47,498 nucleotides of DNA from assembly GCA_003223455.1 (NCBI GenBank), contig QHVE01000095.1, positions 1-47,498 on the forward strand. Direction: 5' to 3'. Below the pieces are notes generated by a model that was given only the letters and a program-made list of their open reading frames with translations, did not search any database and was not told the origin of the DNA. This stretch comes from Gemmatimonadota bacterium (GTDB taxonomy: Bacteria > Gemmatimonadota > Gemmatimonadetes > Gemmatimonadales > Gemmatimonadaceae). Positions 1 to 47,498 of the stretch are shown in pieces. The stretch's first letter is position 1. Every line of letters starts with the position of its first letter. The position numbers and the translations under genes are program-made.

Positions 1-483
1 GCAGGTGCCCGGCTGCTTGGTGACCTGCTGGCGCGCGGTGAACTCCTGGTCGGTGAGCATGTAGGCATGGCCGCGCTCCTCGCGGAAATCGGTCGAGAAC
101 GCGTAGCCGGCCCAGAAGTCGCGCAGCCGAGGATCTTCCTCGAGCCGCGACTGTGCGACGACCGAGCGCGGATCGACCGCCGTCGGTGTGTGCGGCTGTC
201 CCTCGCTCCCGCCGTACCGCGTCCGCACCTGGTCCACCGTCTTCCGATAGTCGTCGTACTGGAGCGGGAAGTTCTTTCCCCACACCGCCGGGTCGTCGGT
301 CGTGTCGTCGAGTGCGACCACGCGGTAGAACGGGTTGCGCGCCTCCTGCTGATGCTGGAACACGCTCGTGAGCAGTGCGGCGATGCAGACGGTGGCGAGC
401 GCACCGCCGATCGCCGCGAGGATGAGCCAGCGGACGGCGAATCGACGACGGGGCTCACGGGGCGGCTCGGTGTGCTCGGTCAC
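1..483 (-). CDS. nrfA: Cytochrome c nitrite reductase catalytic subunit, N-terminal part (cut by window edge)
   Basis: This is the start of the ammonia-forming pentahaem nitrite reductase, which reduces nitrite to ammonium outside the cytoplasmic membrane with electrons from NrfH. The visible 161 residues begin with a basic stretch and one hydrophobic segment (WLILAAIGGALATV), a signal or anchor. Family-typical motifs follow: NPFYR, WGKNFPLQYDDY, and DFREERGHAYMLTDQ just before the first haem site, which is reached at the window edge (QPGTC). The GTG at 483-481 is chosen because the NrfA-like sequence begins there. The upstream nrfH frame runs into this gene without a stop, so the start is an inference. 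The haem motifs that define catalysis lie outside the window. Confidence 0.88.
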   Translation of the reverse strand, partial: MTEHTEPPREPRRRFAVRWLILAAIGGALATVCIAALLTSVFQHQQEARNPFYRVVALDDTTDDPAVWGKNFPLQYDDYRKTVDQVRTRYGGSEGQPHTPTAVDPRSVVAQSRLEEDPRLRDFWAGYAFSTDFREERGHAYMLTDQEFTARQQVTKQPGTC

Positions 484-1044
484 GACGTACTCGGAGTGGG
501 TCGCGCGTCGGGCGCGGCGCGGTGGTGGGCGCGCGTCATCGCAGCGGATGCACGAGATCGGCTCGCCGGTGCGGGCGCCCGCGTCGTGCGGCGCCGACGA
601 CGGCGCATCGCCGCGTCGCTGCGCGGCGAACCGGACGGGCGTCGCCGACCTCGACGAGGCAAAGTCGATCGCCTCGGTGATCTCGGCGTGGCACGAGCGG
701 CACGCGTTCTCGGTGACACGCCGGTTTCCCTCGGTGATGCGGAGGGGATCGGGGTAGCCGCCCACCGTGAAGAAGAAGGAGTGCCAGAAGCCGTTTCGCG
801 CCTTCACCGCGTACTTGGGAATCAGGTCATGCGGCGTGTGGCAGTCGTTGCACATCGCGACGGCGTGATGGCTCCCCTTGGTCCACGCGGCGAAGTGCTC
901 GCTCATGATGTGGCAGTTCGCGCACGCCGCCGGATCGTGCCCGAGATACGAGTAGCCGCGCGCGTACCCGAAGGTGAACAGGCCGAGGCCGGCAGCCATG
1001 CCGACGATCAGTGCGGCGACGAGAGCCCACGTGCGAGCGCGCAT
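484..1044 (-). CDS. nrfH: Cytochrome c nitrite reductase membrane subunit NrfH, fourth haem motif altered
   Basis: This NapC/NirT-type tetrahaem quinol dehydrogenase anchors NrfA and passes it electrons from menaquinol. The ATG at 1044-1042 is followed by one membrane segment (residues about 6-30). Three normal haem sites follow: CANCH (41-45), CNDCH (65-69) and CRSCH (115-119). At the fourth expected site the sequence reads CIRC followed by Asp (165-169; GAT at 540-538), so the haem-ligating His is missing. No stop follows. The frame stays open through a Pro/Arg-rich linker into NrfA. Either the end of the gene is mutated or misread, or the two subunits are fused. Family and order (nrfH upstream of nrfA) are clear; integrity is not. 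Confidence 0.85.
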
Positions 1045-1102
1045 CGCGCGGGTGGACGCGCAAGGCGTGGTCCAGGGCGCGCAGGGCGGCGCGGAGCGCC
1101 CC

Positions 1103-1120
1103 CTGAGTTACTGAGTCACT
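1103..1120. repeat. TGACTCA-type heptamer repeat after a stop codon
   Basis: Just beyond the stop of the minus-strand isomerase-like gene, the minus strand reads AGTGACTCAGTAACTCAG. A near-identical run follows the stop of the efflux adaptor gene (8081-8106). It is a short low-complexity intergenic repeat with a period of 7-8 bases; its function is unknown. Confidence 0.55.
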
Positions 1121-1125
1121 TCCAC

Positions 1126-1998
1126 TCAGAACTTCACCCCATCCGTCGTCTCGTCCTCGAGATAGTAGTACTCGAGTCCGTCGGCCTTCGCGGCCTTCAA
1201 CACATCCGGCCAGTTCACCTGTCCCTGGCCGATCGCTGCCTGCAGCGAGTCGGGGAGACCGCCCGTGAGCGAGCCGCGCGCGACGCCCGGCTTCATGTCC
1301 TTGATGTGCATCAGCTTGAAGCGGCCGGGATACTTCCGGATCAGCGCAGCGGGATCGACGTTCGGGAGGAAGGTCCACAGCACGTCCATCTCGAACTTCA
1401 CGAGATTCGGGTCGGTCTCGCGGATCATGAGATCGAGCAGCGTCCCGTCGCCGAACGCCACGGGCTCGTAGCCGTGGTTGTGATAGAAGAACTGGAGTCC
1501 GGCATCCTTCATCGTCTTGCCGATCGCGTTGAAGTCGGCGATCGCCTTGCGTGCGTCGGCTTCGGTGAACGCACCCTGGTGCGGGTACCAGGCGGTGCCG
1601 ACGTACGTCGCGCCGAGCGCCTTGGCCGTGGCGATGACGTTCTGCGGATTCTTCTTGAACTCGTCGAGACCGACGTGCATCGACGTCACACGCAGGCCGG
1701 CGGCGCGGATGGAATCGGCGAACAGCTGCGGGGTCATGCCGTACAGTCCCGCGGTCTCGACGTGGCTCACGCCCATCGAGCGCGCGAGCCGGAACATCGC
1801 GCCCGGCTCCTTCGACATGGAGCGCAGGCTCCAGAGCTGGAGTCCGACGGGCGCGCCGACGGATCCGATCGTGCGGGTATTGCCCGTCGACGCGGACACC
1901 GTCGCGGGCGACCCGACGGACACCGAACGCGAGGCGCAGGCGAACGCAGGCGCCAGCGCGGCGATCGCGGCGAGCGAGCGGAAGGACCGCTTCATCAT
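1126..1998 (-). CDS. Secreted sugar phosphate isomerase/epimerase-like TIM-barrel protein
   Basis: A 290-residue protein of the xylose-isomerase-like TIM-barrel (AP endonuclease 2) family, which contains epimerases and isomerases of keto-sugars and inositols. The N-terminus is a lipoprotein-type signal with a possible lipobox (AFACAS, about residues 18-23), so it probably works outside the cytoplasm. Barrel motifs include GLQLWSLR near residue 52, FYHNHGYEP, KFEMDVLW and LMHIKDMK; these Glu, Asp and His residues usually bind the metal. It ends in YYYLEDE, typical of the secreted branch. A GGAG sits 5 bases before the second ATG, so the start may be one codon later. The substrate cannot be told from sequence. 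Confidence 0.82.
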   Translation of the reverse strand: MMKRSFRSLAAIAALAPAFACASRSVSVGSPATVSASTGNTRTIGSVGAPVGLQLWSLRSMSKEPGAMFRLARSMGVSHVETAGLYGMTPQLFADSIRAAGLRVTSMHVGLDEFKKNPQNVIATAKALGATYVGTAWYPHQGAFTEADARKAIADFNAIGKTMKDAGLQFFYHNHGYEPVAFGDGTLLDLMIRETDPNLVKFEMDVLWTFLPNVDPAALIRKYPGRFKLMHIKDMKPGVARGSLTGGLPDSLQAAIGQGQVNWPDVLKAAKADGLEYYYLEDETTDGVKF

Positions 1999-2096
1999 GA
2001 CTCCGAGGACGAAAGTGTGGGAAAGCGGCGAAGCTTAGAGTCGGTCGTGCACGACGGCAATCGCGATGCGCGCGGCGGCGGCACGGCGTGTCCCCA

Positions 2097-2645
2097 TCAC
2101 TTGATCTTCGGCGCCGCGGCCTTCGCGAGCGCGATCGCCACGGCCTTCGCCTGCGCCGGGCTCCCGACGGGCTTCACTTCGACACCGACGACGACGTCGT
2201 ACGTGCCGCCCCGGAGGTAGACCGGTAGCTCCGGAGCGCGCGCGCACGTCTCCGCGAACGCGTCGAGCCCGAGACCAGGGATTGGCTCGCGCGTGCAGCC
2301 GGCCCTGGCGTTCTGCTTCTTGTACCAGTCGAAGTACCGGCCGCGCTGGTTGGGCGCGATGGCGATGACACTCACCGTCGGTGGTGCCGGATCGGCCGCA
2401 CCGCGTCCCAGGTGGGAGTAGGTGCACGGATCACCGCCACCGATGCCGTCGCCCGGATCACCACGGTCGGCGGGATCGTAGTTCGTCTTGCCAGTGATGC
2501 GCTTCACATCGGCGACGCTCAGGAGCGAGCAGGGATCGACTTTCGCCGCACGCGACGCCCGCTGGGCGGTGAGCGGCGCGGTGCCGACGGAAGAGGCCAT
2601 CATCGCGATGGCGACGAGGGTGCTGCGCACGGCCGGATGCATCAT
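2097..2645 (-). CDS. Secreted protein of unknown function, DUF3558-like pattern
   Basis: A 182-residue protein with a clear signal peptide (hydrophobic stretch about 8-25, then PLTAQ). The mature part starts with DPCSLLSVADVKRITG, resembling the start of DUF3558-like secreted proteins, and carries four cysteines that could form two disulfides (DPCSLL, DPCTYS, AGCTRE, ETCARA). It ends in an Ala/Lys-rich helix. AGGAG lies 4-7 bases before the paired ATG codons. It shares its strand with the neighbouring secreted-protein genes, but the spacing of about 100 bases does not prove an operon. Function is not recognised. Confidence 0.7.
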   Translation of the reverse strand: MMHPAVRSTLVAIAMMASSVGTAPLTAQRASRAAKVDPCSLLSVADVKRITGKTNYDPADRGDPGDGIGGGDPCTYSHLGRGAADPAPPTVSVIAIAPNQRGRYFDWYKKQNARAGCTREPIPGLGLDAFAETCARAPELPVYLRGGTYDVVVGVEVKPVGSPAQAKAVAIALAKAAAPKIK

Positions 2646-2750
2646 CGCTCTCCTGGAAGTGGTCGGCGATCAATCGAGCGGTACGGAAAGGACCTCGCAA
2701 GGGCCGCGTGCAGCGCACGCCATGCATCGCACATCGCGCGGGAAGCTCGA

Positions 2751-3356
2751 CTACAATGGCCGCCGCACTGCCACGAGATTCTGCACGTACCAAGCACCGC
2801 GGCTGCCGTCGAGATCGAGGTAGCCAACCTCGCCCATCGCGGACGACGCGTGGATGATCCGTCCGCTGCCAACGTAGATCGCGACGTGCGAGATCGCCTC
2901 GCCGGGCTCGGCGAACAGCAGGAGATCACCCGGTCGCATCTGGCCGAAGTCGAGTGGGACGCCGTCACCGACGTGCGCCTGCTCGCGCGAGGTGCGCGGA
3001 AGGCCGACGCCGTTCTTCGCGAAGACGTACTTCGTGAAGCCGGAGCAGTCGAAGCCGTTCGGCGTGTTGCCGCCCCACACGTACGGCACGCCGACGTAGC
3101 GGTCGGCGGTGCCGAGCACGCGCGCGGCGGCGGCGGTCGGGGCGGGAGAGCGCGGCATGCGCGCCCGCGTCGAGCTACCGGATGAGCTCCTCGACCCGGA
3201 GTTGATCACTCGGCCGGCGAGGATCACGCCGTCCATGATGGTGCCCGGTGACACGGCGAGCGTCCCCCGCGCGCACGCGGAGAGGACGAGCATGGCCGAG
3301 GGGACGACCGTGGTGGGCCGGACTCGAATGCACGACATCGGTCTGCCTGGCTGCAA
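2751..3356 (-). CDS. NlpC/P60 family cell-wall peptidase
   Basis: A 201-residue NlpC/P60 cysteine peptidase, a family that cuts peptide cross-links in peptidoglycan. The N-terminus has a hydrophobic stretch ending in MLVLSACA, a probable lipobox, giving a lipoprotein in the cell envelope. The start could be the second Met (residue 7). After a Ser/Arg/Ala-rich linker (about 50-78) the domain carries the Cys nucleophile in FDCSGF (Cys104), His157 in ISHVAIYVG and His169 in RIIHAS, the usual catalytic set. PYVWGG and RPGDLLLF are family motifs. The domain is complete, so activity is likely. Confidence 0.9.
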   Translation of the reverse strand: MQPGRPMSCIRVRPTTVVPSAMLVLSACARGTLAVSPGTIMDGVILAGRVINSGSRSSSGSSTRARMPRSPAPTAAAARVLGTADRYVGVPYVWGGNTPNGFDCSGFTKYVFAKNGVGLPRTSREQAHVGDGVPLDFGQMRPGDLLLFAEPGEAISHVAIYVGSGRIIHASSAMGEVGYLDLDGSRGAWYVQNLVAVRRPL

Positions 3357-3564
3357 CGACGACGACGACCGCCGTGAACTGGCGGGGTGGGGACCTGCCT
3401 CGAGCGGAAGGCACCTTTGGCGCCAGGCGTGGCGTTCGGCGCAAGCCGAGGAACGACAATGGCTTGAGTGCGCTGCGCCGCACGCGCACGTGGGCTCGGC
3501 GTCCGAAGTGAGGGACAGGGAGCGCGCGGAAATGAGGACAGGGATGCGGAGAATCGGTTTGACG

Positions 3565-3656
3565 GTTCGACGGTTTTACGGACTACGGCCGGCCTCGGGA
3601 CGCAGGAGTGTCCCGAGGCCGGCCGTCGAACCGATAAACCTTTAAAACCGTCGAAC
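3565..3656. repeat. Composite palindromic element in a gene-free gap
   Basis: The gap 3357-3678 holds no credible gene. Its main content is a nested palindrome. The inner arms 3585-3601 and 3610-3626 pair perfectly over 17 bases around an 8-base loop (core GGCCTCGGGAC). Outer 13-base arms 3565-3577 and 3644-3656 (GTTCGACGGTTTT and its complement) flank it. It could end transcription of the minus-strand YceI gene, although no T-tract follows, or be a small mobile or REP-like element. Hairpins with the same CCTCGG core occur at 31208-31245 and 47029-47058. Confidence 0.65.
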
Positions 3657-3678
3657 GGCGCGCCAAGCGCGCCCGCGC

Positions 3679-4377
3679 CTACTGCCTCACCAACCTGAAA
3701 TCGTACTCCAGCTTGATCGTGTCGGCGACGCTCAGCACCACCGGCACCTTCGGCTGGTCGAGGCCGACGTCCTTGAAGGTGAAGGCCGTCGACGCCGAGC
3801 CGGCGACGTCCTGACCTTCGGCGCGCGCCGTCACGTTCCACACGGTGGGGTGCGGCACGCCCTTGAGGACGAGGTCGCCGAGGAGCTGGAAGGTCACCGG
3901 GCCCGATGCGGGAAGGCTGCCATTGAAGCCGCGGATCTCGGTCGGGATGAGCTCCACCGTCGGGAACTTCTCCGTCTCGAGCGTGCGGCGGCGGAGGAAG
4001 CCGTCGCGGCGGTCCTTGTCACTCTTCAGCGAGTCGACCTGGATGATGATCTTCGAGCTGTCCTTCACGATCCGGCCATCGGGATAGGCGAGGATGGTGC
4101 CGCTGATCCCCTTCGTCACGCCGATCGCGTCGTTCGGAAGGTTGGCACCCATGAGCTGCTCGCGAACGCGATAGCGCGCCTCGTTCCCGGTGGGACCGAT
4201 GACGAAGCGAATCGGCGCAACGGGCTTCGCCGCCGCGACCTTCTTCACGGGGGTCTTCGCCTTGGTGGCCTTCTTGGTCGCCTGGGCGTTGGCGTCCGTG
4301 GCGAGCACGGTCGCGGCGGCAACCGTGAGCAGTGCGATGGCGCGCCGCGCCGGTGCTGCACGAAATCCGAACGTCAT
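3679..4377 (-). CDS. YceI-like periplasmic protein
   Basis: A 232-residue protein of the YceI family, lipocalin-like beta barrels that bind long isoprenoid or amide lipids in the periplasm. The signal peptide (about 1-32, ending DANAQA) is followed by a Lys/Ala/Pro-rich linker (33-52), then the YceI domain: RFVIGPTGNEARYRVREQ, an insertion, SDKDRRDGFLRRRTLETEKFP (the usual D..R...L...fp segment), LLGDLVLKGVPHP and a closing strand KLEYDFRLV. GGAG lies about 9 bases before the ATG. It stands alone between repeat-rich gaps, so partners are not indicated. Confidence 0.88.
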   Translation of the reverse strand: MTFGFRAAPARRAIALLTVAAATVLATDANAQATKKATKAKTPVKKVAAAKPVAPIRFVIGPTGNEARYRVREQLMGANLPNDAIGVTKGISGTILAYPDGRIVKDSSKIIIQVDSLKSDKDRRDGFLRRRTLETEKFPTVELIPTEIRGFNGSLPASGPVTFQLLGDLVLKGVPHPTVWNVTARAEGQDVAGSASTAFTFKDVGLDQPKVPVVLSVADTIKLEYDFRLVRQ

Positions 4378-4512
4378 GATGAATGTCTCCGTCGATGGTA
4401 GGTAGCAGATCCGGCGCTGTGGGGAGCGCCGGATCCACGTTATCAGAAGTGTCTACTCGACTGCGAAGTGTTCCGTTGGTCGGCCGATGGTTGCATCTGC
4501 ATCTATCGTCAC

Positions 4513-4624
4513 GATTGCTCCTCCCTACGGCGCTTCGCACCTCCGGTCGGAGTTCCGCATGTCCGGCAGATTGCTCCTCCCTGCGGCCCTTCGCACCTCC
4601 GGTCGGAGTTCCGCACGTCCAGAA
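4513..4624. repeat. Two tandem copies of a 56-base repeat
   Basis: Copy 1 (4513-4568) and copy 2 (4569-4624) are direct repeats that start GATTGCTCCTCCCT and differ at only a handful of positions. Each contains the small palindrome CTCCGGTCGGAG. They lie immediately downstream of the minus-strand TolC-like gene (stop at 4628) and upstream of the YceI gene. A terminator, recombination or regulatory role cannot be told apart here. Confidence 0.85.
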
Positions 4625-4627
4625 GCA

Positions 4628-5992
4628 TCAGCTCTGCAGCAGGACCTTCGCCGGGTCGAGCTCGCCCGTGTAGTACGGCAGGAGCGCGTTCTGGAAGGCG
4701 AGCGCGTTGCGCGCGTTCACCACGGCGACGTTCGCCTGGAGCTGGCTCGCGCGCGCCTGCGTGAGCTCGAGCAGCGACGACGTCCCGACCTGATACCGCG
4801 CCTGCGTCGTGCTGACGGCGAGATCCGCCGCCTTCTGCTGGGCGAGCGCCACCGAGAGCTGCTGCCGTGTGGACTCGAGGGTCAGCCACGCGCGCCGGAC
4901 GTCGAGGGCGACGGACTGCCGCTGGTCGGCCAGCGCGAGCCGCGCGTTGTCCTCCTGGATCCGGGCCTGCTGCACGGCGGTGCTCGTCGCGCCGCGATCG
5001 AAGATCGGGACCGAGACGGCGAGGCTCAGCGAGCCGCCGCGGTTCTGATCGAGCTGCGAGCCGAGTGCGGCGGCGGCCGAAGAGTTGTACGTCGCGTTGT
5101 AGCTCGTGTTGAGCGCCACCGTGGGCAGCCGGCTCGCCGCCGCCGCCTTCGTCCCCACCGCTGCGGCCTCGACGCGCGTCTGCTCGGCGGCGAGATCGGT
5201 GCGCGCCGCGAACGCATGGGAGAGCAGGCTGTCGAGATCGTACTTCGGCACGTTGCCCGACACGTCGCCCACCGTGGGCGCGACGAAGTCGAAGCTGCCG
5301 CGCGGATCGAGCTGCAGCGTCTGGATCAGCGCGATGCGCGCGAGCTCGACGTCACGCTCGGCCGACACGACGCTCGCACGCGCCGCGGCCGTCGTGGCCT
5401 GCTGCTGATAGAGATCGGAGATCGAGCGCGCGCCAGCCTTCACCTGCGTCTGGATCTGCTTCTCCTGCGCCTCTAGCGACGTGAGGTTCTCCTTCTGCAC
5501 GGCGAGCTGACCCTCCGCCGTGGCGAGCGTGAGGTAGTTGGAGGCCACGGTGTACACGGCGGTCTGCCGCGCGCGCGTCAGCTCGCTGGTGCTGGCCGTG
5601 ACGTCGAGCTTCGCCTGGCGCAGCTCGTTGACGTTGCGCATGCCGTTGAACACGGTGATCGACGACGAGAGCCCGGTGTTGAGCGACTGCGACGACGACG
5701 ACCCGATGCTGCTCGTCCCCGCGCGGCCGACGCTGCGCGCGCTGCTCGTGTTGAGCGCGAGCGTGGGCAGGAAGGCGTTCTTCGCCTCGCTCACGCCGGT
5801 GGTGCTCGATGCGACGGCGTTCTCCGACTGCTTCACGAGGACGCTCTGCCGGAGCGCGATCTCGATCGCGTCCTGCAGACCGATCTTCGCACCGGGTGCG
5901 GGGGCCTGGGCGCCGCCCACGGTGGGCGCGGCGACGATCGCGGCGGCGAGGAGCACGCGACTCCATCTGGATGCTGACGTATATGCGTTCAT
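4628..5992 (-). CDS. TolC-family outer membrane efflux channel
   Basis: A 454-residue outer membrane factor that should form the trimeric exit channel for the adaptor and ABC transporter encoded upstream on the same strand. A signal peptide (about 7-30, ending VGGAQA) precedes two OEP-type repeats rich in long Ala/Gln/Glu coiled-coil stretches. ARYQVGTSSLLELTQARASQ near the C-terminus matches the family's conserved segment. The frame also opens at a GTG 9 bases earlier, but the ATG at 5992-5990 has AGGTGA six bases before it and is preferred. Length is normal. It is last in the efflux operon, 30 bases after the permease. Confidence 0.88.
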   Translation of the reverse strand: MNAYTSASRWSRVLLAAAIVAAPTVGGAQAPAPGAKIGLQDAIEIALRQSVLVKQSENAVASSTTGVSEAKNAFLPTLALNTSSARSVGRAGTSSIGSSSSQSLNTGLSSSITVFNGMRNVNELRQAKLDVTASTSELTRARQTAVYTVASNYLTLATAEGQLAVQKENLTSLEAQEKQIQTQVKAGARSISDLYQQQATTAAARASVVSAERDVELARIALIQTLQLDPRGSFDFVAPTVGDVSGNVPKYDLDSLLSHAFAARTDLAAEQTRVEAAAVGTKAAAASRLPTVALNTSYNATYNSSAAAALGSQLDQNRGGSLSLAVSVPIFDRGATSTAVQQARIQEDNARLALADQRQSVALDVRRAWLTLESTRQQLSVALAQQKAADLAVSTTQARYQVGTSSLLELTQARASQLQANVAVVNARNALAFQNALLPYYTGELDPAKVLLQS

Positions 5993-6022
5993 GGGAATCA
6001 CCTGAGTGGGTATGGTCGCGCG

Positions 6023-7240
6023 CTACTCGAAGCGCAGTGCCTGAATGGGATCGAGCGATGCCGCCTTCCGTGCCGGATAGAACCCGAAGAAGATCCCGAC
6101 CGCGGCGGAGAAACCGATCGCGAGGAACACCGCCGACGCGGGGGTCGCGATGCTCCAGCCGGTGAGCCGTCCGACGAGCGACGCGCCGCCGACGCCGACC
6201 GCGAGGCCGAGCAGCCCGCCGAGCAGGCACATGACGATGCTTTCCACGAGGAACTGAAGCATCACGTCGGAACCACGGGCGCCGATCGCCATGCGGATGC
6301 CGATCTCGCGCGTGCGCTCGGTGACGGAGACGAGCATGATGTTCATGATCCCGATCCCGCCGACGATGAGCGACACCGATGCGATCGCGGCGAGCAGCGA
6401 CGTCATGATCGAGCTGGTGCTCGTCGCCGCCTTGGCGATCGCCGTCTGGTCGCGCACGGTGAAGTCGTCCGTGCCGCCGTTCGGGATGCCATGCGCGGCG
6501 CGCATGATGACCTTGATCTCCTCCTGCGCCGGCGCGAGGCTCGCCGGCGACGACGCGCTGGCGAGGATCTGGCCGAGGAAGCTGAAGCCGTTGAGCCGCG
6601 TCTGCGCCGTGGTGTAGGGCACGATCACGACGTCGTCCTGATCGGAGCCGCTCGCGGTCTGACCCTTCGGCGCGAGCACGCCGGCGACGGTGAACGGCGT
6701 CTTGCCGAGGCGGATCTCGCGGCCGACCGGATCGCTGTCGGCGAAGAGGTTCTTCGCCACGGTGGCGCCGAGGAGCACGACGGTGCGCTTGGTGCGCACG
6801 TCTTCCTCGGTGAACAGGTCGCCGCTCGTCGTCGTCCAGTCGCGGATGGCGAAGAAGTCGGTGGACACGCCGTTCACTTCGGCGCGCCAGTTCCCTGAGC
6901 CGCCGACGATCTGCGTGCGCGTCACGATCACCGGCGAGACGCCGCCGAGCAGCGTGGCCTCACGCTTGATCGCGTCCACGTCATCGACCGTGAGGCGATT
7001 GAACGACTGCGCCCCCTGGCTCGCGCCGCCGGTGTTGACGCTGCCGGCGGTGATGACGATGAGGTTCGTGCCAAGGCCGCTGATCTGGCTCTTGATCTGG
7101 GCCTGCGCGCCGTTGCCGATCGCGACCATCACGATCACGGCGCCGACGCCGATGACGATGCCGAGCATCGTGAGCGCCGTGCGCATCTTGTTCTTGAAGA
7201 TGCTCTTGAGCGCCATGCGGAAGACGGTCTGGCCGGTCAT
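6023..7240 (-). CDS. MacB-type ABC transporter permease
   Basis: A 405-residue permease of the MacB/FtsX type with four membrane segments. The first helix is near residues 20-45 (TALTMLGIVIGVGAVIVM). A large extracytoplasmic MacB_PCD domain follows (about 48-270), then three helices in the FtsX-like C-terminal domain. ERTREIGIRMAIGA, the cytoplasmic coupling segment, and the end motif FFGFYPARKAASLDPIQALR are textbook. ATGA overlap (7237-7240) with the ATPase gene shows coupled translation. In MacB of many bacteria the ATPase and permease are one chain; here they are separate. It probably exports a peptide, lipid or macrolide-like compound together with the adaptor and TolC-like channel. Confidence 0.92.
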   Translation of the reverse strand: MTGQTVFRMALKSIFKNKMRTALTMLGIVIGVGAVIVMVAIGNGAQAQIKSQISGLGTNLIVITAGSVNTGGASQGAQSFNRLTVDDVDAIKREATLLGGVSPVIVTRTQIVGGSGNWRAEVNGVSTDFFAIRDWTTTSGDLFTEEDVRTKRTVVLLGATVAKNLFADSDPVGREIRLGKTPFTVAGVLAPKGQTASGSDQDDVVIVPYTTAQTRLNGFSFLGQILASASSPASLAPAQEEIKVIMRAAHGIPNGGTDDFTVRDQTAIAKAATSTSSIMTSLLAAIASVSLIVGGIGIMNIMLVSVTERTREIGIRMAIGARGSDVMLQFLVESIVMCLLGGLLGLAVGVGGASLVGRLTGWSIATPASAVFLAIGFSAAVGIFFGFYPARKAASLDPIQALRFE

Positions 7241-7995
7241 GCTGCTTCCTCCATCGGGGTCGTGGCATCCAGCGCGACGAGGTCGTCGGCGGCGATGTGC
7301 CGGTCGGTGACGGGGTGGTCGCGCAGGATGTGGCCGTCGCGCATCTCGATGACGCGCCTGGCGTACTGGGCGACGTCGTGCTCGTGCGTGACGAGGATGA
7401 CGGTGATGCCCTGATCGTTGAGCGCCTGGAACAGCGCCATCACCTCGATCGACGTGCGGCTGTCGAGGTTGCCCGTGGGCTCGTCGGCGAGGAGCACGGT
7501 CGGCTCGGTGACGAGCGCGCGGGCGATGGCGACGCGCTGCTGCTGTCCGCCCGAGAGCATGCTCGGATGGTGGTCGAGCCGCTTGCCGAGCCCGACGCGC
7601 TCGAGCGCCGCGACGGCGCGCTCGCGGGTGTTCTTCACCGGGTTGCCGCGCCGATAGAGCAGCGGCAGCTCGACGTTCTCCACCGCCGACGTGCGCGCCA
7701 GGAGGTTGAACCCCTGGAACACGAAGCCGAGCTTCGCGTTGCGCAGGTCGGCGAGCTGCGGCTTGGACATCGTCTCGACGGCGACGCCATCGAGCACGTA
7801 GTGTCCGCCCGTCGGCACGTCGAGGCAGCCGAGGATGTTCAGCATCGTCGACTTGCCGGAGCCCGACGTGCCCATGATCGCCACCAGCTCGCCGGCGCCG
7901 ACCGTGAGGTTCACGCCGCGAAGCGCGTGCACCGCACTGTCGCCTTCGCCGTAGACGCGAGTGACGTGGTCGAGAGAGATGACAGGGTGGGACAT
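7237..7995 (-). CDS. MacB/LolD-type ABC transporter ATPase
   Basis: A 252-residue ATP-binding subunit. Walker A is GTSGSGKST (42-50), the signature is LSGGQQQR from residue 147, Walker B is [13 protein letters not shown] with catalytic Glu near 172, and the H-loop His is in VTHEHD (about 204). The GNLDS D-loop and GCLDVPT stretch place it in the LolD/MacB group, which drives mechanotransmission rather than transport through the membrane. A C-terminal tail of about 25 residues lies beyond the usual fold. It overlaps the permease gene by four bases and follows the adaptor gene after a repeat-filled gap. Confidence 0.94.
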
Positions 7996-8000
7996 GGGCG

Positions 8001-8106
8001 GTGAGTTGGTGAGTAGGTGAGTCGTCGGTTGATTGGTGACTCGGTGACTCGGTGGCTGCCTCGAGAAGCAACGCCTCCAACCGAGTCACTGAGTCACTGA
8101 GTCACT
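8001..8106. repeat. Heptamer-type repeats forming an imperfect inverted repeat inside the efflux operon
   Basis: Between the adaptor stop and the ATPase start lies a run of GTGAGT/GTGACTC units (8001-8054) and an opposing run of GAGTCACT units (8081-8106). Positions 8037-8053 and 8081-8097 pair over 17 bases with one mismatch, leaving a loop of about 27 bases. The hairpin could attenuate transcription or protect mRNA ends within the operon. The same unit occurs at 1103-1120. Confidence 0.7.
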
Positions 8107-8108
8107 TC

Positions 8109-9440
8109 TTAAAACGGCCCGCCTGGCCCACGACCCCGATTCGCCGCCTGCGGCTGGAGCGGGTTCGCGGTCGTGCCGGTCGACGCGGTCGTGGTGCTGC
8201 CGGGCTGCGTCGCGCCGATCACGATGCTCGTGCCCTGCTCGAGGTCGCGGGACGTGATCGCCGTCTTCTGGCCGTCGGAGATGCCGAGCTTCACGCGGTG
8301 CGGGGTGAGCACGCCCGAGGCGTCCACCGTCCACAGTTGCGCCATGCTGCCAGGCTGCGAGCCGCTCGGACGCGGACGGCGGGGTGCACCGTTGCCACCG
8401 GGACCACCTGGGAAGCCGCCCGGGAACCCACCAGCGGGCGGACCACCGGCGGCGACGTTCGGCGCCGCGGCACTGTCGCCGGCGGGTCGCGCCGGACGCA
8501 CGGGGGCGTTCGTCTTCGCGCCTTCAGGTGGCGTGAACCGCAGCGCGGTCGACGGAACCGTCAGCACGTCGTCGGCACTCGCCGTCACGAGCTTCACGCT
8601 CGCCGTCATGCCGGGCAGCAGCTTGCCGTCCTCGTTCGACACCGACACCACCGCCGTGTAGCTCACGACGTTGTTCAGCGTCGTCGAGTTGAGGCGCACC
8701 TGCTCGACCGAGCCGGTGAACTGCCGGTCGGGGAACGACTGCACGGTGAACGTGACCGGCTGGCCCGCCTGGATCTTGCCGATGTCGCTCTCGTCGACCG
8801 AGGCGAGGATCTGCATGCGCGCCAGGTCGTTCGCGATGACGAACAGCTTCGGCGCCGAGAGGCTGGCGGCGACGGTCTGGCCGACGTCCATCGCGCGCTC
8901 GACGACGACGCCGTCGATCGGCGAGTAGATGTTCGTGTACGAGAGGTTCTGCCTGGCGCGCTGGAGGTTGATGCGCGCCGAGGTGAGGCTGGCGCGGGCC
9001 TGCGCGTAGTTCGACTGTGCGACGTTGAACTCGGCGTCGGTGGCGATCTGCTGGTCGTGCAGCTTCTTGCTCCGGTCGTACTCGAGCTGCGTCTGCGTCA
9101 CGACGGCCTCGGCGCGCGCCAGGCCGGCCTGCGCATCGGCGACCGCCTGCTCCTGCAGGATCGGATCGATGCGCGCGATGAGCTGGCCCTTCTTCACGTG
9201 CGAGTTGTAGTCGACGTAGAGCGCCGAGATCTGGCCGGAGACCTGCGTGCCGACCTCGACCGTCCGCACCGCACCGAGGGTACCGGTCGCGGAGACGGTG
9301 GACTTCACGCTGCCGCGCTCGACCTTGCCGAGGCGGTAGCTGGGCGTGGTGCCGGCGTCGGCGCGGTGGTTGAACCAGAGCACGCCGCCGAGGGTGGTGG
9401 CCGCCAGCACGGCGGCGGTGACTCGCATCTTGATGGACAT
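8109..9440 (-). CDS. MacA-like efflux periplasmic adaptor subunit
   Basis: A 443-residue membrane fusion protein (HlyD/MacA type) linking the ABC transporter to the TolC-like channel. An N-terminal membrane anchor (about 5-25) is followed by a split lipoyl domain (TVEVGTQVSGQISALYVDYN, then NIYSPIDGVVVERAMDVGQTV), an alpha-hairpin (about 95-165) and a beta-barrel domain. The region around residues 300-365 is a Pro/Gly/Ala-rich low-complexity insertion before the last beta segment, and the C-terminus is an Asn/Gly/Arg-rich tail; both lengthen the protein beyond typical MacA. It is first in the four-gene efflux operon, and candidate LytTR sites lie 100-134 bases upstream. Confidence 0.9.
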   Translation of the reverse strand: MSIKMRVTAAVLAATTLGGVLWFNHRADAGTTPSYRLGKVERGSVKSTVSATGTLGAVRTVEVGTQVSGQISALYVDYNSHVKKGQLIARIDPILQEQAVADAQAGLARAEAVVTQTQLEYDRSKKLHDQQIATDAEFNVAQSNYAQARASLTSARINLQRARQNLSYTNIYSPIDGVVVERAMDVGQTVAASLSAPKLFVIANDLARMQILASVDESDIGKIQAGQPVTFTVQSFPDRQFTGSVEQVRLNSTTLNNVVSYTAVVSVSNEDGKLLPGMTASVKLVTASADDVLTVPSTALRFTPPEGAKTNAPVRPARPAGDSAAAPNVAAGGPPAGGFPGGFPGGPGGNGAPRRPRPSGSQPGSMAQLWTVDASGVLTPHRVKLGISDGQKTAITSRDLEQGTSIVIGATQPGSTTTASTGTTANPLQPQAANRGRGPGGPF

Positions 9441-9540
9441 GGTTCGCTTCGAATGGGAGCGCGGTTTGAATGCTTCGGCGCCGCGGGATCAGCGTCGCCT
9501 GCATCCAGATTACGCGCCCTCTATTCGGGCGAGGGGCGTC

Positions 9541-9574
9541 GTGTCACGAACGGCTCGTGCGTGTCACGAACGGC
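9541..9574 (-). promoter_or_regulatory. Candidate LytTR operator: two direct repeats upstream of the efflux operon
   Basis: Read on the minus strand, the 14-base word GCCGTTCGTGACAC occurs twice, at 9574-9561 and 9554-9541, exactly 20 bases apart. LytTR regulators bind two direct repeats of roughly [TA][AC][CA]GTTN[AG][TG] spaced by about two helical turns; each copy matches 8 of 9 positions, with 11 bases between the 9-mers. The sites lie about 100 bases before the adaptor start, and a LytTR regulator is encoded next door. The same pair occurs at 11869-11902. Confidence 0.6.
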
Positions 9575-9636
9575 GTGACTGGCGATACGAGCGCGGGGCG
9601 TGCGGGCAATGCCGATCAGTCATCAACGGTGCCCGG

Positions 9637-9725
9637 CCAACGACGGAACGCGGATCTGGAACAGCGATGAGGCGGAAAGGCCGGATCCAAGGCGAAATGA
9701 TCCGTCGTTTCCGCGTTCCGTCGTT
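9637..9725. repeat. Interspersed repeat with inverted arms behind the LytTR gene
   Basis: AACGACGGAACGCGG (9639-9653) and its exact complement (9711-9725) face each other across 57 bases. The left arm is part of a 24-base word (9637-9660) whose complement is found unchanged at 11940-11963, and 21 bases of it recur at 31182-31202. Lying just downstream of the minus-strand LytTR gene, the structure could end its transcript. The gap 9441-9730 otherwise holds only the LytTR-like sites. Confidence 0.75.
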
Positions 9726-9730
9726 TCAGA

Positions 9731-10540
9731 TCACTTCGAGACGCCGAGCCAGCGCTCCAGCGCTTCTCGGCGCGAGCGGCTGACCTTCACCCGCGCGCCT
9801 CCCTTGAGCTGCACCTCGTAGTCGCCGCCGGTGCCGCGGTGCAGCGCCTCGACGAGGTCGAGGCGCACGATCATGGAGCGGTGCACGCGCATGAACTTCT
9901 GCGGGTCGAGCCGATCCTCGAGCGTCTGCATCGCCTCGCGGATGAGGTGGCGTCGGCCGTTGCTGTGGAGCTCGGCATACGGCCCGCTCTGAACGATGTA
10001 GTCGATCTGCTCGACGGGGATCGACTGGACCTTGCCGCGGGATTCGACGGCGAGGCGCTGGAGATACTGCTCCGGAGGGCCGGAGGACCGGGAGTCCGCG
10101 GGTCCGGGCGCGGCGGTCGGAGATTGGAGCACGCTCAACAACTGCTCGCGCAGCTGCCCAAGGCCCTCCAGCGCCAGGCGGCTCCTCGCGCGCTCGAAGG
10201 CGGCCTCGAGGCGCTCGTCGTCGAATGGCTTCACGAGATAGTCCACCGCCGCGACGTCGAACGCCTGGACCGCGAACTGATCGAACGCGGTGACGAAGAT
10301 CGTCGCCGGCATCGCGTCGGGGCCGATCTCGCGCACCACCTCGACCCCGGTCTTGCCGGGCATCTGGACGTCGAGGAACACGAGGTCGGGCTTCAGCGAC
10401 CTGATCTGCTCCACCGCCTCGATGCCGTTCGCGGCCGTGCCGACGATCTGAGCGCCATCGATGTGTGCCAGCACGTCCTCGATGCGCATGCGGGCGAGCG
10501 GCTCGTCGTCGACGACGAGCACGCGCACCGGATCAGGCAC
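9731..10540 (-). CDS. LytTR-family response regulator
   Basis: A 269-residue regulator (AlgR/AgrA/LytR type) that is phosphorylated by the adjacent kinase and binds DNA through its LytTR domain. The receiver domain (about 4-120) has VVDDEP, phosphoacceptor Asp57 in LVFLDVQMPG and the LVKPF lysine. After a linker rich in Ser/Pro, the LytTR domain (about 165-269) shows QIDYIVQSGPYAELHS and FMRVHRSMIVRLDLV. The GTG at 10540-10538 is chosen because it begins the receiver fold and overlaps the kinase stop by 8 bases; longer frames upstream are shadows of the kinase gene. Candidate target sites lie at 9541-9574 and 11869-11902. Confidence 0.92.
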   Translation of the reverse strand: MPDPVRVLVVDDEPLARMRIEDVLAHIDGAQIVGTAANGIEAVEQIRSLKPDLVFLDVQMPGKTGVEVVREIGPDAMPATIFVTAFDQFAVQAFDVAAVDYLVKPFDDERLEAAFERARSRLALEGLGQLREQLLSVLQSPTAAPGPADSRSSGPPEQYLQRLAVESRGKVQSIPVEQIDYIVQSGPYAELHSNGRRHLIREAMQTLEDRLDPQKFMRVHRSMIVRLDLVEALHRGTGGDYEVQLKGGARVKVSRSRREALERWLGVSK

Positions 10541-11768
10541 GCTGTGCCGCCACGGCGGCGGCCGATTCGGCCAGCTGCTGCGGACCGGAGATCCGCGGCT
10601 CGACCGGCGCGCCCACGTGGAAGGGGAGGCGTACCTCCGCCACCACGCCACGCGCTGTGTTGCGTTCCAGGGTGAACCGCTGCCGCGCGCCGTAGAGCTG
10701 CTCCAGCCGCGCGCGCGTGTTGCGGATGCCGACACCGGTGCGCTGGCCGGACGATGCGGCGACGGGCGGCTCGGCGGGAGCATCGTTGATGACGCACAGG
10801 ACGAGCGCGTCGCCGTCGCGCCTCCCCTCGACCGTCACGCGGCCACCCTCGGTACGGCGCTCGACGCCGTGCTTCACGGCGTTCTCGACCAGGGGCTGCA
10901 GGATGAACGTCGGCACGAGCGCGTCGAGCACGGTGTCGTCGATGCGGATGTCGACGATGAGCCGGTCCTGGAAGCGTACTTTCACGATGTCGACGTAGAG
11001 ATCGAGCAGGGCGAGCTCGCGCCGCAGGGTCACCTCCGACTCCTGTCCGCCCTCGAAGCTGTGACGCAACAGGTCGCCGAGCCGGGCGATCATGCGGCGC
11101 ACGCCGCGCGGGTCGCGCTCGACGAGCGAGGCGATGGCGTTGAGGGTGTTGAACAGGAAGTGCGGGTCGAGCTGACGGCGGAGGGCGTCGAGCCGTGCCT
11201 CGGCGAGCTGACTCGTGAGCTGGATCGCCTGGTCGCGGCGCGAACGGAGTCGCAACGAATACGCGCGCGCCACGCCGGTGGCGACGACGCCGAGGGCGAG
11301 GACGAGCGAGTTGAAGAAACCGAACCAGAGGCGCACGGCGTCGGGCGGTCCGCCTCGTCCGCCGCCGCGTCCGCCCCGTCCCGGAAATGGCGTGTAGAGC
11401 TCGCGAAGCTCGCGACCGATCAGCCCGAGCAGCGCCGCGGAGGCGATGGTGACGAGGGCGATGACGAACAGCCCGAGCCAGCGATCGCGCCGAGAGCGAC
11501 TGCTCTCGAGATCGAACCGGCCCACGACGGCGAAGAGGATCGGCGTGAGGATGATCCAGCACACCGCCTCGACCGCGGCGACGATGATCCGGCCGTTCAT
11601 GGCAGCCGATGGGCCGCCCTGATCGAAGATCCGATTGGCCAGCGTGAGGAGCGCGTACCCCGCCCAGAAGGCGACGATGGCCGCGAGCTCGCCCGGCCCG
11701 GGCATCAATCGGATGTGGCGCGCCTCGCGATAGGGCTCGGCGATGGCGGTGCTCGATGTGCCTTCCAT
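10533..11768 (-). CDS. LytS/YehU-type sensor histidine kinase
   Basis: A 411-residue membrane kinase of the His_kinase (PF06580-type) family that partners LytTR regulators. Four membrane helices are visible (about 28-47, 60-82, 97-117, 146-168), with a Gly/Arg-rich loop between the third and fourth. The H-box DPHFLFNTLNAIASL carries His203. The ATPase domain has PLVENAVKHGVE (N-box) and GVGIRNTRARLEQLYG (G-box). There is no separate ligand-binding domain, so the helices themselves may sense. ATG 11768-11766 fits the first helix; the longer upstream frame reads through the repeat-bearing intergenic region and is rejected. Confidence 0.9.
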   Translation of the reverse strand: MEGTSSTAIAEPYREARHIRLMPGPGELAAIVAFWAGYALLTLANRIFDQGGPSAAMNGRIIVAAVEAVCWIILTPILFAVVGRFDLESSRSRRDRWLGLFVIALVTIASAALLGLIGRELRELYTPFPGRGGRGGGRGGPPDAVRLWFGFFNSLVLALGVVATGVARAYSLRLRSRRDQAIQLTSQLAEARLDALRRQLDPHFLFNTLNAIASLVERDPRGVRRMIARLGDLLRHSFEGGQESEVTLRRELALLDLYVDIVKVRFQDRLIVDIRIDDTVLDALVPTFILQPLVENAVKHGVERRTEGGRVTVEGRRDGDALVLCVINDAPAEPPVAASSGQRTGVGIRNTRARLEQLYGARQRFTLERNTARGVVAEVRLPFHVGAPVEPRISGPQQLAESAAAVAAQRA

Positions 11769-11868
11769 TGTCGCTCGCTCGCCGGGTCGAGGCAGCGCGT
11801 GCCGGAGTGCTCCGCGTGGCCGACCCGAACGTTGGCCAGCGCCCGTGACCGGCGCAACGAGCCCCGAT

Positions 11869-11902
11869 GCCGTTCGTGACACGGAGATGCCATTCGTGAC
11901 GT
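11869..11902 (+). promoter_or_regulatory. Candidate LytTR operator between the kinase and acylase genes
   Basis: GCCGTTCGTGACAC at 11869-11882 is followed 20 bases later by GCCATTCGTGACGT at 11889-11902, the same pair and spacing as at 9541-9574. The orientation matches the plus-strand acylase (start 12013, about 110 bases on). It also sits 100 bases upstream of the divergent kinase start. It could serve either promoter. The gap 11769-12012 otherwise contains the 24-base interspersed repeat. Confidence 0.55.
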
Positions 11903-11939
11903 GGATGCCTGACGGGCCGGCCTCGACGCGCGTCGCCCT

Positions 11940-11963
11940 TCCAGATCCGCGTTCCGTCGTTGG
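11940..11963 (+). repeat. 24-base interspersed repeat, second copy
   Basis: This stretch contains AGATCCGCGTTCCGTCGTTG and is the exact reverse complement of 9637-9660. A 21-base copy lies at 31182-31202. It sits 50 bases before the acylase start. Presence in three unrelated gaps suggests a genome-wide short repeat rather than a gene-specific site. Confidence 0.85.
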
Positions 11964-12012
11964 ATGGGCCGATCGAATTGCGCGATCCCTGGCCCTCGAT
12001 GATGGTTCGTGA

Positions 12013-14232
12013 ATGCACAAGCCATTGTTCGCTCTCGTGATCGCCCTCGCGGCCCGCGCATCGCACCTGTCCGCACAGGCGACACCCGCCGGGGCCGATC
12101 TCGCCCGATGGCGGACGCAGGCCGCGCGGGTCTCGATCACGCGCGACGACTGGGCGATCGCACACGTGCACGGCCCGAGCGATGCCGATGCGGTGTTCGG
12201 GATGGTGTACGCGCAGGCCGAGGACGACTTCAACCGCGTCGAGACGAACTACGCGACCGCGCTCGGCCGGCTGGCCGAGGCCGACGGTGAAGCGGCGCTC
12301 TGGCAGGACCTGCGCGTCCGGCTGTTCGTCGATCCCGACTCGCTGAAGACGCTCTACGCGCGCAGCCCGCGCTGGCTCGTGGCGCTCATGGATGCGTGGG
12401 CGGATGGACTCAACTACTACCTCACCACGCATCCCGCCGTGACGCCGCGCGTCATCCGGCGGTTCGAGCCGTGGATGGCGCTGTCGTTCACCGAAGGAAG
12501 CATCGGCGGCGACATCGAGTCCGTGTCGCTGCGCGAGCTCGAGCGCTTCTATGGGAGTCGTACGACGGGGCAAACTACGCCCCGCGTACTCCGCGTCGCA
12601 GCGGACGGCGGCGACGCGTCCGACGCCGACCGCGACCCGCCCGGCTCGAACGGCTTCGCCATCGCGCCGTCCAACACGGTCGCGAAGCGTGCGCTGCTCT
12701 GGATCAACCCGCACACGACCTTCTTCTTCCGCTCCGAACTGCAGATGACGAGCGACGCCGGTCTGAACGCGTACGGCGCGGCAACCTGGGGGCAGCCGTT
12801 CATCTATCAGGGGTTCAACGACCGCGTCGGCTGGATGCACACGACGAGCGGCGCCGACGTGGTGGACGAGTTCGCCGAGTCGGTAACGGAGCGCGACGGA
12901 CGACGCTTCTACCGTTACGCCGGTGCGGAGCGACCGGTCGTCACGCGGCGCATCGACCTGCGCTATCGCACGGCGGGGGGCGGCACGGCGACACGAAGCT
13001 TCACGGTCTACGGCACGCACCATGGTCCGATCGTCCGCGAGGCCGACGGGCGCTGGATCGCCGTCGCCATGATGCACAAGCCGATCGAGGCGCTGAGCCA
13101 GTCGTTCCTGCGCACGAAGGCGCGCTCGCTCGCCGAGTACCGCAAGGCGATGGAGCTGCGCGCGAACTCGTCGAACAACACCGTGTACGCCGATGCGGAC
13201 GGCAACATCGCCTTCTTCGTGCCGCAGTTCATCGCCAAGCGGGACGATCGCTTCGACCGCGCGAAGCCGGTGGACGGCAGCGATCCGGCGACGGAATGGC
13301 GCGGCGTGCATTCGGTGGAGGAGACGCCGCACGTCGTGAATCCGGCCAACGGGTGGCTCGCCAACACCAACAACTGGCCGTACTCCGTCGCCGGCGCGAA
13401 CAGCCCGAAGGCCTCGGCGTTCCCACGCTACATGGACGCTGTCGGCGAGAATCCACGAGGCGAGCACGCGGCGCTGGTGTTGGCGAACCGGCGGGACTTC
13501 ACGCCACAGCGGCTCATCGACGCCGCGTTCGACGCGTACATGCCCGCGTTCGCGCGACTGGTTCCGACGCTCGTCTCGGCGTGGGACTCGACACCGGCGT
13601 CGAGCCCCGTGCACGCGCGGCTCGCCGAACCGATCGCGCTGCTGCGCGCGTGGAACTTCCGCTGGTCGGAGTCATCGGTGCCGACGACCCTCGCCGTGCT
13701 CTGGGCGACGGACTTGTGGAATCGCAGCGGCGCAGCCGCTGCCGCCGCGCGCACGACGATCTACGACTTCGTCCAGACGCGGGTGCCCGCGAGCGAGAAG
13801 CTCGACGTCCTCGCCAGTGTGCTCGACAAGCTGGAACGCGATTTCGGGCACTGGCGCGAGCCGTGGGGCGACATCAACCGCGTGCAGCGCCTCACGAGCG
13901 ATCTCGGCCAGCCGTTCAGCGACTCGGCAGCGAGCCTGCCGGTGCCGTTCACGTCGAGCACGTGGGGCTCGCTCGCGTCACTCGGTGCCCGGACGTATCC
14001 CGGCACGCGCCGCCGCTATGGCACCAGCGGCAACACGTTCGTCGCCGTCGTGGAATTCGGCGACAGCGTGCGCGCCCGCGCGATCTCACCGGGGGGTGAG
14101 AGCGGCAATCCGAGGTCGCCGCACTTCAACGACCAGATGCTGCGCTACACGCGCGGAGATCTGCGGACGGTGTACTTCTATCCGTCGCAGCTGGTGGGGC
14201 ATACGGAGAGGAGCTACCGGCCCGGGGAGTAG
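12013..14232 (+). CDS. Penicillin amidase/AHL acylase-type Ntn hydrolase
   Basis: A 739-residue precursor of the penicillin acylase (S45) family, which hydrolyses amide bonds of acyl-homoserine lactones, beta-lactams or acyl peptides in the periplasm. The signal peptide (1-22, ending LSAQA) is followed by the alpha region with VFGMVYAQAEDDFNRVE, a linker of about 30 residues, then GSNGFAIAPSNT, whose Ser212 would become the N-terminal nucleophile after self-cleavage. The beta region has LLWINPHTT, IYQGFNDRVGWMHTTS, and NNTVYADADGNIAFF carrying the oxyanion-type Asn. It is complete. It is divergent from the LytS kinase, and a LytTR-like site lies upstream. Substrate specificity cannot be assigned. 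Confidence 0.9.
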   Translation: MHKPLFALVIALAARASHLSAQATPAGADLARWRTQAARVSITRDDWAIAHVHGPSDADAVFGMVYAQAEDDFNRVETNYATALGRLAEADGEAALWQDLRVRLFVDPDSLKTLYARSPRWLVALMDAWADGLNYYLTTHPAVTPRVIRRFEPWMALSFTEGSIGGDIESVSLRELERFYGSRTTGQTTPRVLRVAADGGDASDADRDPPGSNGFAIAPSNTVAKRALLWINPHTTFFFRSELQMTSDAGLNAYGAATWGQPFIYQGFNDRVGWMHTTSGADVVDEFAESVTERDGRRFYRYAGAERPVVTRRIDLRYRTAGGGTATRSFTVYGTHHGPIVREADGRWIAVAMMHKPIEALSQSFLRTKARSLAEYRKAMELRANSSNNTVYADADGNIAFFVPQFIAKRDDRFDRAKPVDGSDPATEWRGVHSVEETPHVVNPANGWLANTNNWPYSVAGANSPKASAFPRYMDAVGENPRGEHAALVLANRRDFTPQRLIDAAFDAYMPAFARLVPTLVSAWDSTPASSPVHARLAEPIALLRAWNFRWSESSVPTTLAVLWATDLWNRSGAAAAAARTTIYDFVQTRVPASEKLDVLASVLDKLERDFGHWREPWGDINRVQRLTSDLGQPFSDSAASLPVPFTSSTWGSLASLGARTYPGTRRRYGTSGNTFVAVVEFGDSVRARAISPGGESGNPRSPHFNDQMLRYTRGDLRTVYFYPSQLVGHTERSYRPGE

Positions 14233-14259
14233 GCACGGCCGTACTCGGTACCTGCCACT

Positions 14260-14973
14260 TCAGTACGAAGTACTCGCAGTTGGCGTGCGCGCCTTCTCCA
14301 GCAGCTCATGCACCTCCTCATCGGTCGTCGGCGAGAAGTTCTCGTACCACTGGCCGACCGCGGCGAAGTGCTCGGGCGTCTCGGCGCAGACGATCTCGTC
14401 CGCGATGTCGCGGAGTGCGTTGCACGTCTCCAGCGCGGCGACGGGCACCGCGACGACGATCCGGCCTGGCTTCTCCTGTCGAAGCGCCGCGACCGCGGCG
14501 CGCATCGTCGAGCCGGTCGCGAGTCCGTCGTCCACGAGGATCACCGTCTTCTCGGCGAGCTCAGGGAACGGGCGGTTGCCGCGGTACAGATGCTCGCGGC
14601 GCGCCAACTCGGTGCGTTCGGTCGCCGTCGCCTGCTCGAGCTGCGCCTCGGTCACCCGCGAGACGCGAAGAATGTCCTGGTCGACCACTCGGATGGTGCC
14701 CGACTTGCTCGTGGCGATGGCGCCCATCGCCAACTCCTCCTGCCACGGGACTCCGAGCTTCCGGACGACGAACGCGTCGAGCGGCGCGTGCAGTGCGGAC
14801 GACACCTCGAATCCGACGGGCACGCCGCCGCGCGGCAGCGCGAGCACGATCACCTCGGGGCGATCCTCGTAGCTGCGCAGCTCGGTGGCGAGCCGACGGC
14901 CCGCATCGCTGCGGTCACGAAAGGGTCGAATCACGCCTCTCATTCGCCGCACGCCGTATGCCGAGGTGGCCAT
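14260..14973 (-). CDS. Phosphoribosyltransferase-domain protein
   Basis: A 237-residue type I phosphoribosyltransferase-fold protein. The PRPP-binding loop VILVDDGLATGSTMRAA is intact, and LALPRGGVPVGFEV plus FVVRKLGVPWQEELAMGAIA are typical of a subgroup annotated as predicted phosphoribosyltransferases, often found with stress genes and of unknown substrate. The ATG at 14943-14941 (MRGVIRPF) may be the true start, since the ten residues before it are not conserved in character. It ends convergently with the acylase, 27 bases apart. Confidence 0.85.
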   Translation of the reverse strand: MATSAYGVRRMRGVIRPFRDRSDAGRRLATELRSYEDRPEVIVLALPRGGVPVGFEVSSALHAPLDAFVVRKLGVPWQEELAMGAIATSKSGTIRVVDQDILRVSRVTEAQLEQATATERTELARREHLYRGNRPFPELAEKTVILVDDGLATGSTMRAAVAALRQEKPGRIVVAVPVAALETCNALRDIADEIVCAETPEHFAAVGQWYENFSPTTDEEVHELLEKARTPTASTSY

Positions 14974-15021
14974 GCGGTTCGGTCCGATCGGGGAGTCGTG
15001 ACGATGGACTGGGCGGCGCGG

Positions 15022-17028
15022 CTAGAACTCGATCTGCGCTCCCAACTCCACGACCCGATTCGACGGCAGCCCGAAGAAGTGCGCCGCCGACTGCGAGTTC
15101 CGCGACATCAGCACGAACAGCTTCTTCCGCCACTTCGCCATCTTCGCCGCACCGACCGGAATCAGTTGCTCGCGCCCGAGGTAGTAGCTCGTCTCCATCA
15201 GCTTCGTGCGCAGGCCGTGTTCGGCGCCGAGCGCGAGGAGCTCGGGCACGTTGGGCGTCTCCATGAACCCCGAGCGCACCAGCACTCGGAAGAACCCCTG
15301 ACCGAGCGGCTTCACCGTGACGCGATCCTCTCCCTCCACATAGGGAACGTCGGCCGGCTTCACCGACAGCAGCACGACCTGCTCGTGCAGCGCCTTGTTG
15401 TGCTTGAGGTGGTGCAGCAACACGACCGATGCACCCTCGGCGTCGCTCGTGAGGAACACGGCGGTTCCGGCGACACGCGGCGGCGGCCGCCGTTCGATCT
15501 CGCCGAGTAGCAGCTCGATCGGCAGGCTCCGGCTCTTCATGATGTCGTACAGCCGCTCGCGTCCCACCTTCCAGGTCGTCATGAGCGCGAGCACGCCGAG
15601 CGCGATCGCGAGCGGGACCCAGCCGCCCTGGACGATCTTCATCGCGTTGGCGCCGAGGAACGCGAAGTCGAACACGAAGAAGAACGCCGCGAGCGCCACG
15701 ACGCGCCACTTCGGCCACCCCCAGCGCGTGCGCGCGACCACGGCGAACAAGAGCGTCGTGATCGACATCGTTCCCGTCACCGCGATGCCGTACGCCGCGC
15801 CGAGGGCGCTCGACGACTTGAACCCGGCGACGATGAGCAGCGTCCCGACCATCAACAGCTTGTTGATCTGCGGCACGTAGATCTGCCCGTGCTCGCGCGC
15901 ACTCGTGTGCACGATCGTCGTGCGCGGCGAGAAGCCGAGCTGCACTGCCTGCTGCGCGAGCGAGAACACGCCGGAGATCAACGCCTGCGACGCGACGATG
16001 GCCGCCAGCGTCGCGATGAGCAGGAGCGGATAGAGCGCCCAGCGGGGGGCGAGCAGATAGAACGGGTTCGCTACGGCGTCAGGACGACGCAGCAGCAGCG
16101 CGCCCTGACCGAAGTAGTTGAGCATCAGCGCCGGGAGCACGAGCGTGAAGAACGCGAGCTTGATCGGCCGCCGGCCGAAGTGTCCCATGTCGGCGTAGAG
16201 CGCTTCGGCCCCTGTCACGGCGAGGAATACGGCGCCCAGCGCGACGAACCCGGCGAACCCGTGCGCCGAGAAGAAGCGTCCCGCGTACCACGGATTCATC
16301 GCGGCGAGGATGCGCGGCGCACGAAGAATCTCGATCAGTCCCAGCGTGCCGATGACGAGGAACCAGATGAGCGTGATCGGGCCGAACGCGCGTCCGACCT
16401 TCGCCGTGCCGAGCCGCTGCACCATGAACAGCATCAGCAGGATCCCGATCGTGATCGGGACGACGAAGTGCGAGAAGGCGGGCGTCGCGATCTCCACGCC
16501 CTCCACCGCGCCGAGCACCGAGATGGCGGGGGTGATGATGCCGTCGCCGAACAGCAGGGCGGTGCCGAACACGCCGAGGATGACGAACACCTTGCGGCGG
16601 CGGCGGTCGTTGCTGCGATGCTGCCGCTGCAGCACGAGGGCGAGCAGCGCGAGCACCCCTCCCTCGCCGTGGTTGTCCGCCCGAAGGATGAAGATGAGAT
16701 ACTTCACCACCACGACGAGCACGATCGACCAGAACACGAGCGACAGGATGCCGTACACGTTCACGGCCGACGGCGCGAGGCCGCGCTCGGCGCCGAACGC
16801 TTCCTTCATCGTGTAGAGCGGGCTCGTGCCGATGTCGCCGTACACCACGCCGAGCGCGGTGAGCGTCAGGACGGCGAGCCGCCGGCCGGCCGGAGCGGCG
16901 AGGTGGACGTGGTGCTCGTCGGGAGCCTCGGGCCCCGTGTAAGGCGGGCCTCCTTGCCGGCGCTCCGTGATGGGCGGCGCGACGGCGACCATCGAGTCGC
17001 GCGACGAAAGGAAATCTGCTTCGGACAT
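15022..17028 (-). CDS. kup: Potassium uptake transporter of the KUP family
   Basis: A 668-residue K+/H+ symporter of the KUP/HAK/KT family in the cytoplasmic membrane. The first helix carries the signature GVVYGDIGTSPLYTMKEAF, and about 12 helices follow over residues 50-480. GDGIITPAISVLGAVEG, AVTGAEALYADMGHFG and the C-terminal cytoplasmic part starting after TTWKVGRERLYD are family-typical, with SRNSQSAAHFFGLPSNRVVELG at the end. It follows the KdpD/KdpE-type genes on the same strand after about 100 bases, suggesting that pair may regulate it instead of a Kdp pump. Confidence 0.95.
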   Translation of the reverse strand: MSEADFLSSRDSMVAVAPPITERRQGGPPYTGPEAPDEHHVHLAAPAGRRLAVLTLTALGVVYGDIGTSPLYTMKEAFGAERGLAPSAVNVYGILSLVFWSIVLVVVVKYLIFILRADNHGEGGVLALLALVLQRQHRSNDRRRRKVFVILGVFGTALLFGDGIITPAISVLGAVEGVEIATPAFSHFVVPITIGILLMLFMVQRLGTAKVGRAFGPITLIWFLVIGTLGLIEILRAPRILAAMNPWYAGRFFSAHGFAGFVALGAVFLAVTGAEALYADMGHFGRRPIKLAFFTLVLPALMLNYFGQGALLLRRPDAVANPFYLLAPRWALYPLLLIATLAAIVASQALISGVFSLAQQAVQLGFSPRTTIVHTSAREHGQIYVPQINKLLMVGTLLIVAGFKSSSALGAAYGIAVTGTMSITTLLFAVVARTRWGWPKWRVVALAAFFFVFDFAFLGANAMKIVQGGWVPLAIALGVLALMTTWKVGRERLYDIMKSRSLPIELLLGEIERRPPPRVAGTAVFLTSDAEGASVVLLHHLKHNKALHEQVVLLSVKPADVPYVEGEDRVTVKPLGQGFFRVLVRSGFMETPNVPELLALGAEHGLRTKLMETSYYLGREQLIPVGAAKMAKWRKKLFVLMSRNSQSAAHFFGLPSNRVVELGAQIEF

Positions 17029-17129
17029 GCTGCTGCGGTCTGGGTGCGACGGTGCGGAGTGATGCGACGCTACGCTACCACCATTCCCGTGAAGACCGCA
17101 TTAAGGAGTCCGCGAGACTCACAAAGATT

Positions 17130-18779
17130 TCACAAAGATGCGGACTGAGCCTCTTCGGCCGACGTCTCGCTGATGCTCGCCGCCGGAAGACGCAGCTCGA
17201 AGACGCTCCCACCGCCCACCCTCGCGTCGTATCGGACGGTGCCTCCCTGCGCCTCGGCCATGCGCCGCGCGATCGACAGGCCGAGGCCGGCACCACCGGC
17301 ATCCGGCTGTCCCAACGGCCGGTAGAACGGCTCGAAGATCCGTTCCTCCTCGCCCGGCGGGACACCCGGGCCGCGGTCGGCGACGGCGATGCGGATCTCG
17401 TCACCCCTGCGTTCGGCGCTGAGCTCGATCGTCGCGCCGTCGGGGGAGAACTTCGCCGCGTTCTCGATCAGGTTGACGACGACCCTGAGCGCGTGCACGA
17501 AGTCGAAGCGGCCGACGAGCAGCGGCTCCCCGGCGTCGACGTCGACGCGCAATCGGTGCTCGCGCAGCATACCGGAGACGCGCTGCAGCGCCGCGCCGAA
17601 CAAGTCCTCCACCGCGTTGACCTCGGGCGACACCGTGAACGAGCCCGCGTTGAGCCGCGAGAGATCCAGCAGGTCGGCGACGAACCGGTTGAGCCGGTCC
17701 GCCTCGTCCTCGATCGTGGCCGCGCGCGCGTGTCCTTCCATCCTGAGATCATGCGCCAGGGCCTTGATCGTCGTCAGCGGCGTGCGCAGGTCGTGCGACA
17801 CCGAGGCGAGCAGCGCGTTCTTCAGCTCATCGGCCTCGCGGAGCGCCTGCGCGTGCTCCGCTTCGTGCTCGAGCCGGAGCCGTTCGACGCCGAGTGCCGC
17901 GTAGTACGAGAGCGCCACGAGGAAGCGCGCCTGCGCGCGATCGATCGAGATCGGCTCGTCGCCCGCGAGGCGCAGCACGCCGACGGTCTGGTCGCGTACG
18001 CGCAGCGGCAGCAGAAGCGCGCGCGCGCCACGCATCTCGAGGCCGGGCAGTCCGCTCGTGTCGGCGTCGTCGGTGCTCACGCGCACGCCGCCGTCCATGC
18101 GCTCCAGCGCGGAGCGGCCGCTCGCCGCAACCCACTCCACGAGCTGGGTGCCGCCCATGCGCAGCGCGTACGGCCCCGTCGACTCGGTGCCCTCGCTCGC
18201 CGGCTGCGCCGCGCCCGCCGACGCCACGAGCATCATCCCTTCGGTGTCGGCCGGCACGAAGATCTCTCCGCGGGCGACGTGCAGCGTCGAGCGCATCACC
18301 TCGGCGATGGCCGTCAGCGCATCTTCGGCTCGTCCGGCGTTCAGCGCTTCGGCGCCGACGGCGGACAGCCGGTCCACCTCGGCAGTGCGCTGGCGCGCCA
18401 GCGCGGCGTCGGCGCGCGCACGGGCGAGGAGCTGCGCGGCGACGATCCCCGTGACGAGGAACGCCACCAGCACGATCCAGTCGAGCGGCTGCGCGACGAC
18501 GAGCGAGTGGTAGGGCGGAAGGAAGAAGAAGTTGAAGCAGACGAAGGCGATGACCGACAGCGAGATGCCGATCCGCCGGCCGGCGCTCGCGCCCGCGCCG
18601 AGCACGACGAGCAGATACCCCAGCGCGATGTGCACCTTGTCGAGGCGCGCACGCACCGTGAGCATCGCGACGGTCACGAGGGCGAGCGCGCCGAGCCAGA
18701 GCAGGAACGACGGGAGGTTGAACCGACGATCCTCGTCGTCCTGCGCCTGGTGTGCGGCCGGCAGCACCGTCGCGCTCAC
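17130..18779 (-). CDS. Short KdpD-type sensor histidine kinase lacking the N-terminal KdpD/USP part
   Basis: A 549-residue kinase resembling the C-terminal half of KdpD. A DUF4118-type four-helix membrane domain (about 23-120, with NFFFLPPYHSLVVAQPLDW) is followed by a GAF-like region (about 150-300), HisKA with His329 in SVSHDLRTPL, and a HATPase domain (NLIENAAKFSPDG, DRGPGVPP, GAGLGLSIARR). Full-length KdpD has about 350 further residues at the front that sense K+ and nucleotides; these are absent, since kdpE ends right here. GTG 18779-18777 overlaps the kdpE stop as GTGA. It probably phosphorylates the adjacent KdpE-like regulator. Confidence 0.9.
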   Translation of the reverse strand: MSATVLPAAHQAQDDEDRRFNLPSFLLWLGALALVTVAMLTVRARLDKVHIALGYLLVVLGAGASAGRRIGISLSVIAFVCFNFFFLPPYHSLVVAQPLDWIVLVAFLVTGIVAAQLLARARADAALARQRTAEVDRLSAVGAEALNAGRAEDALTAIAEVMRSTLHVARGEIFVPADTEGMMLVASAGAAQPASEGTESTGPYALRMGGTQLVEWVAASGRSALERMDGGVRVSTDDADTSGLPGLEMRGARALLLPLRVRDQTVGVLRLAGDEPISIDRAQARFLVALSYYAALGVERLRLEHEAEHAQALREADELKNALLASVSHDLRTPLTTIKALAHDLRMEGHARAATIEDEADRLNRFVADLLDLSRLNAGSFTVSPEVNAVEDLFGAALQRVSGMLREHRLRVDVDAGEPLLVGRFDFVHALRVVVNLIENAAKFSPDGATIELSAERRGDEIRIAVADRGPGVPPGEEERIFEPFYRPLGQPDAGGAGLGLSIARRMAEAQGGTVRYDARVGGGSVFELRLPAASISETSAEEAQSASL

Positions 18780-19510
18780 GACTGCCGTCCGAGCTCGAAT
18801 CGGTACCCGACGCCCGGCTCGGTGATGATGAGCGTCGGCCGCACCGGATCGCGCTCCAGCTTCCGGCGCACGCTTGCGACGTGCACGCGCAGGTTCTGCT
18901 GCGCGTCGCCGTGCGGGCGGTCCCACACTCGTGTGTACAGCTGCGCGTGCGTCAACGTCCGCCCCGCGTTCGTGGCGAGCACGCGCAGCAGCTCCCACTC
19001 GATCGGTGTGAGGTGCACCGGCACTCCGTCGCGCGTGACGCTGCGCTTCGTCAGGTCGATCACGATGCCGTCCGCTTCGACGCGCGCGTCGCCAGAACCG
19101 GCGGCCGACAGCGCGGCGCGTCGCAGGTGCGACCGGATGCGCGCCTGGAGCTCGATCGTGCTGAACGGCTTCGTCACGTAGTCGTCCGCCCCGAGGTCGA
19201 GCAGCGCGGCCTTCTCCGTGTCGGAGTGGCGTGCCGACAGGACGACGATCGGCACCGCCGACCAGCCGCGGATGTCGCGGCAGACGTCGGCCCCCGGCAT
19301 GTCCGGGAGCCCGAGGTCGAGGACGATCAGCTCGGGGCGCTCGGCCGCTGCCAGGTCGAGCCCTTCGCGCCCCGACGCCGCCTCGATCACCCGGGCGTGG
19401 TCCGCCTCGAGTGCATGCCGGACGACACGCCGGATCTGCGGCTCGTCGTCGATGACGAGCATGGTCGGTGTGGGCGCGGCGGCGGGCATGCCGAAGGATA
19501 TATCGGGCAT
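18776..19510 (-). CDS. kdpE: KdpE-type OmpR-family response regulator
   Basis: A 244-residue regulator. The receiver domain has MLVIDDEPQIRR, phosphoacceptor Asp65 in LIVLDLGLPDMPG, VVLSARHSDTEK (KdpE-like spacing) and VTKPF. The winged-helix domain (about 150-240) has LTPIEWELLRVLATNAGR, QLYTRVW and LRVHVASVRRKLE, close to KdpE. It is first in an operon with the short KdpD-like kinase and then kup. No kdpFABC genes occur in the window, so the target is unknown; kup is the nearest candidate. It is divergent from the radical SAM cluster. Confidence 0.9.
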   Translation of the reverse strand: MPDISFGMPAAAPTPTMLVIDDEPQIRRVVRHALEADHARVIEAASGREGLDLAAAERPELIVLDLGLPDMPGADVCRDIRGWSAVPIVVLSARHSDTEKAALLDLGADDYVTKPFSTIELQARIRSHLRRAALSAAGSGDARVEADGIVIDLTKRSVTRDGVPVHLTPIEWELLRVLATNAGRTLTHAQLYTRVWDRPHGDAQQNLRVHVASVRRKLERDPVRPTLIITEPGVGYRFELGRQS

Positions 19511-19596
19511 CGCGCCCGCCGGTCACCCCTCTGGCGCTTCGAGGCCCTTCCGCCGGCAGGGGTCGGGGAATAATTCATCCGCTCCCACCGTCAGCG

Positions 19597-19631
19597 CTGT
19601 CGAGGTCCGTCCCCCACCCCGACCTCGACAG
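19597..19631. promoter_or_regulatory. Perfect 11-base inverted repeat ahead of the radical SAM cluster
   Basis: CTGTCGAGGTC (19597-19607) and its exact complement (19621-19631) flank a C-rich 13-base loop, 43 bases before the start of the first radical SAM gene and in the divergent gap with kdpE. It could be an operator for a dimeric repressor or a leader hairpin. No matching regulator is evident. Confidence 0.45.
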
Positions 19632-19673
19632 AGTCGCAAGCCGTCGCGTCCCCCCGCAACGCCAGTCGGTGCG

Positions 19674-21074
19674 ATGATCCTGCTCGCCCATCCGTACTTT
19701 CTTCGCGACGACGCGAAGCAGCACGAGCGGATGAAGCCATATCCGCCGCTCGCCACGCTCCTCTGCGCCGCGCTCCTGCGCGAGCAGGGGCACTCGGTGA
19801 CGCTGTTCGACGCGATGCTCGCCGACGGGATGGACGAGTTCCACGTCGTGCTGGCCGTCACGAGACCCTGCGTCGTCGCGATCGTCGAGGACAGCTTCAA
19901 TTACGTCACCAAGATGTGCACGGTGCGGCTCCGCGAGGCGACGCTGGAGATGATCGCTGCGGCCCGACGTCGGGGATGCCGTGTCGTCGTCCACGGCTCG
20001 GATGCGACCGACCATCCGGCGCGCTACCTGGAGGCGGGGGCGGACGCCGTCCTGCTCGGCGATCCGGAGGCCACGCTCGCCGAGATTGCCGCGGTGTGCG
20101 CCGCGGATCCGGGTGCGCCACTCGCCGCCATCGCCGGCCTCGCGCTGCGCGGCGGCGACGGTGCGCTCGAGGTCACGGCGCCCCGTGCCGGCAACCGCGA
20201 CCTCGACGCGCTCCCGCTGCCCGCGTGGGACCTCGTCGACGCCGACGCCTACCACCGCGCGTGGCGGGGTGCCCACGGCCGCACGTCCTGGAACATGGTC
20301 ACCTCGCGCGGGTGCCCCTACGGCTGCAACTGGTGCGCGAAGCCCGTCTTCGGGCGCCGCTACGCCCAGCGGTCGCCCGCGGCGGTGGCCGAGGAGCTCC
20401 GTCGACTCAAGCTGGACATCGCCCCCGACCACGTCTGGTTCGCCGACGATCTCTTCGGCCTCACGGCGCGCTGGATCGGCGAGCTCGCCGAGGAGATCCG
20501 GGCGCGCGACGCCCGCATCCCGTTCATGATCCAGTGCCGGGCCGACCTCATCACACCAGCGGTCGCGCGCGCGCTGGCCGATGCGGGCTGCGAGGAGGTC
20601 TGGCTGGGCGTCGAATCGGGCTCGCAGCGAATCCTCGACGCGATGGACAAGGGAACGACGGTCGACGAGGTGCGCGCCGCGACCCGCGCGCTCAAGGCGT
20701 ATGGCATTCGCGCGTGCTGGTTCCTGCAGCTCGGCTATCCGGGCGAGCAGTGGAGCGACGTCGTGGCGACGCGCGACCTCGTGCGGGGCGAGCGGCCGGA
20801 CGACGTCGGCGTCTCGGTCGCCTATCCGCTGCCGGGAACGAAGTTCCACGCCGCGGTGCGCGGCCAGCTCGGTGCGCGCACGAACTGGGAGGAGACGGGC
20901 GACCTCGCGATGCTCTTTCAGGGTACGTACACGACCCCCTTCTACCGGCGGCTGCGCGACGCGCTGCACGCCGAGGCGCGCGGCGCCGCCGACGGGCTGT
21001 GGTTCGCCCTCGGCGACGAGGAAGCGTCGCATCGCTCGCACGCACCCACCGAGATCGCCGATGCAGCCAGCTAG
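19674..21074 (+). CDS. B12-binding-domain radical SAM protein (first copy)
   Basis: A 466-residue protein of the BchE-like class B radical SAM type. An N-terminal cobalamin-binding-like fold (about 1-150: MILLAHPYF, PYPPLATLLCAALLREQGH, YLEAGADAVLLGDPE) precedes the radical SAM barrel with cluster motif CPYGCNWC (about 218-225) following NMVTSRG. Such enzymes methylate unreactive carbons or rearrange rings, often in natural-product and lipid pathways. The ATG at 19674 begins the conserved fold; a longer open frame upstream reads through the intergenic hairpin. It overlaps the next methyltransferase gene by 14 bases. It heads the cluster; substrate unknown. Confidence 0.9.
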   Translation: MILLAHPYFLRDDAKQHERMKPYPPLATLLCAALLREQGHSVTLFDAMLADGMDEFHVVLAVTRPCVVAIVEDSFNYVTKMCTVRLREATLEMIAAARRRGCRVVVHGSDATDHPARYLEAGADAVLLGDPEATLAEIAAVCAADPGAPLAAIAGLALRGGDGALEVTAPRAGNRDLDALPLPAWDLVDADAYHRAWRGAHGRTSWNMVTSRGCPYGCNWCAKPVFGRRYAQRSPAAVAEELRRLKLDIAPDHVWFADDLFGLTARWIGELAEEIRARDARIPFMIQCRADLITPAVARALADAGCEEVWLGVESGSQRILDAMDKGTTVDEVRAATRALKAYGIRACWFLQLGYPGEQWSDVVATRDLVRGERPDDVGVSVAYPLPGTKFHAAVRGQLGARTNWEETGDLAMLFQGTYTTPFYRRLRDALHAEARGAADGLWFALGDEEASHRSHAPTEIADAAS

Positions 21075-21912
21075 CGCACTGCGCGAGCCCGCGCCGCTGT
21101 CGCCGGCCATCCAGGCGTTCGACGCGGTGGCGGCGCGGTTCGACACGCGCTTCGGCGCGTGGCGGAGCGTCGCCGCGCAGCGCCGCGAGGTGCGCGCCCT
21201 GCTCGACCGTGCGTTCCCGCGCGGCGCGCGCGTGCTGGAGATCGGGGGCGGCACGGGCGAGGACGCCCGCTGGCTCGCCGCGCGCGGCCGCGAGGTGCTG
21301 CTCACCGACGGAGCGCCGTCGATGGTGCGCATCGCGCGGGAGAAGCTGCGCTCGCAGCACGGGCCGGAGCCGCGCGTCGTGTCGGCGGAGCGTCTCGACG
21401 AATTCGCCGCGGAGCGCGCGGCCGAGGGTGCGCCGCCGTTCGACGGCGCGTTCTCCAACTTCGCCGCGCTGAATTGCGTCGACGCGATGGACACCTTCGG
21501 CGCCGGGCTCGCTCGGCTGCTTCGGCCTGGCGCACCCGCGCTGCTGGTGGTCTTCGGTACGGTCTGTCCCGGCGAGATGGTGATGCAGCTCGTGCGCGGC
21601 GACGGCCGATCGGCAATGCGTCGCCTCGCACGCGGACCGGTGCGCGCGCGGCTCGGCGGGCGGGACTTCACCGTGCGCTATCACACGGCGGCCGAGCTGC
21701 GTCGCGCGCTGTCGCCCTGGTTTCGCCTGCGCCGTCGCGTCGGGATCGGCGTGTTCGTGCCGCCGAGCGCGGCGGAGCCGTGGATCTCGGAGCATCCCGC
21801 GCTCGTGCGCGTGCTCGAGACGATCGACCGCGTCGCCGCGCACGCGCTCGCGCCGCTCGGCGACCACGTGCTGTACTGGTTCGAGCGGACCACGGCCGAC
21901 GCGCCGCAATAG
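21061..21912 (+). CDS. Class I SAM-dependent methyltransferase
   Basis: A 283-residue methyltransferase with glycine-rich motif I ARVLEIGGGTGEDARWLA (about 55-72), LLTDGAPSMVRIAREK, and DGAFSNFAALNCV as motif IV. The C-terminal part (FTVRYHTAAELRRALSPWF) resembles small-molecule methyltransferases of the UbiE/type 11 group. The start lies inside the end of the preceding radical SAM gene (14-base overlap), so the two are probably translated together. The acceptor substrate is unknown. Confidence 0.87.
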   Translation: MQPASALREPAPLSPAIQAFDAVAARFDTRFGAWRSVAAQRREVRALLDRAFPRGARVLEIGGGTGEDARWLAARGREVLLTDGAPSMVRIAREKLRSQHGPEPRVVSAERLDEFAAERAAEGAPPFDGAFSNFAALNCVDAMDTFGAGLARLLRPGAPALLVVFGTVCPGEMVMQLVRGDGRSAMRRLARGPVRARLGGRDFTVRYHTAAELRRALSPWFRLRRRVGIGVFVPPSAAEPWISEHPALVRVLETIDRVAAHALAPLGDHVLYWFERTTADAPQ

Positions 21913-21914
21913 CC

Positions 21915-22807
21915 ATGCAGCTCGATAGAGCCGATGGAGCGCACACTGGGGAGTGGGGGGTGGGGAGTTCACGACCTCGGGATACTGCTGCCTCCCGATC
22001 GGGTTCGCCTTCACCCTCCACTCCCCACTCCCCGCCCGAGCGGGGTGCCGATTCGAGTTCGGATCGCCACCGGAGATTCCGTGAGGAGTATGCGGGTCAC
22101 CGCGCCGCCGAAGGACGCGCCACGCTCGACGCACGCACACTGCCGTACGTGACGAGCGGTCCACTCGCGCGGCAGTGGTCGGTGCGGGCGCGCAGCTGGG
22201 AGGCGTTCGAGCGTCGCATCCTGCGGCCGGAGCAACAGCGCGCCGACGTCCGCGCCGAGAGACCGTTGCACGTGCTCGACCTAGGCGCGGGCAATGGGTG
22301 GCTGGCCCATCGTGCCGCCCTCGGCGGTGCGGCCGCGCTGGCGCTCGACGTGCGCGGCGAGCGGGTCGACGGGCTCGGCGCCGCACCATCCGCCTCGCCG
22401 ATCGAGCGTTCGACGTCGTCGTGTTCAACGCCGCGCTGCACTACGCCGAGGACCTCGCCACGGCGCTTCACGAGGCACGCCGCGTGGCGCGGGTCGGTGC
22501 GCACATCGTCATCCTCGATTCGCCCTTCTACCGCAGCACCGCGGAGGGCGAGGCGATGGTGCGCGAGAAGCGTCGCGACGCCGAGCGCCGGTTCGGCCCT
22601 CGCGCCAAGGCGCTGCTCGCGCTGGCGTCCGTCGAGTATCTCACCCGGGAGCGCCTCGCTGATGCGTCGCGCCACGTACGCCTCGGGCCCTGGCGCCGCC
22701 ACCGCGTGCGCTATCCGCTCTGGTACGAGCTGCGCGGCGTCCGCGCGCGCGTGCGTCGAGAACGGATCCCCTCACGATTCGATCTCTGGGAGTCGGTCGC
22801 CGTATGA
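21915..22807 (+). pseudogene. Broken class I methyltransferase (frameshift with internal loss)
   Basis: Two frames must be joined to give one methyltransferase. The first, from ATG 21915, holds EEYAGHRAAEGRA, QWSVRARSWEAFERRILRPE and motif I HVLDLGAGNGWLAHRAAL, then ALDVRGERVDGLGAA. Near 22380 the family sequence jumps to the next frame, RLADRAFDVVVFNAALHYAEDL, continuing to the stop at 22805-22807. The stretch normally lying between these motifs (roughly 20-30 residues) is missing, so a deletion that also shifted frame is likely. The first frame's N-terminus also runs through a G/C-rich inverted repeat. The gene end overlaps the next radical SAM start as ATGA. A sequencing error could restore frame but not the missing residues. 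Confidence 0.65.
21948..22033. repeat. G-rich/C-rich imperfect inverted repeat in the 5' part of the broken methyltransferase
   Basis: The G-rich arm 21948-21968 (GGGGAGTGGGGGGTGGGG...) and the C-rich arm 22013-22033 are complementary at 18 of 21 positions, separated by 44 bases. Together with neighbouring bases, the C-rich side has four runs of three or more Cs, so the minus strand could form a quadruplex. It looks like intergenic repeat sequence that is now inside the open frame, encoding a low-complexity Ser/Pro/Gly stretch. Confidence 0.65.
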
Positions 22808-24321
22808 TCCTGTTCGTGAATCCGCGCGCCACCCGGCCGAAGAACCGCCGCTTTCCGCTCTCGGTGATGTCGGTCGGTGCGGCGCTACCCGACCACGTGT
22901 CGTGGGAGATCGTCGACGGCAACAAGCCTGGTGCCGACCCGCTCGCCGAGATCCTCGCGCACGTCGAGCGCCGGCGCGGCAGCGCGGATCCCGTCCGCAT
23001 CGTGGCGTTCAGCGTGATGCCCGGACCGCAGCTCGTGAATGCCGTGCCTCTCACGCGCGAGCTCAGATCGCGCTGTCCGGACGTGCAGATCGTCTGGGGC
23101 GGGAACTTCCCCAGCCTGTATCCGGCGCCGGTGCTCTCGGCGCCGTACGTCGACTGGGTGGTGCGCGGCCAGGGTGAGCACACCTTCCTCGAGCTGCTCG
23201 ACGTACTCGACGGCGCGCGCGATCCGCACGACGTCGCCGGTCTCTCGTTTCGCGAGCGCGACGGCTCGCACCACATCGGCGTCGAGCGGCGATGGGTCGG
23301 GCCCGACGAGCTTCCCGCACCGCCGTATCACAAGATCGACGTCGCCGAGTACCTGCACCCGACCTTCCTCGGCCGGCGCTCGGGGGTGTACCAGGCGTCC
23401 ATCGGCTGCCCGCACGGCTGCAAGTTCTGCGGCGTCATCTCGGTGTACGGCCGCAAGGAGCGCCTCGGCTCCCCCGCGCGAACCGCGGAGCATCTCGGCT
23501 GGCTCGCCCGCGAGCACGGGATGGACTCCGTGCACTTCTACGACAACAACATGTTCGTCAGCGAGGATCAGGCGCGCGACCTCGCGGATCATCTCATGCC
23601 GCTCGGTCTGCGCTGGTGGTGCGAGGCGCGCGTCGACGTGCAGTCGCGCTTCTCGGACGACACCTGGCGTCGGCTCGCGCGCGCCGGCCTCGCGATGGTG
23701 TTCTGCGGCGCGGAGTCCGGCTCCGACGACGTGCTGCGCAAGATGGGGAAGGGCACCACCACGGCGCAGATCCTCGACGTCGCGGCGCGCACGCGCGACT
23801 TCGGCATCATCCCCGAGTTCTCCTTCGTGTTCGGCGATCCGCAGGACCCCGAGCGCGAGATCGACACCACGCTCGCGTTCATTCGCCAGCTCAAGGCGGT
23901 GAACCCGGACATGGAGCTGATCAGCTACTTCTACACGCCCACACCGCAGCGGCGCGGCACGTACGGCGACGTCGACGCCGTCGGCAGCACGCCCACGACG
24001 CTGGAAGAGTGGACGCAGCCCGAGTGGCTGGCGTGGATGACGCACGAGGATCCGCAGGTGCCGTGGCTGGACCACCGGCTGCGGGCCCGCGTGCGCGACT
24101 TCGAGCTCGTGCTGAAGAGCCGCTTCCCGTCGGTGCACGACCATCGCACGCTGCCGTGGGGGAAGGCGGTCGGCCGGCTCATGGCACGTCGGCGATGGAC
24201 GCGCGGCGACTTCGCCGGACCCGAGGCGCTGCGCACGGTGCGACGCCTCGCGCAGCGCGAGCCGGACGACTCGCAGGCGTACGGACATCTCCGCGCACCA
24301 TCCCCCGCGCTGGCGCGATGA
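22804..24321 (+). CDS. B12-binding-domain radical SAM protein (second copy)
   Basis: A 505-residue class B radical SAM protein. The N-terminal cobalamin-binding-like region (MILFVNPRATRPKNRRFPLS, IVWGGNFPSLYP, VVRGQGEHTFLELLDVL; about 1-180) is followed by the cluster motif CPHGCKFC (about 201-208) after YQASIG and a full barrel with CGAESGSDDVLRKMGKGTT. A C-terminal segment of about 130 residues has no clear match. It overlaps the broken methyltransferase before it and the intact one after it by ATGA, indicating one transcript. It is not a close duplicate of the first copy, so it probably does a different step. Confidence 0.9.
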   Translation: MILFVNPRATRPKNRRFPLSVMSVGAALPDHVSWEIVDGNKPGADPLAEILAHVERRRGSADPVRIVAFSVMPGPQLVNAVPLTRELRSRCPDVQIVWGGNFPSLYPAPVLSAPYVDWVVRGQGEHTFLELLDVLDGARDPHDVAGLSFRERDGSHHIGVERRWVGPDELPAPPYHKIDVAEYLHPTFLGRRSGVYQASIGCPHGCKFCGVISVYGRKERLGSPARTAEHLGWLAREHGMDSVHFYDNNMFVSEDQARDLADHLMPLGLRWWCEARVDVQSRFSDDTWRRLARAGLAMVFCGAESGSDDVLRKMGKGTTTAQILDVAARTRDFGIIPEFSFVFGDPQDPEREIDTTLAFIRQLKAVNPDMELISYFYTPTPQRRGTYGDVDAVGSTPTTLEEWTQPEWLAWMTHEDPQVPWLDHRLRARVRDFELVLKSRFPSVHDHRTLPWGKAVGRLMARRRWTRGDFAGPEALRTVRRLAQREPDDSQAYGHLRAPSPALAR

Positions 24322-24986
24322 GCCTCCTGTCACCCGCGCGCGGCTACGCGCTCTGGGCACCGACCTACTCGGAGACCGCGGTGTCCGCGCTCGAGTCCTC
24401 GGTGGTCGGCGCGCTCGGCGTGCCGCTCCGCGGACGACGGGTGCTCGACGTCGGATGCGGCATCGCGCGACGACTGGCGGATGCGCGCGACGCCGGCGCA
24501 TCCGTCGCGCTCGGCGTCGATCTCGCTCCCGCGATGCTCGCGCGCGCGAGTGGAGACGCGCTCCTCGCCGCAGCGGACGTACGTGCCCTCCCCATCGCCG
24601 ACGGCGCCTTCGACGTCGTCTGGTGCCGGCTCGTCCTTGGGTACGTCGACGATCTGAGCGCCGCGTATGCCGAACTTGCGCGTGCCTGCGCGCCGGGCGG
24701 CGTCGTGCTCGTCACGGACTTCCACCCCACGGCCGCCGCGGCGGGCCATCGGCGCACTTTCCGCGACGATGCGGGCGAGCTGCACGAGCTCGAGAATCAC
24801 GTCCACCAGGCCGACGCGCATCCCGAGGCCGCGGCGCGCGTCGGCCTGTCGCTGCGCCAGCGGCGCGACGGCGTGGTGAGCGACACGGTACGCGACTTCT
24901 ACGCGCGCGCCGGCCGACTCGACGCGTACGGCGATCAGATCGGGCTGCCGCTGGTGCTCGCGATGCTGTTCGTGCGAGACGACTGA
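24318..24986 (+). CDS. Class I SAM-dependent methyltransferase
   Basis: A 222-residue type 11 methyltransferase. Motif I is RRVLDVGCGIARRLADA (about 36-52), followed by ALGVDLAPAMLARA, ALPIADGAFDVVWCRLVLGYV (motif IV region) and CAPGGVVLVTDFHP. The order matches UbiE-like enzymes. The ATG overlaps the stop of the second radical SAM gene (24318-24321). It is the most intact of the three cluster methyltransferases in length and motif order. Acceptor unknown. Confidence 0.88.
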   Translation: MSLLSPARGYALWAPTYSETAVSALESSVVGALGVPLRGRRVLDVGCGIARRLADARDAGASVALGVDLAPAMLARASGDALLAAADVRALPIADGAFDVVWCRLVLGYVDDLSAAYAELARACAPGGVVLVTDFHPTAAAAGHRRTFRDDAGELHELENHVHQADAHPEAAARVGLSLRQRRDGVVSDTVRDFYARAGRLDAYGDQIGLPLVLAMLFVRDD

Positions 24987-24995
24987 GAGAGCGAC

Positions 24996-26090
24996 GTGCG
25001 CCTGCTGATCGAGACGCGCGAGTCGGCGATCGGTGTCGACGAGGGAGTGATCGTTCCGCCGGTGGGTCGGTTCGACGTGACGCTTCGCGTGCGCGACGGG
25101 CTCCTCCATCCGGGGCTGATCAACGCGCACGACCATCTCCACCGCAATCACTACGGGCGTCTCGGGCACCCGCCCTACCAAGATGCGTACGAGTGGGGGC
25201 GCGACATCCACCACCGGTTCGCCGAGTCGATCGCGCGCGGTCGCGCCCTCCCTCGGCGCGAGGCGCTGATGCGCGGCGCGTGGAAGAATCTCCGTGCGGG
25301 CGTCACGACCGTGGTGCACCATGACGCGTGGGAGGACGTGTTCGACGACGGTTTTCCGATCCGCGTCGTCCGTATCGCCACGGCGCATTCGCTTCGTCTC
25401 GCGCCGACGCTGCCGACCGCGCCCGACGGCGCGCCGTTCGCCATCCACCTGGCGGAAGGCGTGAGCTCCGCGGCGACCGACGAGGTGCGCGAGCTCGACG
25501 CGCGCGGCCTCGTGACGCGCCACCTGCTCGCCGTGCACGTGGTCGGGGTCGACGCGCGGGGGATCCACCGGCTGCGTGCCGCCGGCGCCGCCGTGGTGTG
25601 GTGTCCGAGCTCGAATCGCTTCCTCTTCGGCCGCACCGTGCCGCCCGAGCTGCTCGCGCCCGGCATCGACGTTCTGCTCGGCAGCGATTCGCTGCTCACC
25701 GCGGACGGCTCGCTGCTGCGCGAGCTGCACGTGGCGCGCGATCTCGGGCTCGTCACGCATGCGCGCCTGTGCGACGCCGTCGGTGTCACGGCGGCGAGCC
25801 GCCTGGGCGTCGAGCCGCCGTCGCTCGCGGTCGGCGCGCGCGCGGACGTGATCGTGCTGCGGCGGCCGCTGCTCGAGGCGACGGAGGACGACGTCGCCCT
25901 CGTCGTGGCCGGCGGTGCGCTGCGCGTCGTCGACCCTCCGCTCGTGCCAGCGCTCGGCGCGCTCGCCGAGCGCGGGTGGATCGAGACCGTTGACGGCGTG
26001 CCCCGGTGGCTGTGCGATCAGCCGTCGCGCGCCGCGTCGGAATGGGAGCGGCGTGATCGCCCGAGCGTCAGCAGTCGCATCGCACGGTGA
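24996..26090 (+). CDS. Amidohydrolase-family protein
   Basis: A 364-residue metal-dependent hydrolase. LHPGLINAHDHLHRNHYG carries the HxH metal motif, FAIHLAEG the third His, LAVHVVGVD the fourth, and VLLGSDSLLTADGS the metal-binding Asp, an arrangement of the deaminase/chlorohydrolase branch. Its C-terminal composite domain (VGARADVIVLRRPL) is typical. The GTG at 24996 is chosen as the first start after the methyltransferase stop. It follows that gene by 9 bases and so probably belongs to the same transcript. The 3' end overlaps the convergent nucleotidyltransferase by 73 bases. Confidence 0.85.
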   Translation: MRLLIETRESAIGVDEGVIVPPVGRFDVTLRVRDGLLHPGLINAHDHLHRNHYGRLGHPPYQDAYEWGRDIHHRFAESIARGRALPRREALMRGAWKNLRAGVTTVVHHDAWEDVFDDGFPIRVVRIATAHSLRLAPTLPTAPDGAPFAIHLAEGVSSAATDEVRELDARGLVTRHLLAVHVVGVDARGIHRLRAAGAAVVWCPSSNRFLFGRTVPPELLAPGIDVLLGSDSLLTADGSLLRELHVARDLGLVTHARLCDAVGVTAASRLGVEPPSLAVGARADVIVLRRPLLEATEDDVALVVAGGALRVVDPPLVPALGALAERGWIETVDGVPRWLCDQPSRAASEWERRDRPSVSSRIAR

Positions 26091-27337
26091 CGGTACGTCC
26101 GCAGCTGCCGGCTCCGGCTCGCACCCTCGAGCGGCACGACCATGCGCCACATCCATCGCATCGTGGCGCGCAGCCCCGATGCCCAGATCAACCGCTCGCG
26201 CAGCGAGAAGCTCGCATCGAGGATCGGCGCGGTCGGCGAGAGGCTGCTCGTGACGACGCGGGCGCGCGCGGTCGTCGCCATCGCCAACCGCGCCAGGAGC
26301 GCGACGTCCACGGTATCGGGCACAAGCCGCTCCGCGAGCGCGAGCATCGGATAGGCGAACTGCATCGACCCGCGCTCGGCGAGCGAGGATTCCACCGCAC
26401 CCCAGTCGAGCGTGCCGAGTGCCGTCGCTCGGCGCACGACGAACACGAGCTCGACGAGGCGCAACAGCCGTTGCGAGTACAGCTCCGTGGACGCGTGCGC
26501 GGCGAACAGTGCGATCGACTCGTTCGGATCGGCGACGCGGAAGGTGACGCCGTCGATCGTGAGCACGTCGGTGAAGCGGGGCACTTGCGGCGTGCGGACG
26601 TACTCGAGCACCTCGCGGAAGTTCAGCCCATCGTGCAGATCGAGCTTCCAGCGGCTGCGTGCATGCCACACCTCGTACGACCACACGTCGCCCGGACCGT
26701 CGGGCGGGAGCCATTCGCGCTTGTACGTCGTCGTGCCGAGTCGCTGCTCGGGCACGAAGCCGGCGTCGCCGAGCAGTCGCTCCGCGTGCGCGATCGCGGC
26801 GGGTGGGACGACGACGTCGACGTCGGCGAACGGACGCGCGCCCGGCTCGGGGAAGTAGGCGTGCGCGGAGTGCAGCCCCTTGATCAGCCCGGGCTCGAGC
26901 CCCTCGCGTTCCATCTGTGCGAGCACGGGCATCAGCGTGGCGCGAATGCGCGCCTCGCGGGCCCGCCCGTGCGCGAGATGGCGCGCGAGCACGCGCGCGA
27001 TCGCCGGCTCCGTCTCCAGATCGCCGCTGGCGATCCACGTGCCGAGCAGCGGGCCGACCCCGGTGAGCAGGGCCGCGACGCCCACCGCGCGCGCCCTGCG
27101 CTCGGCGTCCGGTCCCGTCGCCGCGAACGCGAGGGCCGTGTGTTCGCCCCGCAGCACGCCGCGCACCGCGGTGCCGATCGCGTCGGCCGCGGACTGGATC
27201 ACCGCCACGTCGAGACCGGGCCACAGCGCCTCGACACGGTGCGTCGAGCGCCATGCGTCCTCGCGCCGGCGCAGCGTCTCGAGCGGCGCGTCGGGCGGGT
27301 CGTCGAGCGGCGAGAGGGAGGAGACGAGATCGGTCAT
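26018..27337 (-). CDS. Nucleotidyltransferase-family protein (PF14907-like)
   Basis: A 439-residue protein resembling the uncharacterised nucleotidyltransferases of PF14907 (NTP_transf_5). The key segment is GLIKGLHSAHAYFPEPG followed by RPFADVDVVV, where Lys and the DVD acidic pair form the presumed catalytic site; later segments (WKLDLHDGLNF, SIALFAAHAST) are also family-like. Such proteins occur in lasso peptide and HPr-kinase-related peptide loci, and a kinase of that kind is divergent from it 92 bases away. It reads against the rest of the cluster and overlaps the amidohydrolase end. Its substrate is unknown. Confidence 0.75.
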   Translation of the reverse strand: MTDLVSSLSPLDDPPDAPLETLRRREDAWRSTHRVEALWPGLDVAVIQSAADAIGTAVRGVLRGEHTALAFAATGPDAERRARAVGVAALLTGVGPLLGTWIASGDLETEPAIARVLARHLAHGRAREARIRATLMPVLAQMEREGLEPGLIKGLHSAHAYFPEPGARPFADVDVVVPPAAIAHAERLLGDAGFVPEQRLGTTTYKREWLPPDGPGDVWSYEVWHARSRWKLDLHDGLNFREVLEYVRTPQVPRFTDVLTIDGVTFRVADPNESIALFAAHASTELYSQRLLRLVELVFVVRRATALGTLDWGAVESSLAERGSMQFAYPMLALAERLVPDTVDVALLARLAMATTARARVVTSSLSPTAPILDASFSLRERLIWASGLRATMRWMWRMVVPLEGASRSRQLRTYRHRAMRLLTLGRSRRSHSDAARDG

Positions 27338-27429
27338 GAAAGCGACGGCGAGTCCACGCGCGAGTCGTCGGGCGTCGAGAGCTCAACGGTACCGCGCATC
27401 TCACGCCGCGGCCAGCCGGCGAGTGTCTC

Positions 27430-28416
27430 GTGCTGAACGCCGACCGCATCGCGCTGCCGTGCGTCGTGACGCTCCCCGTGCTGGGACTGCCGACGCGGTT
27501 CGCGACGAACGAGCCGGCGATGCTCGAGACCGTCGACGACGCGTTCGGCGTCTGGCGCGCCCTCGCGGGACACGACGCGATCGACCGGGACGTCGAACGG
27601 CCGGTGCAGGTGCGCATCGTGGTGTCGGCGGATCCCGAGCAGAATGATCTCGATCGGGACGGGACGCCGATTCACCACCACATGTCCGACGACCTGCGCT
27701 TCGCCGCGCGATCGGCGGGGAGCTTCGCAGCGAGCGATCCCGCACGTCGCCTCGCGACGATCCACGTCACCAGCGCGCTCGTGGCGGACCGCGCGCGGTT
27801 CCGGACCGAGATGCTCGAGGCGGTCGTGCTCGCGCTCCTCTCGTGCTACGATCGCCATCCCATACACGCCGCCGCGGTGGCGCATCGCGGGCACGCGATG
27901 CTGCTCGCGGCACCGAGCGGGACCGGCAAGAGCACACTCGCCTACGTCTGCCACGCGGCGGGACTCGACCTGCTCGGCGACGATCACGTTCGCGTGCAGC
28001 TCGCGCCGTCGCTGCGCATCTGGGGGTGGCCGAGTCGCGTTCGGCTGCTGGCCGACACGGCGGAGCGCATCGGCGCGTCGGAGCAGTCCGTGCAGACGAC
28101 GCATGGAAAGCGGAAGACGGTGATCGATGCACGCGACGGCGTGCGCGCGGACCGGCTCGTCGCGACCGGCGCCACGGTGTGCGTGCTCGCACGCGACGGC
28201 GGGCCCGTGGCACTCGAGCCACTCGACGCCGAGCTGATGGCGCGCGCGCTCGAGGCGCAGCTCGCGCCGGGATTCGATCGCTTCCCGGCGCGCTGGCCGG
28301 CAGTCGTGCACGCACTCACCGCACGCGGGGGCTGGCGCCTCAACCTGTCGAATGACGCGCGTGACGCGCTGCCGATCGTGCGGGAGCTGCTCGCGCGCGC
28401 TGCCTGCGACGCGTAG
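27430..28416 (+). CDS. HPr kinase-like (HprK-related) kinase
   Basis: A 328-residue protein whose C-terminal half resembles HPr kinase/phosphorylase. HPIHAAAVAHRGHAMLLAAP leads into the P-loop APSGTGKSTLA (about 161-171), then GLDLLGDDHVRVQ, matching the LLsDD..v motif. The serine-phosphate HPr signature and a PTS are absent, so it fits the HprK-related kinases that act on peptides or unknown targets. GTG 27430 is the only usable start, since a stop lies upstream in frame at 27337-27339. It is divergent from the PF14907-like gene, with the ROK gene 41 bases downstream. Confidence 0.8.
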   Translation: MLNADRIALPCVVTLPVLGLPTRFATNEPAMLETVDDAFGVWRALAGHDAIDRDVERPVQVRIVVSADPEQNDLDRDGTPIHHHMSDDLRFAARSAGSFAASDPARRLATIHVTSALVADRARFRTEMLEAVVLALLSCYDRHPIHAAAVAHRGHAMLLAAPSGTGKSTLAYVCHAAGLDLLGDDHVRVQLAPSLRIWGWPSRVRLLADTAERIGASEQSVQTTHGKRKTVIDARDGVRADRLVATGATVCVLARDGGPVALEPLDAELMARALEAQLAPGFDRFPARWPAVVHALTARGGWRLNLSNDARDALPIVRELLARAACDA

Positions 28417-28457
28417 ATCGCGTACGAGGCGCAACGCTTGCACTTCCACGGCACGCC

Positions 28458-29174
28458 ATGCCCACGAAACGCCGTAGAGCCCGGCAGCGCACCCTCGCCA
28501 TCGACGTCGGCGGCTCGGGTGTGAAGTGCGCCCTTCTCGACGCCAGAGGACGGATGGCGAGTGAGAAGCTGCGCGAGGAGACACCGGAGCGGTTCACGCC
28601 CGCGCGGCTGCTGACGCTGATCGAGCGGATGGCGGCGCAGATGCCGAGCTACGATCGCGTGGCCGTCGGCGTCCCCGGCATCGTACATCGCGACGTGGTG
28701 TACGCGCTCCCCGCCTCGGGGAGCAGAGCGTTCAAGCGATTCGAGCTTGGCGCGCGGCTCTCCGATCTTCTCGGCGCGCCCGTGCGTGTCACGAACGACG
28801 CGGCCATGCACGGGCTCGCGGCCATCCGTGGCGACGACGTCGAGATGGTGATCACGCTCGGCACGGGACTGGGTACGGCGCTGTTCATCGACGGGGTGCT
28901 CTCGGCGCACTATCAGACGCTGCCCGATCAGGACGAGCCGTTCAGCCCGTATGGCGACGCCGCGCTCGAGAAGATCGGTCGGGGCCGCTGGGAGAAGCGC
29001 GTGCGCGACCTGTTCGATCAATTGCGCGGGATCACCAACTACGACCGCCTCTATGTCGGCGGCGGCAACGCCGAGCGGCTGCACGGCGCGATGCCGTCGC
29101 ACGTGAGGCGCATCGACAGCACCGCCGGCATCCTCGGCGGCTACCGACTCTGGGAGTGGGGCGACGTCCCCTGA
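28458..29174 (+). CDS. ROK-family sugar kinase-like protein, polyphosphate glucokinase type
   Basis: A 238-residue ROK protein. It has the phosphate-binding LAIDVGGSGVKCALLD (about 13-28), VAVGVPGIVHRD, the catalytic Asp in VTNDAAMHGLAA and the second phosphate loop ITLGTGLGTALFIDG. In ROK and polyphosphate glucokinases the next segment contains ELGH with the sugar-binding Glu; here it reads AHYQTLPDQDEPFSPYGD, so the motif is absent and the region is shorter than usual. LYVGGGNAERL near the end is normal. Sugar kinase activity is therefore uncertain. It is followed 3 bases later by a HAD phosphatase, suggesting linked sugar-phosphate roles. Confidence 0.8.
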   Translation: MPTKRRRARQRTLAIDVGGSGVKCALLDARGRMASEKLREETPERFTPARLLTLIERMAAQMPSYDRVAVGVPGIVHRDVVYALPASGSRAFKRFELGARLSDLLGAPVRVTNDAAMHGLAAIRGDDVEMVITLGTGLGTALFIDGVLSAHYQTLPDQDEPFSPYGDAALEKIGRGRWEKRVRDLFDQLRGITNYDRLYVGGGNAERLHGAMPSHVRRIDSTAGILGGYRLWEWGDVP

Positions 29175-29177
29175 CGC

Positions 29178-29942
29178 ATGCCGATTCGAGCTCTCGCCAC
29201 CGATTATGACGGTACCATTGCGACCCATGGCACCGTCGACTCCGACACCCTCGCCGCACTGCGACGTCTGCGCGATGCGGGAGGCACGCTGATCCTCGTC
29301 ACCGGCCGCGAGCTGCCGCAGCTCAAGCAGGTCTTCCCCGATCTCGATCTGTGTCACATGGTCGTGGCCGAGAACGGTGCGCTCCTCTACACACCGGCGA
29401 CCGGCAAGGAGCGTCCGCTGTGCGAGCCTCCCGAGGAATCATTCGTTCGAGCGCTCAAGCAGCGCGGCGTGAAGCCGCTCTCGGTGGGACGCGTGATCGT
29501 CGCGACGTACGAGCCCCACGAGACGACCGTGCTGAACGTGATCAAGGAGCAGGGACTCGAGCGACAGGTCATCTTCAACAAGGGCGCCGTGATGGTGCTG
29601 CCGTCCGGCGTCAACAAGGCGAGCGGCCTGACCTGCGCACTGCAGGAGCTCAAGATCGACCCCGCCGACGTCGCCGGTGTGGGAGATGCCGAGAACGACC
29701 ACGCGCTGCTGCAGCTGTGCGGCGTGGGCGCCGCCGTGGCGAATGCGCTGCCGGCGCTCAAGGACCACGCCGATCTCGTGCTGTCGGCGACGCACGGCGC
29801 CGGAGTGACGCAGCTCATCGAGCGCATCATCGACGGCACGATCGACGCGACGCCGCGGCGGCCGCGCGTGCAGACGAAACGCGAGACGGCGCGCGTCCAT
29901 CGATTGGCCGACAAGCACGCCGACGTCCATCCCAACGCTTGA
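29178..29942 (+). CDS. HAD-superfamily (Cof/type IIB) phosphatase
   Basis: A 254-residue HAD hydrolase of the IIB cap type, which removes phosphate from sugar phosphates or similar metabolites in the cytoplasm. Motif I is TDYDGT (Asp9 nucleophile, Asp11), motif II LVTGRE, motif III Lys in GVNKASGL, and motif IV GVGDAENDHALL. The cap lies between residues about 85 and 145. The C-terminal 25 residues are basic and extra. It lies directly behind the ROK gene. It could act on a sugar phosphate, but the substrate is not visible. Confidence 0.88.
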   Translation: MPIRALATDYDGTIATHGTVDSDTLAALRRLRDAGGTLILVTGRELPQLKQVFPDLDLCHMVVAENGALLYTPATGKERPLCEPPEESFVRALKQRGVKPLSVGRVIVATYEPHETTVLNVIKEQGLERQVIFNKGAVMVLPSGVNKASGLTCALQELKIDPADVAGVGDAENDHALLQLCGVGAAVANALPALKDHADLVLSATHGAGVTQLIERIIDGTIDATPRRPRVQTKRETARVHRLADKHADVHPNA

Positions 29943-30119
29943 TGGGACCAGCCGGTAGTGCGGGTAGGGACGAAATCCAGCGCATCGTCCTCTGGACGGG
30001 ACGGTCAGCGCGCCCCATCATCGCTCGAAGGGGATGGCGCGCGCGCTGGCTCGCTTCTTCCAGCCATTGGCCGAGCAACGGCGCAGACCCCGACGCTGGG
30101 CAATTCGACCGGACTCACG

Positions 30120-30614
30120 ATGCATTCGAAGGACTCAGACAAGAGCAACGACCCCGAACGTCAGCCGACACGGAAACCCGAGCTGGGTCTGTTGCGCGGC
30201 GGCGGGGACGCACGGACGTCCGAGTCGGCGCTCGCGAAGGAGTTCGCGCACCGCGCGCTCGCGCCGCTCGTCTCCGATCTCCGCGGCCGCCACGGTCGGC
30301 TCGAGGCTCGCAAGGTCGCCAGCGCGATCGGGCTCACCCCGCAGCAGTTCGCCGACTGCCTGGAGATCTCGCTGGAGGCCGTGCAGATGTCGCCGCCCCC
30401 GCCCGGGCTCGAGGAGCGGCTCGAGCCCTTCGCGATGGTGGTCGGCATCGTCCGTGACGTGTATGGCGGCGACTCGAAGCGCGTGCGCGACTGGCTGCGC
30501 ACCCCTCGTCCGGAGCTCGATGGACAGACGCCGATCGACGCACTGTGCATTCCGTTCGGGATCCAGCGCGTCATCCAGTTCGTGCTCGGCGCCTGGCTGC
30601 GCAACGCCGACTAG
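30120..30614 (+). CDS. Xre/MbcA/ParS antitoxin-like protein without a visible toxin
   Basis: A 164-residue protein from ATG 30120 (an open frame continues upstream to 29958). The middle (ARKVASAIGLTPQQFADCLEI) looks like a helix-turn-helix of the Xre-like type. The end (LEPFAMVVGIVRDVYGGDSK, WLRTPRPELDGQTPIDAL) matches the MbcA/ParS toxin-binding domain (DUF2384). The usual partner is a RES-domain NAD-degrading toxin next door; none is present on either side. It may be a solitary regulator. The gap 29943-30119 shows no other gene. Confidence 0.72.
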   Translation: MHSKDSDKSNDPERQPTRKPELGLLRGGGDARTSESALAKEFAHRALAPLVSDLRGRHGRLEARKVASAIGLTPQQFADCLEISLEAVQMSPPPPGLEERLEPFAMVVGIVRDVYGGDSKRVRDWLRTPRPELDGQTPIDALCIPFGIQRVIQFVLGAWLRNAD

Positions 30615-30618
30615 CGGC

Positions 30619-31125
30619 GTGAGGCGCCGCGTGCAGGTCGCGAGCGCCGCATTCCTGCTCGCGCTGATCCCCGCGGCCGCGCGCGCCGACGCCTGTCCAG
30701 CGTCGACGGTCGACATCGCCGACTGGCCGATCGTGCGCTCGGCGCGAGTTCCCGGTTTCACGCTCCGGCTGCCGCGCGCCTTCGCGCGCGACACCACGCC
30801 GATCGCGACCGACTCGACACCGAGCGCCCGCTGGCGCGACGCTGCGCGCGGCCGATTCACCATGTCGCATCTCACGTCGACCGCGATCCCGGCTTCGCTC
30901 CCTGCATCCGAGAACAGTCCGACGTCGATGCGCTGCGAGACCCGCGTCGGCGCCGCGACGGCGACGATCGTCGCATTCGGAGACGGACCGAGCACGTACG
31001 TCGTCCACGCACGAATCCGCTGGCCCGACGGCGAGCTCCTCGACGTCCACGCCGACGCCGCCGACCGCGAGCATCTGGAGCAGCTGCTCGCCGCGGTGCG
31101 CACGATCAGGCGCACGGGGGCGTGA
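30619..31125 (+). CDS. Secreted protein of unknown function
   Basis: A 168-residue protein starting at GTG 30619, four bases after the antitoxin-like gene. It has a signal peptide (about 1-23, ending ARADA) and then a globular domain with two cysteines (DACPAS, MRCETR). Segments PGFTLRLPRAFAR and YVVHARIRWPDG suggest a beta-rich fold like other small secreted Gemmatimonadota-type proteins. No family is recognised. A hairpin at 31208-31245 follows. Confidence 0.7.
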   Translation: MRRRVQVASAAFLLALIPAAARADACPASTVDIADWPIVRSARVPGFTLRLPRAFARDTTPIATDSTPSARWRDAARGRFTMSHLTSTAIPASLPASENSPTSMRCETRVGAATATIVAFGDGPSTYVVHARIRWPDGELLDVHADAADREHLEQLLAAVRTIRRTGA

Positions 31126-31181
31126 ATTCGGAGGTCCGGGGGGCGAATTGGTTGGTCGAACGACGGTCAGATCTTCGTTCA

Positions 31182-31202
31182 AGATCCGCGTTCCGTCGTT
31201 GG
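31182..31202 (+). repeat. Interspersed repeat, third copy
   Basis: Contains AGATCCGCGTTCCGTCGTTG and matches 21 bases of the repeat at 9637-9660 and 11940-11963. Upstream bases AACGACGG and GATCTT mirror parts of it, so this copy forms a local hairpin. It lies in the convergent gap 31126-31288. Confidence 0.8.
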
Positions 31203-31207
31203 AAGGC

Positions 31208-31245
31208 GAACGGCCTCGGGAGGCGGAAGCCTTCCGAGGCCGTTC
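31208..31245. terminator. Hairpin between convergent genes, probable two-way terminator
   Basis: Arms 31208-31224 and 31229-31245 pair over 17 bases with one G-T pair around the loop GGAA (core GGCCTCGG). Its position between a plus-strand and a minus-strand gene end supports termination. No T-tract follows on either side, which is the weak point. Confidence 0.6.
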
Positions 31246-31288
31246 TCCACTTCACCACTTCTCCACTACACCACCAAACCGCCCCGCC

Positions 31289-32347
31289 TCACGAACAGCT
31301 CAACGGCCCCCTCGGCAGCGGCTTCGTGCAGCTCTTCGTCGTGCCGTTCTCGGTGATCTCTACCTTCGCGTTCGCTGAGCCGTCGTAGGTCACCACCTCA
31401 CGCCGCGTCAGCGACACCGCGCTTTCGCCCGCATACTGTAGCGTCGCCTGGATGCTGCGGACGGTCTTGCCCGCCGTGGGATAGGGCCGAGTCGTCGTGT
31501 TCGTCGCCACGGGGATCACGAGCCCGGTCGTCGTGTCGCCGACCGTGCGCGACGCCGTGAAGCTGCCGCGCGACGACGTGCCCGTCGTCGATTCCGTTCC
31601 GGCCGACGCGCCGTCCACCGTGCGCTGGGTGCTCCCCTGCGCCAGCCCCGTCACCGTGCGCGAGCTCGAGCTGTTGATCGTCGTCGTCGCCGTCAGCACG
31701 GTCGACGTGTCGCCGAGCAGCTTCCCACCCGGCCCGCGGCCGCGGCCCCAGTGGTGCTCGCCGCCGAAGTCGCCCCCCGGACCGCGGTTCGACGCGCTGT
31801 CCGCCGCGCGGTCGAACGTCAGCGTGCCGGTCGTGGCCGACTGGGTGTTCACGCTGTTCGTCGTGAGGGTGTCGAATGCCTGCTGGACCGCTCCCGCGGC
31901 GTCCTTGTACTGCGCCGAGCGCTTCACGGTGATCCCGTTGCGGCTCGCGTCGGGGCACACCACGCGCCCCGATGCGGAATCGAAGGTTCCGGTGCAGCCG
32001 AGGCCACCACCGAACGGTCCACCGAACGGACCGCGGTGACCCCCGCGACCGTCGAACGCGACGCCGCCCAAGAACTCGTCCCGCATCCCGCCGCCCATCA
32101 GGCCGCCACGGTCGAACGACGCCTCGCGCCCGCCGCCGACCCACAGTCCGGCGAGTGGCGCGTCGGATGCCGGCGCGCCGATGAAGCTCGTGACGAGATC
32201 GCCGTAGCCAACGGGCACCGAGCCCAGCGCCGCGCTGAGCGCGGCCGCCGTGAGTGAGGAATTCGTGGAGCTCGTCGTGTCCGTGCACGCGACGACGGCG
32301 AGCGTCGCGAGTCCGGCGACCGAGAGTCGAGAGATAGTGCGCTTCAT
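31289..32347 (-). CDS. Glycine-rich lipoprotein of unknown function
   Basis: A 352-residue predicted lipoprotein: signal peptide with lipobox AVVACT (Cys about 21), then a Ser/Thr/Ala-rich stretch, a Gly/Phe-rich zone (FGGPFGGGLGCTGTFD, about 108-124), and a long Thr/Ser-rich part predicted to be beta-structured. Two further cysteines (GRVVCPD; TKSCTKPLP) occur. No catalytic motif is seen. Probably an envelope structural or assembly protein. Its end faces the hairpin at 31208-31245. Confidence 0.7.
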   Translation of the reverse strand: MKRTISRLSVAGLATLAVVACTDTTSSTNSSLTAAALSAALGSVPVGYGDLVTSFIGAPASDAPLAGLWVGGGREASFDRGGLMGGGMRDEFLGGVAFDGRGGHRGPFGGPFGGGLGCTGTFDSASGRVVCPDASRNGITVKRSAQYKDAAGAVQQAFDTLTTNSVNTQSATTGTLTFDRAADSASNRGPGGDFGGEHHWGRGRGPGGKLLGDTSTVLTATTTINSSSSRTVTGLAQGSTQRTVDGASAGTESTTGTSSRGSFTASRTVGDTTTGLVIPVATNTTTRPYPTAGKTVRSIQATLQYAGESAVSLTRREVVTYDGSANAKVEITENGTTKSCTKPLPRGPLSCS

Positions 32348-32502
32348 GAATCAGACTCCGATGACGTGTGTTGAACGCTGGATACCGTCAGAACACGCGA
32401 CGGCGGCGGTACCCTATGTGGGTCGTCATGGAGACACAGATGTTAAGGAGGACCCTCTGTGCGGGATGCGCGGGGTGGGCCGTGCGGGACACCCGCCGCG
32501 CA

Positions 32503-33747
32503 TCAGGTTGCCCGAACTTCCGGACCCTCGAACGTCGGAGTCACCGTTCTCCCAGCTCTCCGCAGCGGCTGCAGCCGCGCGTACGTCATGCACCGCCACA
32601 GCCACTCTGCCGGCCCAAACCGGTATCGCCTCAACCACGCACGGCTCACCGCCGCCTGCGCGTAGAACAGCACCGGCCAGGCGAGCAGGTACGCGTATGG
32701 ACGCAGCCGGAGCGCGAACCCGTAGCCCGCGCCCGCGACGTCGAACACCAGCGCCTGCAGCAGATAGTTCGTCAGCCCCATCCGCCCCGCGTCGGCGAAC
32801 AGCCGCAGCCGCTCCGTCCATTGCGGGCGGAACGCGACCAGTAGCAGCACCGCGCCGATGTAGGCGAAGCACAGCCACTGATCCGCAATCAGTCCGAAGC
32901 CGGCCTTCACCGGCCAGTCGGCGCCCGCGATCGGCACCTCGGGCAGCGTCCGCAGCACGGTCCACGACAGCGCCCACGACACCACGCCGAAGATCATGAA
33001 GCTTCCGATCAGCCGCGCGTGGCGCGTCGGCTCGTCGATCACGCGGTGGCGGACGGCGAGCAGCCCGAGGATGAACAGCGTCAGGTTCGAGTCGGGCACG
33101 AAACCGCGCCAGTTGTGCGGAAGGCCTGCGACAAAGATCGTCCAGCGCGCCGCGACCACCGCTCCATATCGATGCAGCTGCGCGGCGTCGTGCTCCGCGG
33201 TCCAGAGGTTGGGCCCCGCGGCGGACAGCGGCGTCGCCGACCACCAGTGGTACAGCGCGATCGCCTCGGCGGCGATCGGTTTCGCACATGCGGCGACGAT
33301 CGCGAGGCCGAGCAGTCGCCGCGTCGACCAGCGCCGCACGAGCAGCAGCACGAGCCCCCAGCACGCGTAGTCGAACAGGATCTGGAAGCCGAGACCGACC
33401 TTCGCGACGATCCCGAACAGCGCGAGCCCGGCGAGCCGGCGAAGGTAGATCGGCACGACGGACGCGCCGCGCGCCTCGAGGCGGCGCAGCAGCACCGCGA
33501 AGCCGACGCCGAACAGGAAGGCGAACGTCCCCCACGCCTTCTGCTCGGCGAAGATCCACACGCCCCAGCCGATCAGGTCCTCGGTGCCGGTGACGGAGCG
33601 TTCGAGCCGCTGGTGGAAGTGCACGAGGATCATCCCGGCGAGCGCGAAGCCGCGCAGGATGTCGAGCGAGTGCAGCCGCTCGTCCGCGTCGATCGGCGCG
33701 GGCGCGCTCGCGACGGCGACGGTCGCTGGTGGCGCGGCAACGGACAT
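32503..33747 (-). CDS. DUF418-family membrane protein
   Basis: A 414-residue integral membrane protein. It starts with ERLHSLDILRGFALAGMIL, the hallmark of DUF418 proteins (acyltransferase-3-like fold), followed by about ten hydrophobic helices. The C-terminal DUF418 segment has DAGRMGLTNYLLQ and FGPAEWLWRCMTY, both typical. Function in the family is unknown; a role in modifying envelope polysaccharides or lipids is often guessed. ATG 33747-33745 is chosen because the family sequence begins soon after it. It is divergent from the GH109 locus; the gap 33748-33910 shows no further gene. Confidence 0.87.
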   Translation of the reverse strand: MSVAAPPATVAVASAPAPIDADERLHSLDILRGFALAGMILVHFHQRLERSVTGTEDLIGWGVWIFAEQKAWGTFAFLFGVGFAVLLRRLEARGASVVPIYLRRLAGLALFGIVAKVGLGFQILFDYACWGLVLLLVRRWSTRRLLGLAIVAACAKPIAAEAIALYHWWSATPLSAAGPNLWTAEHDAAQLHRYGAVVAARWTIFVAGLPHNWRGFVPDSNLTLFILGLLAVRHRVIDEPTRHARLIGSFMIFGVVSWALSWTVLRTLPEVPIAGADWPVKAGFGLIADQWLCFAYIGAVLLLVAFRPQWTERLRLFADAGRMGLTNYLLQALVFDVAGAGYGFALRLRPYAYLLAWPVLFYAQAAVSRAWLRRYRFGPAEWLWRCMTYARLQPLRRAGRTVTPTFEGPEVRAT

Positions 33748-33910
33748 GGCAGCTCCTGCTCGTCGTGGAGGGAGCGGAGTGCAGCGGGAGGCGGCAAAAC
33801 ATACCGTTCGCGCCCGGGTCGAGGAAGCGCTGGACGACCGTCGCGACCGACCGTGCGTGGCGACATATTGATCGCCTCCGCTTCCGCGCCGTCCGCATCC
33901 GAGGCTCCGC

Positions 33911-35290
33911 ATGACCGATCTCTCTCGTCGCGACCTGCTCAAGGCCGCTGCGCTCGCCACCGCCGGCGTCGCGACGTCGGGCACCTTCACCAGCGCCATC
34001 GCCGAGAACGTCTCGGCCATCACGCACCCCGATCTGGCGCCGCCGGCGCCCGCCGCGCGGAAGTCCATGCGCGCCGTCCCGTTCGAGCGCCACGACGTCG
34101 TGCGCATCGGCATGGTCGGCACCGGTCTGCGTGGGAAGTCGCTGCTGCGCGACCTCCTCGGCGTGCCCAATCTGAAGATCGTCGCGCTGTGCGACCTCGT
34201 GCCGGAGAAGGCGCGGATGGCGGCGAAGATGGTCGCCGAAGCGGGGCAGGGAGACGCCGCGCTCTACACGGGCTCCGACCACGCCTTCGAGCAGCTCGTC
34301 GCGCGCGACGATCTCGATCTCGTCTACACGGCGACGCCGTGGGAATGGCACACCCCGGTGATGCTCGCCGCGCTCGCGCACGGCAAGCACGCCGCGAGCG
34401 AGTGTCCCATCGGCACCACGCTCAAGGACCTCTGGGCGCTCGTCGACGCCAGCGAGCGTGCGCAGAAGCACTGCATGCAGCTCGAGAACTGCAACTACGG
34501 CTACAACGAGATGATGGTGAACCGCATGGTGCATGCGGGGTTCTTCGGCGAGGTGCTCCACGCCGAGGCAGCCTACCTGCACGACCTGCGGAAGATCCTC
34601 TTCGAGACGAAGGACGAAGGGCTCTGGCGCCGCGCCTGGCACACGCGCTCCAACTCGAACCTCTACCCGACCCACGGACTCGGCCCCGTGAGCTGGTATC
34701 TCGACGTCCACGCCGGCGACCGCTTCGACTACATCGTCGCGATGGCCAGTCCCGAGCGCGGGCTGACGCTCTATCGCGAGGAGACGTTGAAGGACAACAG
34801 GGCCGATCCGCGCTGGCGCGAGCGCTACATCACGGGCGATCTGAACACGTCGATCATCAAGACGGCGAAGGGGCGCACGGTCATGATGCAGCACGACGTC
34901 TCCAATCCGCGCCCGTACTCGCGCCACAACCGCGTCATGGGCACCAAGGGGACGTTCGAGGACTATCCGCCGCGCATCTATGTAGAAGGGCAGGCGGGGG
35001 GCGAGCGATTCCAGCCGATCAACGACGATCACAAGAAGCAGTTCGAGCATCCGCTCTGGACGAAGCTCGGCGAGCAGGCGCAGAGCGGCGGCCACGGGGG
35101 CATGGACTTCGTCATGGCGTACCGCCTCATCGAGTGCATGCACGAGGGGCTCGCTCCCGACTATGACGTCTACGACGCGGCGGCGTGGAGCGCTCCGCTT
35201 CCGCTCACGGAGATGTCCGTCGCCAAGGGCAGCGCACCGATGAAGTTCCCGGATTTCACGCGCGGCGACTGGATGAAGCCGCGCGCATGA
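33911..35290 (+). CDS. TAT-exported GH109 family glycosidase (Gfo/Idh/MocA fold)
   Basis: A 459-residue protein with a TAT signal (SRRDLLKAAALATAGVA) and a Gfo/Idh/MocA domain that uses tightly bound NAD for hydrolysis of N-acetylgalactosaminides in GH109. Family stretches are RIGMVGTGLRGKSLLRDLLG (cofactor loop), TPWEWHTPVML, GFFGEVLHAEAAYLHDLRKI, LYPTHGLGPVSWY (active-site His), GHGGMDFVM and DVYDAAAWSAPLPL. The start at 33911 fits the signal. It is first in a four-gene run with a symporter, nucleotidyltransferase and sugar kinase, which supports an amino-sugar substrate. GH109 covers more than one activity, so exact specificity is inferred. Confidence 0.88.
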   Translation: MTDLSRRDLLKAAALATAGVATSGTFTSAIAENVSAITHPDLAPPAPAARKSMRAVPFERHDVVRIGMVGTGLRGKSLLRDLLGVPNLKIVALCDLVPEKARMAAKMVAEAGQGDAALYTGSDHAFEQLVARDDLDLVYTATPWEWHTPVMLAALAHGKHAASECPIGTTLKDLWALVDASERAQKHCMQLENCNYGYNEMMVNRMVHAGFFGEVLHAEAAYLHDLRKILFETKDEGLWRRAWHTRSNSNLYPTHGLGPVSWYLDVHAGDRFDYIVAMASPERGLTLYREETLKDNRADPRWRERYITGDLNTSIIKTAKGRTVMMQHDVSNPRPYSRHNRVMGTKGTFEDYPPRIYVEGQAGGERFQPINDDHKKQFEHPLWTKLGEQAQSGGHGGMDFVMAYRLIECMHEGLAPDYDVYDAAAWSAPLPLTEMSVAKGSAPMKFPDFTRGDWMKPRA

Positions 35291-37065
35291 GCACGCCCTT
35301 TCATTTCACGACACTCGACTGGGCGATCATCTTCGCCAGCATCGGCATCAGCTTCCTGCCGGCGCTCTTCTTCTGGAAGCGCGCGAGCAGCAGCACGAGC
35401 GAGTTCTTCACGTCTGGACGCGCGGCGCCTTGGTGGCTCGTCGGCATCTCGATGGTGGCCACCACGTTCAGCACCGACACGCCGAACCTCGTCACCAACT
35501 TCGTGCGCGAGCGCGGCGTGGCGGGGAACTGGCTCTGGTGGAGCTTTCTGCTCACCGGGATGATGACGGTGTTCTTCTACGCGCGCCTCTGGCGCCGCTC
35601 GGGAGTGCTGACCGATCTCGAGTTCTACGAGATCCGCTACTCCGGCGACGCGGCCAAGCTCCTGCGCGGCTTTCGCGCCGTCTATCTCGGCTTCTTCTTC
35701 AACCTCGTGATCATGGCCACGGTGAACCTCGCCGCCGCCAAGATAGGCAACATCGTGCTCGGCTGGCCGACTGGCCGCACGCTGCTCGTCTGCGCCGTGA
35801 TGACGATCTTCTTCGCTTCCGTCAGCGGCCTGTGGGGCGTGCTCGTCACTGACTCGATCCAGTTCGGCATCACGATGACGGGCACCTTCGCCGTGGCGTA
35901 CTACGCGCTGCAGCAGCCGGCCGTCGGCGGCCTGTCGGGGCTCTTCGCCAAGGTGCCGCCGCGCACGATCGCCATGCTCCCGGACTTCGGCGACTGGAGC
36001 ACGGCCCTCGCCGTCTTCATCCTGCCGCTGACCATCCAATGGTGGTCGGTGTGGTATCCGGGCGCCGAGCCCGGTGGCGGCAGTTACATCGCGCAGCGCA
36101 TGCTCGCGTCCAAGACGGAGAAGGATGCCGTCGTCGGCACGCTGCTGTTCAACGTCATGCACTACGCGCTGCGTCCGTGGCCCTGGATCATCGTCGCTCT
36201 CGCCTCGACGATCATCTATCCGCAGCTGGCCGACATCGCCGCCACGTTCCCCAACCTCGACCGGTCTCTCCTCGGCAACGACATCGCCTATCCGGCGATG
36301 ATGCGCTTCCTGCCGGCCGGCTTCCTCGGGCTGGTCGTGGCCGGCACGCTCGCGGCATACCGCTCCACGATCGAGACGCACCTGAACTGGGGGACGAGCT
36401 ATCTCGTCCACGATTTCTACCGCCGCTTTCTCCGCCCGGGCCTGAGCGAGCGACATTACGTCTTCGTCGGCCGGCTCACGACCGCTGGGCTGATGATCTG
36501 CGCCGCGCTCATGACGTACGCGCTCGGCACGGCGCGCGAGGCGTTCGAGCTGATCCTCTCGATCGGCGCCGGTACCGGACTGCTCTACCTGCTGCGCTGG
36601 TTCTGGTGGCGCGTCAGCGCCTGGAGCGAGATCTCGGCGATGATCAGTTCCTTCCTCGTCGCGCTCGGATTCTTCGTCGCGCGCAAGAACGGGCTCGAGA
36701 TCTCGGCCGAGTCGTCGCTGTTGATCACTGTCGGTGTCACGACGGTGGTGTGGGTGGCGACGACACTCCTCGCGCCGCCGACCGACGCCGCCACGCTCGA
36801 GCGCTTCTTCACGCAGGTGCGGCCCGCGGGTCCGGGATGGCGACCGGTCGTCGAACGCCTCGGCGTGACGGGTGTGGAGGACTCGCTGTCGCAGTCGCTG
36901 CTTGGTTGGGTGCTCGGCTGTCTGTTCGTGTACTCGGGGCTGTTCGGAACGGGCAGTCTCCTCTACGGACGCATGCCGCAGTTCGCGATGTGGCTCGTCG
37001 TGTTCGTCGTGAGCGGCGCCGGACTGGCGCGCGTGCTCCGCGGCTTCTGGACTCCGGAAGCGTGA
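35287..37065 (+). CDS. Sodium:solute symporter (SSS family)
   Basis: A 592-residue SSS-family (SGLT-like) transporter with about 13-14 helices. It has GRAAPWWLVGISMVATTFST near residue 45, WPTGRTLLVCAVMTIF, GWVLGCLFVYSGLFG at the C-terminus and a charged insertion after helix 11 (LAPPTDAATLERFFTQVRPA). Its length and C-terminal extra helices match sugar and amino-sugar transporters of the family. The ATGA overlap with the GH109 gene (35287-35290) shows coupled translation, so it probably imports the sugar the GH109 protein releases. Substrate specificity is an inference. Confidence 0.9.
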   Translation: MSTPFHFTTLDWAIIFASIGISFLPALFFWKRASSSTSEFFTSGRAAPWWLVGISMVATTFSTDTPNLVTNFVRERGVAGNWLWWSFLLTGMMTVFFYARLWRRSGVLTDLEFYEIRYSGDAAKLLRGFRAVYLGFFFNLVIMATVNLAAAKIGNIVLGWPTGRTLLVCAVMTIFFASVSGLWGVLVTDSIQFGITMTGTFAVAYYALQQPAVGGLSGLFAKVPPRTIAMLPDFGDWSTALAVFILPLTIQWWSVWYPGAEPGGGSYIAQRMLASKTEKDAVVGTLLFNVMHYALRPWPWIIVALASTIIYPQLADIAATFPNLDRSLLGNDIAYPAMMRFLPAGFLGLVVAGTLAAYRSTIETHLNWGTSYLVHDFYRRFLRPGLSERHYVFVGRLTTAGLMICAALMTYALGTAREAFELILSIGAGTGLLYLLRWFWWRVSAWSEISAMISSFLVALGFFVARKNGLEISAESSLLITVGVTTVVWVATTLLAPPTDAATLERFFTQVRPAGPGWRPVVERLGVTGVEDSLSQSLLGWVLGCLFVYSGLFGTGSLLYGRMPQFAMWLVVFVVSGAGLARVLRGFWTPEA

Positions 37066-37079
37066 CGCAGGAGGCTCGA

Positions 37080-37904
37080 ATGCGCACGACGCAGGCGGTG
37101 ATTCTCGCTCGCGGGCTCGGCTCGCGCATGCGGCGTGAAGCGGAGGCAGCGAGCGCGGCGCTCACTGCCGACCAGCGCCGCGCCGCCGAGCGTGGCGCCA
37201 AGGGGATGATGCCCCTCGGCGCGCGCCCCTTCCTCGACTACGTGCTGTCGGCGCTCGCCGACGCGGGGATCCGTGACGTGACATTGGTGGTCGGCCCGGA
37301 AGCCGATGAAATTCGCGATCACTTCGGGCGCACCCACGTGCCCGAGCGCGTACGCGTGCAGTTCGCCATACAGGAGGAACCGCGCGGCACCGCCGATGCC
37401 GTGGTGTCGGCGCGTCCCGCCGTGGACGACGCACCATTTCTCGTCCTCAACTCCGACAACTACTATCCCGTCGCGGCGTATCGCGATCTCGCGGAGCTCG
37501 GCGGGTCGGGGCTCGTCGCGTTCGAGGCGGAGACGCTCGTGCGCGAGAGCCGGCTCGAGCCCGAACGCGTGCTTCGCTATGCGCTGCTCGACATCGGGGA
37601 CGACGGCGTGCTGCGCGCCGTGCGCGAGAAGCCCGATGCCGACGATCCGCTCGCGCAGCGCGCCGAGCGCTGGGTGTCGATGAACCTGTGGTCGTTCTCC
37701 CCCGTGATCTTCGAGGCGTGCGCGCGCGTGCGCCCGTCGACGCGCGGCGAGCTCGAGATCCAGGACGCGGTGACGATCGCCATGCGCGATCTCGGCGAGC
37801 CGTTCCGCGTCGTCCGCATGCGCGCCGGCGTGCTCGATCTCTCCAGCCGGGCCGACATCGCATTCGTCGCCTCGCAGATGGAGGCGATCGAGCCTCGCCC
37901 ATGA
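37080..37904 (+). CDS. Sugar-1-phosphate nucleotidyltransferase-like protein
   Basis: A 274-residue nucleotidyltransferase of the glucose-1-phosphate thymidylyl/uridylyltransferase type, forming NDP-sugars. The GxGxRM motif appears as LARGLGSRMR, followed after an insertion of about 20 residues by KGMMPLGARPFLDYVL with the conserved Lys. LNSDNYYP holds the metal-binding Asp, and VREKPDADD and SMNLWSF follow the family order. AGGAGG five bases before ATG 37080 is a strong ribosome binding site. It overlaps the kinase gene by four bases. With a C1 sugar kinase downstream it would complete activation of the sugar. Confidence 0.85.
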   Translation: MRTTQAVILARGLGSRMRREAEAASAALTADQRRAAERGAKGMMPLGARPFLDYVLSALADAGIRDVTLVVGPEADEIRDHFGRTHVPERVRVQFAIQEEPRGTADAVVSARPAVDDAPFLVLNSDNYYPVAAYRDLAELGGSGLVAFEAETLVRESRLEPERVLRYALLDIGDDGVLRAVREKPDADDPLAQRAERWVSMNLWSFSPVIFEACARVRPSTRGELEIQDAVTIAMRDLGEPFRVVRMRAGVLDLSSRADIAFVASQMEAIEPRP

Positions 37905-39106
37905 CCAGGCCGGCGACGCGCCGCTACATCGTGCCGGGGCGCATCGAGCTGGTGGGCAAGCACGTGGATTACGCGGGCGGCCGCTCCCTCACCTGTGCCG
38001 TCGATCGCGCCATCACCGCCGACGCGCGTCCGCTCGACGCGCCGCTGGTTCGGGTGCGCGACGCGGCGCGGCGCAGCATCGTCGAAGTCCCGCTTCTTCC
38101 CGGCATCGAGCGCACGCACGGGAGCGCCCGCTGGAGCTCGTACGTCGTGGCCGTGGCGCGCCGCTTCGCGCGCGATTTTCCGCGCGCGCGGGTCGGGATC
38201 GAGGTTCGCGTGACCAGCACGCTCCCTCCGTCCGCGGGACTGAGCAGCTCGAGCGCGCTCACCGTCGCCATCGGCTCCGCGCTCGCCGATGCGAACGGCA
38301 TGGACTCGCGCGCCGCATGGCGCGCCGCCGTGCCCGACGAGCTGGCGCGCGCCGAGTACTTCGGTGCGATGGAGACCGGTGCGCCCTATGGTCCGTTCAC
38401 CGGCGACGCCGGTGTCGGCGCGCGCGGCGGCGCGCAGGACCACGTCGCGATCCTCTGCGCGCGCGAGGAGAGCGTCGGACAGTTCTCGTATCTCCCGGCG
38501 CGGCTGGAGCGGCGCGTGCCCTGGCCATCGGAGTACGCGCTCGCCATCGGCGTGAGCGGCGTCTCGGCAACGAAGACGGGCAACGCCCGGGCGCGCTACA
38601 ATCGCGTGTCCGACTCGACACGGGCGCTCGTGCGCGTGTGGAACGAGACGACGGGCCGCACCGACGACACGCTCGCGCGTGCGATCGCGAGCGCGCCCGA
38701 TGCGGGCGAGCGACTGTCGCATCTGGCGGAGCAGGGGACGGAGGAGTTCGACGGCGATTATCTCGGTCCGCGCTTCGCGCAGTTCCGCGAGGAGGTCGAG
38801 GTCATCGTCCCCGGGGTCGGCAGGCTCGTCGATCGCTCGATGGCCATGGCCGAGCTCGCGCTTCGCAATCAGGTCGCCGAGACGAGCTTCCTCACGCGCG
38901 CGGCGCGCCATGGTGGTGCGGTGGCGGCGTCGGCCTTCGGCGCCGGCTTCGGCGGCGCGGTGTGGGCGATGGTGCGCACTGAGGATGCGGACAGCTTCCT
39001 CGAGCACTGGCGCGCGGCGTATCTCGCGAAGTTCCCCAGCCGCGCCGAGCACGCGCAGTGGCTGGTCACGCGGCCGGCCGGCCCGGCGCGACTGGACACG
39101 GAATAG
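37901..39106 (+). CDS. GHMP kinase of the galactokinase type, altered sugar site
   Basis: A 401-residue GHMP kinase. PGRIELVGKHVDYAGG (12-27) is the galactokinase signature, LPPSAGLSSSSAL the ATP loop, GGAQDHVAIL the catalytic Asp region, and AFGAGFGGAVWA motif 3. In galactokinases the first motif normally reads GEH; here Glu is replaced by Lys at residue 20, a position that contacts the sugar. A different sugar, such as GalNAc or another amino sugar, is therefore possible. The ATGA overlap with the nucleotidyltransferase gene supports a two-step pathway: phosphorylation at C1, then nucleotide transfer. Confidence 0.87.
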   Translation: MTRPATRRYIVPGRIELVGKHVDYAGGRSLTCAVDRAITADARPLDAPLVRVRDAARRSIVEVPLLPGIERTHGSARWSSYVVAVARRFARDFPRARVGIEVRVTSTLPPSAGLSSSSALTVAIGSALADANGMDSRAAWRAAVPDELARAEYFGAMETGAPYGPFTGDAGVGARGGAQDHVAILCAREESVGQFSYLPARLERRVPWPSEYALAIGVSGVSATKTGNARARYNRVSDSTRALVRVWNETTGRTDDTLARAIASAPDAGERLSHLAEQGTEEFDGDYLGPRFAQFREEVEVIVPGVGRLVDRSMAMAELALRNQVAETSFLTRAARHGGAVAASAFGAGFGGAVWAMVRTEDADSFLEHWRAAYLAKFPSRAEHAQWLVTRPAGPARLDTE

Positions 39107-39127
39107 CACGCGGCGAAACGATATCCG

Positions 39128-40453
39128 ATGCCGCTGTCGCTGACGGTCGATCAGGTCGCGTCGCTCGCTCCCGACGCCGCATCGCTCGCGGCGGGGAAGA
39201 AGCTCGCTGCCGGTCGCGACTGGTCGAACGTCGGCTACGACGAGCGTGCCCTCTGGGGTGAGTGCAAGGGCTCCGCGCTCTACCAGGTGCGCGTCGATCT
39301 GTCCGATCTCGCCGCCAAGTGCTCCTGTCCGAGCCGGAAGTTCCCCTGCAAGCACGCGCTCGGGCTCCTGCTGAAGGCGGCAGCCAATCCCGCCGCCGTG
39401 GCCACTGTCGACGCGCCCGACTGGGTCGCCGACTGGCTCGCGCGCCGTGGCGCAGCCGCCGAGCAGAAGGAGAAGAAGAAGGCCGACGTCGCCAACGCGC
39501 CGGTGGACGAGCAGGCGCAGGCCCGCCGCGCGCAGCAGCGTGCGAAGCGCGTGGACGAGGGGATCGCGGCGCTCGACCTCTGGCTCGCTGACATGTTGCG
39601 CAACGGACTCGGCACCCTGGCCGAGCATCACGATCAGTCGTGGGAACGCCAGGCGGCCCGTCTGGTCGATGCCCAGGCGCCGGCGCTCGCGACACGCGTC
39701 CGCCGCATCGGCGACATCCCGCGCTCCACGCCCGACTGGACACGGCGCGTGCTCGGGGAGCTGGGACGCGTCGCACTCCTCACCGAAGCATACAGTCGCA
39801 TCGACACGCTCGACGACGCGTTGCGCGACGACGTGCGCGCGCTCGTCGGCTGGTCGTTGAAGGACGAGGAGGTGATCGCCCGCGGATCGGCCGTCGACGA
39901 CCGTTGGCTCGTCATCGGACAGCGCGTCGAGGACGACGACCGCTTGCGCGTGCAGCGCACCTGGCTGCTCGGGCTCGAGAGTGAGCGCTATGCGCTGGTG
40001 CTGCAGTTCGCCGCCGGTTCGGCGCCGTTCACCGAGAGCTTCGTTCCGGGGACGCTGCTTCGCGCCCGCGTGCGATACTGGCCGAGCGCGCATGCATCGC
40101 GCGCGCTGGTCGAGGAGCGTCTCGGACATCTGGAGCCGTGGACCGGCCAGTCGACCGGCTACTCCGGCTTCGACGCGCTGCTCGAGGCGACGACGGCCGC
40201 ACTCGGCGCACAGCCCTGGGTCGAGCGTGTGCCGTGCGTCGTACGTGACGTCCGGCCGGCGCGCCATGCCGCGACCGGATGGCATCTCGTCGACGCAGCG
40301 GGCTGCGCACTGCCCCTCGCGGCGCGCGACCATCGGCGGCTGCTCGCCGTCTCCGGCGGACATCCCGTGCACGTCGCCGCCGAGTGGGACGGCGATGTGC
40401 TGCTGCCACTCGCCGTGATGTCCGGCAATTCATTCGAGCGGCTGAGCGCCTGA
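39128..40453 (+). CDS. SWIM zinc-finger protein
   Basis: A 441-residue protein. The N-terminal SWIM zinc finger has CSCPSRKFPCKHALGLLL (Cys65, Cys67, Cys74, His76; pattern CxCx6CxH). A Lys/Glu/Ala/Gln-rich linker (about 114-140) leads to a helical C-terminal domain of unknown fold. SWIM fingers bind nucleic acid or protein. In E. coli YehQ, a SWIM protein is encoded with YehL, YehM and YehP, whose relatives follow here in one operon. It starts the five-gene run; its stop and the next ATG share one base (TGATG at 40451-40455). Confidence 0.9.
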   Translation: MPLSLTVDQVASLAPDAASLAAGKKLAAGRDWSNVGYDERALWGECKGSALYQVRVDLSDLAAKCSCPSRKFPCKHALGLLLKAAANPAAVATVDAPDWVADWLARRGAAAEQKEKKKADVANAPVDEQAQARRAQQRAKRVDEGIAALDLWLADMLRNGLGTLAEHHDQSWERQAARLVDAQAPALATRVRRIGDIPRSTPDWTRRVLGELGRVALLTEAYSRIDTLDDALRDDVRALVGWSLKDEEVIARGSAVDDRWLVIGQRVEDDDRLRVQRTWLLGLESERYALVLQFAAGSAPFTESFVPGTLLRARVRYWPSAHASRALVEERLGHLEPWTGQSTGYSGFDALLEATTAALGAQPWVERVPCVVRDVRPARHAATGWHLVDAAGCALPLAARDHRRLLAVSGGHPVHVAAEWDGDVLLPLAVMSGNSFERLSA

Positions 40454-42084
40454 TGCAGTCCCTCGTCGAAGCCGCCCTCGTCGGCACGGCGCGTCAACCC
40501 GACCGTGCGCGCTCGGCGCTCGAGGGCGACCAGCCGGTCGATGAAGTCGTGACTGCGCTGGACGAGAGCGTCGCCCTCGAGCGCCGTGTGCTGCTCGCCG
40601 CCGCCGCCCACGACCTGTACGCTCGCGCCGGCCGGATGCCGCGCACCGACGTCGAGGCGGTACGGGCCGCGAGCGCCGAGACCCGCCCCAGCTGCCCGGC
40701 GTCGGTCGCCACGCTCCTCGGCGAGCTGCTCGTCATGCGTCCGCGCACGCTGCTCGCCGAAGCGCTTGGCCGGTTGGACGCCGCCGGCATGATCGTGCCG
40801 CCGTCGCTCCTCCCCGACTTGTTCGACCTGCGCGACCCGAGCGTGGGCGCGCTTCTTTCCCGCGTCATCGGTGAGCGCGGCCGCTGGCTGCTCTCGCTCG
40901 TCGATGACGACGCCGACTGGCTGCGGCACGACGCGCTCGATCCGGCCGAGGCGCTCCGCGTGTGGGAGGAGGGCTCGCTTCCGCGTCGGCTCGCCGTGCT
41001 GCGCGCGCGTCGGCTCGCGGAGCCCGAGGTCGCGCGCGCGTGGCTCGCCGCGAGCTGGGCGACGGAGAGCGCCGAGCATCGCACGCAACTGCTCGCCGTA
41101 ATCGGTGAGTCGCTGGAGCCGGCCGACGCTCCGTTCCTCGAGTCGGCGCTTGCCGATCGCAGCGCGAATGTCCGTGCCGTCGCGGCCCGGCTGCTCGCCC
41201 GGCTGCCGAGTTCCGAGGCGGCCCTGCGCTTCGCCGAACGCGCCGACGCGATGCTCGACTACGACGCGCCGAGCGCGCCGGGCATCCACGCCAAGGTGCA
41301 GAAGGCCGTCGGCCTCGCGCGAGCGGGAACGCTGCACGTGCGGCCCCCCGAGCGATGGGACGCGGCGTGGGAACGCGACGGCATCACGGCGAAGCCTCAG
41401 AAGGGAACCGGAGAGCGCGCCCACTGGCTCACGGAAGCGCTCGCGCTCGTCGCGCCCGAGCACTGGTCGCAGCGCTTCGGCACGGATGCACGCACGCTCA
41501 TCCGAGCGGCGCTCGAGAGCGAGTGGGCGACGACGGTGCTGCACGGCTGGTCGCGCGGCGCCATCGCGGTGAAAGATCACGTCTGGGCCGCGGCACTCTG
41601 GGATGCGTGGCTCGACGACGTGAAGTCGGGCGAGGCGACAGCGCGCCACGAATCGACGACGCGCGCGACGGTGCTGATCGCGCTCTACCGCGCGCTCTCG
41701 GCCGCCGACGCCGAAGCGCGCACCCTCGCGCTCATGCACCGTCCTGCCACGGACCGCCCCTTCGGGCTCTCCATGCTCGTCGACGCGGTGGCCGCGCCAT
41801 GGACCGCCGAGTACTCGCGCCGCTTCCTCGACGAGATCGCATCTCCGCTCGCCGTCGCCGTCGGCGCGCAATGGGCCCCCGGCACCTGGTTGGAGGTGCT
41901 CGAGGCTGTCGCCATGCGCCTCGCGCCCACGTCGTTCGCCGCTGCGCTCGCGCTCGCGCATCGGCTGGCAACCATCGAGAACGCGCCGCCGTCCCACCTG
42001 CGCGAGCTCGAAGGGTTCGCGGCGCTCGTTCGTTTACGTCAACGCATTCACGAGGAGATCCCAGGTGAGCCAGCCCGCCGCTGA
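40453..42084 (+). CDS. DUF5691-like helical repeat protein
   Basis: A 543-residue, almost entirely helical protein with no signal peptide or membrane segment. SLVEAALVGTARQP at the start and the repeated helix pairs (for example SRVIGERGRWLLSL and LADRSANVRAVAARLLARLP, HEAT-like) fit the DUF5691 family, known from its genomic association with SWIM, MoxR and VWA proteins. HEAT-like repeats usually act as protein scaffolds. It overlaps the AAA+ gene by 20 bases. Function is unknown; a scaffold or adaptor role is an inference from fold and context. Confidence 0.8.
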   Translation: MQSLVEAALVGTARQPDRARSALEGDQPVDEVVTALDESVALERRVLLAAAAHDLYARAGRMPRTDVEAVRAASAETRPSCPASVATLLGELLVMRPRTLLAEALGRLDAAGMIVPPSLLPDLFDLRDPSVGALLSRVIGERGRWLLSLVDDDADWLRHDALDPAEALRVWEEGSLPRRLAVLRARRLAEPEVARAWLAASWATESAEHRTQLLAVIGESLEPADAPFLESALADRSANVRAVAARLLARLPSSEAALRFAERADAMLDYDAPSAPGIHAKVQKAVGLARAGTLHVRPPERWDAAWERDGITAKPQKGTGERAHWLTEALALVAPEHWSQRFGTDARTLIRAALESEWATTVLHGWSRGAIAVKDHVWAAALWDAWLDDVKSGEATARHESTTRATVLIALYRALSAADAEARTLALMHRPATDRPFGLSMLVDAVAAPWTAEYSRRFLDEIASPLAVAVGAQWAPGTWLEVLEAVAMRLAPTSFAAALALAHRLATIENAPPSHLRELEGFAALVRLRQRIHEEIPGEPARR

Positions 42085-43165
42085 CGTGTCCACCATCCTT
42101 CGGCGACACGCCGAGGACGAGTACGCGGAGGAGCTCGCCGCGCTCGCCGCCGCCGACGACCGCGAGCGTCCGCCGAGCTGGCGGCTCTCGCCGTGGGCGG
42201 TGCGCACCTATCTGCTCGGCGGCACGCTGCCGAACGGCTTCGAGGTCCGCGCCAAGTACATCGGCAACGCTCGACTCATCGAGATCGCGGTGTCGACGCT
42301 CGCCACCGACCGCGCGCTGCTCCTGCTCGGCGTGCCCGGCACGGCCAAGTCGTGGGTGAGCGAGCATCTCGCCGCCGCGATCGCCGGCGACTCCACGCTG
42401 CTCGTGCAGGGCACCGCCGGCACCGACGAGGCGGCGCTCCGCTATGGATGGAACTACGCGCGCCTGATCGCCGAGGGCCCCTCGGAAAAGGCGCTCGTGC
42501 CGAGTCCCCTCTACCGCGCCATGCGCGAGGGGAAGATCGCGCGTGTCGAGGAGCTGACGCGCATGCCGAGCGAGGTGCAGGACACGTTGATCACGATGCT
42601 CTCCGAGAAGACGCTCCCCATCCCCGAGCTGGGGATCGAGGTCCAGGCGCGGCGCGGATTCAACGTGATCGGCACGGCGAACAACCGCGACAAGGGGGTG
42701 AACGATCTCTCGAGCGCGCTGACACGGCGGTTCAACGCCGTCGTGCTCCCGACGCCCGCCACGCTCGAGGAGGAAGTCTCGATCGTGACGCGCCGTGTCG
42801 CCGAGACGGGGCGTGCGCTCGCGCTGCCCGCCGAGAAACCGCCGATGGAGGAGATCCGCCGGCTCGTCACCATCTTCCGCGAGCTGCGCGACGGCGTGAC
42901 GGCCGACGGCAAGACGAAGCTCAAGTCGCCGTCGGGAAGCCTCTCCACCGCCGAAGCGATCTCGGTCATGAACGGCGGTCTCGCCATGGCCACCTACTTC
43001 GGCGACGGCGCCGTGCGCGCGGGAGATCTCGCGTCGGGCATCACGGGCGCGATCGTGAAGGATCCCGTGCAGGACCGCATCGTCTGGATGGAGTACCTGC
43101 AGACCGTGGTCAAGGAGCGCGACGGCTGGAAGGATCTCTATCGCAGTTGCATGGAGATCGTCTGA
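42065..43165 (+). CDS. MoxR-type AAA+ ATPase (YehL-like)
   Basis: A 366-residue AAA+ ATPase. Walker A is GVPGTAKS (89-96). The Walker B segment reads GKIARVEELTRMPSEVQD, with Glu-Glu (162-163) where most MoxR proteins have Asp-Glu. Sensor 1 is GTANNRDKGVNDLSSAL and the arginine finger region is TRRFN. MoxR ATPases act as chaperones that load or remodel partners, usually with VWA proteins; one is encoded two genes downstream. GTG 42065 is supported by GAGGAG seven bases before it. It overlaps DUF5691 by 20 bases. Confidence 0.92.
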   Translation: MSQPAADVSTILRRHAEDEYAEELAALAAADDRERPPSWRLSPWAVRTYLLGGTLPNGFEVRAKYIGNARLIEIAVSTLATDRALLLLGVPGTAKSWVSEHLAAAIAGDSTLLVQGTAGTDEAALRYGWNYARLIAEGPSEKALVPSPLYRAMREGKIARVEELTRMPSEVQDTLITMLSEKTLPIPELGIEVQARRGFNVIGTANNRDKGVNDLSSALTRRFNAVVLPTPATLEEEVSIVTRRVAETGRALALPAEKPPMEEIRRLVTIFRELRDGVTADGKTKLKSPSGSLSTAEAISVMNGGLAMATYFGDGAVRAGDLASGITGAIVKDPVQDRIVWMEYLQTVVKERDGWKDLYRSCMEIV

Positions 43166-43169
43166 CGCC

Positions 43170-45434
43170 GTGAGCGTCCACGTCTTCGGCATCCGTCACC
43201 ACGGTCCGGGATGTGCGCGCAGCCTTCTCGGCGCGCTCGCGGCGCTCGCACCCGACGTCGTGCTGATCGAGGGACCGCCCGACGCGCAGGAAGTCCTCCC
43301 GTTCGCGGGCCACGCCGACATCGCTCCGCCGGTGGCATTGCTCGTGTATCCGGTGGACGCGCCGAAGCGCGCCGTGTTCTATCCCTTCGCCGAGTTCTCT
43401 CCCGAGTGGCAGGCGATCCGCTGGGCGCTCTCGCATGAAGTGGACGTCCGCTTCATGGATCTGCCGCAGGCGCACCGGATGGCGGAGCCAGACCTCGACG
43501 TGGACATGGTCGCCGCGAGCGCGGAGCCTCCGCCGACCACCGAGCCGTCCGATCGTGAGGAGCGCGCCGAGCGCGATCCGCTCGACCTGTTCGCCGAGGC
43601 GGCGGGCTACACGGACCACGAGCTGTGGTGGGAGCACCAGATCGAGCGGCACCGCGACGCGACCGACCTGTTCGATGCGATCCGCGAGGCGATGCACGCC
43701 GTGCGCGGCGATGCGCCGCCGAAGAACGCGCTCGAGGCACGGCGCGAGGCGTACATGCGCACCGTCGTGCGTGGCGCGGAGAAGGACGGACGTGAGCGCA
43801 TCGCCGTCGTCTGCGGCGCGTGGCACGCGCCCGTGCTCGTCGATCACTCGACCGCGAAGGCCGACGCTGCGCTGCTCAAGGGGTTGCCGAAGGTGAAGGT
43901 GGAGGCGACCTGGATCCCGTGGACGCACTCGCGTCTGAGCTTCCGCAGCGGCTACGGTGCGGGCGTGCATGCGCCCGGCTGGTACGCGCACCTCTGGACG
44001 GCGCCGGATCACGCGGTGACGCGCTGGGCCGTCGAGGCGGCGCGTCTGCTGCGCAGCGAGGACCTCGACGCGCCATCGGCGAGCGTGATCGAGGTGGTGC
44101 GCCTCGCCGACACGCTCGCCGCGCTGCGCGGCCTGCGCTCGCCCGGGCTGGCCGAGCTGAACGAGTCCGCGGTCAGCATCCTCTGTCATGGCGAGCCCGC
44201 GCGGCTGCGGTTGGTGCGCGAGCGGCTCGAGGTCGGCGAGGTGCTCGGCCGCGTTCCCGCCGACGCACCGACGGTTCCCCTGCAGCGCGATCTTCAGGCG
44301 TTGCAGAAGCGCTTGCGCCTCAAGGTGAGCGGCGAGATCAAGCCTCTCGAGCTGGATCTGCGAAACGAGACCGATCGCGAGCGCAGCCGGCTGTTCCATC
44401 GACTGACGGTGCTCGACGTCGCGTGGGCAGCGCCGAAGTCCGCCACCCGCGGCAAGCTCGGCACCTTCAACGAGACGTGGTCGCTCCGCTGGGTGCCCGA
44501 GATGGAAGTCGCGCTCATCGAGGCCAGCGTGTGGGGCAACACGGTCGAGGGCGCAGCCGATTCGCGCGCGCGACACCTCGGCGAGCAGGCGTCGCATCTC
44601 GGAGCGCTCACGCCGATCCTCGATCGCGCGCTGCTCGCCGAGCTGCCGGGCGCGGTGGAGGAGCTGCTCGCGCGCGTGCAGGAGCGGGCTGCGGTGGGAG
44701 CGGACGTCCAGCATCTCATGCTCGCCCTGCCGCCGCTCGTGCGCGCGAGCCGATACGGCGACGTGCGACGCACGCCGACCGAGGCGCTGCTGGCCGTGAT
44801 CGGTGCGCTGTTCGAACGCGTCGTGGTCGGGCTGCGCCACGCGAGCGTGACGCTGGACGCGGACGCGGCCGCCGAGCGGCTCCGCGCGATGATCGGTGTG
44901 CAGGAGAGCCTCGGCATCCTCGACGACGGCGTGCGACGCGCGGAGTGGGCGGCGGTGCTCGGTGCCCTGGCCGACGACGACGCAGTGCACGGGCTGTTGC
45001 GCGGTTGGTCGTGCCGCTCGCTGTTCGAGCACGGGCATCTGGACGCGGGGCATCTGGAGCGTCGCGCACGCCTCGCGCTGTCGCCCGTGGTGCCCGCGCT
45101 CGATGCGGCCGCGTGGATCGAGGGACTGCTGCAGGGAGCGGGTCTGGCGCTGCTCCATCAGGACGGTGTCTGGATCGCGCTCGACCGGTACGTGGTGGGG
45201 CTCTCGAGCGACGCGTTCCAGGAGATGCTGCCGCTGCTGCGACGCGCGTTCTCCGGCTTCTCCGGTCCCGAGCGGCGCATGCTCGCCGAGCGCTTGAAGG
45301 ATCTGCATCCGTCGATGTCGGGCCGCGCGCGAGCGCATCGCGTGTCCGATCCGGCAGCTGCGGCAATCGATCATCGGCGGGCCGGCGCCGTGCTGCCCGT
45401 GCTCGCGCGGATCCTCGGAGTGAACACAGGATGA
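43170..45434 (+). CDS. DUF5682 protein (YehM-like) with two GxxH motifs
   Basis: A 754-residue cytoplasmic protein. The N-terminus VFGIRHHGPG (GIRH, 7-10) is followed by VLIEGPPDAQ (Glu34). R192 and M196 lie in a RExxM stretch, and VVCGAWHAPVL has a second GxxH (216-219). These motifs, in this order, recall the TIKI/TraB/ChaN/EreA-like fold, which uses two GxxH motifs, a Glu and an Arg. The remaining 500 residues are helical and family-specific. It is linked to the MoxR gene (4-base gap) and overlaps the VWA gene. An enzyme role, possibly hydrolytic, is an inference. Confidence 0.85.
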   Translation: MSVHVFGIRHHGPGCARSLLGALAALAPDVVLIEGPPDAQEVLPFAGHADIAPPVALLVYPVDAPKRAVFYPFAEFSPEWQAIRWALSHEVDVRFMDLPQAHRMAEPDLDVDMVAASAEPPPTTEPSDREERAERDPLDLFAEAAGYTDHELWWEHQIERHRDATDLFDAIREAMHAVRGDAPPKNALEARREAYMRTVVRGAEKDGRERIAVVCGAWHAPVLVDHSTAKADAALLKGLPKVKVEATWIPWTHSRLSFRSGYGAGVHAPGWYAHLWTAPDHAVTRWAVEAARLLRSEDLDAPSASVIEVVRLADTLAALRGLRSPGLAELNESAVSILCHGEPARLRLVRERLEVGEVLGRVPADAPTVPLQRDLQALQKRLRLKVSGEIKPLELDLRNETDRERSRLFHRLTVLDVAWAAPKSATRGKLGTFNETWSLRWVPEMEVALIEASVWGNTVEGAADSRARHLGEQASHLGALTPILDRALLAELPGAVEELLARVQERAAVGADVQHLMLALPPLVRASRYGDVRRTPTEALLAVIGALFERVVVGLRHASVTLDADAAAERLRAMIGVQESLGILDDGVRRAEWAAVLGALADDDAVHGLLRGWSCRSLFEHGHLDAGHLERRARLALSPVVPALDAAAWIEGLLQGAGLALLHQDGVWIALDRYVVGLSSDAFQEMLPLLRRAFSGFSGPERRMLAERLKDLHPSMSGRARAHRVSDPAAAAIDHRRAGAVLPVLARILGVNTG

Positions 45435-46615
45435 GCGACAGCATCTCCAACGACGAGCGTCTCCGCCGCTGGCGGCTCGTGCTCGGTGAGTCGGCGAACG
45501 AGCAGCTCGGCGACCTCGTGCTCGGCGACGCCGACGCCGCGATGGATCGTGCGCTTCAGGCGCTCTACGACGCCGACCGGAAGAGTGCGTCCGGCGACCG
45601 GAAAGGTGGGCTCGGTGCGAGCGCGCCCAACGTCGCGCGCTGGCTCGGCGACATCCGCACCTACTTCCCGTCGTCCGTCGTGCACGTGATGCAGAAGGAC
45701 GCGCTCGAGCGGCTCGGGCTCCAGCAGATGCTGCTCGAGCCGGAGATGCTGCGCGAGGTCGAGCCCGACGTCCATCTCGTCGCCAACCTGCTGTCGCTCA
45801 ACCGCGTCATCCCCGAGCGCACGCGCGAGACGGCGCGCGCCGTCGTGCGCAAGGTCGTGGACGATCTCCAGAAGCGGCTCGCCGAGCCGGTGCGACGGGC
45901 CGTGACCGGCAGCCTGAGTCGCGCGACGCGCAATCGTCGTCCCCGCCTCGCCGAGATCGACTGGCACCGGACCATCCGCGCGAACCTGCATCACTACGAT
46001 CCCGCGTCGCGCACCGTCGTCCCCGAGGTGCTCGTCGGGCATGGGCGGCGCCGCTCCTCGCTGCGCGACGTCGTGCTCTGCGTGGACCAGAGCGGCTCGA
46101 TGGCGACGTCGGTCGTCTACTCGAGCGTGTTCGGCGCCGTGCTCGCCTCGATGCGCGCCGTCACGACGCGCATGGTGGTGTTCGACACCGCGGTCGTGGA
46201 TCTCACGGACGAGCTGCACGATCCCGTCGATCTGCTGTTCGGTACGCAACTCGGAGGCGGCACCGACATCAACCGCGCCCTCGGGTACTGCCAGACGCTC
46301 GTCACGCGGCCGGCGCAGACCGTGTTCGTGCTCGTGACTGATCTCTACGAGGGAGGGAACGCGGACGAGATGATCCGTCGCGCGGCGGCCATCGTGGGGA
46401 GTGGCGTGCGCATGGTCTGTCTGCTCGCGCTGAGCGACGCAGGCGCGCCGGTCTACGACGCGCGCAACGCGGCGCGGCTGGCGGCGCTGGGAATTCCGAC
46501 GTTCGCCTGCACCCCGGACCTCTTTCCCGAGCTCATGGCAGCCGCGCTCCAGAAGCGCGACCTCGGTGCGTGGGCGGCGAAGGCCGGGATCGCGGTGGCA
46601 CGCGCCGAAGGATAG
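45431..46615 (+). CDS. VWA-domain protein with intact MIDAS (YehP-like)
   Basis: A 394-residue protein: a charged helical N-terminal half (1-205) and a C-terminal von Willebrand A domain. The metal site is complete: DQSGS (Asp219, Ser221, Ser223), Thr278 in GGGTDIN, and Asp304 in LVTDLYEGG. It has no signal or membrane helix, so it works in the cytoplasm as the partner of the MoxR ATPase. It overlaps the DUF5682 gene by four bases (45431-45434) and ends the five-gene run. The 81 bases after it contain no terminator that I could see. Confidence 0.92.
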   Translation: MSDSISNDERLRRWRLVLGESANEQLGDLVLGDADAAMDRALQALYDADRKSASGDRKGGLGASAPNVARWLGDIRTYFPSSVVHVMQKDALERLGLQQMLLEPEMLREVEPDVHLVANLLSLNRVIPERTRETARAVVRKVVDDLQKRLAEPVRRAVTGSLSRATRNRRPRLAEIDWHRTIRANLHHYDPASRTVVPEVLVGHGRRRSSLRDVVLCVDQSGSMATSVVYSSVFGAVLASMRAVTTRMVVFDTAVVDLTDELHDPVDLLFGTQLGGGTDINRALGYCQTLVTRPAQTVFVLVTDLYEGGNADEMIRRAAAIVGSGVRMVCLLALSDAGAPVYDARNAARLAALGIPTFACTPDLFPELMAAALQKRDLGAWAAKAGIAVARAEG

Positions 46616-46696
46616 CTCGGCACGATCGAGACGGGCGAGGCCACGGCGAGGCGGCACGTCCGTTGCCTCCTCGACCCTACCCAACCGGGAGGAGTC

Positions 46697-46921
46697 ATGA
46701 CGCACAATCGCTCAACTCGCCACCAGTACGACCCGTCGGAGGTCGAGCGGCACGACGACGCTGGCAAGGATCGCCTGTTCGAGAATCGTGAACAGCATGA
46801 CGAGGCCGACAAGAACAGCGAGAAGACCCGGCTCGCGCGGGACGTCGCTCGGCATGGGCACGAGGTGGATCCACAGGTCTCTGATTCGGGCACGGCGCAC
46901 ACGGGGAAACACAAAGGTTGA
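46697..46921 (+). CDS. Small, highly charged protein
   Basis: A 74-residue hydrophilic protein rich in His, Asp, Glu, Lys and Arg (for example DRLFENREQHDEADKNSEK), without hydrophobic core, signal or cysteine, so probably disordered or stress-related. GGGAGGAG a few bases before ATG 46697 is the clearest ribosome binding site in this part of the window, which supports that it is made. It lies 81 bases after the VWA gene on the same strand and could share its transcript. Not recognised. The stretch 46922-47136 downstream contains only hairpins. Confidence 0.65.
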   Translation: MTHNRSTRHQYDPSEVERHDDAGKDRLFENREQHDEADKNSEKTRLARDVARHGHEVDPQVSDSGTAHTGKHKG

Positions 46922-47028
46922 AGGCGCTGCCGTACCTGCTACTGATCACGACCGCTGTACGGGACCCTGGCGACTGCTTCCACGAACACACGTCACCCGC
47001 TCGATCGAAACGCGGTCATGGAACTGAA

Positions 47029-47058
47029 ACGCCCGCCTCGGATCACCGAGGCGGGCGT
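47029..47058. terminator. GC-rich hairpin, probable terminator
   Basis: A perfect 13-base stem (ACGCCCGCCTCGG at 47029-47041 and its complement at 47046-47058) with a four-base ATCA loop, lying between a plus-strand gene end and a minus-strand gene end. A second, weaker palindrome with 8-base arms (GCCGTACT and its complement) lies at 47097-47120. Neither has a clear T-tract. Confidence 0.6.
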
Positions 47059-47136
47059 AGTCATTCAGTGGTGAGTACGCCAGTCCAGGTACTTCAGCCG
47101 TACTCCGTACGAAGTACGGCAGTGCTTTCACTTGCT

Positions 47137-47498
47137 CTACTGTTCGACCAGCACCAGGTACTTCGACGGCCCCCAGAACTTCCCCGCGTCGGCGATGTGG
47201 AGATTGCCGCGGAAGGTGTTCTTGTTCCGCTCCGCCACCTCGGCGGCGTCGAGGCTCTGGCGCGACACGAGGCGATAGCGGCGCGTGCTGTCCGGCACCT
47301 GGATCTCCTTCACGCCGCGCGAATCCACCGTCGTGAACTCGTCCATCGGCAGCGAGCGCGCGATCTGCAGCGTGCGGCCGGGGTGCGCGAACAGCAGGTT
47401 GGCGCCGCCCTCGCGGACGATCACGCCGCGCTTCACCAGCTCGTCCTCGCGTCCGACGACGTAGAACGCCTTCGCGGTCTCCGTCTCCACCGTCGCCA
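47137..47498 (-). CDS. C-terminal part of a protein of unknown function (cut by window edge)
   Basis: The frame is open from the window edge to a TAG at 47139-47137; about 120 residues are visible. It begins in what looks like the end of a helix (ATVETETAKAFYVVG), then VKRGVIVREGG, IARSLPMDEFTTVD and a final NLHIADAGKFWGPSKYLVLV. The pattern suggests a helical, perhaps coiled-coil, N-terminal region outside the window and a compact C-terminal domain. No family or function is recognised. The start lies beyond the window; an internal GTG at 47490 is not taken as the start. Confidence 0.7.
   Translation of the reverse strand, partial: ATVETETAKAFYVVGREDELVKRGVIVREGGANLLFAHPGRTLQIARSLPMDEFTTVDSRGVKEIQVPDSTRRYRLVSRQSLDAAEVAERNKNTFRGNLHIADAGKFWGPSKYLVLVEQ

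Follow-up and report, generated by a model that had tools for sequence, protein, structure and literature searches.

Background

Almost every E. coli genome carries the yehLMPQ genes, which have relatives in many phyla but no assigned function. The kind of system to which they belong is already known, since the YehL subfamily of MoxR ATPases has been named (PMC3893208). However, in the literature searched here, most of it open, there is no functional paper on yehLMPQ, DUF5682 or DUF5691, and the two DUF families are named in no paper of that literature (subscription journals were mostly outside its scope). The window analysed here, a contig of 47,498 nucleotides from a Gemmatimonadota bacterium (QHVE01000095.1), carries at 39128-46615 of the + strand five open reading frames (ORFs) that encode, in this order, a SWIM zinc-finger protein, a DUF5691 protein, a MoxR ATPase, a DUF5682 protein and a VWA protein. 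A preliminary description proposed that the ATPase remodels a complex of the VWA and DUF5682 proteins in the service of defence, maturation or stress response. This raises the question of whether the five genes form a genuine unit, which of the products does the work, and in what kind of process.

Organization of the operon

Genes 1 and 2 overlap by 1 base and genes 2 and 3 by 20 bases; genes 3 and 4 are separated by 4 bases, and genes 4 and 5 overlap by 4 bases. This agrees with the arrangement described earlier (one strand, overlaps or gaps of at most 20 bases). Profile searches of all five proteins likewise agree with the initial domain calls: each of the five Pfam matches (SWIM, DUF5691, AAA_5, DUF5682 and VWA_CoxE) lies above its curated cut-off (Table 1), the ligands of the SWIM finger are complete (CSCPSRKFPCKH), and the MIDAS of the VWA protein is complete and conserved (DQSGS, the T of LGGGTD and the D of VTD). 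The C-terminal 340 or so residues of the SWIM protein match no Pfam family, and the DUF5691 protein, which had been called HEAT-like, has no HEAT match in the Pfam search.

Table 1. Features of the five-gene operon, in positions of the window or residues of the protein
Feature	Position	Strand	Length	Evidence
Gene 1, SWIM zinc-finger protein	39128..40453	+	441 aa	Pfam SWIM, 3e-8
SWIM finger of gene 1	residues 52-84			CxCx6CxH
Gene 2, DUF5691 protein	40453..42084	+	543 aa	Pfam DUF5691, 6.5e-104, full-length match
Gene 3, MoxR AAA+ ATPase, YehL type	42065..43165	+	366 aa	Pfam AAA_5, 4e-37
Gene 4, DUF5682/YehM protein	43170..45434	+	754 aa	Pfam DUF5682, 5e-257
Very probable Tiki-type domain of gene 4, residues about 1-260	43170..43949	+		predicted structure, profiles, conservation
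Predicted all-helical region of gene 4, residues about 412-721	44403..45332	+		predicted structure
Gene 5, VWA protein, CoxE/YehP type	45431..46615	+	394 aa	Pfam VWA_CoxE, 4e-53

A search around the operon detected neither a sigma-70 promoter nor a forward terminator, which says little at 70% GC. Genes for a solute symporter, a nucleotidyltransferase and a GHMP kinase (35185-39106) lead into the operon. The GHMP-type kinase gene ends at 39106, and its spacing of 21 bases to the SWIM start makes read-through or a shared transcript possible. On the other side, 81 bases past the VWA gene, a small ORF on the + strand (46697-46921) with a good ribosome-binding site encodes a highly charged protein of 74 aa.

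A fixed unit across bacterial phyla

To see how far this arrangement extends, 84,980 named genomes were scanned, the 80 best DUF5682 loci were kept, and their gene order was read with profiles built in this analysis. At 63 of these 80 loci (including four in which the SWIM or the DUF5691 match is split in two) all five genes lie on one strand in the order SWIM-DUF5691-MoxR-DUF5682-VWA. Another 16 loci have two to four of the operon genes with the order kept, and many of the contigs concerned end inside the operon. The loci come from at least ten phyla, among them Chloroflexota, Planctomycetota, Verrucomicrobiota, Actinomycetota, Pseudomonadota, Deinococcota, Bacteroidota, Acidobacteriota, Myxococcota and Armatimonadota. 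Recurrence of five families in fixed order and strand at this frequency is far beyond chance and, together with the distances given below, supports the reading of the five genes as a conserved, co-inherited unit.

The five proteins have pairwise distances that correlate with each other at 0.87-0.95 (64 loci), and two Thermomicrobiales loci (L012 and L015) are at or near the top rank for all five window proteins. Among 150 sampled Gemmatimonadota genomes DUF5682 occurs in one, the window's own, and DUF5691 exceeds its cut-off in the same genome only, in one operon with DUF5682. The correlated distances, the shared relatives and the rarity within the phylum indicate that the operon is transferred as a block and that it was probably acquired by the window's lineage; its GC content (71.5%) is now little different from that of the surroundings (70.0%). 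The components are conserved to different degrees, the identity across phyla being about 80% for MoxR, about 70% for VWA and only about 40% for the DUF5691 protein, which, to judge from these values, evolves fast.

The yeh cluster as a second layout

In E. coli the order is yehI(DUF4132)-yehK-yehL(MoxR)-yehM(DUF5682)-yehP(VWA)-yehQ(SWIM). The operon profiles detect YehL, YehM and YehP with 309, 254 and 316 bits, respectively, so that all three are clearly homologous to the window proteins; their genes keep the window order, and E. coli has a SWIM protein too. The window locus thus has the composition of a YehL-type MoxR/VWA system: its MoxR protein is related to YehL, its VWA protein to YehP, and the DUF5682 gene adjoins them. 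The likeness to E. coli that had been pointed out earlier therefore stands as far as the presence of YehL, YehM, YehP and YehQ is concerned, but the order is different. The SWIM gene is last rather than first, YehQ has little in common with the window protein beyond the finger, and DUF4132 (YehI) is found at the place of DUF5691. The idea that DUF5691 and DUF4132 are homologous versions of the same scaffold was considered and is not claimed here, because no homology is detectable between them (E 0.28).

Since only MoxR, DUF5682 and VWA are clearly homologous between the two layouts, MoxR-DUF5682-VWA is the invariant core, and the SWIM protein and the large partner (DUF5691 or DUF4132) are the adaptable part. 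The core gene yehM is chromosomal and occurs in 5284 of 5426 E. coli genomes (97%). The same DUF4132-type layout is present on an Iodobacter plasmid, where a type I restriction-modification region follows the cluster (L096:15531-21743). YehQ (L090:15391-17391) seemingly contains two SWIM-like CxC...CxH motifs, CSCGANGMCRH and CDCIEGTLCEH, compared with one in the window SWIM protein.

The N-terminal domain of DUF5682

The first pointer to the nature of DUF5682 was the beginning of its sequence, HVFGIRHHGPG...LIEGPPD...VVCGAWH, which recalls the Tiki/TraB-ChaN-Ere superfamily. A sequence-profile search of solved structures with DUF5682 found nothing, and structure searches with the full-length AF2 model (pLDDT 86) were rejected as uninformative about the N-terminus, their matches arising only via the helical half, which in the model aligns with HEAT-like solenoids in what appears to be a generic resemblance. 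Because these solenoids dominated the searches, the N-terminal domain was folded alone (pLDDT 81). Foldseek found no match to this model at E 0.001 or better (best 0.13), with an Ere-like structure third at E 0.16. Realignment of the Foldseek candidates with VIA-align separated ten leading chains with Z 7.5-10.9 from a next group at Z 6.5 that covers just a short helical segment. The highest score (Z 10.9) belongs to a Tetrahymena complex IV subunit, present with three entries, which we take to be of the Tiki fold as well. ChaN (Z 9.3, 3.7 A over 141), HopBA1 (Z 9.1), Ere-like 2qgm (Z 8.1), EreC (7.8), BcR135 (7.6) and 2rad are also in the leading group, and ChaN, HopBA1 and BcR135 are known structures of the Tiki superfamily (PMC6254334).

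Profile comparison with hhalign points in the same direction. DUF5682 matches ChaN with E 1.2e-4 when 14 ChaN sequences are used (1.7e-3 with five), to be compared with 2.4e-5 for the accepted pair ChaN-TraB, 0.07-0.32 for the unrelated controls GHMP, MoxR and VWA, and 0.37 for the reversed query. Against TraB (0.064) and Ere (0.52) DUF5682 does no better than unrelated controls; however, known pairs fail likewise (TraB-Ere 0.76, ChaN-Ere 0.05), so the TraB and Ere profiles are too thin to judge DUF5682. The region matched to ChaN is motif III, and when the alignment is extended, motifs I and II come into register too. Motif I is G7-I-R-H10-H11, with G7-x-x-H10 aligned to the GExH of ChaN; motif II is E34, at the end of a predicted strand (30-33); and motif III is R192-E-A-x-M196 ... 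G216-A-W-H219, which lines up both with ChaN and with the RN..w...GA-H of TraB. All 83 DUF5682 proteins compared, E. coli YehM included, have H11, E34, R192, E193, M196 and H219, H10 is present in 82 of the 83, and Cys215 is nearly invariant; among the 30 His residues of the protein only H10, H11, H219 and H274 are at least 97% conserved. The conserved positions correspond to the catalytic His, Glu and basic residues of the superfamily as described for RRSP (PMC6254334).

On the strength of structure match, profiles and conserved residues, the N-terminal domain of DUF5682 very probably belongs to the superfamily that comprises Tiki, TraB/GumN, ChaN, the erythromycin esterases, HopBA1 and RRSP, with which it has in common the core fold and the GxxH, Glu, R..M and GxxH motifs with their conserved His/Glu/Arg. 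As far as the open literature goes, this assignment appears to be new. DUF5682 differs from the other members in that a long helical insert separates motif II from motif III, in its helical C-terminal half, and in its association with a MoxR/VWA machine. Weak matches to the TraB profile in three genomes lie outside their DUF5682 loci.

Membership does not by itself make an enzyme, and the domain might be a dead Tiki fold that serves solely as a binding platform, in which case the system would simply be a chaperone or an assembly factor. DUF5682 indeed lacks the first Glu of GExH, typical of the 2His/2Glu subset (Ere, ChaN, RRSP), and has Ile or Val at that position (8). Superfamily members without the motif exist, such as PMT (PMC6254334), and Tiki superfamily folds can be non-enzymatic, as in ChaN, which binds haem. 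That Glu, however, marks the subset and not the superfamily, since TraB members lack it as well (GTxH), and the other catalytic positions of DUF5682 do not vary at all between phyla, even though overall identity drops to 28-57%. We consider a dead fold improbable and enzymatic activity of DUF5682 likely.

Relationship to known MoxR/VWA pairs

The window MoxR protein has Walker A (GVPGTAKS), the sensor-1 Asn and an arginine finger, and its Walker-B-like segment IARVEELTR has Glu at the position of the canonical, usually Mg-binding AAA+ Asp. The pattern hARxEELTR is found at this place in nearly all operon MoxR proteins and distinguishes them from other MoxR proteins, which have Asp-Glu in Walker B; the corresponding region of E. 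coli YehL reads IVRFEEITR. As in NorQ/NorD, CbbQ/CbbO, RavA/ViaA and CoxD/CoxE, a MoxR AAA+ gene adjoins a VWA gene with a complete MIDAS, and the window VWA protein belongs to the CoxE family, like the VWA proteins of known MoxR-VWA pairs. The window differs from these pairs in having five fixed genes with an enzyme-like DUF5682 protein, in the Glu that replaces the Walker B Asp, and in having no fixed metalloenzyme client nearby.

The last point bears on whether the MoxR/VWA pair loads a client with a metal or cofactor in the manner of NorQD, CoxDE and CbbQO, with the ChaN-like domain of DUF5682 binding the cofactor and hydrolysing nothing. Among MoxR/VWA pairs, those understood best serve to insert metals or to remodel metalloenzymes (PMC13036017, PMC9976466), and ChaN, the nearest profile match of DUF5682, binds haem (according to the title of 2g5g); for these two reasons we retain metal or haem maturation as a rival explanation. 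The invariant His and Glu residues and the nearly invariant Cys could bind metal, and a yehM mutation arose in copper-evolved E. coli (PMC12409786), which is a weak hint, being one of hundreds. However, the 80 loci show no metalloenzyme gene in a fixed place next to the operon, unlike the nor, cox and cbb clusters, and the conserved His-Glu-Arg-His set is that of the hydrolase branch and corresponds to no known haem site. On balance this explanation is doubtful, if less so than a dead fold.

Proposed mode of action

We consider the chances about even that the locus is the five-gene form, which may be called type I, of the widespread YehL-type MoxR/VWA system with a Tiki-superfamily hydrolase as its working subunit. 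A more specific version, which we offer tentatively as possible and clearly less probable, is a new class of ATP-dependent hydrolase machine, in which the MoxR/VWA motor gates a peptidase or esterase of the Tiki superfamily or feeds it, and the SWIM and DUF5691 (or DUF4132) proteins are target adaptors.

A remodelling core of MoxR and VWA remains the natural reading, in line with the earlier proposal. For comparison, the VWA protein NorD puts a finger into the pore of the hexamer formed by the MoxR protein NorQ, and the partner is twisted and stretched as ATP is turned over (PMC13036017). By analogy, the window MoxR protein would form a hexameric ring on which the VWA protein would dock, gripping a target through its MIDAS, and ATP hydrolysis would pull on the VWA-bound partner, either DUF5682 or a substrate handed to DUF5682; with such a partner the ATPase would gate, load or release the hydrolase active site. 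We infer the action of MoxR on DUF5682 from gene order and co-inheritance. What changes with respect to the earlier proposal is the part of DUF5682: as a probable Tiki/TraB-ChaN enzyme it is less likely to be a passive component of the complex than its working subunit or effector. The chemistry of DUF5682 would most likely be that of a peptidase or esterase. Its helical half and DUF5691 (DUF4132 in E. coli) may be protein-binding scaffolds, and the SWIM protein may be an adaptor that recognizes a protein or nucleic-acid target.

The placement of DUF5682/YehM in the superfamily points to four residues as targets for mutation and to a type of chemistry that can be assayed, both in a laboratory strain that is not pathogenic, and so provides the first testable enzymatic idea for a long-ignored gene set. 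If the ATPase does control the hydrolase, the system would join MoxR/VWA remodelling motors to Tiki-type hydrolases, two groups that are not linked in the searched literature.

A possible role in conflict or phage defence

Defence was among the functions suggested at the outset. A defence system of this kind would resemble the MoxR-vWA ternary conflict systems described by Kaur et al. 2020 and use the Tiki-type domain as its effector. The core of MoxR and CoxE-type vWA is alike in both (PMC7159879), Tiki-type domains serve as bacterial effectors in HopBA1 and RRSP (PMC6254334), the distribution is patchy with probable acquisition in Gemmatimonadota, and among the few plasmid copies one lies beside a type I restriction system. 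However, none of the four third components of the ternary systems (VMAP, iSTAND, FtsH or beta-propeller) was detected in the five proteins with Pfam at E 0.1, the bpMoxR match in the operon is below its cut-off, and the catalytic domain is constant, with no variable effector. The text on the ternary systems names no YehL, YehM or SWIM (PMC7159879). The PADLOC search yielded nothing beyond a partial match between the SWIM protein and PDC-S62 (25.7 bits) and a QatB match of 12 bits. In viral contigs 47 stretches fit the search patterns and none was confirmed as a relative, the two patterns being short enough for distant relatives to escape them; among 72,556 plasmid records 36 have DUF5682 relatives, some of these records being really chromosomes. 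As to nearness to defence genes, which the preliminary description had proposed to survey, the flanks contain scattered single matches, none recurrent, in a scan made without a background control.

To this can be added that yehM is a chromosomal core gene in E. coli. The evidence against defence is circumstantial, and a core gene can still defend; we do not favour this role and regard it as the least probable of the explanations discussed. The hydrolase system proposed above would more readily have a chromosomal role, for example in protein maturation or quality control under stress, than that of an exchangeable phage-defence module.

Additional genes and atypical loci

No conserved sixth gene tied to the operon was found in the flanks of the 80 loci, where the clusters shared between phyla are of generic kinds (PAS/kinase, ABC and the like). 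Individual loci do carry extra genes inside the operon. In two Verrucomicrobiota (L020:7870-8880 and L023:7916-9004) a cytidylyltransferase-like gene, in the former with an additional weak HD domain, is inserted between MoxR and DUF5682, and the same position is occupied by genes without Pfam matches on a Hymenobacter plasmid (203 aa, L091:11368-11979) and a Deinococcus plasmid (78 aa, L093:9768-10004). Other in-operon genes encode a double ABC ATPase that resembles UvrA and has a DnaJ-type zinc region (L036:6453-8717), a DUF4253 protein (L041:8050-8913) and a uracil-DNA glycosylase (L027:11903-12601). On the Methylosinus plasmid pOB3b3 the operon (L095:9989-17594) has no annotated VWA gene and is followed by IS66 elements. 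In a member of Cytophagales (L024:9001-11304) DUF5682 has no other operon gene within 9 kb and adjoins a histidine kinase gene. Finally, a DUF5682 relative with 31% identity (L092:1450-3579) is encoded on the unverified 'Bacteriophage sp.' contig MT835988, which is probably bacterial DNA.
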